Below are positions 1-34,380 of a stretch of 34,380 nucleotides of DNA, piece after piece (the stretch's first letter is position 1; each line of letters begins with the position of its first letter). Position numbers and translations under genes: made by a program. The stretch is taken from positions 1 through 34,380 of IMG/VR virus record IMGVR_UViG_3300033148_001446; one strand, given 5' to 3'. Source of the DNA: a virus. Under the pieces are notes generated by a model. The model worked only from the letters and a program-made list of their open reading frames with translations, did not search any database and had not been told where the DNA came from.

Positions 1-112
1 CATTCGTGTTGCATAATCTTCTAATGAGTCTTGTGCTGTTGAGTCGAATACATACTCACGCTTCTTCGCACCTTTCTCTCTAGTGTCTATTGTGTTACGC
101 TCTGGCATAAAG
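1..112. repeat. Left copy of terminal direct repeat (circular closure)
   Basis: Bases 1-112 are identical to 34269-34380. Joining the ends through this overlap restores one continuous portal reading frame, so the repeat most likely marks a circular assembly rather than two physical copies. A packaged short terminal repeat is the alternative, but it would lie inside a coding region, which makes it less likely. Confidence 0.95.
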
Positions 113-207
113 TAACGGTAGCACTCTCTAATGTGGTGATCCCATTGCTGTTTATTAGCTTTGGCACTCTCGAATCGTTTAATTATCTTTTCGTATGAAT
201 CTGCCAT
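1..207 (-). CDS. Portal (head-tail connector) protein, 5' part of the gene spanning the circular join
   Basis: This is the N-terminal 69 codons of the portal protein, which forms the dodecameric ring through which DNA enters and leaves the capsid. The start is ATG at 207 (MADSYEKIIKRF...), five bases past the start of the upstream gene's stop codon and preceded by an AAAGAAG-type binding site inside that gene's end. The frame runs off position 1 and continues at 34268 through the 112-base terminal overlap. That adds 33 residues ahead of the Met visible at the right end and gives 498 residues in total, close to T7 gp8 (536). An annotation that treats the window as linear would miss the true start. 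Confidence 0.9.
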   Translation of the reverse strand, partial: MADSYEKIIKRFESAKANKQQWDHHIRECYRYFMPERNTIDTREKGAKKREYVFDSTAQDSLEDYATRM

Positions 208-210
208 ATC

Positions 211-441
211 TTACTTCTTTACAGTAGCTGTTTTCTTAACTACTTTCTTTTTTGGTATGCCTAAATCTGTTGTAACTTTCCCTGGAGATAAAATCATAAC
301 TACTTTTCCATCTTCATCTCTTATAATTGCTGATGCTGATGGAGTGTAGCCCGATGGAATGTTATTGAATTTAGTATATGGCTTGATAACTATTTCGGTA
401 TCGTCTTTTTTTAATATGGTATATGCACAAGTATGAAACAT
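211..441 (-). CDS. Small conserved-position head protein, function unknown
   Basis: Seventy-six residues, with a mostly polar body and a very basic lysine-rich C-terminus (PKKKVVKK...VKK). It lies directly upstream of the portal start with three bases between. Its ATG at 441 would overlap the ancestral stop of the preceding gene as TAATG if the 32-bp duplication at 461-524 were removed, so the two genes look translationally coupled. In podoviruses, short head or assembly proteins are common between terminase and portal, but no family is recognised here. The basic tail could bind DNA or the scaffold. That is speculation. Confidence 0.75.
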   Translation of the reverse strand: MFHTCAYTILKKDDTEIVIKPYTKFNNIPSGYTPSASAIIRDEDGKVVMILSPGKVTTDLGIPKKKVVKKTATVKK

Positions 442-451
442 TATCTTGCTC

Positions 452-838
452 CTAGTAGTGTTGTTGAGCCTGTCTCTCTACCAGATAGTAATTTGTTGAG
501 CCTGTCTCTCTACCAGATAGTAATTGATTTTGAGTCATTCTCTTTTTTCTCTCATCTAAAACTCTTTGTTGTTTGAGTCTTTCTTCTTCAATGAGTGCAT
601 TTTGCTTATCTATCTCTGTTTGTTGAAGTTGTGCAGCTTTCTCGGCTTCTTCTGCCATTGCTTTAGGTCTTGCACCCATTCCTAAGATATCGGCTTGTTG
701 CTGAAACTCACCTAGTTTACCGTCTGCTGTGGTAAATAATCCCATTGGATCAGCGATAAGCTTATGAACATCACCGACCTTTTTAGTCCACTTTCTAATG
801 TTAGACTTTTTCCATTTCTTTTTTAAATTCCATCCCAT
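452..838 (-). CDS. Small helical head-region protein with C-terminus altered by a 32-bp tandem duplication
   Basis: The protein has 128 residues, with a basic N-terminus (GWNLKKKWKKS) and a long charged coiled-coil-like stretch at about residues 60-100. The start ATG at 838 has a clear AAGGAG site. The C-terminus reads SGRETGSTN and then YYLVERQAQQHY because a 32-bp unit is duplicated at 461-524 and the second copy is read in another frame. With one copy removed, the protein would end ...GSTTLLGAR with TAA overlapping the next ATG as TAATG, the junction style used throughout this genome. A glycine-threonine-leucine ending is also typical of small podovirus proteins encoded beside the terminase. 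Function unknown, though probably morphogenetic. Confidence 0.75.
   Translation of the reverse strand: MGWNLKKKWKKSNIRKWTKKVGDVHKLIADPMGLFTTADGKLGEFQQQADILGMGARPKAMAEEAEKAAQLQQTEIDKQNALIEEERLKQQRVLDERKKRMTQNQLLSGRETGSTNYYLVERQAQQHY
461..524. repeat. Perfect 32-bp tandem duplication, frame-shifting
   Basis: Positions 461-492 and 493-524 are identical 32-base copies beginning TTGTTGAGCC on the plus strand. Because 32 is not a multiple of three, the overlapping minus-strand gene changes frame inside the repeat. Removing one copy restores a TAATG overlap with the next gene. Confidence 0.95.
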
Positions 839-858
839 TACAAACTCCTTGTTGCGAT

Positions 859-867
859 ATTATAGCA
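859..867 (-). promoter_or_regulatory. Extended -10 promoter candidate (TGCTATAAT)
   Basis: The minus strand reads TGCTATAAT, a perfect -10 with a TGn extension, in the gap between the terminase stop and the small head gene starting at 838. No convincing -35 is seen 17 bases upstream. A start about seven bases downstream would leave a very short leader containing the AAGGAG site. The same nonamer occurs upstream of the lysis genes at 17967-17975. Confidence 0.55.
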
Positions 868-873
868 TAAACG

Positions 874-996
874 CTATCTGTCTCCTGCTTTGTATCGTAT
901 CTCTGCAAGTCTACGATTTAACTTATTGACTTCTTTGATTAATAATTGCTTTGCTTCTACTTCAATTAGATACGCTTTGTCTAAAGAAGTGAAGTG
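874..996 (-). other. Forty-codon open frame without a start, overlapping the terminase 3' end
   Basis: In the +1 frame relative to the terminase, 40 codons are open from 996 to a TAG at 874-876 and encode a helix-prone charged peptide (...EVNKLNRRLAEIRYKAGDR). It contains no ATG, GTG or TTG, so it is not a normal gene. It could be a C-terminal extension reached by +1 frameshifting or hidden by a one-base sequencing error, a remnant, or chance. It nearly fills the otherwise empty gap after the terminase. Confidence 0.3.
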
Positions 997-2200
997 CTAC
1001 ACTATCACTCTTATCTGGTGAACGTCCTAACTCTTCTTTTAAATCATCTTTGCTTATTAGCTGAATCTTACCACTTGTAGGATTATAGAAGTATTTAAGT
1101 GCAAGCAATTCCTCTTTGAGTTCTTTATCATTTGGTAGCTTACCGCCATTCTCTACAAACTTTTTAAGATTGAAGTACATCTCTGCTCGTTTGTTTTGAT
1201 AGACTTTGACCTCTTCGGCTTTCATAGATACATTGGCTTCTATTGTACCCATTACACCCATTTGTTTTAGTTTATCAAATACACCTGCACCTACTCCAAT
1301 TGTATCTACAAACACTGCATCGGGCTGCTGTCCTCTTCCATAGTCATTGCTAATTACAGTAGCAAACTCCATAGTGTTGTAATTCTTATACTCGTTAAGT
1401 GCGTAGATTCTATAACCCTCTCGCTTACTTGTAACACTTTTATCTCGTCCATATCGTGCAACATCGGCTGCAATTGAATAAACTCCCGTACAATCAACAC
1501 CTACCATGTCACCATCCATTGCTGATTCAATGTCACTATAAGCAAATAAGGCTCTATCATCACCCTCTCTTGGAACTCCTAGATAGATATGATTATATTC
1601 TTCTAAGTCTCGCTCTTTTTCTTCATTGATAACTGCTTTCATTGTTTCAGATAAGTATGGATTCTCATCATAATTAATCTTGCGTACTATTGAGTTTTTA
1701 CTTGGATGCTCTACAAACTGCTGAAACACAAAGTCATTTCTATGCTGTGGGTTAAACAATACTATTATCTCACTGTGTTCTTTACGAATAGTAGGGCTAA
1801 TTACATCCCATTGGTCTTTAGTAAGTGCGTGAGCTTCTTCTATGTAGCATATATCAATATTCTCTGTTGATTTAATCTCGTCTACATTTCTACTGATACC
1901 CATGAACTTGAATGTTGATTTTGTTTTTAGGTGTCTTATCTCTGCAATAGTGAATTGAAACTCGTCTTGTAGCCCTGCTTGAAAGATAAGGTCTTTAATA
2001 AGTGTGTAGATTGATTGTCTAATGGAGTTTTGTAGCTGTCTAAGGCATAAGATATTAAGTGTTACTTCTCTTGAAGCCATCATAACGTGTGTTGCTGCTG
2101 AGTATGACTTACCACTTCCGCGCCCTCCATATAACACCTTAATCCTTGATGGTTTCCTCCAGAATGGTTTTAATCCGTCTATGCAGGTCAGTTTACTCAT
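962..2200 (-). CDS. terL: Terminase large subunit
   Basis: This is the ATP-driven DNA packaging motor and headful or site-specific nuclease; it docks on the portal. In 412 residues it shows the Walker A motif GGRGSGKS (25-32), a Walker B ICYIEEAH (117-124), and a C-terminal RNase H-like nuclease with acidic residues in AADVARYGRD (D246), VFVDTIG (D299) and SPDKSDS (D396/D399). Spacing and motifs fit the Terminase_3/PBSX-type family. The start ATG overlaps the stop of the upstream gene as TAATG. The order terS, one small gene, terL, two small genes, portal is a standard podovirus packaging module. Confidence 0.96.
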   Translation of the reverse strand: MSKLTCIDGLKPFWRKPSRIKVLYGGRGSGKSYSAATHVMMASREVTLNILCLRQLQNSIRQSIYTLIKDLIFQAGLQDEFQFTIAEIRHLKTKSTFKFMGISRNVDEIKSTENIDICYIEEAHALTKDQWDVISPTIRKEHSEIIVLFNPQHRNDFVFQQFVEHPSKNSIVRKINYDENPYLSETMKAVINEEKERDLEEYNHIYLGVPREGDDRALFAYSDIESAMDGDMVGVDCTGVYSIAADVARYGRDKSVTSKREGYRIYALNEYKNYNTMEFATVISNDYGRGQQPDAVFVDTIGVGAGVFDKLKQMGVMGTIEANVSMKAEEVKVYQNKRAEMYFNLKKFVENGGKLPNDKELKEELLALKYFYNPTSGKIQLISKDDLKEELGRSPDKSDSVALHFFRQSVSN

Positions 2201-2388
2201 TATAAAGTAAACCTTGCTGACTTTTTATTTCTATCTAGCATCTCTTGTAATGCTTGTCTTGCTTTTATTTTGTCTACGTTGTGTGGCACATAAAACACTT
2301 TTATTCCATTATCCCAGAACGCCATCGGAAACATTAGCTTTGGAATCATCATTGGTATGTTTAGTTGTGACTTTCTTCTCTTTATCAT
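2200..2388 (-). CDS. Small protein between terminase subunits, function unknown
   Basis: Sixty-two residues: a basic N-terminus, a hydrophobic proline- and methionine-rich middle (IPMMIPKLMFPMAFW) and a charged helical C-terminus. The ATG at 2388 follows an AAAAGGATG site, and its TAA overlaps the terminase ATG, so it is translationally coupled to terL. I recognise no family. The position suggests a packaging or head accessory role, but nothing in the sequence proves that. Confidence 0.7.
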   Translation of the reverse strand: MIKRRKSQLNIPMMIPKLMFPMAFWDNGIKVFYVPHNVDKIKARQALQEMLDRNKKSARFTL

Positions 2389-2400
2389 CTCATCATCCTT

Positions 2401-2928
2401 TTATTCATTTATAGCCTTATACAACTCACCTACACCCGTCTTAGTCTCTTTAGTGTCTGTGTTCTCTTGCTTGAATGTCTCTGTTACACCGTATAACTGT
2501 TTACGATTAGTTTCTGTAACCTTGCTAATAGCCATGATATTTGGCAAATGCTCGATTGCTTCTTCAATGTTATTATCTACTCTCTCTCTAATTGCTTGTT
2601 GAGCCTTGTTTACTATGTGCTGATTCTCTATTGTTGAAGAGTTGAATAAATTAAGGTGACTTGATAGTGAAATGAACACATTATTATAAGTGTCTCTTTC
2701 TGTATCGTTTAGTGTCTCCTTTTGTCTCTTTATTTCATTCCCTATTATAGTGTTTTCTATTTCGGCTTTTGCAAGTGTTGTGATTGTCTCTTTCCCCCAT
2801 CCCTCTTTATTGGCTTTCTTACCTATCTGCCCTCTTGATATTCCTGTCTCTTTAGATATTACGCTTAAACTGTCACCTTTCATAAATAGTGCTTTCGCAT
2901 TATCCCAACTCTCTTGACTGTGTGCCAT
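2401..2928 (-). CDS. terS: Terminase small subunit
   Basis: The protein is 175 residues. The first 45 form a helix-turn-helix of the kind used by small terminases to recognise packaging sites (W..A..LFMKGDSLSVISKETGIS.GQIGKKANKEGW). The rest is a long helical region with the motif NIMAISKVTETNRKQLYGVTE, typical of the oligomerisation core of these proteins. It sits 200 bases upstream of terL in the same operon, and its ATG overlaps the previous stop as TAATG. It would assemble as a ring that binds phage DNA and recruits TerL. Identification rests on motif and context; overall sequence conservation in this family is low. Confidence 0.82.
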   Translation of the reverse strand: MAHSQESWDNAKALFMKGDSLSVISKETGISRGQIGKKANKEGWGKETITTLAKAEIENTIIGNEIKRQKETLNDTERDTYNNVFISLSSHLNLFNSSTIENQHIVNKAQQAIRERVDNNIEEAIEHLPNIMAISKVTETNRKQLYGVTETFKQENTDTKETKTGVGELYKAINE

Positions 2929-3098
2929 TACTTTTGCTCTTGTGCAAGTATAGCTTTTGCGTATGTTGAATACTTCCCTCTTAACTCCATTGATATAAAA
3001 AGCTTCTGTGCTAAATACTCTTCATAGCTATTATCTTTTTTTATTAGATAGTCTAATATCTCAAATGCTTCATCATCATTAATTAATACTCTGCTCAT
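2928..3098 (-). CDS. Small acidic protein, function unknown
   Basis: Fifty-six residues starting MSRVLINDDEAFEIL. I chose ATG 3098 over an upstream Met at 3149: it has a perfect AAGGAG site, the upstream gene stops at 3100, and the extra 17 residues would lie wholly inside that gene. It ends in a TAATG overlap with terS. Mostly helical, with no transmembrane segment or recognised domain. Confidence 0.7.
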   Translation of the reverse strand: MSRVLINDDEAFEILDYLIKKDNSYEEYLAQKLFISMELRGKYSTYAKAILAQEQK

Positions 3099-3099
3099 C

Positions 3100-3297
3100 T
3101 TATTCTCCTTGCTTGTACTTATTGCAATAAAAATCATCGCCTTGGTCAAATACTGTAATGTCTTTATTTAAACATATTCCGTCTATATAATGCCAACAAT
3201 TCTCACAAGATTCTTTCCCTAATGACTTTTTAAACGCTATTACTGCTGTAATCATTCCTATCCCAAATCCTAATAATAATAATCCAAATTCATTCAT
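3100..3297 (-). CDS. Small membrane-anchored cysteine-cluster protein
   Basis: Sixty-five residues: a hydrophobic segment (about 4-23, FGLLLLGFGIGMITAVIAF) followed by a four-cysteine motif, CENC...CLN...FYCNKY. The arrangement C-x2-C-x(n)-C-x(n)-C-x2-aromatic recurs in three other small proteins of this phage (3349-3564, 22500-22814 and, more loosely, 9624-9824) and probably binds zinc. Start ATG 3297 has a strong AAAAGGAG site. This is the only one of the four with a membrane anchor, and the cysteines should face the cytoplasm or periplasm depending on topology. Function unknown. Confidence 0.75.
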   Translation of the reverse strand: MNEFGLLLLGFGIGMITAVIAFKKSLGKESCENCWHYIDGICLNKDITVFDQGDDFYCNKYKQGE

Positions 3298-3320
3298 CTT
3301 TTCTCCTTTTAACTCAGTGA

Positions 3321-3341
3321 GACGACTTGCTTTAAGTCGTC
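3321..3341 (-). other. Intergenic RNA hairpin, 8-bp perfect stem
   Basis: GACGACTT (3321-3328) pairs with AAGTCGTC (3334-3341) across a five-base loop in the short gap between two small genes. No T-run follows on the minus strand, so it is not a classical terminator. It may act as an RNA processing, stability or partial termination element. Confidence 0.5.
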
Positions 3342-3348
3342 CTATGAA

Positions 3349-3564
3349 CTAAACTGCTTCGTACTCTCCACAAGTGTGTGTTGTCTCTATATCATCAACA
3401 CCGTTGCTTCTCATGTATTCTCTAAACGGTTTTAAAAGTCCACAAACCTTAGTGCCTACTTTTAACTTGCTACAATTTAGACATACTTTTTCTTCTGTCT
3501 CTTCTTCAACCATAAACGGCTCAACTGTTACTTCTTCTTCTTGTCCTAGTTCATCTTCTGGCAT
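3349..3564 (-). CDS. Small cysteine-cluster protein, probably zinc-binding
   Basis: Seventy-one residues with a very acidic N-terminal third (PEDELGQEEEVTVEPFMVEEE) and a C-terminal C-x2-C...C...C motif (VCLNC, KVCGLL, HTCGEY). It belongs to the same loose group as the proteins at 3100-3297 and 22500-22814. Start ATG 3564 is preceded by AAAAAAGGAG. Such proteins are common in phage accessory regions and are usually uncharacterised. No enzymatic motif is seen. Confidence 0.72.
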   Translation of the reverse strand: MPEDELGQEEEVTVEPFMVEEETEEKVCLNCSKLKVGTKVCGLLKPFREYMRSNGVDDIETTHTCGEYEAV

Positions 3565-3588
3565 TTCTGCTCCTTTTTTGTTTGATGT

Positions 3589-3594
3589 ATTATA
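3589..3594 (-). promoter_or_regulatory. -10 promoter candidate (TATAAT)
   Basis: The minus strand reads AAGTTATAATAC between the HNH gene stop at 3597 and the AAGGAG site of the gene starting at 3564. The -10 is perfect, with no TGn and no clear -35. It would drive the terminase-proximal small genes. Confidence 0.4.
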
Positions 3595-3596
3595 AC

Positions 3597-3920
3597 TTAA
3601 TCTTGCTTATATCTTCTAAATAAATCACTAGCATAATCCAACTGCATCTGAATCGGATATACTCGTCTCCATGCCACAGGTGTTGAATGAGGTGACAACT
3701 TCATTCCGTTTCTATGACACTCTTCGCCACAAAGCATCAGCACCTTGCTATCATCTCTCTCGTCTGTGGATGTCTCTTTGACGTGATGGACTTCAAGCCC
3801 GTTTTGCTTACCACACGAGAAACATACTATGTCGTTTTGATTGTGTAGCCACTCTAAATATTTTGGTAGCTTTTTTGCTTTTGGCTTTAATCTTTTATGA
3901 TTTACTTTCTTACTTAGCAT
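3597..3920 (-). CDS. HNH-like nuclease, zinc-stabilised
   Basis: A protein of 107 residues. After a basic N-terminus come a zinc knuckle CFSCG (C33, C36), the histidine pair LEVHHVK (H45, H46), a second cysteine pair LCGEECHR (C64, C68, H69) and H78 in LSPHST. The pattern resembles small phage HNH proteins of the Ref/NinG-like type, which nick or cut DNA in recombination or packaging. HNH proteins next to terminase can assist DNA packaging. The ATG at 3920 overlaps the preceding gene by 11 bases. Substrate and partner are unknown; the family assignment rests on the metal-site motifs. Confidence 0.75.
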   Translation of the reverse strand: MLSKKVNHKRLKPKAKKLPKYLEWLHNQNDIVCFSCGKQNGLEVHHVKETSTDERDDSKVLMLCGEECHRNGMKLSPHSTPVAWRRVYPIQMQLDYASDLFRRYKQD

Positions 3921-4113
3921 CTTCTACCGCATTTGTCAGTAAGTCAATAGCATTTTTAAGAGTTTTAACTTTTAACTTTTCTAGTGCTAGTTCTTTCTCA
4001 AAATCATCATAGATTTTGTCAATAAAATCTTCAATATCGCTAATTGTGAATGTTGGCTCTTGGTGACAAAAGCTATCTAGCCCCATAAACTTTTTCGCTT
4101 CCCCCTTAGTCAT
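3910..4113 (-). CDS. Small helical protein, function unknown
   Basis: Sixty-seven residues starting MTKGEAKKFMGLDS. ATG 4113 is preferred to the in-frame GTG at 4116 because GGAGGG lies at the right distance. The N-terminus (motif KGEAKKFMGLDS) looks like the beginning of a small DNA-binding helix, and the rest is acidic coiled coil. Both ends overlap neighbours, so it is part of a tightly coupled block. No family recognised. Confidence 0.65.
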   Translation of the reverse strand: MTKGEAKKFMGLDSFCHQEPTFTISDIEDFIDKIYDDFEKELALEKLKVKTLKNAIDLLTNAVEDAK

Positions 4114-4258
4114 CACTCCCTCCTATCTCTCTAAGTTTCGCATCAAGAACAGCTTTTGCCTCTTTGAATCTGTCCTCGTAGTCTTTGATTATTGCTCTGA
4201 GTTCTGTGTTTTCTTTGCGTCGTTTTATGTTTTCGTCAAGTAGTTGCTTTTTAGTCAT
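4106..4258 (-). CDS. Small coiled-coil protein, function unknown
   Basis: Fifty residues starting MTKKQLLDENIKRR. A longer reading from 4318 is possible, but ATG 4258 is better: it overlaps the TGA of the membrane peptide at 4255-4347 as ATGA, and the extra 20 residues look non-coding. The whole chain is predicted to be one charged helix (coiled coil). Function unknown. Confidence 0.68.
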   Translation of the reverse strand: MTKKQLLDENIKRRKENTELRAIIKDYEDRFKEAKAVLDAKLREIGGSDD

Positions 4259-4347
4259 AACACACCATCCAAAGCCATTTGAGCGACTACGATTAACAGC
4301 GTGATTGTTACGCTCCATTTGATTATCTTTTTGTCTAGTGGGTGCAT
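4255..4347 (-). CDS. Thirty-residue single-span membrane peptide
   Basis: A very small gene starting MHPLDKKIIKW, followed by a hydrophobic span (VTITLLIVVAQMAL). The evidence that it is real is positional: AAAAAGGACTACT lies just before ATG 4347, the start overlaps the upstream gene by 13 bases, and its TGA overlaps the next ATG as ATGA. A positively charged N-terminus followed by one hydrophobic helix suggests an inner-membrane peptide. Several comparable peptides occur in this genome. Function unknown. Confidence 0.68.
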   Translation of the reverse strand: MHPLDKKIIKWSVTITLLIVVAQMALDGVL

Positions 4348-4676
4348 AGTAGTCCTTTTTCTTTAGCTATGGTGTTTAATGTATGTTCTAGCTTATTAGC
4401 TATTTGAAGTAGGGCTAACATTTCTATCTCTTTTTTACTTACTGACTTAGGAAGAAACTCGGCTACTCTTGACTTTATTTCATCTTCTAAATCTAAGTCG
4501 CTGAAAGCCTCACTCTTGTTGTTTATGTGGAATATTTGTTCTTCTATCGCTTCAAAGTGGTGTTGTGTTATTTTTTGCCACTCATCGAATAGTTCAGCGT
4601 GTTTATCTTCTTCTGCTAAATATCTGTTTAAAAGGGCTGTATTGACACAATGATTTTCTGTTGTAAGTTTGCTCAT
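4335..4676 (-). CDS. Helical protein, function unknown
   Basis: The protein has 113 residues and is predicted to be mostly alpha-helical, with many Glu, His and Lys (AEEDKHAELFDEWQKITQHHFEAIEE) and no cysteine cluster or membrane span. The ATG at 4676 follows AAAGGG and overlaps the TGA of the RHH-like protein just upstream (ATGA). It shares an operon with nuclease and methyltransferase genes, but nothing in the sequence indicates its role. Confidence 0.65.
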   Translation of the reverse strand: MSKLTTENHCVNTALLNRYLAEEDKHAELFDEWQKITQHHFEAIEEQIFHINNKSEAFSDLDLEDEIKSRVAEFLPKSVSKKEIEMLALLQIANKLEHTLNTIAKEKGLLCTH

Positions 4677-4795
4677 CTTTTACCCTTTAGTAAGTGCTTT
4701 ATAGCATCCGAAAGCGATTTAAAATCACCGTCTAGCTTCACTTTTTGTAAATCTTTATAGACTTTTCTATCTATCTTCATCGTAACTTTATCCAT
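4673..4795 (-). CDS. Small ribbon-helix-helix-like protein
   Basis: Forty residues: a beta-strand-like start (DKVTMKIDRKVYKDL) followed by two helices ending SLSDAIKHLLK. This is the shape and length of an Arc/CopG/MetJ-type ribbon-helix-helix core. AAAGGATAAAAG precedes ATG 4795, and its TGA overlaps the next ATG as ATGA, which supports it as a gene despite its size. It would bind DNA as a dimer through the N-terminal strand, possibly regulating this operon. One of three RHH-like proteins in the genome. Confidence 0.7.
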   Translation of the reverse strand: MDKVTMKIDRKVYKDLQKVKLDGDFKSLSDAIKHLLKGKR

Positions 4796-4847
4796 CTTTT
4801 ATCCTTTGTGTATTAGTAATTGTACTACTTATAATATTAAATTCTTC

Positions 4848-5186
4848 TTAATAAACCTCTCGAAACACCAACTCTGGGTATCTAAACAAAAACATCTTTT
4901 TCTTAAGATTATAGATGGATGTCTTAAATCCTTTGCAATCCACAATAATTGTCTCGCCATTCTCGATGAACTTAAAATCAGCTACATACTTAATAGCCCT
5001 ATGTGATACACCGTCACGGTCTTTGAACTTGTCTTGAATCACAAACGATGGCTGTAAGGTTAATTTAGTTATCTTTCCGTCTATCTGCTGTCGTTTGTAT
5101 TTTATGTAATAGAGAGATTCTCGCTTTGAGTCGAAAACATATCCATCCAATCTAACTTTTATGTTTTTATATTTGCTCTTTTTCAT
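4848..5186 (-). CDS. DUF1064-family putative nuclease
   Basis: The protein has 112 residues and carries the usual DUF1064 hallmarks: KYKN at the start, DGYVFDSKRE (E23), LQPSF, KYVADF (D70), IVDCKG (D83, K85) and the closing KKKMFLFRYP. D70, D83 and K85 match a PD-(D/E)xK nuclease core, so it may act in recombination or as a Holliday-junction or flap-type nuclease beside the ERF/SSB system. ATG 5186 is used, not the upstream TTG at 5192: AAAGGGA precedes it and it overlaps the previous TGA as ATGA. Confidence 0.82.
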   Translation of the reverse strand: MKKSKYKNIKVRLDGYVFDSKRESLYYIKYKRQQIDGKITKLTLQPSFVIQDKFKDRDGVSHRAIKYVADFKFIENGETIIVDCKGFKTSIYNLKKKMFLFRYPELVFREVY

Positions 5187-5383
5187 AAACAATCCCTTTG
5201 AATCTCCGCAATAACTCCATCACTATCCGCTGTAAAGAAACTATCCGCTTTTCTACCCTCTTCAATCCATACGCTACGCATCCCCTCTTCTTCATTCGCA
5301 CATAAAGAGAAAAACTTTCCGCTTTTTTTGATTGTTACCCATGAACTATCTTTGAACTCTTCTATTGTGTAATCTGTTTTCAA
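5183..5383 (-). CDS. Small protein with probable TTG start, function unknown
   Basis: Sixty-six residues (KTDYTIEEFKDSSWVTIKKSGKF...). The likely start is TTG at 5383, which overlaps the methyltransferase TGA and sits eight bases after AAGGGAG; no ATG lies nearby. It looks like a small mixed alpha/beta domain. Placed between a DNA methyltransferase and a DUF1064 nuclease, it could be an accessory to either, but no family is recognised. Confidence 0.62.
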   Translation of the reverse strand: MKTDYTIEEFKDSSWVTIKKSGKFFSLCANEEEGMRSVWIEEGRKADSFFTADSDGVIAEIQRDCL

Positions 5384-5994
5384 AATAAACTCCCTTGTAC
5401 TGCTGATAATCGTTTTAGTATTATCTCGTAGTAATCCTTATCTAATTCGCTTCCAATGTAATCTAAGCCTAAGCTCTTTGAAGCAATAAGTGTCGTACCA
5501 CTCCCTGCAAATGGGTCGTAAACTGTTTTGATTTCTTCATCTTCTTTTAGGGCTTTTCTTATACAATAGTCAAATAATTTAAGAGGTTTTTGAGTTGGAT
5601 GGACACCGCCATCTAATGTTATCTCTACTCTATTAAAAGTAACACTTCTTAATGCTCTTTGAAATGATGTGTAAGCTAATTCCCCGTCACTCATTGTTAG
5701 CTTTTGACCTTTATCCCAATATATCCAACCCATTGACGGTGGTATATGATTTACAAAGTAATTAGCACCCCATATAATTTGATGCTTTGAAACTCTAAAA
5801 ATCTCTTTAAAAATCTCATCACTTGGAATTTCAGTATCCCACCCTTTTTTATCGTATTGCTTCCAATTTTTACCGCTTTCTCCACCATCTCTGTTTATCC
5901 CATAAGGTGGGTCTGTTAAAATCAAATCCACACTATTGTCTTCCATCCGCTTCATAGTTTCTAAACAATCTTCATTAAAAATTTGGTTAATCAT
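5380..5994 (-). CDS. DNA adenine-N6 or cytosine-N4 methyltransferase, beta-class order
   Basis: The protein has 204 residues. The catalytic motif IV DPPY (28-31, in LILTDPPYGI) precedes the SAM-binding motif I FAGSGTT (about 162-168), the order of beta-class N4/N6 methyltransferases (DNA_methylase family). The recognition domain between them is short, which is normal for phage orphans. It transfers a methyl group from SAM to an exocyclic amino group in a short DNA site; the site cannot be read from sequence. No restriction enzyme is encoded, so the likely job is masking phage DNA against host restriction or timing packaging or replication. Confidence 0.9.
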   Translation of the reverse strand: MINQIFNEDCLETMKRMEDNSVDLILTDPPYGINRDGGESGKNWKQYDKKGWDTEIPSDEIFKEIFRVSKHQIIWGANYFVNHIPPSMGWIYWDKGQKLTMSDGELAYTSFQRALRSVTFNRVEITLDGGVHPTQKPLKLFDYCIRKALKEDEEIKTVYDPFAGSGTTLIASKSLGLDYIGSELDKDYYEIILKRLSAVQGSLF

Positions 5995-6242
5995 CTCTTA
6001 ACCCTTTGAAATTCTTTTATCATCTCACTATCTCTACACTCTGTCGTCTTTTTTACCGTGTTAAATGAGTCTCTGCGTTTGTCTATCGCTTGGAAGAGAT
6101 AATCACTCACATTTGTATCAATGTCTTGTTTCTGTAGCTGTTTAGAGTAATCAAGAAGTTCAGCACTATTTAGAGTTTCTATTTTCTCTACATTGTTTTT
6201 TATCTTGGCTCTTATCTGTTGTGGTAGTTTGTTAATGTTCAT
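5991..6242 (-). CDS. Small helical protein between two methyltransferase genes
   Basis: Eighty-three residues, highly charged and helical (INKLPQQIRAKIKNNVEKIE...). It overlaps both methyltransferase genes as ATGA and so would be made in step with them. No catalytic motif is seen. A role as an accessory subunit is possible on context alone. The glutamine/lysine-rich helices might equally be DNA-binding. Confidence 0.65.
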   Translation of the reverse strand: MNINKLPQQIRAKIKNNVEKIETLNSAELLDYSKQLQKQDIDTNVSDYLFQAIDKRRDSFNTVKKTTECRDSEMIKEFQRVKR

Positions 6243-6871
6243 CTGTTTTCCTTTACTGCATTAATTACATCTTCACATAACTGCTCTGGTATCTTTGAGC
6301 GATTATATGCTCCTTTTATGCCTTGAGTTCCTGTTTTTGAGCCTCTTGGGGCTGATTCGTGATGACAATTTTTATTCCCGTTGTAACACATCTTTCTTGG
6401 GATCCATCCTTTATGAAACAGATTATCAATGTTGTTACTCCAAATATCAGTAGGTTTCATTGAATTTCCGCCATAACTGCAATAGGTTACTGTTGTTCTC
6501 TCGATACCTTTCATAAATGGCATTTTTCTTAATACTGCTCTTGGATTCTCAATATAAAAAATACAGTTAAAGTGCTTAATAATTCTAAGTGTATTCTCTA
6601 CTAATCTATCACTTTTTTTTGCGAACTCTGTTTTAGCTACACGATTATCTCTATGGTGACTTATTGCCATTAATGAGTAAGTAGTACAAGGCGGTGAAGC
6701 CCAAATCATATCTGGCTTAAATGGTAAATCTTCAACTGTTAAAAATTCAATATCTTTTTCAATGTCAATTCCCTCAAAAGCTGTTATATCTACCGAACAA
6801 ACTTCATGTCCTAATCTTTCAGCAACTTTCCCAATGCTTCGTGATCCTGCGAAAAGTTCAAGAATTTTCAT
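6239..6871 (-). CDS. C5-cytosine-methyltransferase-like protein (divergent Dcm)
   Basis: The protein has 210 residues. It opens with SAM-binding motif I (LELFAGSRSIG, residues 4-14), then CSVDI (motif II), the catalytic loop SPPCTTYS with Cys62 (motif IV) and IENPR (107-111), which replaces the usual ENV of motif VI. It is shorter than classical Dcm proteins (over 300), and the target-recognition region is reduced or unusual. Many phages carry such short homologues. It probably makes 5-methylcytosine, but the ENP variant leaves activity uncertain. It forms a coupled block with the N4/N6 methyltransferase downstream. Confidence 0.75.
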   Translation of the reverse strand: MKILELFAGSRSIGKVAERLGHEVCSVDITAFEGIDIEKDIEFLTVEDLPFKPDMIWASPPCTTYSLMAISHHRDNRVAKTEFAKKSDRLVENTLRIIKHFNCIFYIENPRAVLRKMPFMKGIERTTVTYCSYGGNSMKPTDIWSNNIDNLFHKGWIPRKMCYNGNKNCHHESAPRGSKTGTQGIKGAYNRSKIPEQLCEDVINAVKENR

Positions 6872-7013
6872 AATACCCTCTCTCTATCAATCTCTTTCCC
6901 TCGGCTCTCAACATATTCGTTGTAACTTTTCTTACTCTACAAACGTGTTGCTTCTGCTGTCTTATGTCATCTTGTGAAATATTTAAAAAGAAATTTGATA
7001 TCTGCTCTTTCAT
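6858..7013 (-). CDS. Fifty-one-residue basic helical protein, function unknown
   Basis: Starts MKEQISNFFLNISQDD. Its ATG at 7013 overlaps the TGA of the membrane protein upstream (ATGA), and its stop lies 14 bases inside the methyltransferase gene, exactly the dense packing seen elsewhere. The C-terminal half (KVTTNMLRAEGKRLIERGYYEN) looks like a helix-turn-helix fragment, so it may bind nucleic acid. It fills what would otherwise be a 140-base gap. Confidence 0.65.
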   Translation of the reverse strand: MKEQISNFFLNISQDDIRQQKQHVCRVRKVTTNMLRAEGKRLIERGYYENS

Positions 7014-7192
7014 CTATCATCCTTTATTATCGTGGCTATATAAACCACTCCTATTGTCATAAAAATTGTGATACAAAAATCAAGACACCAATCGCTTACA
7101 TTTAGCTCATATTCACTTACTATAACTCTTATTCCTACTCCTAGCGATAACATTGCAATTACTATTATAATGCTTTTTATTGTCTTCTTCAT
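7010..7192 (-). CDS. Small two-span membrane protein
   Basis: Sixty residues with two hydrophobic helices (about 7-26, IIIVIAMLSLGVGIRVIV, and 38-55, CITIFMTIGVVYIATII) joined by a short polar loop with two cysteines and a basic N-terminus. It should sit in the inner membrane with both ends in the cytoplasm. It is coupled to both neighbours by ATGA overlaps. It could be an early membrane-acting protein such as a superinfection or host-takeover factor, but no homology is recognised. Confidence 0.7.
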   Translation of the reverse strand: MKKTIKSIIIVIAMLSLGVGIRVIVSEYELNVSDWCLDFCITIFMTIGVVYIATIIKDDR

Positions 7193-7461
7193 CTCATCTC
7201 CCCTCTAACTCTCTTAGCAACACCCAAAAGCAACTTAGCCTGTTCCCTAAAGTCTTTCCGTGCTGTTTTAGTGAATTTCTCTTGAAAATAAATCCATTCA
7301 TTTAAATCAAAGTTCGTGTAAGAACAAATCGCACCTCTTGCGTTTTTCCCCATCTTGCTGAAAGTCTTCACACCCATCTGGTTTACTGCACGATCCATTA
7401 TTCGCTTTACTGTTGTTTTGTCTTTTATGTGTTGGCTTAGTATTGTTGTGTTTACTATCAT
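7189..7461 (-). CDS. Basic protein, function unknown
   Basis: Ninety residues, rich in Lys and Arg, predicted helical, with two cysteine-free halves around GKNARGAICSYTNFDLNEW. It has ATGA overlaps at both ends. The composition is compatible with nucleic-acid binding. It lies between replication-like genes and the methyltransferases. No family recognised. Confidence 0.62.
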   Translation of the reverse strand: MIVNTTILSQHIKDKTTVKRIMDRAVNQMGVKTFSKMGKNARGAICSYTNFDLNEWIYFQEKFTKTARKDFREQAKLLLGVAKRVRGEMR

Positions 7462-8000
7462 CTTTTTATCCTTAAATTCTGTATCGGGTTAGCTATCTGA
7501 ATAGCATCTGATGGTGCATATTTTAAAGCGTCTATAAATGCTTGTAGCTGAATATTTCCGTCTTGGTAGGTGTTTATCTCACATATCAATAGTTTTGCGT
7601 CTCTATGTGGCTTAACTGTGCTTAGAATAGCAAAGTCACTATCTGGCATCATTGCATCTAGTTTGATTATCTTCATTAACTCACTAAATTGTGTGTTTCT
7701 TTCTTGTGAATCTCTATAAACCTGACCACTAATAGACATAACTAGCTTTATTAATCTTCTTGCTTCTAATATCGTTGCTTCATCAACCTCTGATTCGTAC
7801 TGACTTGCAACTTTTACAATTCTATCCATTCCGTTTAAATAACTATGTTGCTCTCCAAACAACTCAACATAAAAGCCCTTTAAGTCTGAATCGTCAATGT
7901 GATTAATTAGAACTTTTATTGCTTCTTGATTAAATGGGTTTGAGTCAATTTTTAAGCCATTCATTACAGACTTAATTAATTCAGTTCGTAAGTTGTACAT
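7458..8000 (-). CDS. Protein of unknown function downstream of the replication initiator
   Basis: A soluble protein of 180 residues, predicted helical, without cysteines apart from one in LLICEIN. No Walker motif is present, so it is not a DnaC-type helicase loader of the AAA+ kind, although its place right after a DnaD-like initiator gene is where a loader often sits. It overlaps that gene by 20 bases. It may be a structural replacement for a loader or a partner of the initiator. This is inference from position only. Confidence 0.6.
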   Translation of the reverse strand: MYNLRTELIKSVMNGLKIDSNPFNQEAIKVLINHIDDSDLKGFYVELFGEQHSYLNGMDRIVKVASQYESEVDEATILEARRLIKLVMSISGQVYRDSQERNTQFSELMKIIKLDAMMPDSDFAILSTVKPHRDAKLLICEINTYQDGNIQLQAFIDALKYAPSDAIQIANPIQNLRIKR

Positions 8001-8712
8001 CTGTAAACTCCTCTTGCTGATAGTTTTTAGGGTCGAATGGGTCTATGCCTTGAGTTAAAACAACATCAGCTATGCTATCAGTTCTTTGTCTCTCTTGTTC
8101 TTGAAAGCTAATTGGTTTATTATCTTTGTTTTTGCTATTCCATGTAGCTACCGAAGCTTTCCAAGACTTCATTTTGTTTTTACCTACTTTCCATCCATTA
8201 GACTCGTAGAAATTAAAGAATGTATCAGCGTTTACGTTGTAGTCTTTTTTTTCTATGTAATCATATATCTCTGTAATAGTAGGAACTTTAAATCTTACAC
8301 TCTTTTTAGGAGTAGTAGGAGTTCGTAACGAAGTCGGTACGATGTCGTTACATTCCTTATCTCTATCTAATATCTCTATATCTCTATCTTCTATCTTAAT
8401 ATCTGTGTTCATTAATTTGTTTAAATCTGATAATGAGCTACCTATTTTAGATACTTGCATAGACTTAACTTTTAAAAGAATAGCAGACTGCCAAATAGTA
8501 GTTATATCCTCTTCAATCTCCTCTGAGTAGCTTCTGCTGTTACGTTTTTCATCATAACCAAAAGTAAGATAAATCTTATGCTTTATTATTTTATGATTAT
8601 GAGTGCTTGTTATTTGCACACCGCCACCAGTAAAGTCTTTTAATGCAAAATCAGACTTAGTGAGTATTGTGTTGTTTACTAGGTTTAATAATTGTTCATC
8701 TGTAAAGCTCAT
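7981..8712 (-). CDS. Putative replication initiator (replisome-organiser type)
   Basis: The protein has 243 residues. The C-terminal region (about 145-200) has the conserved block PTITEIYDYIEKKDYNVNADTF..FYES.GWKVGKNKMKSWKA..ATW. It is found at the C-terminus of many phage and plasmid replication proteins that otherwise carry a winged-helix or DnaD-like N-terminus. The N-terminal part here is less conserved. It would recognise the phage origin and recruit host DnaB, which fits the absence of any phage polymerase. The ATG at 8712 follows AGGAATAAG. No iterated origin repeats stand out by eye within the gene. Confidence 0.65.
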   Translation of the reverse strand: MSFTDEQLLNLVNNTILTKSDFALKDFTGGGVQITSTHNHKIIKHKIYLTFGYDEKRNSRSYSEEIEEDITTIWQSAILLKVKSMQVSKIGSSLSDLNKLMNTDIKIEDRDIEILDRDKECNDIVPTSLRTPTTPKKSVRFKVPTITEIYDYIEKKDYNVNADTFFNFYESNGWKVGKNKMKSWKASVATWNSKNKDNKPISFQEQERQRTDSIADVVLTQGIDPFDPKNYQQEEFTDVQLTN

Positions 8713-8713
8713 C

Positions 8714-9391
8714 TTATTCCTCCCTATTTAATATTGCTAAAGTACTTTCAGATAGAGATTCTTTCCAATTCTTCTTCGGAATAAATTCTTTTTTTGTTTC
8801 GTGAAAAATTGCATGGTCTTTTTCTAATCTCTTTGAAATGCTTTTAGGTATTATTGTTTTGTCTTTTCTGTACGCATTTATTGTTATTCCTATTGCATTT
8901 TCAAGCATTTGAATTAATACATCTCTTCCGTATAATAAAAACCTACTATCATCTTTTAGATTTTCTTCTTTAATAAAATTTGTATAAAGCTGAGATAAAC
9001 TATCTATATTTTTCTCTTTTCTTCCTGTTTGAATCTTATTAAAAAGCTGTATAGAAATATCTTCAAATTTGTTATGCTCACTATTGTGTCTAGTGATATT
9101 AAACTCTTCTGATGAGTGTTTGTGTATTAAAAATACTATTGTTTTTCTTATGCTTGGTATCTCTTTGTACCACTCTCCATGAGTTCTGTGCCTTGATAGA
9201 TGCTCTTTGATTATGTTTTCTATATAGAATGCTGTTGCTTTTGAAAGTGTGCCTATCTCTGTAAATCTATGAATAGGTAAAGGGCAATTTGTCTGTATTT
9301 CTTTAACCCTATCTTGCACTCTTCTTGATGTAACACCAATTTTACAGAATACTCCTGTGTACAATATGTAAATCTTGTATTTTTTTGTCAT
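8714..9391 (-). CDS. GIY-YIG nuclease-like protein (T5orf172/MUG113 type)
   Basis: The protein has 225 residues. Residues 5-85 carry the T5orf172-type GIY-YIG signature: IYILYTGVFCKIGVT, the RRVQDRVKEIQT helix with its arginine, NCPLP, and a closing ENIIKEHLSRHRTHGEWY with the probable metal-binding Glu. The C-terminal two-thirds is unrecognised. Such proteins can be homing-type nucleases, recombination nucleases or non-catalytic DNA binders. Its leader contains a pseudoknotted RNA and an extended -10 promoter, and the ATG has only a poor ribosome site next to a small GTTC/GAAC hairpin. This suggests its translation is deliberately low or regulated. Confidence 0.75.
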   Translation of the reverse strand: MTKKYKIYILYTGVFCKIGVTSRRVQDRVKEIQTNCPLPIHRFTEIGTLSKATAFYIENIIKEHLSRHRTHGEWYKEIPSIRKTIVFLIHKHSSEEFNITRHNSEHNKFEDISIQLFNKIQTGRKEKNIDSLSQLYTNFIKEENLKDDSRFLLYGRDVLIQMLENAIGITINAYRKDKTIIPKSISKRLEKDHAIFHETKKEFIPKKNWKESLSESTLAILNREE

Positions 9392-9430
9392 GTCAGTTCT
9401 TTAGAACATTTATTAAAGGCTTTCTGAGGA

Positions 9431-9525
9431 GTGTCTAAGTTCCCATACTAATCGTAACCTTATGCTATCTAAATGAGAAGCCTACCTCGGAGAGAGGCAG
9501 ACCCTTTCGGCTTAGACACCATAAG
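9431..9525 (-). ncRNA. Structured leader RNA with predicted pseudoknot, unknown class
   Basis: GTGTCTAAG (9431-9439) pairs perfectly with CTTAGACAC (9511-9519). Directly next to it, CATAAG (9520-9525) pairs with CTTATG (9459-9464) inside the loop, giving a stacked H-type pseudoknot. Within it, GCCT/AGGC plus CTC/GAG (9480-9498) form a bulged hairpin with a GGA loop. It lies 40 bases upstream of the GIY-YIG gene and downstream of a TGTTATAAT box. All neighbours run on the minus strand, so I read it as a 5' leader. It matches no riboswitch or ribozyme I recognise. Confidence 0.65.
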
Positions 9526-9563
9526 ATGTACTAACACTAGCAATGCTAATATCTGTTGACACG

Positions 9564-9572
9564 ATTATAACA
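9564..9572 (-). promoter_or_regulatory. Extended -10 promoter candidate (TGTTATAAT)
   Basis: Perfect -10 with TGn extension on the minus strand. The predicted start is near 9557, about 30 bases before the pseudoknotted leader of the GIY-YIG gene. No good -35. The intergenic stretch 9392-9623 otherwise holds only this and the RNA element. Confidence 0.55.
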
Positions 9573-9622
9573 CAAATCCCCTAAAAAGCTAACTAATTAG
9601 GAAATATTTTGAAAGAGGGGGT

Positions 9623-9628
9623 ATTATA
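9623..9628 (-). promoter_or_regulatory. -10 promoter candidate (TATAAT)
   Basis: A TATAAT on the minus strand overlaps the stop codon of the gene ending at 9624. It is weaker evidence than the neighbouring TGTTATAAT because it lacks TGn. It could be a second start for the same leader. Confidence 0.3.
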
Positions 9629-9824
9629 GCGAATTTGGTATTCTTAAACAATATCCCTCTTTTAGATGTTCATCACCTAATGACACATCTTTCCAAGCCA
9701 TACAATCACCGCATATACACTTGTGTCTTGTTGTATCTGTAGATCTATTGTGCATATCATTATATTCTACAACCAACACATCTATAAAAGGACATATTTT
9801 AGTTTTTGCTTCACTTTCTCTCAT
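9624..9824 (-). CDS. Small cysteine-rich protein, probably zinc-binding
   Basis: Sixty-six residues with five cysteines: KICPF near the N-terminus, HKCICGDCMAW in the middle and GYCLRIP at the end. The spacing suggests a zinc finger or metal knuckle (C...C-x-C-x2-C...C). It is related in style to, though not clearly homologous with, the cysteine-cluster proteins at 3100, 3349 and 22500. Its ATG overlaps the antirepressor TGA (ATGA). Function unknown; co-expression with the antirepressor hints at regulation. Confidence 0.68.
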   Translation of the reverse strand: MRESEAKTKICPFIDVLVVEYNDMHNRSTDTTRHKCICGDCMAWKDVSLGDEHLKEGYCLRIPNSL

Positions 9825-10507
9825 AGCATATCATTCATTTCAAGATTATTTAAAAACCAAATCGCTTCATCGAACTTACTTGATGGCAGTTCCGAATACC
9901 TCGGCAAGTGAAAGTTCTTTTTAAACACACTCCATACTTTCATATGTAGCTTCTTTTGAATCTTCTCGTCTGTTGGTGAGAGTTGATACACTTTAGCGTT
10001 TTTAACGTCTTGTAAGGCTCTTTGTTGCACGAATGAAACAGGTCGTGATTTTAAATCTTCTTGTATGTAAGTTTCTACGTCATTAATTCTGTCATTGTGT
10101 GTGTCTAGTCTTTCATCTTGGTGTTTTAGCCCTTGTGCAGTTAATTCCAATGACTTGATTACGTTTTTCATAGCTATCATTGGTAATTCGTTTTGTTGAT
10201 CCGTCTTAATAATGTAATCACTCGCCCAATCTCTAAATGCTATTGTCTTTTTAGTAGCTCTTAGTTTAAACCCTAAAGTAATGATGCCTTTTTTAGTCCA
10301 CATTGTAATTGGTGTTTTGTTACCATTTGGAACATCCACAAAGTGTGTACCCTCTTTTAACTCTTTTTTGTTTCTTGATTTCATGTTTTGGATTGATTTT
10401 AAAGTAGCTCCGAAACCATTAGCAACTTGTTTATTGCTAACCATAAAAGTATCATTCTCTGATACAACATTAATTTCTACACCGTTTATTTCAATTAAGT
10501 CTGTCAT
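9821..10507 (-). CDS. Phage antirepressor-like protein (ORF6N/ORF6C domains)
   Basis: The protein has 228 residues. The N-terminal half resembles ORF6N/Bro-type DNA-binding domains: FMVSNKQVANGFG, MWTKKGIITLGFKL, and AFRDWASDYI just before the linker. The C-terminal half fits ORF6C (RALQDVKNAKVYQL, KLHMKVWSVFKKNFHLPRYSELP, FDEAIWFLNN). Such proteins relieve repression or reprogram host regulation early in infection. No CI-type repressor is visible, so its target may be a host or resident-prophage regulator, or one of the RHH proteins. Start ATG 10507 follows AAGGATAATAAG. Confidence 0.82.
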   Translation of the reverse strand: MTDLIEINGVEINVVSENDTFMVSNKQVANGFGATLKSIQNMKSRNKKELKEGTHFVDVPNGNKTPITMWTKKGIITLGFKLRATKKTIAFRDWASDYIIKTDQQNELPMIAMKNVIKSLELTAQGLKHQDERLDTHNDRINDVETYIQEDLKSRPVSFVQQRALQDVKNAKVYQLSPTDEKIQKKLHMKVWSVFKKNFHLPRYSELPSSKFDEAIWFLNNLEMNDML

Positions 10508-10517
10508 CTTATTATCC

Positions 10518-10634
10518 TTATACTACTAAATCAATCTTTAGAGATTGACCGTTAATCACTCTAGCTACTGCGCCTGCACTTATCTTTTTGTCTAGTTTAA
10601 TCATCATTGCTACTATTTGGTTAATCCTTGCCAT
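10518..10634 (-). CDS. Thirty-eight-residue basic peptide
   Basis: MARINQIVAMMIKLDKKIS... with a clear AAAAAGGATATTAG site before ATG 10634 and a stop ten bases before the antirepressor start. Short and basic with a hydrophobic patch; its size suits a small helix-turn-helix or regulatory peptide. Function unknown. Confidence 0.6.
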   Translation of the reverse strand: MARINQIVAMMIKLDKKISAGAVARVINGQSLKIDLVV

Positions 10635-10734
10635 CTAATATCCTTTTTAGTATTTGTTTGCTAAAATACCGATGTTCTGTTGCTTTTGCCTCAGTTCATC
10701 TTTTGTCAGTCCGTTAACAGATTGACATATCCTT

Positions 10735-10767
10735 TAGCACAATGAGGAGTTCATCTTCCTCGTGCTA
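10735..10767 (-). other. Bulged hairpin masking a ribosome site
   Basis: TAGCAC (10735-10740) pairs with GTGCTA (10762-10767) and GAGGA (10744-10748) with TCCTC (10757-10761), with an AAT bulge and an eight-base loop. Read as minus-strand RNA, the loop carries an ATG and the stem a GAGGA. The frame from that ATG reaches TAA after six codons and then stays open for 28 more (to 10656). The stretch 10640-10764 has no supported gene. Confidence 0.45.
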
Positions 10768-10854
10768 CCTAACCATTAAATAAACTATACCTCCCCAAAA
10801 AGTAATTAGAAGTGTTGCTGTTAGTATCATTGCGGTTATTAATTTTGCTCTCAT
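10765..10854 (-). CDS. Twenty-nine-residue single-span membrane peptide
   Basis: Starts MRAKLITAMILTATLL and is almost wholly one hydrophobic helix with basic ends (MRAK, VR). AAGGAATAAAAA precedes ATG 10854. Its TAG forms the edge of the hairpin at 10735-10767. One of several tiny membrane peptides in the early region. Function unknown. Confidence 0.6.
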   Translation of the reverse strand: MRAKLITAMILTATLLITFWGGIVYLMVR

Positions 10855-10893
10855 TTTTTATTCCTTATGTATTTTATAAAATATCTTTTCTTT

Positions 10894-10923
10894 GCTACAA
10901 CTATTTTGTTTTTAAGTTGTAGC
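10894..10923 (-). other. Nine-base-pair hairpin downstream of ssb
   Basis: GCTACAACT (10894-10902) pairs perfectly with AGTTGTAGC (10915-10923) around a 12-base A/T loop, 16 bases after the ssb stop. No T-run follows on the minus strand, so it may be a stability or attenuation element rather than a full terminator. Confidence 0.5.
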
Positions 10924-10939
10924 GTTACTTTTACAGACA

Positions 10940-11404
10940 TCAGAAAGGTATAGAATTTTCATCTATATCTATCGCAGGGATATTTTCATGCACTATCTCT
11001 GGGCTTGGTTTTCTTGCTTGTCTATTTGCTTCATTTGGGTTTAAATATGTGTTTTGTTCTTGCTGTGGCTGTTGGTTATCGCCTTTGCTGTCAAGCATTT
11101 GCATAGTCTCAACCGTTACAGAGTGCTTTGAGCGTTTTCCGCCATTTTGGTCTACCCACTGCTCAAAGTTTAATCTACCCTCGACTAATATCTTTGATCC
11201 TTTGCGTAAATACTGATTAGCTACCTCTGAACTTTTACCAAAGAATGTTATATCTACAAAACACACCTCTTCTTTTTTCTCACCGTTTGAAGTGAACTTG
11301 CGTGAAGTAGCTATGGCTGTTTTTGCTATACCCATTCCGCCTTGTGAGTATCTAAGTTCGATATCTCGTGTTAGATTACCTAAAAGAATTATTTTGTTAA
11401 ACAT
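10940..11404 (-). CDS. ssb: Single-stranded DNA-binding protein
   Basis: The protein has 154 residues. Residues 1-110 form the OB-fold (MFNKIILLGNLTRDIELRYS, VDITFFGK, GSKILVEGRL, WVDQNGGKR). A Gln/Asn-rich linker follows, then the acidic tip DIDENSIPF that recruits partner proteins. It coats ssDNA during replication and, with the ERF protein upstream, during strand annealing. The acidic tip shows it is a complete, interaction-competent SSB. A hairpin follows its stop. Confidence 0.97.
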   Translation of the reverse strand: MFNKIILLGNLTRDIELRYSQGGMGIAKTAIATSRKFTSNGEKKEEVCFVDITFFGKSSEVANQYLRKGSKILVEGRLNFEQWVDQNGGKRSKHSVTVETMQMLDSKGDNQQPQQEQNTYLNPNEANRQARKPSPEIVHENIPAIDIDENSIPF

Positions 11405-11414
11405 TTTATCTTCC

Positions 11415-11816
11415 TTATATAAATTTGATTATTTCATTGACTGCATCTTCGCCAACTAATTTTAAGCACTCATCTAATGCAACATCATAAAAATCGTTAA
11501 ACTCTGCATTATCCATTGAGTGAAATGCTATTGATTTTGTAACTATAAATGGACTTGTATCTAGTGGAATAATAGTTTCATAATAGCCACCTTTGAACTT
11601 AATTGCTTCGTGTAAGTTATTTACATTTTTGTAGTGGTCTTGATTTAGTATCACTTGATTAAGTAAAGCCCAATACTTCTTATGAAACTTCATATTACGC
11701 TTAGGTTTAAACTCCAAGAACACTGTATATCCCATCTGTATTTTAGATACTGCATTTACACTATCATCAGAAATAGGTGCTAACCCTGATGGAGTGCGTA
11801 CTAGTTCAAGTATCAT
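11415..11816 (-). CDS. DUF1367-like protein of the recombination block
   Basis: The protein has 133 residues. The N-terminus (LVRTPSGLAPISDDS) and the block FKPKRNMKFHKKYWALLNQVI match the DUF1367/NinB-neighbour type found beside SSB and annealing proteins in lambdoid and podovirus genomes. Biochemical role unknown. It is likely part of the recombination or replication complex. Its ATG overlaps the ERF gene stop (TAATG), so the two are coupled. Assignment rests on the central motif and on context. Confidence 0.65.
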   Translation of the reverse strand: MILELVRTPSGLAPISDDSVNAVSKIQMGYTVFLEFKPKRNMKFHKKYWALLNQVILNQDHYKNVNNLHEAIKFKGGYYETIIPLDTSPFIVTKSIAFHSMDNAEFNDFYDVALDECLKLVGEDAVNEIIKFI

Positions 11817-12409
11817 TATGCGTTCTTTGTCATAATGTTTTTATACTCTTGTACCATCTTTTCAAGTGTTGGTTTATCTGCTAAAAGTTCTTTGGCTTGT
11901 TTTGCTTGAATCATATAGTGAGAAGCGAAGTCTTTAGCTTTAACATCATGCTGTTTTAGATAAGCACTTAATGTTTCAGTCTTTGGTCGTTCCATATCTT
12001 CGGCATCGTTCACAGAATCAGCATCACCGTTTCCATCGTCAATCATAAACATACTATTTAGAGCGTATTTAAAAGCGTATGACTGCGTTCCTCCACTAAT
12101 CTGTGCTGATATTTGCCCTTTGAGTTGTTCGGACTCTCTTGCATATGCAGGAACTTGTATCGCTTCTACAATTAGAGCATCTTTCGCAACATCATATAAA
12201 AGTACAGTTGATTTTGTATAGTAATGTTCACCAATCTGAACAACCTCATTTTTAGACAATAGCATTAAGTCGTGTTTCTTTAAATGAGGTTTTACTGCTT
12301 CGAGAATTCCCTCTGCACTTCTATACATATACTTAGAAAAGTCATTCCATTTGTCTTTTTTAGCTACTAACTCTCTTTGAATTATTGCTAGTTTCTGATA
12401 CACATTCAT
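11816..12409 (-). CDS. ERF-family single-strand annealing recombinase
   Basis: The protein has 197 residues. It shows the ERF core: YQKLAIIQRELVA, YMYRSAEGILEAVKPHLKKHDL, YYTKSTVLLYD, and the QISGGTQSYAFKYAL...MFMIDDGNGD signature. ERF proteins form rings that anneal complementary ssDNA and circularise or recombine phage genomes, working with SSB. A helical tail (150-197) may contact partners. It overlaps the Gp157-like gene upstream (ATGA) and DUF1367 downstream, so the block is one translational unit. Confidence 0.9.
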   Translation of the reverse strand: MNVYQKLAIIQRELVAKKDKWNDFSKYMYRSAEGILEAVKPHLKKHDLMLLSKNEVVQIGEHYYTKSTVLLYDVAKDALIVEAIQVPAYARESEQLKGQISAQISGGTQSYAFKYALNSMFMIDDGNGDADSVNDAEDMERPKTETLSAYLKQHDVKAKDFASHYMIQAKQAKELLADKPTLEKMVQEYKNIMTKNA

Positions 12410-12882
12410 TTCGTTTTCCTAAAATTGATTTTAATTGAAGATGGAATATCTTTGATTGTCTCAACTGTATGAGCTAAGTTTTTTTCAAGAAGTTCTGCAT
12501 CTGTAATATCTCTCACTATTTTATTTGTCATGCTCACACTTGCATCTTTTGTTGTGATACTTGAACAGTGAATCCCCTTTAGCTTATTGAGGTCATTTTC
12601 TTTCATCCATGAGTAAACTTCCGCTTCTGTCTGCTTCTCTAAAGACAACATCTCTTTAATTGCCTCGTCTAAGTCACGCTTATACTGCTTAAACTGCTCA
12701 ATCTTATCTTTTTGACCTTGTATACCTAAAAAGATATAATCGGCTATAGCACTCTCTACGGGCATATTCTTTTCTTGATACTCTTCTACTTTTCTATCAA
12801 GTAGTGCAGGAATATCATCTTTGTTCTCTATTGCTGTCTCAAGTCTGGTTGTTAAACTTTTTGTAAGTAGCCCATCTTTCAT
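12406..12882 (-). CDS. Gp157-like protein of the recombination block
   Basis: The protein has 158 residues. It is long-helical in the first 100, with a coiled coil around QKDKIEQFKQYKRDLDEAIKEMLSLEKQ, followed by a small beta-rich end (LKGIHCSSITTKDASVSM...IKINFRK). This layout and the position just before the ERF gene match the siphovirus Gp157 / host-nuclease inhibitor family. Members are thought to shield phage DNA ends or assist annealing. AAAAGGACAATAAG precedes the ATG. The family match is by architecture; individual residues are not strongly diagnostic. Confidence 0.55.
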   Translation of the reverse strand: MKDGLLTKSLTTRLETAIENKDDIPALLDRKVEEYQEKNMPVESAIADYIFLGIQGQKDKIEQFKQYKRDLDEAIKEMLSLEKQTEAEVYSWMKENDLNKLKGIHCSSITTKDASVSMTNKIVRDITDAELLEKNLAHTVETIKDIPSSIKINFRKTK

Positions 12883-12883
12883 C

Positions 12884-13018
12884 TTATTGTCCTTTTATTT
12901 TTTCTAGTATATGCTCTAACGCTTCAATGTAACCTTTCATAAATTTATCATCATCTTCATATTTTTCAAGGTTGCTAATCATTGATTCTATGTAGATTTT
13001 TAATTCTTCGTTACTCAT
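12884..13018 (-). CDS. Forty-four-residue acidic helical protein
   Basis: MSNEELKIYIESMISN... is one amphipathic acidic helix. GGGGAG stands before ATG 13018, the start overlaps the upstream gene by eight bases and the stop is just before the Gp157-like ATG. A small acidic helical protein in the first operon could be a host-factor mimic. Function unknown. Confidence 0.65.
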   Translation of the reverse strand: MSNEELKIYIESMISNLEKYEDDDKFMKGYIEALEHILEKIKGQ

Positions 13019-13109
13019 GGTTTTCTCCCCAAATACGATTGCTTTCTAAATACCTATCTAACTCTAGTAGCACCGCTATAATAAATATAAATCCTGTAAT
13101 TTCCATCAT
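13011..13109 (-). CDS. Thirty-two-residue peptide with short hydrophobic segment
   Basis: MMEITGFIFIIAVLLELDRYLESN...: one short membrane helix followed by a charged tail. AAAGGATAAAAG precedes the start, which follows the RHH gene stop by three bases, and the end overlaps the next gene by eight. It is convincing as a gene from this junction pattern; function unknown. Confidence 0.62.
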   Translation of the reverse strand: MMEITGFIFIIAVLLELDRYLESNRIWGENHE

Positions 13110-13112
13110 CTT

Positions 13113-13277
13113 TTATCCTTTCATCTTTTTTTCTTGCTTCACTACTTCTTTCATAACTAAGTCTCTCATTAGTTCGCTTCTATTTTTGTTTAAAAATTTA
13201 GCAACTTCTGTGATTCTGTCATGTTCGCTTGGTTTTGATTGAAAGCCATTTACCTTAGTTCTTAATTCTGTCATCAT
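13113..13277 (-). CDS. Ribbon-helix-helix-like regulator, first gene of the early operon
   Basis: Fifty-four residues (54 from ATG 13277; ATG 13274 is an alternative). It starts MMTELRTKVNGF; the core pairs a beta strand with a helix-turn-helix pair (HDRITEVAKFLNKNRSELMRDLVMKEV), as in Arc/MetJ-type repressors, and ends with a lysine tail. AAAGGAGACACA precedes the start. An 11-base imperfect dyad (13292-13320) lies 15 bases upstream, where an autoregulatory operator would be expected. It is a candidate master regulator of the early genes. Binding is inferred, not seen. Confidence 0.68.
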   Translation of the reverse strand: MMTELRTKVNGFQSKPSEHDRITEVAKFLNKNRSELMRDLVMKEVVKQEKKMKG

Positions 13278-13291
13278 TGTGTCTCCTTTTC

Positions 13292-13320
13292 TTTAATGTT
13301 AAGAGTAGTTTAGCATTAAA
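13292..13320. promoter_or_regulatory. Imperfect palindrome, candidate operator
   Basis: Half-sites TTTAATGTTAA and TTAGCATTAAA match as an inverted repeat at 10 of 11 positions around a seven-base centre. It lies 15 bases upstream of the RHH gene start and could bind that protein. It could also fold as an RNA hairpin in the leader. Confidence 0.5.
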
Positions 13321-13332
13321 AACCTTTAGGAA

Positions 13333-13352
13333 TTATTAAGTATGTTATTAAG
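13333..13352. repeat. Paired TTATTAAG direct repeats
   Basis: TTATTAAG occurs at 13333-13340 and 13345-13352, about one helical turn apart, in the early-operon upstream region. It may be regulatory; the region 13278-13355 otherwise holds only the palindrome. Confidence 0.35.
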
Positions 13353-13355
13353 GGA

Positions 13356-13445
13356 TTATTTAAAGTGTTTTTGTGTAAGTTCGTAAACTGTGAGGATGGA
13401 TATTGTAACCAAGGCGGTGAAGAGTGCCTTGATTGTTGGTTTCAT
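13356..13445 (-). CDS. Twenty-nine-residue membrane peptide after the beta-helix gene
   Basis: MKPTIKALFTALVTISIL... is one hydrophobic helix with basic ends. Its ATG comes one base after the TAA of the beta-helix protein, with no ribosome site, so it would depend on re-initiation. This makes it less certain than the other tiny genes. Confidence 0.45.
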   Translation of the reverse strand: MKPTIKALFTALVTISILTVYELTQKHFK

Positions 13446-13446
13446 T

Positions 13447-15045
13447 TTATGTGTATAGTGTTAAACATTTGTTTCTATATGCGTCTAATATTGCCTGACT
13501 AAATCCGATTCTTATTTCTGTAATGCCTGTCATGTTATCTCCTTCTCCTGCATCTACGCCTACTTCACTAAGTAATAGATTAGCACCTTGGTCTGTTACT
13601 GTTACAACATTGCCTGTAATAGTATCTCCACCTGTTCCGTTTCTGGCATTAAACTCTGCTACTGTACATACAACAGCCCTATGATAAATGTTGTCACCGT
13701 TGTCAACAAAAGCATTATCTGTGAAAGTATTTGAATCAAAATAAGCACTATCTGCCATTCTAATGCCTTTATCCTCACCGCTTCCAATTGCCGCATTTCT
13801 ACCACAAAGAATAAACTCATTTTTATGGATTATATTCCCTGATATATCATCACCTGATATAGTAAGCTCAAAACCTGCATCATCTGTATTAGAAATTGTG
13901 TTATATTCGTAAGTGTTACCTGTTACAACACCAACCCAAGCTTCTAGTATTACACCTTGACCTTCACCCCCATCTTTATATGGAGAATCTGACACTTCAT
14001 TAATAACATTGTGATGATAGTGATTACCCTGACCTTGCCATTGATTTCTTACAGAAATATAATTTAGATAGTTATGATGTATTTCATTTGTATGACTATT
14101 TGATCCACTTATATCTATACCTCTACCGTATAGTAAATCTGGTGTAGTAATAAAGTTGTGGTGAATATTATTTAAGGTTAGTAAACTAGACCCAGTGTTA
14201 AATGCTATACCACCATGAGCCCAATTAATAAAGTCATTATATCTGATTTCTGAATTTGATAAAGTACCCCATGATACCACCCCATCATTACATCCTCTTG
14301 CATCTACTCCTGTGTAAGAATTTACACCAACCCATGTAAGCTTATAGTCACTATCAAAAGTATTTCTCTCAATTAATAAATTGCTGCATGAGCTTAATAC
14401 TATTCCGTACGCTGAATATTTACCTATATTTGAATAAGATATATTAAGATATGTAGAGGATGCTAGGCTTAGGGCTTGATTATTCCCACCCCTTATGTCC
14501 AAACCACTAACATTTACATAACTTTTAGCACTTATTGTAAAAGTACTAGCCACCAATGTGCCTGTAAATGTACCTGATGGCTCACCAACTGAATAATAAT
14601 ATACTTTACTTGCATCAGTAGCCCATATAACACCACCTAGGAGTCCAAATTCCTCCCATGTATGACCAAAAGAAACGAGGCTTGCTCTTATCTGCTCTAC
14701 CCCGTCTTTCCACAATCTACTAAGAAGTGTAACAGATGTAGGCATAGACCACTTGTTACTACCTTCATTAGTCCATGTGCCTGTTAACTCCTCTATTGAA
14801 GTAATAATTGGTCTTGCTCCCGTTCCATAAGAGGCAATAACAACTTCATTTCCTAATGTACCCGAAACACCTCCATAAGTGAAAGAGCCTGAAAATGTTT
14901 GACTGCATTTGAATAATAGGAAGTCTCCTGCAACCATATTGGCTGATTCTGTTTCGGCTTTACCTATTGTTTTCCATGCTGTCTCGGGAGTTAATCCATC
15001 ACCATCATCATTTGGTCTTGTGCTATCAACATGATATGCGGACAT
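13447..15045 (-). CDS. Right-handed beta-helix protein, putative second tailspike or glycan-degrading virion protein
   Basis: The protein has 532 residues. The N-terminus (YHVDSTRPNDDGDGLTPETAWKT) is the opening of pectate-lyase-like beta-helix proteins. The middle has repeated short strand-and-turn units rich in Asn and Gly (VNVSGLDIRGGNNQAL, NSEIRYNDFINWAHGG, NEIHHNYLNYI), a classic parallel beta-helix. There is no T7-type virion-binding N-domain, so it probably attaches through another protein, perhaps the accessory product upstream with which it overlaps (TAATG). The likely role is binding or cleaving surface polysaccharide. Catalytic residues cannot be assigned by eye. Confidence 0.8.
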   Translation of the reverse strand: MSAYHVDSTRPNDDGDGLTPETAWKTIGKAETESANMVAGDFLLFKCSQTFSGSFTYGGVSGTLGNEVVIASYGTGARPIITSIEELTGTWTNEGSNKWSMPTSVTLLSRLWKDGVEQIRASLVSFGHTWEEFGLLGGVIWATDASKVYYYSVGEPSGTFTGTLVASTFTISAKSYVNVSGLDIRGGNNQALSLASSTYLNISYSNIGKYSAYGIVLSSCSNLLIERNTFDSDYKLTWVGVNSYTGVDARGCNDGVVSWGTLSNSEIRYNDFINWAHGGIAFNTGSSLLTLNNIHHNFITTPDLLYGRGIDISGSNSHTNEIHHNYLNYISVRNQWQGQGNHYHHNVINEVSDSPYKDGGEGQGVILEAWVGVVTGNTYEYNTISNTDDAGFELTISGDDISGNIIHKNEFILCGRNAAIGSGEDKGIRMADSAYFDSNTFTDNAFVDNGDNIYHRAVVCTVAEFNARNGTGGDTITGNVVTVTDQGANLLLSEVGVDAGEGDNMTGITEIRIGFSQAILDAYRNKCLTLYT

Positions 15046-15927
15046 TATAATATTTCCTTAACTGAGAAATTATCAACATGAGCATATTGCCCATTTGCAC
15101 CACCTGCATAAATTCTAATAGAGTTATAGTTTCTTAATACTACATCAAACTCATAGTAGCCATCTTCTGTAATAGCTGTCTCAAAACCACCTTGTACTGT
15201 GTAGACCTTTACGGTGTCTGCTGTTCCTATCTCTACATCTAAAGATATTCTATGTGGTGCATCTTCTGTCAATCCACTATCTATTGATGTATAAGCACGA
15301 CCATTGGCTGCTGTCTGTTCAATTTTCAGTCTAAATGAATCATTTGTTACAATAGCATCTGTAGCTGACCAAGGGTCAATTGTACCATCAGCAAAGTCCC
15401 AATTATCCATCATCTCTGCACCAAGTGATTCTGAACTAGCCACAACTAAATCTGCTGTATTGGTAGTATCATCCCCACTTGCATTTGTACCTGTGACAGA
15501 TATATTCTCAGTCTCTTCAACTGTTGGAGTACCTGATATCTCACCTGTACTGTCATTGATGTTTAGACCTGTTGGTAAGCTACCATTAACAGTATAAGTA
15601 GCTACTTCTCCGCCCGTAAAGAGTGTCGATGTTTCGTAGCTATATGCCTCATCCTGTGTTGCTTCTGTTGGTGCAAAAGTACCTGATGCTATTGGTGCAA
15701 TAACTTGTGCAGGGATTTCATAGATTTTGAATGGATCTTCAATACTCCATGCTATATCAGAATCAATTAGACTCCAATCGCTTGTTTCATCTCCACTGTA
15801 AACATCTGCTGTTCCATCACCTTTGTAGTGAACAGCTAAAAGGCTGAATGTACCGCTTGATACTGCATAAGAGTATAAGAATGTTTGTTCAACATCATCA
15901 AGAGTTGTTCTCGTGTTAATAACTTGA
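15045..15927 (-). pseudogene. C-terminal part of the frame-broken accessory/receptor-binding protein (He_PIG and CBM-like)
   Basis: This frame is open for 294 codons up to the 17-bp duplication, but it has no ATG, GTG or TTG above the GTG at 15443, and no ribosome site there. Removing one 17-bp copy joins it to the upstream ORF in frame, for 376 residues. It contains an immunoglobulin-like He_PIG unit (LPTGLNINDSTGEISGTPT, then ISVTGTN) and a C-terminal carbohydrate-binding jelly-roll-like region ending HVDNFSVKEIL. It would be a virion adhesin or adaptor carrying the downstream beta-helix protein. The frames agree exactly with the deletion of one copy. Confidence 0.75.
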
Positions 15928-16192
15928 TCGTGTTAATAACTTGACCGCTTGATAAATCAATAGTTCCATCTAAAGGATATTGTGCAATGTTTGGGTTGTA
16001 AGCATCCCCGTTAGACTCTTCAAGATAACCGTTAGTGTCATCACCAATAGAATCAGTTACATATTCATATCCTGTGTCAGTCCTTAGTTCTTCTGTTAAA
16101 TTATAAACAATGTCGCTTGTGTCTGGTGGTGTTACGCTTCCAATGTCTCCACTAAAACCGTAAGTAAGCCTGAATCCATATCCTAAAGACAT
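15836..16192 (-). CDS. N-terminal fragment of the same accessory/receptor-binding protein
   Basis: One hundred and eighteen residues from ATG 16192. Up to about residue 87 (LSSGQVINT) the frame is authentic; the last 31 residues (IKLLTREQLL...) are out-of-frame reading caused by the 17-bp tandem duplication. The true continuation is TRTTLDDVEQTFLYSYAVSSG in the next frame. The fragment begins with a Gly/Tyr-rich strand-forming segment and a PPDTSD linker. If the duplication is real, only this truncated form is made. Confidence 0.72.
   Translation of the reverse strand: MSLGYGFRLTYGFSGDIGSVTPPDTSDIVYNLTEELRTDTGYEYVTDSIGDDTNGYLEESNGDAYNPNIAQYPLDGTIDLSSGQVINTIKLLTREQLLMMLNKHSYTLMQYQAVHSAF
15911..15944. 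repeat. Perfect 17-bp tandem duplication, frame-shifting
   Basis: Positions 15911-15927 and 15928-15944 are identical (TCGTGTTAATAACTTGA). One copy too many shifts the minus-strand frame; with one copy, the gene reads through from 16192 to 15045. The 15-mer AACTTGACCGCTTGA that includes its edge (15938-15952) also flanks the 14-bp duplication at 21187. Confidence 0.95.
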
Positions 16193-16196
16193 GGTT

Positions 16197-16421
16197 TTAG
16201 CCTACATGATGAAACATACCACCTGCAACAACTGTCGCATTTGTGGCATTTTTAAGGTTATATGCGTTTCCTGCAACACAAGAAACTGTGCTTGGTGATC
16301 CTGCTTTCCAATTTACTGTTAAGTCTCCATCAGTAACACATAAAACGATACCCTCAACTGTACCTGTCGTTACGTTTACTCTGCCTTGTTCGATTGGAAA
16401 TGCGTTATCTTTAAATGACAT
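16197..16421 (-). CDS. Small virion-associated-type protein, function unknown
   Basis: Seventy-four residues, Gly/Thr/Val-rich and strand-forming (VNVTTGTVEGIVLCVTDGDLTVNWKAG...), ending VVAGGMFHHVG. It resembles the small beta-structured proteins often found near phage tail and decoration genes. It sits between lysozyme and the carbohydrate-binding protein. The ATG follows AAAGGAG. No specific family recognised. Confidence 0.65.
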   Translation of the reverse strand: MSFKDNAFPIEQGRVNVTTGTVEGIVLCVTDGDLTVNWKAGSPSTVSCVAGNAYNLKNATNATVVAGGMFHHVG

Positions 16422-16443
16422 GATTAACTCCTTTGTTTTGTGT

Positions 16444-16449
16444 ATTATA
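16444..16449 (-). promoter_or_regulatory. -10 promoter candidate in TTAGATATAATA
   Basis: The minus strand reads TTAGATATAATACAC, with a perfect TATAAT, in the gap after the lysozyme stop. The same TTAGATATAATA string occurs before the tailspike gene at 19915-19920. Confidence 0.4.
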
Positions 16450-16456
16450 TCTAAAT

Positions 16457-16849
16457 CTAGCTTTCCATCTGTCTTGCTAGTTTCTCAGCTCTGTTTGGTG
16501 TTTGGAGTCTCCATTTAGAATCAAGCATTTCTTGTGCAGCAACTTTGTAATCAAAGTTTTCTAATGCTAACCACATCATGCGGAATCTAAGAAGTCCACC
16601 AACACCTAGTTGATATGCCATTTCAAATAGCACCTCTTGTTTATCTTGTGGAAGTCTCAACACGATAGGCTTCTCTTGAAGTAAACGTGATATCTTATCG
16701 TTCAGTCTGATTGCTAGGATAGTTTCCGCTTCTGCTTTTGTAAGTGGAAGCTTTGTACCATAGCCGATTGTCGGTATGCCTAGTGAGTCCTCGTAGTTGT
16801 TGCCTACAAATCCCTCTGATTCTTTGATTTGATTTACTAATCTGCTCAT
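16457..16849 (-). CDS. GH24 endolysin (T4-lysozyme type)
   Basis: The protein has 130 residues. The catalytic triad of T4 lysozyme is visible: E12 in KESEGF, D21 in YEDSLG and T27 in PTIGYGT. The rest keeps the helical lobe (LPQDKQEVLFEMAYQLGVGGLLRF, AAQEMLDSKW). It hydrolyses the MurNAc-GlcNAc bond of peptidoglycan after holin opens the membrane. No signal sequence is present, so release depends on the holin. It lies directly downstream of the holin in the lysis cassette. Confidence 0.95.
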   Translation of the reverse strand: MSRLVNQIKESEGFVGNNYEDSLGIPTIGYGTKLPLTKAEAETILAIRLNDKISRLLQEKPIVLRLPQDKQEVLFEMAYQLGVGGLLRFRMMWLALENFDYKVAAQEMLDSKWRLQTPNRAEKLARQMES

Positions 16850-17281
16850 TTATTTATCCTTGTGTAAACTATTTATTGCACCACCTGCAAAATAAAAGCC
16901 TATGATTGTTAGCATTATTATTCCTAAACTAAAAGCGTTTACTAATGCGAATAATGGGTTAAGTGATATGATAATAATTTCCTCTTTTGGTATTCCTGCT
17001 AAAGTTTGTCTGTATGTAGCCACCATGTTAAAGATAGATACTCCTAGACCGATAATAAACGCTAATCCAAACAATCCTCCAAACAACATTGCTAAGACTC
17101 TCTGAGCTATTCTAAATGGGTGATATGCTTTTAGAAGAGTAGGGAAAAACTCACGTTGTTTAATTCTATCCTCTGCTTTTTCTTCATCAGTATAAAATAA
17201 CTTATCACCTGTGTTGATAACTGCATCTGTTGCTTTGTCTAATGTGTCACCGCTGTTAAATAGCGTGCTCCATAAACCCAT
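16850..17281 (-). CDS. Holin, 3TM-type (GTA_holin_3TM-like)
   Basis: The protein has 143 residues from ATG 17281 (MGLWSTLFNSGD); a longer frame begins at 17332 but lacks a ribosome site, whereas AAGGATGAAAAG precedes 17281. The N-terminal amphipathic part contains TDEEKAEDRIKQREFFPTLL, seen in 3TM-type holins. Two strong membrane helices lie at about 62-88 and 114-135. It permeabilises the inner membrane at a programmed time to release the endolysin. The start follows the stop of the small membrane protein by two bases. Confidence 0.8.
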   Translation of the reverse strand: MGLWSTLFNSGDTLDKATDAVINTGDKLFYTDEEKAEDRIKQREFFPTLLKAYHPFRIAQRVLAMLFGGLFGLAFIIGLGVSIFNMVATYRQTLAGIPKEEIIIISLNPLFALVNAFSLGIIMLTIIGFYFAGGAINSLHKDK

Positions 17282-17285
17282 CTTT

Positions 17286-17513
17286 TCATCCTTGTATTGA
17301 AATAATAATTCCATAAAATACAGCATATACACTTAGATTAAATGCTGTCTTGTATAGTGATATTTTTAAGTGGTGAAGTGATACTAATCGCTGTAATGGT
17401 TTATCGGCTTCCATATACACCTCTCGCAACTCACAATCAATAGAGTGATAGGAGTTAATATAGTTGTATAGATTTTCATTTCTATCTAAATTAACCCCTT
17501 TATAGTAATTCAT
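17286..17513 (-). CDS. Small lysis-cassette protein with C-terminal membrane helix
   Basis: Seventy-five residues: a polar N-terminal two-thirds with Tyr/Asn/Asp (MNYYKGVNLDRNENLYNYIN) and one C-terminal hydrophobic helix (about 55-73, TAFNLSVYAVFYGIIISI). It is sandwiched between a coiled-coil membrane protein and the holin, so it may be an antiholin, an accessory holin or a spanin-like partner. It has no lipobox, which argues against an outer-membrane spanin. The start follows the previous TAA immediately. Confidence 0.65.
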   Translation of the reverse strand: MNYYKGVNLDRNENLYNYINSYHSIDCELREVYMEADKPLQRLVSLHHLKISLYKTAFNLSVYAVFYGIIISIQG

Positions 17514-17948
17514 TTAGCCCACTGACAACTTAGGCACGTTTGCGAATAGAGATGTTAAAAACACTGATAAAACCACAACTACTACCGCCTGAACAAACAA
17601 TACTTTCGTTTTCTTGCTTTCGCTATCATCTGTGTCTCTCTTTTCAATTTGATTTGTTAACTTTGATATTCTCTCGTCTTTTAATTCCGATTTTAACCCC
17701 ATGATACTAGAGTTAATTGTACTTAATCCGCTGTGCATAGTGTCCTCCAATTCAACTATTTTGGTTTCAAGTTTACTAAACTTTTCCGCACCTCTTGCAA
17801 ACTCTTCTTTGTTTTGCTTTTGCTCCGATGCAATGATTTGTGAAAGTTCATCAACTGAGTTTTTTATCTCTTCTTGCCCCTCTTCCAAAGAAGTGATAAC
17901 GGGCAAACTTTTAATTCTATCATTCTCTGCTTGTTCTTGTGGAGTCAA
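17514..17948 (-). CDS. Coiled-coil protein with C-terminal membrane anchor (XhlA-like)
   Basis: The protein has 144 residues from a TTG start at 17948, chosen because AAAAAGGATTAAAA precedes it and no ATG is near. A long coiled coil (about 20-110) precedes one transmembrane helix near the C-terminus (VQAVVVVVLSVFLTSLF). The layout resembles XhlA-type lysis accessory proteins, which work with a holin at the membrane. It is first in the lysis cassette, behind the TGCTATAAT box at 17967. Confidence 0.68.
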   Translation of the reverse strand: MTPQEQAENDRIKSLPVITSLEEGQEEIKNSVDELSQIIASEQKQNKEEFARGAEKFSKLETKIVELEDTMHSGLSTINSSIMGLKSELKDERISKLTNQIEKRDTDDSESKKTKVLFVQAVVVVVLSVFLTSLFANVPKLSVG

Positions 17949-17966
17949 TTTTAATCCTTTTTATTT

Positions 17967-17975
17967 ATTATAGCA
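17967..17975 (-). promoter_or_regulatory. Extended -10 promoter candidate for the lysis cassette (TGCTATAAT)
   Basis: The minus strand reads TGCTATAAT in the 29-base gap after the tailspike stop, identical to the box at 859-867. The TTG-initiated lysis gene follows after a short leader. Confidence 0.55.
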
Positions 17976-17977
17976 CT

Positions 17978-19897
17978 TTATCTTTTAGAAGTATCAACAT
18001 ATACTGTATAAGTTCCTGCAATATCTTGGGTTGCACCAGAAGTATTCAAGAAATTTAATACAGCTGTATCTGTTTTACATTTGCCACTTATCATAACTTG
18101 GTCGTGTAAAGCATCGACTGAGCCAAGATAAACAATATCACTAGGAAGAATATTAGCAACTGTTGCTGTAAATGTTGCTCCTGTTCCTGCTGTGACATTC
18201 GTTGTTCCTATAACTCTGTCAAAAGCTCTAACACCTCTAAAACCTGATGTATCATCTGATAGTAATTCTGTAACATCTGTTGATTGATTAGACTTATCAT
18301 AGTATACATCAGTAGCACCAATCATTCTCAATGATGCTTCGCTGTTGTCTTTAAATATATTTCCAATAAGAGTAGTTCCTGTTGTAGTGCCACCCATATT
18401 GACACCTGCCCCTCCTGAATGGTCTGCTATATTACAGCCCTTTATTACACAATCTATCGCATCTACTATATTAACCCCATCATCTCCGTTTAAGTTAATA
18501 ATACAATCTGTTATTGTTGTTCCAAAGCTTCTTACAGCTACACCATGAGTTCCGTTTAAGTCTACATACGCACCAATGATTTTACAATCTTGCGTTCCAC
18601 AAACTATCCCTGTGCCATTGTATGCAAATCTTCCGCCTGTGATTATCCCGTCAGCAATTCCCTCAATACCTATACTTGTATTTGCGTTACATTGACAATT
18701 ATCAACCCTGTGCTCTGTACTTGCAGTGACTCCACTTTCAAAGAAAATTCCTCTATTTCCTTTCATGCAGATTACATCTCTTATTGTTACCTTTTGTCTG
18801 CCCTCTGAATAAATACCTGATAAAGATAAATCTGTCTTTCCGCCTGTGTCGTTAGGGTCTCCAAACGTATCATGATTTCCAATAAGTGCTATATTCTCAA
18901 TTAGCCCACCTAGTCTATCAGTATCAGTAGAATTGTAAGTAATTATATTATCCGCCAATGTATCACTCGCAACAATCATAGTTCCTAGTTTTTCTTTAGC
19001 TACTAACCAATCGCCATAGTAACCGCCACATTCACCTTTAACATTTATTGTTTTATCTGTAAAGTCTAAAGTGTTTGATATTTTATACTGTCCTTTAGGG
19101 AAAAACAGATTACAGCCATCAAGAGATTGTATAGCGTTGTTAATATAAACATCATCGCCATCAGTATTATCGCCTTTTGCTCCAAACCACTTTACATTTA
19201 TTGCTCCACTATATTGTCTAACCCAACCATCAAATACTATTCCACCATCATTCTCTCCACTTCTTGAAGCATCATAATTAAATATTCCGCCACCGCCATC
19301 GTTTGTTGTTGTGTAGCCTTTAACATTGACTGTTTCATAAAGAGACACATTTATTGTTGATAACTCTGAGACAGTGTCAATGTTTAAAATATTTGCTGCC
19401 CCGTCAAGTGTTACATTTTCTAATGCACTACCTGTTAAATTCCATCTTAGTGCTTGATGTGCCGATGGAGTAGGCATATAGTTACTGACATTTTGAGAGT
19501 TTTGAGATAGTGTCATTGCTCTTTCACTAATTGCCACATTATCAGCTATTAAATATGTTTGATAATCTTGGTCTGCATCCAACGTGTCTGCAAGTAAATC
19601 ACCATTAGTTTGGTAATCAACATCTCTTGTTTGTGGAAGCGACCTTAAAATAGTGATTGCATCCGCTCCTGTTGTTGCAGTGTTTAGCGTTACTGCACCA
19701 CCATTATCACCATCAATAGCTACTGTGTAATCAGTTGTTAATGCAAGTAAATCTGTATCATCATCTGGTGGGATACCCTCTAATGTTTGATAAATTACTA
19801 TATCAGATTCATTGTAAATCTTAAATAGAAAAGTGAATACCGTTTGCCCTGTTGATGCTGTGTACTCAACTCTCGGTGCTTGTGAATTAAAACTCAT
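17978..19897 (-). CDS. Tailspike: T7-type virion-binding domain plus beta-helix (pectate-lyase-3-like)
   Basis: The protein has 639 residues. Residues 1-125 match the tail-fibre attachment domain of T7-type podoviruses (YTASTGQTVFTFLFKIYNESDI, DYTV, ILRSLPQTRDVDYQTNGDL, DADQDYQTYLIAD). From about 180, a pectate-lyase-3-type beta-helix begins (INVKWFGAKGDNTDGDD at 233-249, FFPKGQYKISNTL near 265) and runs to about 540 with short Asn/Gly/Ile repeats. A small C-terminal beta domain (560-639) likely trimerises or binds glycan. It would bind and depolymerise host surface polysaccharide. ATG 19897 has AAGGAGATATTC. Confidence 0.92.
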   Translation of the reverse strand: MSFNSQAPRVEYTASTGQTVFTFLFKIYNESDIVIYQTLEGIPPDDDTDLLALTTDYTVAIDGDNGGAVTLNTATTGADAITILRSLPQTRDVDYQTNGDLLADTLDADQDYQTYLIADNVAISERAMTLSQNSQNVSNYMPTPSAHQALRWNLTGSALENVTLDGAANILNIDTVSELSTINVSLYETVNVKGYTTTNDGGGGIFNYDASRSGENDGGIVFDGWVRQYSGAINVKWFGAKGDNTDGDDVYINNAIQSLDGCNLFFPKGQYKISNTLDFTDKTINVKGECGGYYGDWLVAKEKLGTMIVASDTLADNIITYNSTDTDRLGGLIENIALIGNHDTFGDPNDTGGKTDLSLSGIYSEGRQKVTIRDVICMKGNRGIFFESGVTASTEHRVDNCQCNANTSIGIEGIADGIITGGRFAYNGTGIVCGTQDCKIIGAYVDLNGTHGVAVRSFGTTITDCIINLNGDDGVNIVDAIDCVIKGCNIADHSGGAGVNMGGTTTGTTLIGNIFKDNSEASLRMIGATDVYYDKSNQSTDVTELLSDDTSGFRGVRAFDRVIGTTNVTAGTGATFTATVANILPSDIVYLGSVDALHDQVMISGKCKTDTAVLNFLNTSGATQDIAGTYTVYVDTSKR

Positions 19898-19914
19898 GAA
19901 TATCTCCTTGTGTT

Positions 19915-19920
19915 ATTATA
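19915..19920 (-). promoter_or_regulatory. -10 promoter candidate before the tailspike (TATAAT)
   Basis: TTAGATATAATAACAC on the minus strand sits in the 24-base gap before the tailspike start, just upstream of AAGGAG. It would allow separate high expression of the tailspike. Confidence 0.4.
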
Positions 19921-19921
19921 T

Positions 19922-21190
19922 CTAATTATCGAATAGAAACTTTTGGTCTCTTATTCTCATTGCTTTTTCTTGTCTGCGTAACTTCTTCTTGTGATTAGGA
20001 TCAATCGCTTCACCCATAAAGTCACCTATCGACCTTTCAATTAATGCCCTTGTATACCAAAGATTCTGACCTGGAATATAATTCTTTGCTCTTTTATAAA
20101 TATTACCTACTGCATCATCTGCATCTTTGTGCATCAAATCTTGTGCTGATTTAGTAATATCGCTTATCGTTGAAGCAGGTACACCTAAAATCATATCACT
20201 AAAGCTTTGTCCGTATCTACTATCTGTTAGCCCTATAAAGAAGTCACCAAAGATTCCAAGCCCACCAGACTTAGCAAGTGACTCACCTATCATTGCTTTT
20301 CTATCAACTGAGCGTGGTGTCTTTCCTGTTGCTATATCGTAAGCCCATAAAGTCATAGTACCTAGAATAAGATTTGTTCCTATCGTTGCACCTGCATAAG
20401 CTACTTTGCCTTGTGTTCCCATCATTGCCCATCTGTTTGCGTGCATCATAACGATTGAAATAGGGAATGATTTAAAGAGAGTCATGTTTCTTGCTGTCTC
20501 TCCTAGAAGTGTTCCTTTCTTCGCTCCCCATGTAGTCCAAGCTCTTGTGCGATTACCAGGCATAATTACAAAAGCGTTCATCTCATTAGTTATCATCTCT
20601 GAAACTTTATAGCCTAAATCTTCATCAATCTTGTATAATTCAGTAACATCAAAAAACTCTGCATTTTTAATATTCTTTTTCGGTGTTTTGCTAATCTTGC
20701 TCCACATTGCATCATCTATTCCATATTCTCTAAGCATATCATTAAATGGCACATCATCAAGCTTCTTTCCAAGATTATCTGCAAGATTACCTGCTAGCTC
20801 TAATCCAAACGCTGTCCTTAGTGAATTAGTATATGCACCAAGTCCTGATGCTCTTATGACTGTCTCTGATGCCTTTTGTGCGAATCCTGTACCAACATTC
20901 TCTGCGAATCTACTATTAGCTAATGAAGCTGATGCAAACTCACTCACTATTCCAAGTCTACTTGCTAGTTTTGTATTTGCTGATACACCACTGCCTAGTG
21001 CTTCTTGCATCATAGTGTCTAAGCCTCTCCCAATAATTTTAATTGAACTTAAATCTCTATACCCTGCACCTAGTATAATACTTCCTAAGTCTGCTAAAGA
21101 AGATATGGTTGCACTTCCTAACTTTGATGCGATTTGTATACCTCTGTATGTACTACCTGCCTGTAAGAAAAAGTTATCAAGATTATCCAC
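19922..21190 (-). CDS. C-terminal part of a large internal virion protein (gp16-like, LPD38-type region)
   Basis: The open frame is 422 codons from a GTG at 21190, but no ribosome site precedes it and the GTG lies in the 14-bp tandem duplication. With one copy removed it continues the upstream frame (...GQVDGDSVVDNLDNFF...). It is helical and Ala/Gly-rich, with a conserved block (FVIMPGNRTRAWTTWGAKKG, FKSFPISIVMMHANRWAMMG) and hydrophobic segments near 255-280. This resembles the C-terminal region of large T7-type core proteins and polyvalent proteins. Such proteins are ejected with DNA and help form the channel across the envelope. Confidence 0.75.
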   Translation of the reverse strand: MDNLDNFFLQAGSTYRGIQIASKLGSATISSLADLGSIILGAGYRDLSSIKIIGRGLDTMMQEALGSGVSANTKLASRLGIVSEFASASLANSRFAENVGTGFAQKASETVIRASGLGAYTNSLRTAFGLELAGNLADNLGKKLDDVPFNDMLREYGIDDAMWSKISKTPKKNIKNAEFFDVTELYKIDEDLGYKVSEMITNEMNAFVIMPGNRTRAWTTWGAKKGTLLGETARNMTLFKSFPISIVMMHANRWAMMGTQGKVAYAGATIGTNLILGTMTLWAYDIATGKTPRSVDRKAMIGESLAKSGGLGIFGDFFIGLTDSRYGQSFSDMILGVPASTISDITKSAQDLMHKDADDAVGNIYKRAKNYIPGQNLWYTRALIERSIGDFMGEAIDPNHKKKLRRQEKAMRIRDQKFLFDN

Positions 21191-21214
21191 TACACTATCA
21201 CCACTACACTATCA
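21187..21214. repeat. Perfect 14-bp tandem duplication, frame-shifting
   Basis: CCACTACACTATCA occurs at 21187-21200 and again at 21201-21214. Fourteen bases shift the minus-strand frame and split the virion protein gene. The 15-mer AACTTGACCGCTTGA that follows (21220-21234) also flanks the 17-bp duplication at 15911. Confidence 0.95.
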
Positions 21215-22152
21215 CCATCAACTTGACCGCTTGAAACTCTGAATAGTGCATCTAGTTTTTTCTCTGCAACATCGCCCATTCCTTGTGCTCTTGCAATTTC
21301 TTTGAGTTTATCCCATTGATTTTGAGGATTACTTCCTAGAATCTGCATCATTGAGATTTCATTTGATTGTTGTCTAACGTGATTATCCATAGTAGAGAAT
21401 ATATCTGGATTACCAAATTCGTTATTGTAGTTAATAATATCGTCACCTGTGTTAAAATGTAACACTCTTGACTCTTCGCCACGCTTTGTAAGTTTGCTTC
21501 CCATCCCTTTGATGCCTTTTTCAACATCTAGTGAAGTTATGTTTTTGTATGCTGAAACTAAAACACTATCAATGTCTGTGCCTTGCTCTGCTTCTATTCT
21601 TTTAACATCTAGCTTTGAAATGATTGTTTTCTTCCACTTCTTATAGCCACCTTTTAATATCTTTCCTCTATCGTGTGACTGTGGCACTATCCAATCTTCT
21701 AACTTTCCTATCTGTGCTCCTGCTTTGTTTCTAGTGTTCTTAACTGAATCAGCAACTTTAGTCCATTGGTCGCCTAACTTTTTAGCTTCTGCATATAGTG
21801 CTTGATTTTTAACCTTGCCGTCTTTTAAATATCTTAGAATCTCGTGTGCTAACTCTGTGTTTTGTCTAAGCCCTGCGTGAGTTGTTCTTAATGCTACTTT
21901 TAAATCTGTCATACTTGCACTAAATTTATTGTAAAGTGAATCAGTCCTACCCTCGATATTAGAAAATTTATTTCCTCTGCCTGCACTTGATGCTGCCATA
22001 TCATAGAGTGCTTGTTTCTCGTCACCGCTCTCTTGCATTATCTGCGTGTTTGTTCTATCTTTTATAAGGTCTTGTGATTTAGTGTATATGTCTCTACGTT
22101 GCTCATAAAGCTTTGTTAACTCTTCTTCACGTCTTACTATGTCGGCTTTCAT
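21190..22152 (-). CDS. Middle part of the large internal virion protein
   Basis: The protein has 320 residues, helical and charged (REEELTKLYEQRRDIYTKSQDL...). The last few residues (VVVIV) result from the frame shift at the 14-bp duplication. ATG 22152 has no ribosome site; upstream it is in the same frame as the ORF ending at 22174, separated by one TAA (codons CAA TAA CAA). So it is probably the middle of a protein of about 854 residues running 22500 to 19922. Long helices suit the core of a T7 gp16-like channel protein. Confidence 0.7.
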   Translation of the reverse strand: MKADIVRREEELTKLYEQRRDIYTKSQDLIKDRTNTQIMQESGDEKQALYDMAASSAGRGNKFSNIEGRTDSLYNKFSASMTDLKVALRTTHAGLRQNTELAHEILRYLKDGKVKNQALYAEAKKLGDQWTKVADSVKNTRNKAGAQIGKLEDWIVPQSHDRGKILKGGYKKWKKTIISKLDVKRIEAEQGTDIDSVLVSAYKNITSLDVEKGIKGMGSKLTKRGEESRVLHFNTGDDIINYNNEFGNPDIFSTMDNHVRQQSNEISMMQILGSNPQNQWDKLKEIARAQGMGDVAEKKLDALFRVSSGQVDGDSVVVIV

Positions 22153-22173
22153 ATAAGCTTGTTTATCAGCTTG

Positions 22174-22500
22174 TTATTGCCCTATAATAAGCTTAGGCTC
22201 TGCTTCGTCTACTTTGATTGCTTCTAAGTCTGCATTTTTAGCTTCTATCTCTGATTGCTTCTTTACATATTGACCGCTTTCGTAGCGTTGTTGCTTAGTT
22301 ATATCTTCTTGTCTAGTTGATATAAACTCTTCTGTTAAATCAGCTTCTAGTGTTTCGGCTACTGCTTCCTCGTCTACAAGTTTAGCTTTTGCAATTTCAG
22401 CTTCTTTGACTTGTTTAAAGGTTGTGCGTTTCGGTGCTTTTTTAGCAACTTCTTTAGTTAGTGTTTCTAATGTTTCTTTGGCTACTTTTGCTATTGGCAT
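22174..22500 (-). CDS. N-terminal part of the large internal virion protein
   Basis: The open frame has 108 codons with a good start: GGGAGAATAACTA precedes ATG 22500, overlapping the previous stop as TAATG. The protein is Ala/Glu/Lys-rich and helical (MPIAKVAKETLETLTKEVAKK). It ends ...PKLIIGQ at TAA, and the same frame then continues QADKQAYMKADIVRRE into the next ORF. Either a single C-to-T change has truncated the protein, or the stop is leaky. As a stand-alone product it would be a small helical virion protein. Confidence 0.7.
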   Translation of the reverse strand: MPIAKVAKETLETLTKEVAKKAPKRTTFKQVKEAEIAKAKLVDEEAVAETLEADLTEEFISTRQEDITKQQRYESGQYVKKQSEIEAKNADLEAIKVDEAEPKLIIGQ

Positions 22501-22814
22501 TAGTTATTCTCCCACTTACTACAACAAAAGTCCAACTTAACTCCCATATCATAGTTTAAATCTTCTATTCCTAAATTACAGTATGTTTGTCCAAGTTTAG
22601 GTTTTAGTCCTTTTAAATGCTTACAGTTTTCACATTTTCTGTTTTTCTGTTTTTCTAATTCTGAATTAAATTCGTGAGCCTTATCCCTCATTAGTCTATC
22701 GTGCTTCTTTAGCCTATGAACATCTGATAGATTTCTTGCTAATTCCATATCTATTTCATCCCAAAGAACATCTGAGCCTCGCATATATAGTTTATTAAAA
22801 ACTTCTCTTTTCAT
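22500..22814 (-). CDS. Small cysteine-cluster protein inserted among core genes
   Basis: The protein has 104 residues: a helical charged N-terminus and a C-terminal cysteine cluster KCENCKHLKG...YCNLG...FCCSKWEN, very close in pattern to the small proteins at 3100-3297 and 3349-3564. It sits between two large internal virion genes with TAATG or two-base junctions on both sides, an unusual place for such a protein. It may be a structural or redox/zinc accessory for core assembly, or an intruding cassette. Function unknown. Confidence 0.7.
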   Translation of the reverse strand: MKREVFNKLYMRGSDVLWDEIDMELARNLSDVHRLKKHDRLMRDKAHEFNSELEKQKNRKCENCKHLKGLKPKLGQTYCNLGIEDLNYDMGVKLDFCCSKWENN

Positions 22815-22815
22815 C

Positions 22816-24930
22816 TTATTCCCCTAGTATCTCATCAATCGGATTGTTTTTTATATCATCAATTATAGCATTTATTTTCTTGCCTAACTTACTTGCTGCA
22901 AACCATCTATGATGCCCATCTTCGATATGGTATTTTCCGTCTTTTAAATAAACTTCTATCGGTTCTGTAAAATCCACTGACCTTACCCACTCCATACCAC
23001 CTTGCTTAAATTTATATTCAGCGTTTTCAATGTCTGTATTTGTTGGATGTACTACTTTTGTGTCAAGGGTTAATTTATCTCCAATGTTTACGCCAAATGC
23101 TTCTTTATCTAAAATGTCAGTATCTATGTGTTCTAATTCTTCTCTTGTCATTTTTCTTAGTGCTTTTGATTGCTCCGTGATGCTTTGTTTCCCCGTCAAA
23201 TAATTAAACTTAGGATTACTCTCCAACTCTTCTAAAGCTCTTTCTGCCCACTCTTTAAACTCTTTCTGTACTTTAGGATTCTTCACTAGGGCTTTAAGTG
23301 CTGTATATCCACCAAGTCCGGTTACAAACTTCTCTGCATCAAAAGTTATGTTTCCGTTTTCATCTTCACTTATTCCTGCGATTGTACCTGCTGCTAGATT
23401 GTCACCGAATTTAGCGAATACTTGTTCGGCTTCAAAGTCTGCTTCGGCTTGTGCCATTCTATCTTGCTCTGCTATATCTTCTTTGCTCATGCCTTTGTAT
23501 TTATCATCAGTCTTTTTAAAGTGCTGTTTAACCGCTTCTTTGGCTTCTTCTTCACTGCCACCTATCTTCGGCTCTGCTACTTCTTTAATTTGTTGACTTC
23601 TTTCTGATAGTGGTTTTTCAAGTGCATCTATCTTAGCTTGTATCTCGTCATACTCTGCTTTGTTTCCTGCTTCTTCTATGAGAGTTTCACCCTCTTGTTT
23701 AGTAGCACTTCCCTCAAATGGATCATCTTTACTTAATGGCTTAAACTCTGTCGCTGTATCAATAGTTTCTTCGACTTGCTTAGTTTCTGCATCTACTCTT
23801 TTGACTTCTGATATGTTTTTAGTTTCTGCTTCTAGTGAGTTTTCAGCAACATCGTCTATATCATCACCTAACTCTTTCACTTTATCTTCGACACTTAATT
23901 CAGTATGCTTAGAGATGTCAACGGGCTTTCCTTGATTAATATCCCTCTCGGCTTTACTCATCATGTCTAGGTGCTTTGTTGTGTTGCCTGTAAGCATATA
24001 CATCTCACGTCTAAAGAATCTTTCTACTACTTCTTGTTGTAGTTTAGCTTCTTCAATTGGTACACCTTTTTTCTCTAACTCTTTTGCTATTGAGCCAACT
24101 CCACGACCTTTGATGTTTTTAACTAATCTCCAATCTAAAAATGCTGAGCCACCTGCACGAATACCACCTGCGAATCCTGATGCTATTAGAATGTTTTTCG
24201 CTGAATCCCATAAGCCATATTCTTGGTCTGAAAGTTCTTTGTGCTGAGATATCTTCATCTCTCTTTCAATCTCACCTGCAACTGCAATTCCTGCTTCTAC
24301 TGTGAAAGCTTTTAGTGCTGCTCCTGCGATTGTCTTTCCTAATACTCTTTGTGGGCTTACTGCTATCTCTTTTAGTGTTGTTTCTCTGAATCCATGACCT
24401 GCAACCATACCTAATGCTAGTTGCCCTAATCCTACACCTTTTGCTTCCAACTCTTTTTGGATTTGTTCTTGCTGTGCTTTCGTATAGTCTGTATATGCAA
24501 CTTTAGCTTTGGTGCTATTCCAACCGTTTTGCTTTGCTAGTAATGCACCTTTAACCATATCCATATCAAAGATAAAACCCGTAGTCCAATTATTCTCCGT
24601 GTCTTGCACGTTTCCTTGACTATCCAAAGTAAATCTTCCGTTTTCTATGTGTTTCTCGATTATATTGCGATTTAAATCTTCTGTCTTTTCTGCTTTAAAA
24701 AAAGCTGTGTTGTCTGCATAAGCATCATAAAACTTTTTATTAGTATCATAATCTTCATATTCTCTGAAAGATTTTCCTCTCGATTTCTCCGCAATATCAT
24801 CACCGTAATCTAAATTTACTTGGTCAACTACTGTACCAACTCCACTCCAAAAACCATCATCTTCCTCGCTCCAATCTGTACGATATGGCTCTAATGGTGT
24901 TGCTGTATCTCTCTGTTCAATAGTAGGCAT
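22816..24930 (-). CDS. Large internal virion protein with C-terminal ParB/Srx-like domain
   Basis: The protein has 704 residues. Much of the chain is helical and very acidic around 330-510 (repeated Glu/Asp/Lys runs). Around 185-270 is an Ala/Gly-rich hydrophobic region (AGAALKAFTVEAGIAVAGEI). The last 50 residues form a ParB/sulfiredoxin-like nuclease or nucleotidyl-binding fold with the signature DGKYHIEDGHHRWFAA (GHHR at 672-675). Such domains appear in large polyvalent proteins injected with phage DNA. The likely role is an ejected core protein. ATG 24930 overlaps the previous stop (TAATG). Confidence 0.78.
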   Translation of the reverse strand: MPTIEQRDTATPLEPYRTDWSEEDDGFWSGVGTVVDQVNLDYGDDIAEKSRGKSFREYEDYDTNKKFYDAYADNTAFFKAEKTEDLNRNIIEKHIENGRFTLDSQGNVQDTENNWTTGFIFDMDMVKGALLAKQNGWNSTKAKVAYTDYTKAQQEQIQKELEAKGVGLGQLALGMVAGHGFRETTLKEIAVSPQRVLGKTIAGAALKAFTVEAGIAVAGEIEREMKISQHKELSDQEYGLWDSAKNILIASGFAGGIRAGGSAFLDWRLVKNIKGRGVGSIAKELEKKGVPIEEAKLQQEVVERFFRREMYMLTGNTTKHLDMMSKAERDINQGKPVDISKHTELSVEDKVKELGDDIDDVAENSLEAETKNISEVKRVDAETKQVEETIDTATEFKPLSKDDPFEGSATKQEGETLIEEAGNKAEYDEIQAKIDALEKPLSERSQQIKEVAEPKIGGSEEEAKEAVKQHFKKTDDKYKGMSKEDIAEQDRMAQAEADFEAEQVFAKFGDNLAAGTIAGISEDENGNITFDAEKFVTGLGGYTALKALVKNPKVQKEFKEWAERALEELESNPKFNYLTGKQSITEQSKALRKMTREELEHIDTDILDKEAFGVNIGDKLTLDTKVVHPTNTDIENAEYKFKQGGMEWVRSVDFTEPIEVYLKDGKYHIEDGHHRWFAASKLGKKINAIIDDIKNNPIDEILGE

Positions 24931-26975
24931 TAGTTATAATCCTTATTGTAATCTAAGATAAGAGGTGTACCATCTTCATTGGCTACGTCAAAACCTTTCC
25001 CTCCACGGATCACATGAACTAAATATTGTCCTTGCCCTGCATAATGAAGCTGAATGTTTCTATCTCCAAAAAAACTTGTCATGTTTTTTATTCTCATCTC
25101 TAATGCAACATTGTTTGGTATTGATACATTCTCTATCCAATCTTCAAAGTCTCCAGAACTTACACCTCTAGGAAGTAATACATCTTTACCGTTATACTGT
25201 TTAACTTGCCCTAGTGTTGCTTCTACTGCATCATCTGCATCTAATGCTTCTTCGCCCTCTGCTACTATTCCACGATTATAATTAACTACACCGTTTTTCA
25301 TTTGGTTAATTACCGTCTCGCCTTGAAAGTGGCTAAATACACTTCCTAGTTTTGCATTGATTCCTTTCTCTGTAACTGCTGCATCTTCTACACTTATATC
25401 TGCGTATTTCCCTTTGAGTGAAAGTCTAGCAGCTTCACGATTTCCGTCAAGTGATAGAGTAGCAGCAAAAGCCATTGATGGTGCGTTCTTCTTAGCTATC
25501 TGTGAGAATACTTGCTTTGCTATTTCTGGGTGAAACTGTGTAATCTTTTCAATAGTTACTAACTTATCGTTTGTGTTTCCAGGTGCTTCGAAATAACTAG
25601 CCCAACTTTTAGCATCTTCGGCTTGTAGTAGGTTTCTATAATTGTCTCCGTATGTTTCTTTAATATCATACACATTCGACTTCATATCTTCTAATCCTGC
25701 GATTAAACTATCTACACCATCCATAGCACTCATTTTATATTTAGGTGCTTCTATAACACCCTCTTTGATTGCTAGTCCTACACTGTCTTTGTCTGCTCTT
25801 GCTTTTCTATCTTTTAATGTTGTGCGTAGTTGGTCGATAAGTGTTTGGTCTACGCCTTTTCTCGGCTTTGTTTCTAGTAGTGCGATTCTATCTTCTTGCT
25901 CTGGAATAGATAAAGTTCCCCAATCTGCTTGGAAAGTTTGGATAGCTTTTTGTTGTAAGTAATTATACTTTGAGCCTTTGCTCGTAGAGTTATTAAAAGC
26001 TGTTTCCATCTCTTCTTGTGAATATGCACTATCTCCACCATCTTTCATTATTGCTATTTCATCATTTAAAACTTGTGTAGAGAAGTCACCAACCTTTTTA
26101 GCACTTGCACTTCTTGCTCTCACTTCGGCATTATATAATTTTTGGAGTGATGCTTGATGTGCAGCATTTTCCTCTACTGTCATATCGGCTCTCTCTTGAC
26201 CTACTTCTGCATTTAGATATTTACTAGCATTTTCTAAACTATCTTCTTCTAGCAAATCTTCCATATTGCGTTGAGCTGTACCGTTGATAATTTGATAGTT
26301 AGCTTTCTTTAGTATCTGTTGCGACTGAGCATCATTTATAAGCCCTTTGTTTGACATAGTGCCTACATATTCAAGATTCTTTTGCTTCTCAAACTGTGCT
26401 CTATCCATGTCACCCGTTGCTTGTAATTCAACTATCTGTGCGATATTCAACTCAATAGATTGTGTGAATGTTTCCAATTCCGCTGCTTGAATACGTCCAT
26501 GCTCTGCGACTTTTAACTTTCCATAAGATGAGTTTCTTACTTTATGCCCACCTATTGCAATAACGCTTGAAAGCTCTGATGTAGGTGCTGATTCAGATAA
26601 ACCATCTACAAAACCTCTCATTGCATTATCGTAAGCTTCTGGCTCATTCTCGTAAGCCATTAGTAGTTCATTTGATGTATCAGCTATTTGTAACTCTGCA
26701 TCGGCTGCATATGTAGCACTTCTTACTTCATTGTAAACTGATCCATAGATATTATTGACTTTTTTATTGAATGGCTTGTTTTCTTTAGCATCTTTATAGG
26801 CTTGTTCTTGTGCTGTCTCTTTAGCTTCTCTAGTCATTTGAGCTTCTTTGAAGTCTTGAAACTCTTTTAGATTAGCTGTTAAGTCTCTGCTTTGTCCTAT
26901 TTGATGCTGCAACCCTCTGTCACTTATTGGTGTAGCTTGTTGTGCTTGTGCTGTACTTTGATAACCTTTTAACAT
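24930..26975 (-). CDS. Internal virion protein (T7 gp15-like position)
   Basis: The protein has 681 residues, largely helical with many Ala, Glu, Gln and Lys, and an N-terminus rich in Gln (YQSTAQAQQATPISDRGLQHQIGQS). There is no signal peptide or obvious catalytic motif. Position and length match T7 gp15 (747), the core protein that, with gp14 and gp16, builds the ejection channel. The C-terminal end (about 635-681) is more beta-like, with Gly-rich turns. It is coupled to both neighbours by TAATG overlaps. Confidence 0.75.
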   Translation of the reverse strand: MLKGYQSTAQAQQATPISDRGLQHQIGQSRDLTANLKEFQDFKEAQMTREAKETAQEQAYKDAKENKPFNKKVNNIYGSVYNEVRSATYAADAELQIADTSNELLMAYENEPEAYDNAMRGFVDGLSESAPTSELSSVIAIGGHKVRNSSYGKLKVAEHGRIQAAELETFTQSIELNIAQIVELQATGDMDRAQFEKQKNLEYVGTMSNKGLINDAQSQQILKKANYQIINGTAQRNMEDLLEEDSLENASKYLNAEVGQERADMTVEENAAHQASLQKLYNAEVRARSASAKKVGDFSTQVLNDEIAIMKDGGDSAYSQEEMETAFNNSTSKGSKYNYLQQKAIQTFQADWGTLSIPEQEDRIALLETKPRKGVDQTLIDQLRTTLKDRKARADKDSVGLAIKEGVIEAPKYKMSAMDGVDSLIAGLEDMKSNVYDIKETYGDNYRNLLQAEDAKSWASYFEAPGNTNDKLVTIEKITQFHPEIAKQVFSQIAKKNAPSMAFAATLSLDGNREAARLSLKGKYADISVEDAAVTEKGINAKLGSVFSHFQGETVINQMKNGVVNYNRGIVAEGEEALDADDAVEATLGQVKQYNGKDVLLPRGVSSGDFEDWIENVSIPNNVALEMRIKNMTSFFGDRNIQLHYAGQGQYLVHVIRGGKGFDVANEDGTPLILDYNKDYN

Positions 26976-27430
26976 TAAGCTTCCTTTTTAGCTAAAAGAG
27001 ATTTAGGTGCATCTATTGAAGTTCTCTCTAGTGATTTTTCGTAAGTGGTAAATGCACTTATCCCTGCGTTTAATATACCTTGACCAAATGCTGACTTCTG
27101 TGCTGAGTCTAAAGAGGCAATATTTGCATTTGCTCCCATCATCTGAATCTCTGTCGATAACTCCGCAAAGTCCATATCCCAATTAAATTGCTTTTCGGCT
27201 GCTCTCGCCATTGCTTCAACACTTCCGCCTCGTCTATGCTGTGATGCTGCCATTACAACATCAGAAGCCATTGACTTATTGAAGTTCTTTTGAAGATTCA
27301 TACCGTAGAGATTGCCTTGCATTTTCGTTTGTGCAGCTTGTACTTTCGCATTAGCTTTTTCTATTCTTATTTGTGCTTCTCTTTGGTTAGCTTGTCCTAT
27401 TGCTTGCACTGCTTGTAAATACATAGACAT
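26975..27430 (-). CDS. Internal virion protein (T7 gp14-like position)
   Basis: The protein has 151 residues, Ala/Gln/Met-rich and helical (IGQANQREAQIRIEKANAKVQAAQTK...), with a Gly/Ala-rich segment near 115-130 that could insert into a membrane (FGQGILNAGISAF). Size and position before the gp15-like gene match gp14/internal virion protein B, which is ejected first and forms the outer-membrane pore. No motif is decisive. The start has AAAGGAG. Confidence 0.75.
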   Translation of the reverse strand: MSMYLQAVQAIGQANQREAQIRIEKANAKVQAAQTKMQGNLYGMNLQKNFNKSMASDVVMAASQHRRGGSVEAMARAAEKQFNWDMDFAELSTEIQMMGANANIASLDSAQKSAFGQGILNAGISAFTTYEKSLERTSIDAPKSLLAKKEA

Positions 27431-27444
27431 TCTCCTTTGTTATA

Positions 27445-27450
27445 ATTATA
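27445..27450 (-). promoter_or_regulatory. -10 promoter candidate (TATAAT)
   Basis: The minus strand reads ATAGTATAATTATAAC in the 25-base gap between the nozzle stop (27456) and the AAAGGAG of the gp14-like gene. No -35 or TGn. Confidence 0.35.
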
Positions 27451-27455
27451 CTATA

Positions 27456-29246
27456 TTAGTACGAAACTTCATATCCAATACCTCTAATAAGTAATGGTAA
27501 CGGGTTTTGTTGTGTTATTTCGAATTGATAAAGTCTTTGATACCCTAAAAGAAATATCTCTTTAAAGCCTGTGAATGGCTCTGGTGCTTCATCTAATATG
27601 ACCGTGAATTTCCTATCTGGCGAGTAAGTATCTTCCACATAAACACCTAAGCTCTCTAAGATATTCAAATCTACTTTTGTAACTCTTTTTCTTCTGTGTA
27701 GTGTATTTCCTGCTTTTGTATCTGTTGATAGTGGTAGTGTCTTGATTTTAGTTTCAAAGTCTAAGCCTACTTCTAATCTATAAGCATCTCTTGTTATATC
27801 AAAGTGATTTAGGTCTGTACCATCACTTATTGGTCTAGAGTCTGGCATTATTGAGAAGTCTGCAACTACTTTAAAGTCTGTGTTTAGGAATAAGTCTTTA
27901 TAGTCTGTCGTGATTGATGTTACGGGTGTGCCTGTTGTGTAATCAGTCTCTACAATATTGTCTGAGCCATCAATTATATTATCATCACCATCTATTACGT
28001 TATTTGTTGTCGGCTCTACACCTTTAACCAATACGTTATGGTCTGTGTAGGTATCTTCTTCAAGTTTCTCTATAAAGTAATTCTCATTTCTCTTAACTAA
28101 GAAATACACCTCTTTTGACAATACACAAGCATCTACAAATTCGCCTTGTGTTTCCCAATGAGTCCAACCTAATAAGCCCTCGCTTCTAAGTGTATTCATT
28201 ACTGCTATTGAGCCGTCTTCATTAACTGCGTAAACATAATCACTAACGTCAAGGGTTGTTCCTTTGATAGCCTTTAATGACTTGATTCCTGTCAATAAGT
28301 GTGAAGCAAGTAGCGTGATGTTGTTAGATACAAATCCATCTTCATTGTAATCATAGATAAATTGTCTTATTGTTCTCTCTGATGAGTCAACGTAAAGAGT
28401 CGCACCATCAATCAAAATAGGTCTTAATCGCTTTGATCCATAGCCCGTTTGCTGTTGCCAAGATGAACTTGCAGGAGTAGGGTAGTCAATCGTATTGATA
28501 AACTCTGCACCCGTTGTAAATACTTGAATCTTTCTCCCTGCGAAAATATTAACAATCTTGTTAAACTCACCTGTATCAATCGTGTCAAATATTGCGTGGT
28601 CGTCTGGAATTACTCCGTCTGTTTCTACCCATGTAAAATCCCAATAGCTGTTAACTCTACTAGCCCATACTGATGTGGGTTTCTCTGTACTTCCTGCAAA
28701 CCATAATCTTCCACCGTGGAAAGTTGCTGTTGACGGCCATCCTCTTGTTGCACTCCAAACAGGCTCGTCACCGCTTCCAAAATCATTATCTGGGATTACT
28801 AGCGTTATTGTAGATAAAGTCCAATCTGCATCCGTTGCACCTCTTACTAACTTTAATGAGTTTTCTGTTTCGTGCATTATTATTACTGTATCTGCACTTT
28901 GAATAACATCTAGTTCTCTAATTACGTCAATGTCTGTGAATGTTAAGGCTATGTCTGTTTTGACTAATTCACCGTCTCGCATAACATCTATAAAGCCCTC
29001 TCTGAATATAATAATATATTTTTGTGCTTGATTAAATATGAATGGCTCTAGTCTAACTTCTTCTGAGTAATAACCATCAGTTGTTTTAGCTAGTCCTGGT
29101 CTACGTCTTAAACCGCCTTGTGGCACGATAACCATATTCTTTGCTTCTGCAACTGAACTTCCATACTTCTCTATGTCTGTCCTAGCGTGAAGTGATGGTG
29201 CTAGTTCTCCGCCTGATAGGTTACTTTGGAGAAATTCTACACCCAT
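27456..29246 (-). CDS. Tail tubular protein B / nozzle (T7 gp12-like)
   Basis: The protein has 596 residues. The N-terminus is highly typical: FLQSNLSGGELAPSLHARTDIEKY and KNMVIVPQGGLRRRPG, then beta-propeller-like WPSTATFHGGRLWFAGS and the TSVWASRVNSYWDF block. It forms the hexameric tail nozzle on which the tailspikes hang. Around 420-440 there is a repeated Asp-rich string (IDGDDNIIDGSDNIVE) that may bind calcium. C-terminal residues end with a beta-strand pattern common in this family. It is adjacent to the adaptor gene with one base between. Confidence 0.93.
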   Translation of the reverse strand: MGVEFLQSNLSGGELAPSLHARTDIEKYGSSVAEAKNMVIVPQGGLRRRPGLAKTTDGYYSEEVRLEPFIFNQAQKYIIIFREGFIDVMRDGELVKTDIALTFTDIDVIRELDVIQSADTVIIMHETENSLKLVRGATDADWTLSTITLVIPDNDFGSGDEPVWSATRGWPSTATFHGGRLWFAGSTEKPTSVWASRVNSYWDFTWVETDGVIPDDHAIFDTIDTGEFNKIVNIFAGRKIQVFTTGAEFINTIDYPTPASSSWQQQTGYGSKRLRPILIDGATLYVDSSERTIRQFIYDYNEDGFVSNNITLLASHLLTGIKSLKAIKGTTLDVSDYVYAVNEDGSIAVMNTLRSEGLLGWTHWETQGEFVDACVLSKEVYFLVKRNENYFIEKLEEDTYTDHNVLVKGVEPTTNNVIDGDDNIIDGSDNIVETDYTTGTPVTSITTDYKDLFLNTDFKVVADFSIMPDSRPISDGTDLNHFDITRDAYRLEVGLDFETKIKTLPLSTDTKAGNTLHRRKRVTKVDLNILESLGVYVEDTYSPDRKFTVILDEAPEPFTGFKEIFLLGYQRLYQFEITQQNPLPLLIRGIGYEVSY

Positions 29247-29247
29247 C

Positions 29248-29799
29248 TTAGTATCTCGCTGTTACATAAGGTTGGTCTTGCACTGCTACCTCTGGGTATT
29301 GTGTAGAGTCTGCAAACTTGGCTTTTCTTATCTCATTATTAAAAACTTTTGAGAAGTAATCACCCTTTGTGATATCACCTGTTAATGGTATAGCAAATTG
29401 TGAAGCTAGATTATATTCTAGTGCTTTTGCAAAATAAGCAGGTAATAAATCTTCATCAACTCTATAAATGTAATCAAGTTGAAAAGTTAGATTGTTACAA
29501 TGTATTTCTTTACCGTAAACTTCGTATCTTTCAGAATCACCCTTGACTGAGTATAAAAAATCATTAGGTAGTTGAAAAGCATAGTTCCAATCTGTTGACG
29601 GTGTTGCTGATAATCTATTTAACCCTTGCGTTTTAGTAGCAAATCGCCATCTATGATTCTGCAACATTGATAAATAAGTATTCTCAAATAGATTTGCACC
29701 TAGTTTTGCACCTGTTGTATCTTCTGTGATTGATGATATTGTGTTTCCACCTAAGAGTAAGAGAGCGTTACTTACAAGCTGTACCTTTGATATTGACAT
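29248..29799 (-). CDS. Tail tubular protein A / adaptor (T7 gp11-like)
   Basis: The protein has 183 residues. It shows the typical pattern KVQLVSNALLLLGGNTISS, LFENTYLSMLQNHRWRFATK, NYAFQLPNDFLY and YFAKALEYNLAS of podovirus adaptor proteins, which form the dodecameric ring between portal and nozzle. It is preceded by a short gap with a UUCG hairpin (29822-29841), and the ATG at 29799 follows AAGGAG. Confidence 0.9.
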   Translation of the reverse strand: MSISKVQLVSNALLLLGGNTISSITEDTTGAKLGANLFENTYLSMLQNHRWRFATKTQGLNRLSATPSTDWNYAFQLPNDFLYSVKGDSERYEVYGKEIHCNNLTFQLDYIYRVDEDLLPAYFAKALEYNLASQFAIPLTGDITKGDYFSKVFNNEIRKAKFADSTQYPEVAVQDQPYVTARY

Positions 29800-29821
29800 T
29801 TTAGCTCCTTAGTATATAGTG

Positions 29822-29841
29822 CAACACTCCGAAGAGTGCTG
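29822..29841 (-). other. RNA hairpin with UUCG tetraloop
   Basis: On the minus strand CAGCACTC pairs with GAGTGTTG (eight pairs, one G-U) around TTCG closed by C-G, the ultra-stable tetraloop. The G-U pair favours minus-strand RNA. It sits between the decoration and adaptor genes with no T-run. It may be a processing or attenuation element lowering expression downstream of the capsid genes. Confidence 0.6.
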
Positions 29842-29849
29842 TGTAAATA

Positions 29850-30101
29850 CTAAGCTACTGCAACGTAACCTGTATCAACTTCACCTGATTCTGATTTAGT
29901 AACAACTAACAGCACCGAAGCATCTGTTGCTGTTGCTACAATAAAATCACCTACGTTTAAAATGCCTATTAGTTCCGCAAAGTAATCATCTGCTATCACT
30001 GTTGCTTTATTATCTGTTGCTGAGCCATAAACATATAAACTAGGGGCAAGTGATCCTGCCCCAACATTTCCCGAAAAACTTGCTTTAGTAAAACCTGCCA
30101 T
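29850..30101 (-). CDS. Small capsid-associated protein, candidate decoration/cement protein
   Basis: Eighty-three residues, beta-rich and Gly/Ala/Val-rich (YVYGSATDNKATVIADDYFAELIGILNVGDFIVATATD), a pattern common in small proteins downstream of podovirus major capsid genes. BPP-1 carries a cement protein in the corresponding place. It is likely to stabilise the capsid lattice or turrets. The identification is positional and compositional. It lies ten bases after the capsid gene, with AAGGAGTA before its start. Confidence 0.65.
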   Translation of the reverse strand: MAGFTKASFSGNVGAGSLAPSLYVYGSATDNKATVIADDYFAELIGILNVGDFIVATATDASVLLVVTKSESGEVDTGYVAVA

Positions 30102-30111
30102 TACTTACTCC

Positions 30112-30939
30112 TTATGATTCTAGGTATTTAACTTCGACAATACCCTCTACGTCGATAACTTTACTTCCTGCTTTCCACATACCTAATGATAAGTGAGATG
30201 CTTTATGAGCTACCCAATCAACACGAGTTTTCATGTCAATACCAACTGCATGACCGATTGCTGCTTTATGAAATGCGAAACCAGAACGAACAGTTGTAGT
30301 TAGTGGTAATCCACCCTCTGCACGACCTGAGCCGATAATCTTCCATTTAAAGCCCATAAATGAATCAATCTCACCACTCATTAGTAAACGAACAGAGTTA
30401 TAATCTGCTGATGTAATCCCCGTGTCATTTAGAAGTTGGTTTAACCCACCCTCGTGAACTACCATAAATCTATCTTCCATTGGTGCTTCAACTGCATTTA
30501 ACTCTTTTGCTGCTGCTGTAATAGTAGCTAAATCAAGTGCTTGTGTACCTGCACCTGCTGATGCTGTTGCTCCTGCTTCTAGTGCGTCAATGATTGATTG
30601 GTCATCACGTCTACCCATTGCACCTGCAATAGTTGTCGCAAGTTGTACCACTTCATCAAAGTTAACTGTAGCTTGGTCATAAATATCTGTGTACTCTGGT
30701 GCTTCGTAATCTAAAAGAGTAGCTTGTGCGATACTGTGTTGAATTCCCATTGGAACAACATCCGCTGAACTACCTGTGCGAACTGTCGCTGCACCTTTAC
30801 CCATTAAGCGAAAGTCATAAGTTCCACCCTCTGCTTTTCTAAATGTTACACATTCTCTAAGTGTCTTTGCACCTTGATATGCGTGTTTAACCTCTGAATC
30901 GAATTGTTCTACCTGAACGCTTGTTAAGTCTTGAGACAT
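30112..30939 (-). CDS. Major capsid protein (Phage_capsid_2 / BPP-1 Bbp17-like)
   Basis: The protein has 275 residues. It fits the Phage_capsid_2 family: LTSVQVEQFDSEVKHAYQGAKTLRECV, MGKGAATVRTGSSADVVPMG, YTDIYDQATVNFDEVVQLA, GRRDDQSIIDALEAG, and the end GMWKAGSKVIDVEGIVEVKYLES. It should adopt the HK97 fold and form the icosahedral shell. The leader has a three-way-junction RNA and a palindrome at the promoter. AAAGGAG precedes ATG 30939. It lies next to the decoration gene, and its order relative to scaffold and portal matches BPP-1-like phages. Confidence 0.92.
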   Translation of the reverse strand: MSQDLTSVQVEQFDSEVKHAYQGAKTLRECVTFRKAEGGTYDFRLMGKGAATVRTGSSADVVPMGIQHSIAQATLLDYEAPEYTDIYDQATVNFDEVVQLATTIAGAMGRRDDQSIIDALEAGATASAGAGTQALDLATITAAAKELNAVEAPMEDRFMVVHEGGLNQLLNDTGITSADYNSVRLLMSGEIDSFMGFKWKIIGSGRAEGGLPLTTTVRSGFAFHKAAIGHAVGIDMKTRVDWVAHKASHLSLGMWKAGSKVIDVEGIVEVKYLES

Positions 30940-30986
30940 AATATCTCTCCTTTTGTAATAAGAATTTTGTGATAATTATGCTTCAA

Positions 30987-31045
30987 GTTTAGGGTAGCTC
31001 CTGACAATCCAGGAGGTCATAGCTTTCGGCTATAAACTTCTAAAC
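30987..31045 (-). ncRNA. Three-way-junction RNA in the capsid gene leader
   Basis: Three perfect stems: GTTTAG/CTAAAC (30987-30992 with 31040-31045), CTCCTG/CAGGAG (30998-31003 with 31010-31015, six-base loop) and ATAGC/GCTAT (31019-31023 with 31029-31033, CGAAA loop on the minus strand). The arrangement closes a three-way junction 48 bases upstream of the capsid start and downstream of TATAAT at 31101. It may protect the leader, control translation or be an uncharacterised sensor. No known riboswitch is recognised. Confidence 0.6.
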
Positions 31046-31077
31046 GTCAAGGCTCGTGAGAGGTATCTTTCTGTGTA

Positions 31078-31100
31078 GGTGTTTTAAATATCAAAACACC
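31078..31100. promoter_or_regulatory. Perfect palindrome over the capsid transcription start (operator candidate)
   Basis: GGTGTTTT (31078-31085) and AAAACACC (31093-31100) form an 8-bp perfect inverted repeat around seven bases. It overlaps the position where transcription from the TATAAT at 31101-31106 would start, so it could be an operator or a 5' hairpin of the capsid mRNA. Confidence 0.5.
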
Positions 31101-31106
31101 ATTATA
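31101..31106 (-). promoter_or_regulatory. -10 promoter candidate for the capsid gene (TATAAT)
   Basis: TATAAT on the minus strand (GTGTATAATGG) about 162 bases upstream of the capsid ATG. The predicted leader would contain the palindrome end and the three-way junction. No clear -35. Confidence 0.5.
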
Positions 31107-31129
31107 CACTTTATATTAATTTAATAGTA

Positions 31130-31149
31130 TGTGTGTTAAAGTACACACA
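31130..31149. promoter_or_regulatory. Palindrome TGTGTGT-N6-ACACACA, RHH operator candidate
   Basis: Perfect seven-base half-sites around a six-base centre, ending 11 bases before the RHH gene ATG on the plus strand. It also lies about 25-45 bases upstream of the capsid -10 on the minus strand, so a protein bound here could affect both divergent promoters. Confidence 0.6.
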
Positions 31150-31160
31150 AAAGGGTAGAT

Positions 31161-31307
31161 ATGAAAAATAAAACAGAAGCAATTAAAGTAACACTACGAC
31201 CTACGCAGATACAAAAGGTTTTGAGAGTAGCCAAGAAAGACTATGAGGGTAACTTTAGTCTAACACTTAGGGTTATGATTGATAAGTTTGAAGAGAGTAA
31301 AGGATAA
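31161..31307 (+). CDS. Ribbon-helix-helix protein of the plus-strand cassette
   Basis: Forty-eight residues on the strand opposite to the rest of the genome. After a short polar start comes a strand (AIKVTLRPTQI) and two helices (QKVLRVAKKDYEG, FSLTLRVMIDKFEE), the CopG/Arc layout. AAAAGGGTAGAT precedes ATG 31161. The palindrome 31130-31149 just upstream suggests autoregulation. It is followed after four bases by a membrane peptide gene, giving a small operon that could be a moron or a toxin/antitoxin-like pair. No antitoxin family is claimed. Confidence 0.68.
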   Translation: MKNKTEAIKVTLRPTQIQKVLRVAKKDYEGNFSLTLRVMIDKFEESKG

Positions 31308-31311
31308 TAAG

Positions 31312-31410
31312 ATGATAAAAGAGATAGTGGAGAGCTTAACAGTAGTCGCATATGTGGTTGCGATTTTGTTCGCAATTTATGTAATATATGCAATTCATAG
31401 GGATAGCTAA
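31312..31410 (+). CDS. Thirty-two-residue membrane peptide of the plus-strand cassette
   Basis: MIKEIVESLTVVAYVVAILF...: an acidic start, one hydrophobic helix (about 9-28) and a short basic end (HRDS). The ATG comes four bases after the RHH stop and AAAGGATAATAAG spans the junction. It resembles small membrane toxins or superinfection-exclusion peptides in size and form, but no family is recognised. Confidence 0.65.
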   Translation: MIKEIVESLTVVAYVVAILFAIYVIYAIHRDS

Positions 31411-31412
31411 GG

Positions 31413-31610
31413 ATGAGTAAGAAGTATATAGTAAAAGAACGTAGGTTTGTAACTAAAGAAAGGCTGACTGCATCTTCGCTTATGTCATTTAATAAAGAGG
31501 TGCTAGAGGCATATAGTAAGGTTAATGTGTTTCGTTTTGATAAAAGAAGAGAAAGACGTAGAATGAGAAAGGCATTTAAATCAAAAACACCATTTACATT
31601 TAAATTCTAA
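31413..31610 (+). CDS. Basic protein, last gene of the plus-strand cassette
   Basis: Sixty-five residues, strongly basic, with a C-terminal Arg/Lys-rich run (FDKRRERRRMRKAFKSK). ATG 31413 is two bases after the membrane peptide stop. The charge suggests RNA or DNA binding or a ribosome/polymerase-targeting role. It converges on the scaffold gene stop at 31633 with 22 bases between and no strong terminator. Its function and relation to the two upstream genes are unknown. Confidence 0.65.
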   Translation: MSKKYIVKERRFVTKERLTASSLMSFNKEVLEAYSKVNVFRFDKRRERRRMRKAFKSKTPFTFKF

Positions 31611-31632
31611 GGAAGAGGGAAAAGAAGAAAGC

Positions 31633-32292
31633 CTAAAGCTTCCCTCCACCTGCAATAAACTCATTCATCATGCCCTCTACTTTAGCACGATACTGTGGAT
31701 CACTTGACATTTTACGGTTTCCGTATTCGTCTTTAGCAAACTGCATACTTCTAACTGTGTCTCTGTCTAACATCTGTTTAGGCTGTTCAACTTGTGCAGG
31801 TGCTACACCGCTATTCATTTTCATAATCTTTTCAAACACCTCAACACCCTTTGCTGTACTAACCATTGCGTTTAGTGTGTCTGTGTAATCATCACCTAGA
31901 TTAGCTTTAGCCCAATCTTCTACATTAGTGAGTCTTGCTTCTGAGTCTTTACCTAACAGTTCGATTTGCTCTGCACGATATGCTTCTCTTGTTGCTTCGC
32001 CATCTGCCTGATATGCTTCTGCCCAACTGTTTAACGCATCATTAGAGTAGTTATTCTCTTTAGCGTAGTTTTGCATTGCATCTGACATATTCAAGCCCTC
32101 GTTGAACTCATACGCTTCGGGTGCTCCTGTCATTCCTGAAACCGCCTTGCTGTACTCAGCTGTTTTTTGACTGAATGTTGTTTGTAAGCTTTTATATCCA
32201 TCTTCTAGTGCTGATATGCTGTCGTATTTCCCATCCATGTAAGTGGTTGGTGCTTCTGGTGTTGTTTCGGGTTGTTGTGTTTCATCTGACAT
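31633..32292 (-). CDS. Scaffolding (capsid assembly) protein
   Basis: The protein has 219 residues, acidic and helical with no cysteine. It starts MSDETQQPETTPEAPTTYMDGKYDSI, a usual scaffold opening, and has EGLNMSDAMQNYAKENNY and DYTDTLNAMVSTAKGVEVFEKIMKMNSG. The short C-terminal helix region (MSSDPQYRAKVEGMMNEFIAGGGKL) resembles the capsid-binding tail of T7 gp9-type scaffolds. It assembles the procapsid and exits before DNA filling. The order portal, Bbp19, small gene, scaffold, capsid is canonical apart from the plus-strand cassette between scaffold and capsid. Confidence 0.85.
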   Translation of the reverse strand: MSDETQQPETTPEAPTTYMDGKYDSISALEDGYKSLQTTFSQKTAEYSKAVSGMTGAPEAYEFNEGLNMSDAMQNYAKENNYSNDALNSWAEAYQADGEATREAYRAEQIELLGKDSEARLTNVEDWAKANLGDDYTDTLNAMVSTAKGVEVFEKIMKMNSGVAPAQVEQPKQMLDRDTVRSMQFAKDEYGNRKMSSDPQYRAKVEGMMNEFIAGGGKL

Positions 32293-32332
32293 AACAAGTA
32301 TCCTTAAATTAATTTGAGCATAGGCTCTATAA

Positions 32333-32350
32333 CACCCTCCTGAGAGAGTG
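32333..32350 (-). other. Intergenic RNA hairpin
   Basis: On the minus strand CACTCTC pairs with GAGGGTG (seven pairs including one T-G) across TCAG, between the 162-residue protein gene and the scaffold gene. The wobble pair is only possible in minus-strand RNA. No T-run, so it may be a stability or attenuation element. Confidence 0.5.
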
Positions 32351-32358
32351 CTTAGAAT

Positions 32359-32847
32359 CTATATTTTTCTTTCAAATATTACATCTAGTATTGCAACAGT
32401 TAATATATCTCCTGCACTTTCTTTTCTTGATTGTATAATTACTTCAAAAACTCCGCCAGTATGAACGTATGTTGATGTGTATGCTGATGGCAATGTGTCG
32501 GTATTGTCTTTTGGCTCTCTTCTTATCTCATTCCAATTACTACCACCATCAAGGCTAAATCTAAAATAAGCTGATGTTGTTGTAGAATTTAATGAGTATA
32601 GCATTGATTGTGAAAGCTTATAAGTTCCTGCAACTCTTGATGGTGTTGTGAGTCTTGCTATTTCCTCATAAACATCATCTGTGACTGTTATTGCTGTCTC
32701 TTTTATATAGTCGTATGTTGGTGTAAAAGGTGCAACTGCATCTAGTCCATCTTGTATTACTACATTATACCCTGATGTTGCACCGCCTATCTTCATGTTT
32801 GTGATTTCACCACTTGATAGCTTGTTGCTTAATTCTCTATCTGACAT
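32359..32847 (-). CDS. Beta-rich head protein, function unknown
   Basis: The protein has 162 residues and is strand-rich, with Thr/Ser repeats (ITVTDDVYEEIARLTTPSRVAGTYKLSQS, AYFRFSLDGGSNWNEI) and a strand-turn end (AGDILTVAILDVIFERKI). It may adopt a jelly-roll fold suitable for a head fibre or capsid decoration, though it lies before the scaffold rather than after the capsid gene. The start overlaps the Bbp19-like stop by 11 bases, with AAGGAG before the ATG. Confidence 0.65.
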   Translation of the reverse strand: MSDRELSNKLSSGEITNMKIGGATSGYNVVIQDGLDAVAPFTPTYDYIKETAITVTDDVYEEIARLTTPSRVAGTYKLSQSMLYSLNSTTTSAYFRFSLDGGSNWNEIRREPKDNTDTLPSAYTSTYVHTGGVFEVIIQSRKESAGDILTVAILDVIFERKI

Positions 32848-33037
32848 TTTTAAACTCCTTTAGTATCTTTTTAACAACACTTGCTTCACCCTGTTTAAAT
32901 GCTACTTCGTCAAGTGTCATTCCTTTTGAGTACATATCACGGTCTACAAATACAGCTTCTAAGTGGTCTAAACACTTCTTACCTGCATCTGTTCCAAATG
33001 TGCCTTTCGGCTTGTTGTGCTGCTTGCTTCTCTTCAT
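32837..33037 (-). CDS. Bbp19-like small phage protein overlapping the portal 3' end
   Basis: Sixty-six residues. From residue 13 it matches the Bbp19 type: GTFGTDAGKKCLDHLEAVFVDRDMY, GMTLDEVAFKQGEASVVKKILKEF. It is found next to the portal in BPP-1-like podoviruses; its role is unknown but morphogenetic. The ATG at 33037 lies 59 bases inside the portal gene and has no ribosome site, so it must be translated by coupling or by another route. The out-of-frame overlap is unusually long for this genome. Confidence 0.78.
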   Translation of the reverse strand: MKRSKQHNKPKGTFGTDAGKKCLDHLEAVFVDRDMYSKGMTLDEVAFKQGEASVVKKILKEFKNVR

Positions 33038-34380
33038 CTGAGCGTTTAAACTTAGATGGTAGCCCTAATACTTCTATAATCTCACTAGGGAACTTTTCGA
33101 TTCTAATCTCTTTTTGCACTAACTCTGGTGGTAGCATAGCAAAGAATTCCATCGCTCTACCCATTGCAGCAAGTGTTTGTTCGTCTTGAAGTCTAGCAGC
33201 AGGAGAAGTGTATTTTATTTTAACTTCCTTTCCATCTACTTTGAAGTCTGCTATTTTACCTGCTTTTCTAAGTATGTAAACACATCTAGCAACTAATGTT
33301 TCCATTAACTCGTTTTGAATTCTGCTTGATGCGCCTAGTGAAGTTTTAGCTGTTTCCGCTCTTGTTGCTGCTACTTCTGTTGCCGACTTGACAGGACCTG
33401 TTTTAAAATCATCAAATGGATTTCCTATCATCACTCTTTTAATGCTGTCTTTTAGCATATTTATTACTTCTATCGCAATTTGTGGGCTTCCACCAACATC
33501 TAATGGTCTTAAAGTAGGGTTTGCATTGTCATTACTTCCTACTACATGAACTCCTCCTGGTTGCATTTTGAAGTTGTAAGGGTTAATTACTCCATCATCT
33601 GATGCCGTAAATGATGGGTTGCTCCACCATGCCAAACCCTTCAAGAAGTCTCTCATTATTATATTGAGAGTTTTAGTGTCTGGAAGTGCTGTCATTGCTC
33701 TACCTCTACCATATGTCTCACCAGGGATTGTTGATTCTCTAAATACTACCCAAGGGCTTGATTCTATCTTCTCTTGAACTAGAAAAGCGTTATTCTCTGG
33801 ATACATTAAAACATTATCGTATAAACTGCCGTCAAAAACTACACCCTCAATAAGCGTAACTTCTTCTGTTGGCTTGTTAGATATTAACTCTTCTAGCTTC
33901 TGAGTAAGGTTAGCGGTTGGATAGACTTGTGGGATATCTGCTACTGGTAGCTTAAACTCTCTAAATACTGTTTTAACTATGCCTTGTTGTGTCTGCTCGA
34001 TTACTAACTCGCTGAGACTTACACATCTAAAGTTAAGATTAGATTGAATACCGTCACCCTCTTCAACAATTAAAGCCCCTGTTGATATACCTAAATCTAA
34101 GAATGAAGTGTGAGCTTGTGATGCAAAGTTTGACGAACGAATATGACTAAACACTGTATCTGTTGTCTTATCTAAGTATTCATTTGTTTGGTCTTGCTTA
34201 TCTTCTGGAATGTCTGTGCCTGATTCCAACTTCATCCAATTAATATTAGATGGTATCAATTCAGACTCCATTCGTGTTGCATAATCTTCTAATGAGTCTT
34301 GTGCTGTTGAGTCGAATACATACTCACGCTTCTTCGCACCTTTCTCTCTAGTGTCTATTGTGTTACGCTCTGGCATAAAG
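32979..34380 (-). CDS. Portal (head-tail connector) protein, main part
   Basis: From 34380 to TAA at 32979 the frame encodes residues 33-498 of the portal; the first 33 residues lie at 207-109 and join through the terminal repeat. It fits the T7 gp8 type: DSTAQDSLEDYATRMESELIPSNINWMKLESG, HTSFLDLGISTGALIVEE, ESTIPGETYGRGRAMTALPDTKTLN, and the C-terminal QNELMETLVARCVYILRKAG. The dodecamer forms the DNA channel and binds terminase and the tail adaptor. The last 19 codons overlap the Bbp19-like gene in another frame. Confidence 0.93.
   Translation of the reverse strand, partial: FMPERNTIDTREKGAKKREYVFDSTAQDSLEDYATRMESELIPSNINWMKLESGTDIPEDKQDQTNEYLDKTTDTVFSHIRSSNFASQAHTSFLDLGISTGALIVEEGDGIQSNLNFRCVSLSELVIEQTQQGIVKTVFREFKLPVADIPQVYPTANLTQKLEELISNKPTEEVTLIEGVVFDGSLYDNVLMYPENNAFLVQEKIESSPWVVFRESTIPGETYGRGRAMTALPDTKTLNIIMRDFLKGLAWWSNPSFTASDDGVINPYNFKMQPGGVHVVGSNDNANPTLRPLDVGGSPQIAIEVINMLKDSIKRVMIGNPFDDFKTGPVKSATEVAATRAETAKTSLGASSRIQNELMETLVARCVYILRKAGKIADFKVDGKEVKIKYTSPAARLQDEQTLAAMGRAMEFFAMLPPELVQKEIRIEKFPSEIIEVLGLPSKFKRSDEEKQAAQQAERHIWNRCR
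34269..34380. repeat. Right copy of terminal direct repeat (circular closure)
   Basis: These 112 bases equal 1-112 and lie inside the portal gene. Removing one copy gives a 34,268-bp circle. Confidence 0.95.

Follow-up and report, generated by a model that had tools for sequence, protein, structure and literature searches.

The locus examined here raises the question of what RNA, if any, a phage makes from the noncoding stretch ahead of a gene for a GIY-YIG-type protein, and what such an RNA would do. The window (the whole stretch of viral DNA that was analysed, 34,380 nucleotides) had been read from its letters as holding, at 9392–9572, an RNA in which two directly stacked helices form a pseudoknot, lying under an extended −10 promoter, leading into a nuclease-like gene with a poor ribosome site, and being perhaps a riboswitch, a ribozyme relic, an intron remnant or a guide-like RNA for the protein. 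The explanation that is tentatively preferred here is that the RNA serves as a bistable, cis-acting 5′ leader for an early operon of the phage's replication module.

Promoter and layout of the leader

The elements at the two ends of the leader are as follows.

9580–9604, minus strand: operator-like dyad TTTCCTAATTAGTTAGCTTTTTAGG, seen in the sequence 5′ of the −10
9564–9572, minus strand: extended −10 promoter TGTTATAAT, from its sequence
9534–9552, minus strand: 5′ hairpin AUAUUAGC / GCUAGUGU of the minimum free energy (MFE) fold
9396–9407, minus strand: small predicted hairpin GUUC-UAAA-GAAC, immediately 5′ of the start codon

The extended −10 promoter is present as had been proposed, and it is conserved at the syntenic place in two sister phages; no good −35 element was scored for it. 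Transcription is expected to start near 9557, an inferred position. The ATG at 9391 is without a good Shine-Dalgarno sequence ahead of it, in agreement with the poor ribosome site claimed earlier. No terminator-like site, intrinsic terminator or attenuator was found in 9300–9700, and the leader RNA is single copy in its own genome.

A nested hairpin as the predicted ground state

The central part of the leader consists of the following pairing elements.

9459–9527, minus strand: core nested hairpin, with base CUUAUG/CAUAAG, middle UGUCUAAG/UUUAGAUA and top GUCUGCCUC/GAGGUAGGC
9520–9525, minus strand: S1a, CUUAUG, partner of 9459–9464
9511–9519, minus strand: S2a, GUGUCUAAG, the putative switching strand, with rival partners at 9466–9473 and 9431–9439
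9480–9502, minus strand: inner hairpin GUCUGCCUC-UCUCC-GAGGUAGGC, with arms at 9494–9502 and 9480–9488
9466–9473, minus strand: UUUAGAUA, the nested partner of S2a in the MFE fold
9459–9464, minus strand: S1b, CAUAAG, partner of S1a
9431–9439, minus strand: S2b, CUUAGACAC, a perfect 9-nt complement of S2a whose pairing would give the pseudoknot

The stems of the sequence-only reading (S1a/S1b, S2a/S2b and the inner hairpin) were all located on the minus strand, and with the conservation of the promoter they support its view that the extended −10 promoter is followed by a structured leader RNA. The best-supported fold is the 69-nt nested hairpin at 9459–9527, which at −30.1 kcal/mol is exceptional for its own composition (z = −5.19, with 0 of 200 shuffles as good); the entire 181-nt region gives z = −2.74 when folded against shuffles. 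In the MFE fold S2a pairs with UUUAGAUA and S2b is unused, S1 forms the base of the nested hairpin, and the inner hairpin sits atop it. Folding the RNA length by length indicates that the nested hairpin appears before S2b is transcribed.

The pseudoknot as a predicted competing state

Both helices of the proposed pseudoknot can form, and the nested alternative, which is the MFE state, is predicted to be more stable. Forcing S2 gives −46.9 kcal/mol, as against −50.1 kcal/mol for the nested fold, energies that omit pseudoknot entropy and tertiary contacts; since the cost is only about 3 kcal/mol, the two states are close. The earlier reading would have been undermined by shuffled sequences that often fold into similar pseudoknots, and this depends on how the pseudoknot is defined: under a loose criterion shuffles produce it frequently (23 of 200 in one test, about 12% in another), and in its strict, directly stacked form rarely (5 of 1000, or 0.5%). 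When the hairpin was kept unchanged and the downstream part was shuffled, 9 of 1000 shuffles yielded a perfect 9-nt complement in the next 68 nt. Taken alone, the pseudoknot is thus weak, or modestly unusual, and several of the shuffle and leader statistics given here and below were designed partly after the sequences had been seen.

A simpler account is that only the nested hairpin is real, stabilising the mRNA (for example against a 5′-to-3′ exonuclease) or spacing the ribosome, and that the 9-nt complement is coincidental. The hairpin alone accounts for the strong z-score, the MFE fold lacks the pseudoknot, and a loose match to the latter occurs in the shuffles at the rate just given. Against this, each of the two sister phages described next also has a perfect complement at that place, 13 nt long in one of them, and the account is considered unlikely.

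Sister phages at the syntenic locus

Relatives of the terminase led to eleven contigs, of which two, from the sister phages L019 and L024, span the region, so that the collections searched contain only three syntenic loci, that of the window included. A more distant terminase (55%) was found in a contig of a Sulfurimonas endosymbiont, which makes a Campylobacterota host likely; by this sequence relationship the host of the window phage is probably a Campylobacterota bacterium. BLAST matches between the window and L019 continue across the ends of the window, which adjoin one another in that sister, and the IMG/VR phage record is therefore probably a circular or circularly permuted genome that has been cut open.

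A promoter block of 68 nt, which includes the dyad TTTCCTAATTAGTTAGCTTTTTAGG, is kept in both sisters, with 94% identity over the 68 nt in L019 and 85–88%, in two pieces, in L024. In both it occupies the same place, after a gene of the ORF6C antirepressor type. Between this gene and the promoter the window phage has a 66-amino-acid, cysteine-containing open reading frame (9624–9824, minus strand) that is without a family match and is absent from both sisters. Similarity between the window and either sister ends a few bases past the −10 and resumes only inside the downstream gene, which is replication-module-like. The L019 RNA lies ahead of a DUF6291 gene, and the L024 RNA ahead of a gene with a different N-terminus and the same C-terminal block. 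The divergence of the leader together with a differing N-terminus, between a promoter and a C-terminal block that are both kept, implies that the RNA and the N-terminus have been exchanged together.

The two sister leaders repeat the layout in other letters. L019 has a long hairpin with a loop, GGUCGGAC, perfectly complementary over 8 nt to GUCCGACC right after the hairpin, and in L024 a segment 23 nt beyond the hairpin forms a perfect 13-nt complement to the hairpin's 5′ half, AGGUUACCAAGCU. Scored for crossing helices against shuffles, the two leaders were equalled in 1 of 200 (L019) and 0 of 200 (L024); for the distal complement alone, 36 of 1000 shuffles were as good for the 8 nt of L019 and 0 of 1000 for the 13 nt of L024. 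All three syntenic loci thus have a hairpin and, beyond it, a distal segment complementary to its 5′ half or loop, and no sequence is common to them. What recurs is a design at a conserved place; covariation as usually understood would need homologs that can be aligned, and there are none. Searches by blastn, by exact pattern and through relatives found no homolog sharing the window's RNA sequence; the promoter pattern recovered, among viral contigs, only the two known sisters and chance matches, and alignments of the downstream gene returned the same two sisters only.

These loci also bear on the view that there is no functional RNA here, and that the stretch is a hypervariable, AT-rich intergenic region with chance folds. 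Such a view would fit the lack of sequence conservation and the frequency of loose pseudoknots in shuffles; with a hairpin at z = −5.2 and an architecture repeated in three of three syntenic loci, it is extremely unlikely.

Genes behind the leader

Two genes follow the leader in the window.

8714–9391, minus strand: GIY-YIG-type gene of 225 amino acids (Pfam MUG113, E 7.3e-9)
7981–8712, minus strand: replication-module-like gene, with a C-terminal third common to the L019 DUF6291 gene and its L024 counterpart

The GIY-YIG gene occurs at this place only in the window phage and is absent from both sister loci. The N-terminus of the window's replication-module-like gene is not common to L019 or L024, so that it represents a third N-terminus on the same C-terminal block. 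No relatives of the GIY-YIG gene were found in viral contigs, in phage records or in 399 Campylobacterota-order genomes.

The suggestion that the RNA is a guide or partner of the GIY-YIG protein, and would co-occur with such genes in other phages, fares poorly. As far as co-occurrence is testable it is contradicted, because both promoter-keeping sisters have the RNA design, directly ahead of replication-module-like genes, without any GIY-YIG gene; on this sequence evidence the leader RNA is independent of that gene. The most economical reading is a bistable cis-acting leader of the replication-module operon, the GIY-YIG gene having been inserted into that operon in this one phage, or exchanged with it. 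An RNA belonging to the GIY-YIG gene, as guide, cofactor or part of a mobile element, would account for their adjacency in the window, and free-standing phage endonuclease genes often have RNA control of their own (PMC2988022), as three HNH genes of sister phages likewise appear to have (see below). With the same promoter and RNA design in both sisters lacking the gene, and no relatives of the gene to follow, this origin of the RNA is very unlikely.

The exchange of the RNA with replication-module-like genes, and its position ahead of them, might also be expected of an origin-associated transcript, that is, a promoter and structured RNA within a replication origin that is exchanged along with its initiator. 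There are, however, no iterons or strong repeats in 9380–9830 and no skew switch near the leader, and this explanation is regarded as quite improbable.

Searches for known RNA families

At gathering score, Rfam has no match in the window and none in the sister loci, and the riboswitch, ribozyme and intron identities suggested by the sequence-only reading accordingly found no backing in the Rfam search that it had proposed. Known riboswitches, ribozymes, group I and II introns and HEARO are excluded only to the extent that Rfam represents them. For the local stretch at E ≤ 10 there was a single, chance-level snoRNA match (17 bits, where the gathering score is 100). A blastn search against phages gave chance matches only, at E 0.06 or worse, and exact matches to the seed CTTATGGTGTCTAAG in viral contigs, 17 in number, were all dismissed as chance, none being accompanied by the remainder of the RNA.

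The P4 CI and P1 C4 RNAs are phage immunity or antisense RNAs. A small trans-acting RNA of this type, made from the leader and with an S2a loop that pairs with the S2b of incoming phages, would explain why self-complementary pairs lie within one leader and why the leader diverges as a module behind a promoter that is kept, fast divergence then reflecting immunity specificity; an antirepressor-type gene also adjoins. It is nevertheless improbable: the RNA has no terminator or defined 3′ end, Rfam gave no C4 match, the antirepressor gene is located upstream and not downstream, and S2b is only some 70 nt distant on the same transcript.

Elsewhere in the window, a structured leader that is conserved in sequence precedes the major head gene (30937–31116, minus strand). 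It was also found in L019 (15530–15561), L024 (17827–17858) and L026 (9204–9234), and in L021, L023, L025, L177, L179 and L181. Its consensus core is UAGC..GCUAUGA[CA]CUCC..GGAGCUACCC, with AGAYACC and GAGCC ahead; seven aligned sequences have two conserved hairpins with a few double changes. It has no Rfam match and is a candidate for a new phage RNA family.

A wider survey of leaders

Eighty DUF6291 loci were collected from viral contigs. Most have coding sequence directly upstream, and fifteen have a noncoding leader of at least 85 nt. The apparent pseudoknots of such loci, for example L164 and L166, were discounted as due to coding sequence or chance, as coding sequence there runs up to the DUF6291 start codons. 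The noncoding DUF6291 leaders, the syntenic loci, the Nitratiruptor phages and G009 together form a set of 19 leaders of the replication type, of which eight have crossing helices at p ≤ 0.02, compared with 10 of 82 other leaders on the same contigs (Fisher p = 0.005).

One DUF6291 contig, L169, has an intrinsic terminator, CCCCGACU..AGUCGGGGC with a U-run, about 45–130 nt upstream of the DUF6291 start, behind a promoter of Bacteroidetes type. The 9-nt loop of the terminator, GCUACGACC, has a perfect complement in GGUCGUAGC, located about 50 nt upstream, and this leader is possibly an attenuator or a terminated small RNA.

When 2717 start codons were scanned under a strict rule, requiring a hairpin loop with perfect pairing of at least 8 nt to the Shine-Dalgarno region, five leaders qualified where about one was expected from shuffles.

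L019, 1263–1342: HNH endonuclease leader, loop antisense to the Shine-Dalgarno sequence
L022, 2229–2319: HNH endonuclease leader, loop antisense to the Shine-Dalgarno sequence
L024, 15296–15360: HNH endonuclease leader, loop antisense to the Shine-Dalgarno sequence
L085/L086 (Nitratiruptor phages NrS-3/NrS-2), 2404–2500: leader of a DUF6291 gene, 17-bp stem and 10-bp loop pairing
L071 (Campylobacteraceae contig), 1855–1965: leader of a Rha-ANT antirepressor gene, 11-bp stem and 12-bp loop pairing

Each of the three HNH leaders begins with its own extended −10, TGCTATAAT. On their predicted pairing the five look like pseudoknots that would occlude the Shine-Dalgarno sequence. The window leader is not among them: that design calls for a loop complementary to a Shine-Dalgarno sequence 4–13 nt before the start codon, and S2b sits 39 nt ahead of the ATG, where it covers no Shine-Dalgarno sequence, so that direct occlusion is inapplicable to the window. 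The longest complement that its leader offers to the initiation region is 6 nt. A UUUAGA–UCUAAA pairing switch next to the start codon was rejected, as it rests on 6-nt matches only.

A model for the leader

The tentatively preferred bistable leader draws its computed support from the conservation of the promoter, the hairpin, its perfect complement, the design of the sister loci, and the exchange of RNA and downstream gene as a block; the excess of crossing helices among replication-type leaders and the five loop-to-Shine-Dalgarno leaders also speak for it. From this computed structure we infer switching, regulation and the step acted on. The transcript from the extended −10 promoter would fold first into the long nested hairpin (9459–9527). 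S2b would emerge about 20 nt later and could capture the 5′ arm of the hairpin, giving either the pseudoknot or a helix of S2 only. The choice of state would be expected to set expression of the GIY-YIG gene and then of the replication-module gene, by timed ribosome access, by RNA stability or by binding of a cognate phage protein, and leader and following gene would be swapped as one module. The leader would thus be a fast-changing control element of the replication genes.

A broader proposal, possible but doubtful, is that such leaders belong to exchangeable cassettes, each made up of a leader RNA with its controlled gene. Behind a conserved early promoter, RNAs unrelated in sequence and alike in their hairpin-plus-distal-complement design would be swapped along with the N-terminal part of the replication gene, the loop-on-Shine-Dalgarno version being a standard safety catch of free-standing endonuclease, antirepressor and replication genes.

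Comparison with known systems

Structured RNAs are usually found through conservation of sequence or through covariation. In the present case it is the location, the promoter and the design that persist and the letters that change, so that the class escapes standard covariance searches. If these leaders switch, kinetic RNA refolding in phage gene control could be studied in them as a small, testable system, and they would suggest that exchange can carry a control RNA along with its protein.

Three known systems are comparable. The P4 CI and P1/P7 C4 RNAs (Rfam RF01695, c4 antisense RNA) resemble the window leader in that an RNA encoded in a leader, in the neighbourhood of antirepressor or replication genes, is complementary to sequences of that same leader; they differ in that the window RNA has no Rfam match, no terminator was found for it, and the gene order is reversed. 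In the gene 32 leader of T4 and RB69, a 28-nt pseudoknot binds gp32, the single-strand DNA-binding protein (PMC535899). There, as here, a phage replication-module gene has a structured leader upstream of its start codon, and the structure is kept while the sequence diverges between relatives. The window RNA is, in contrast, longer and predicted to be bistable, its sister sequences are wholly unrelated, and it is not known to bind a protein. For I-TevI, mobE and segB of T4-like phages, the ribosome binding site is sequestered in a simple stem (PMC2988022). The HNH genes of the sister phages are similar in having their own promoter and a predicted occluded Shine-Dalgarno sequence; they differ in that it is the loop of the hairpin that pairs with the Shine-Dalgarno sequence, as a pseudoknot, whereas that of the window is left uncovered. 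The loop-to-Shine-Dalgarno leaders of the HNH genes would extend, by means of a pseudoknot, the ways in which T4-like phages keep their homing endonucleases off.
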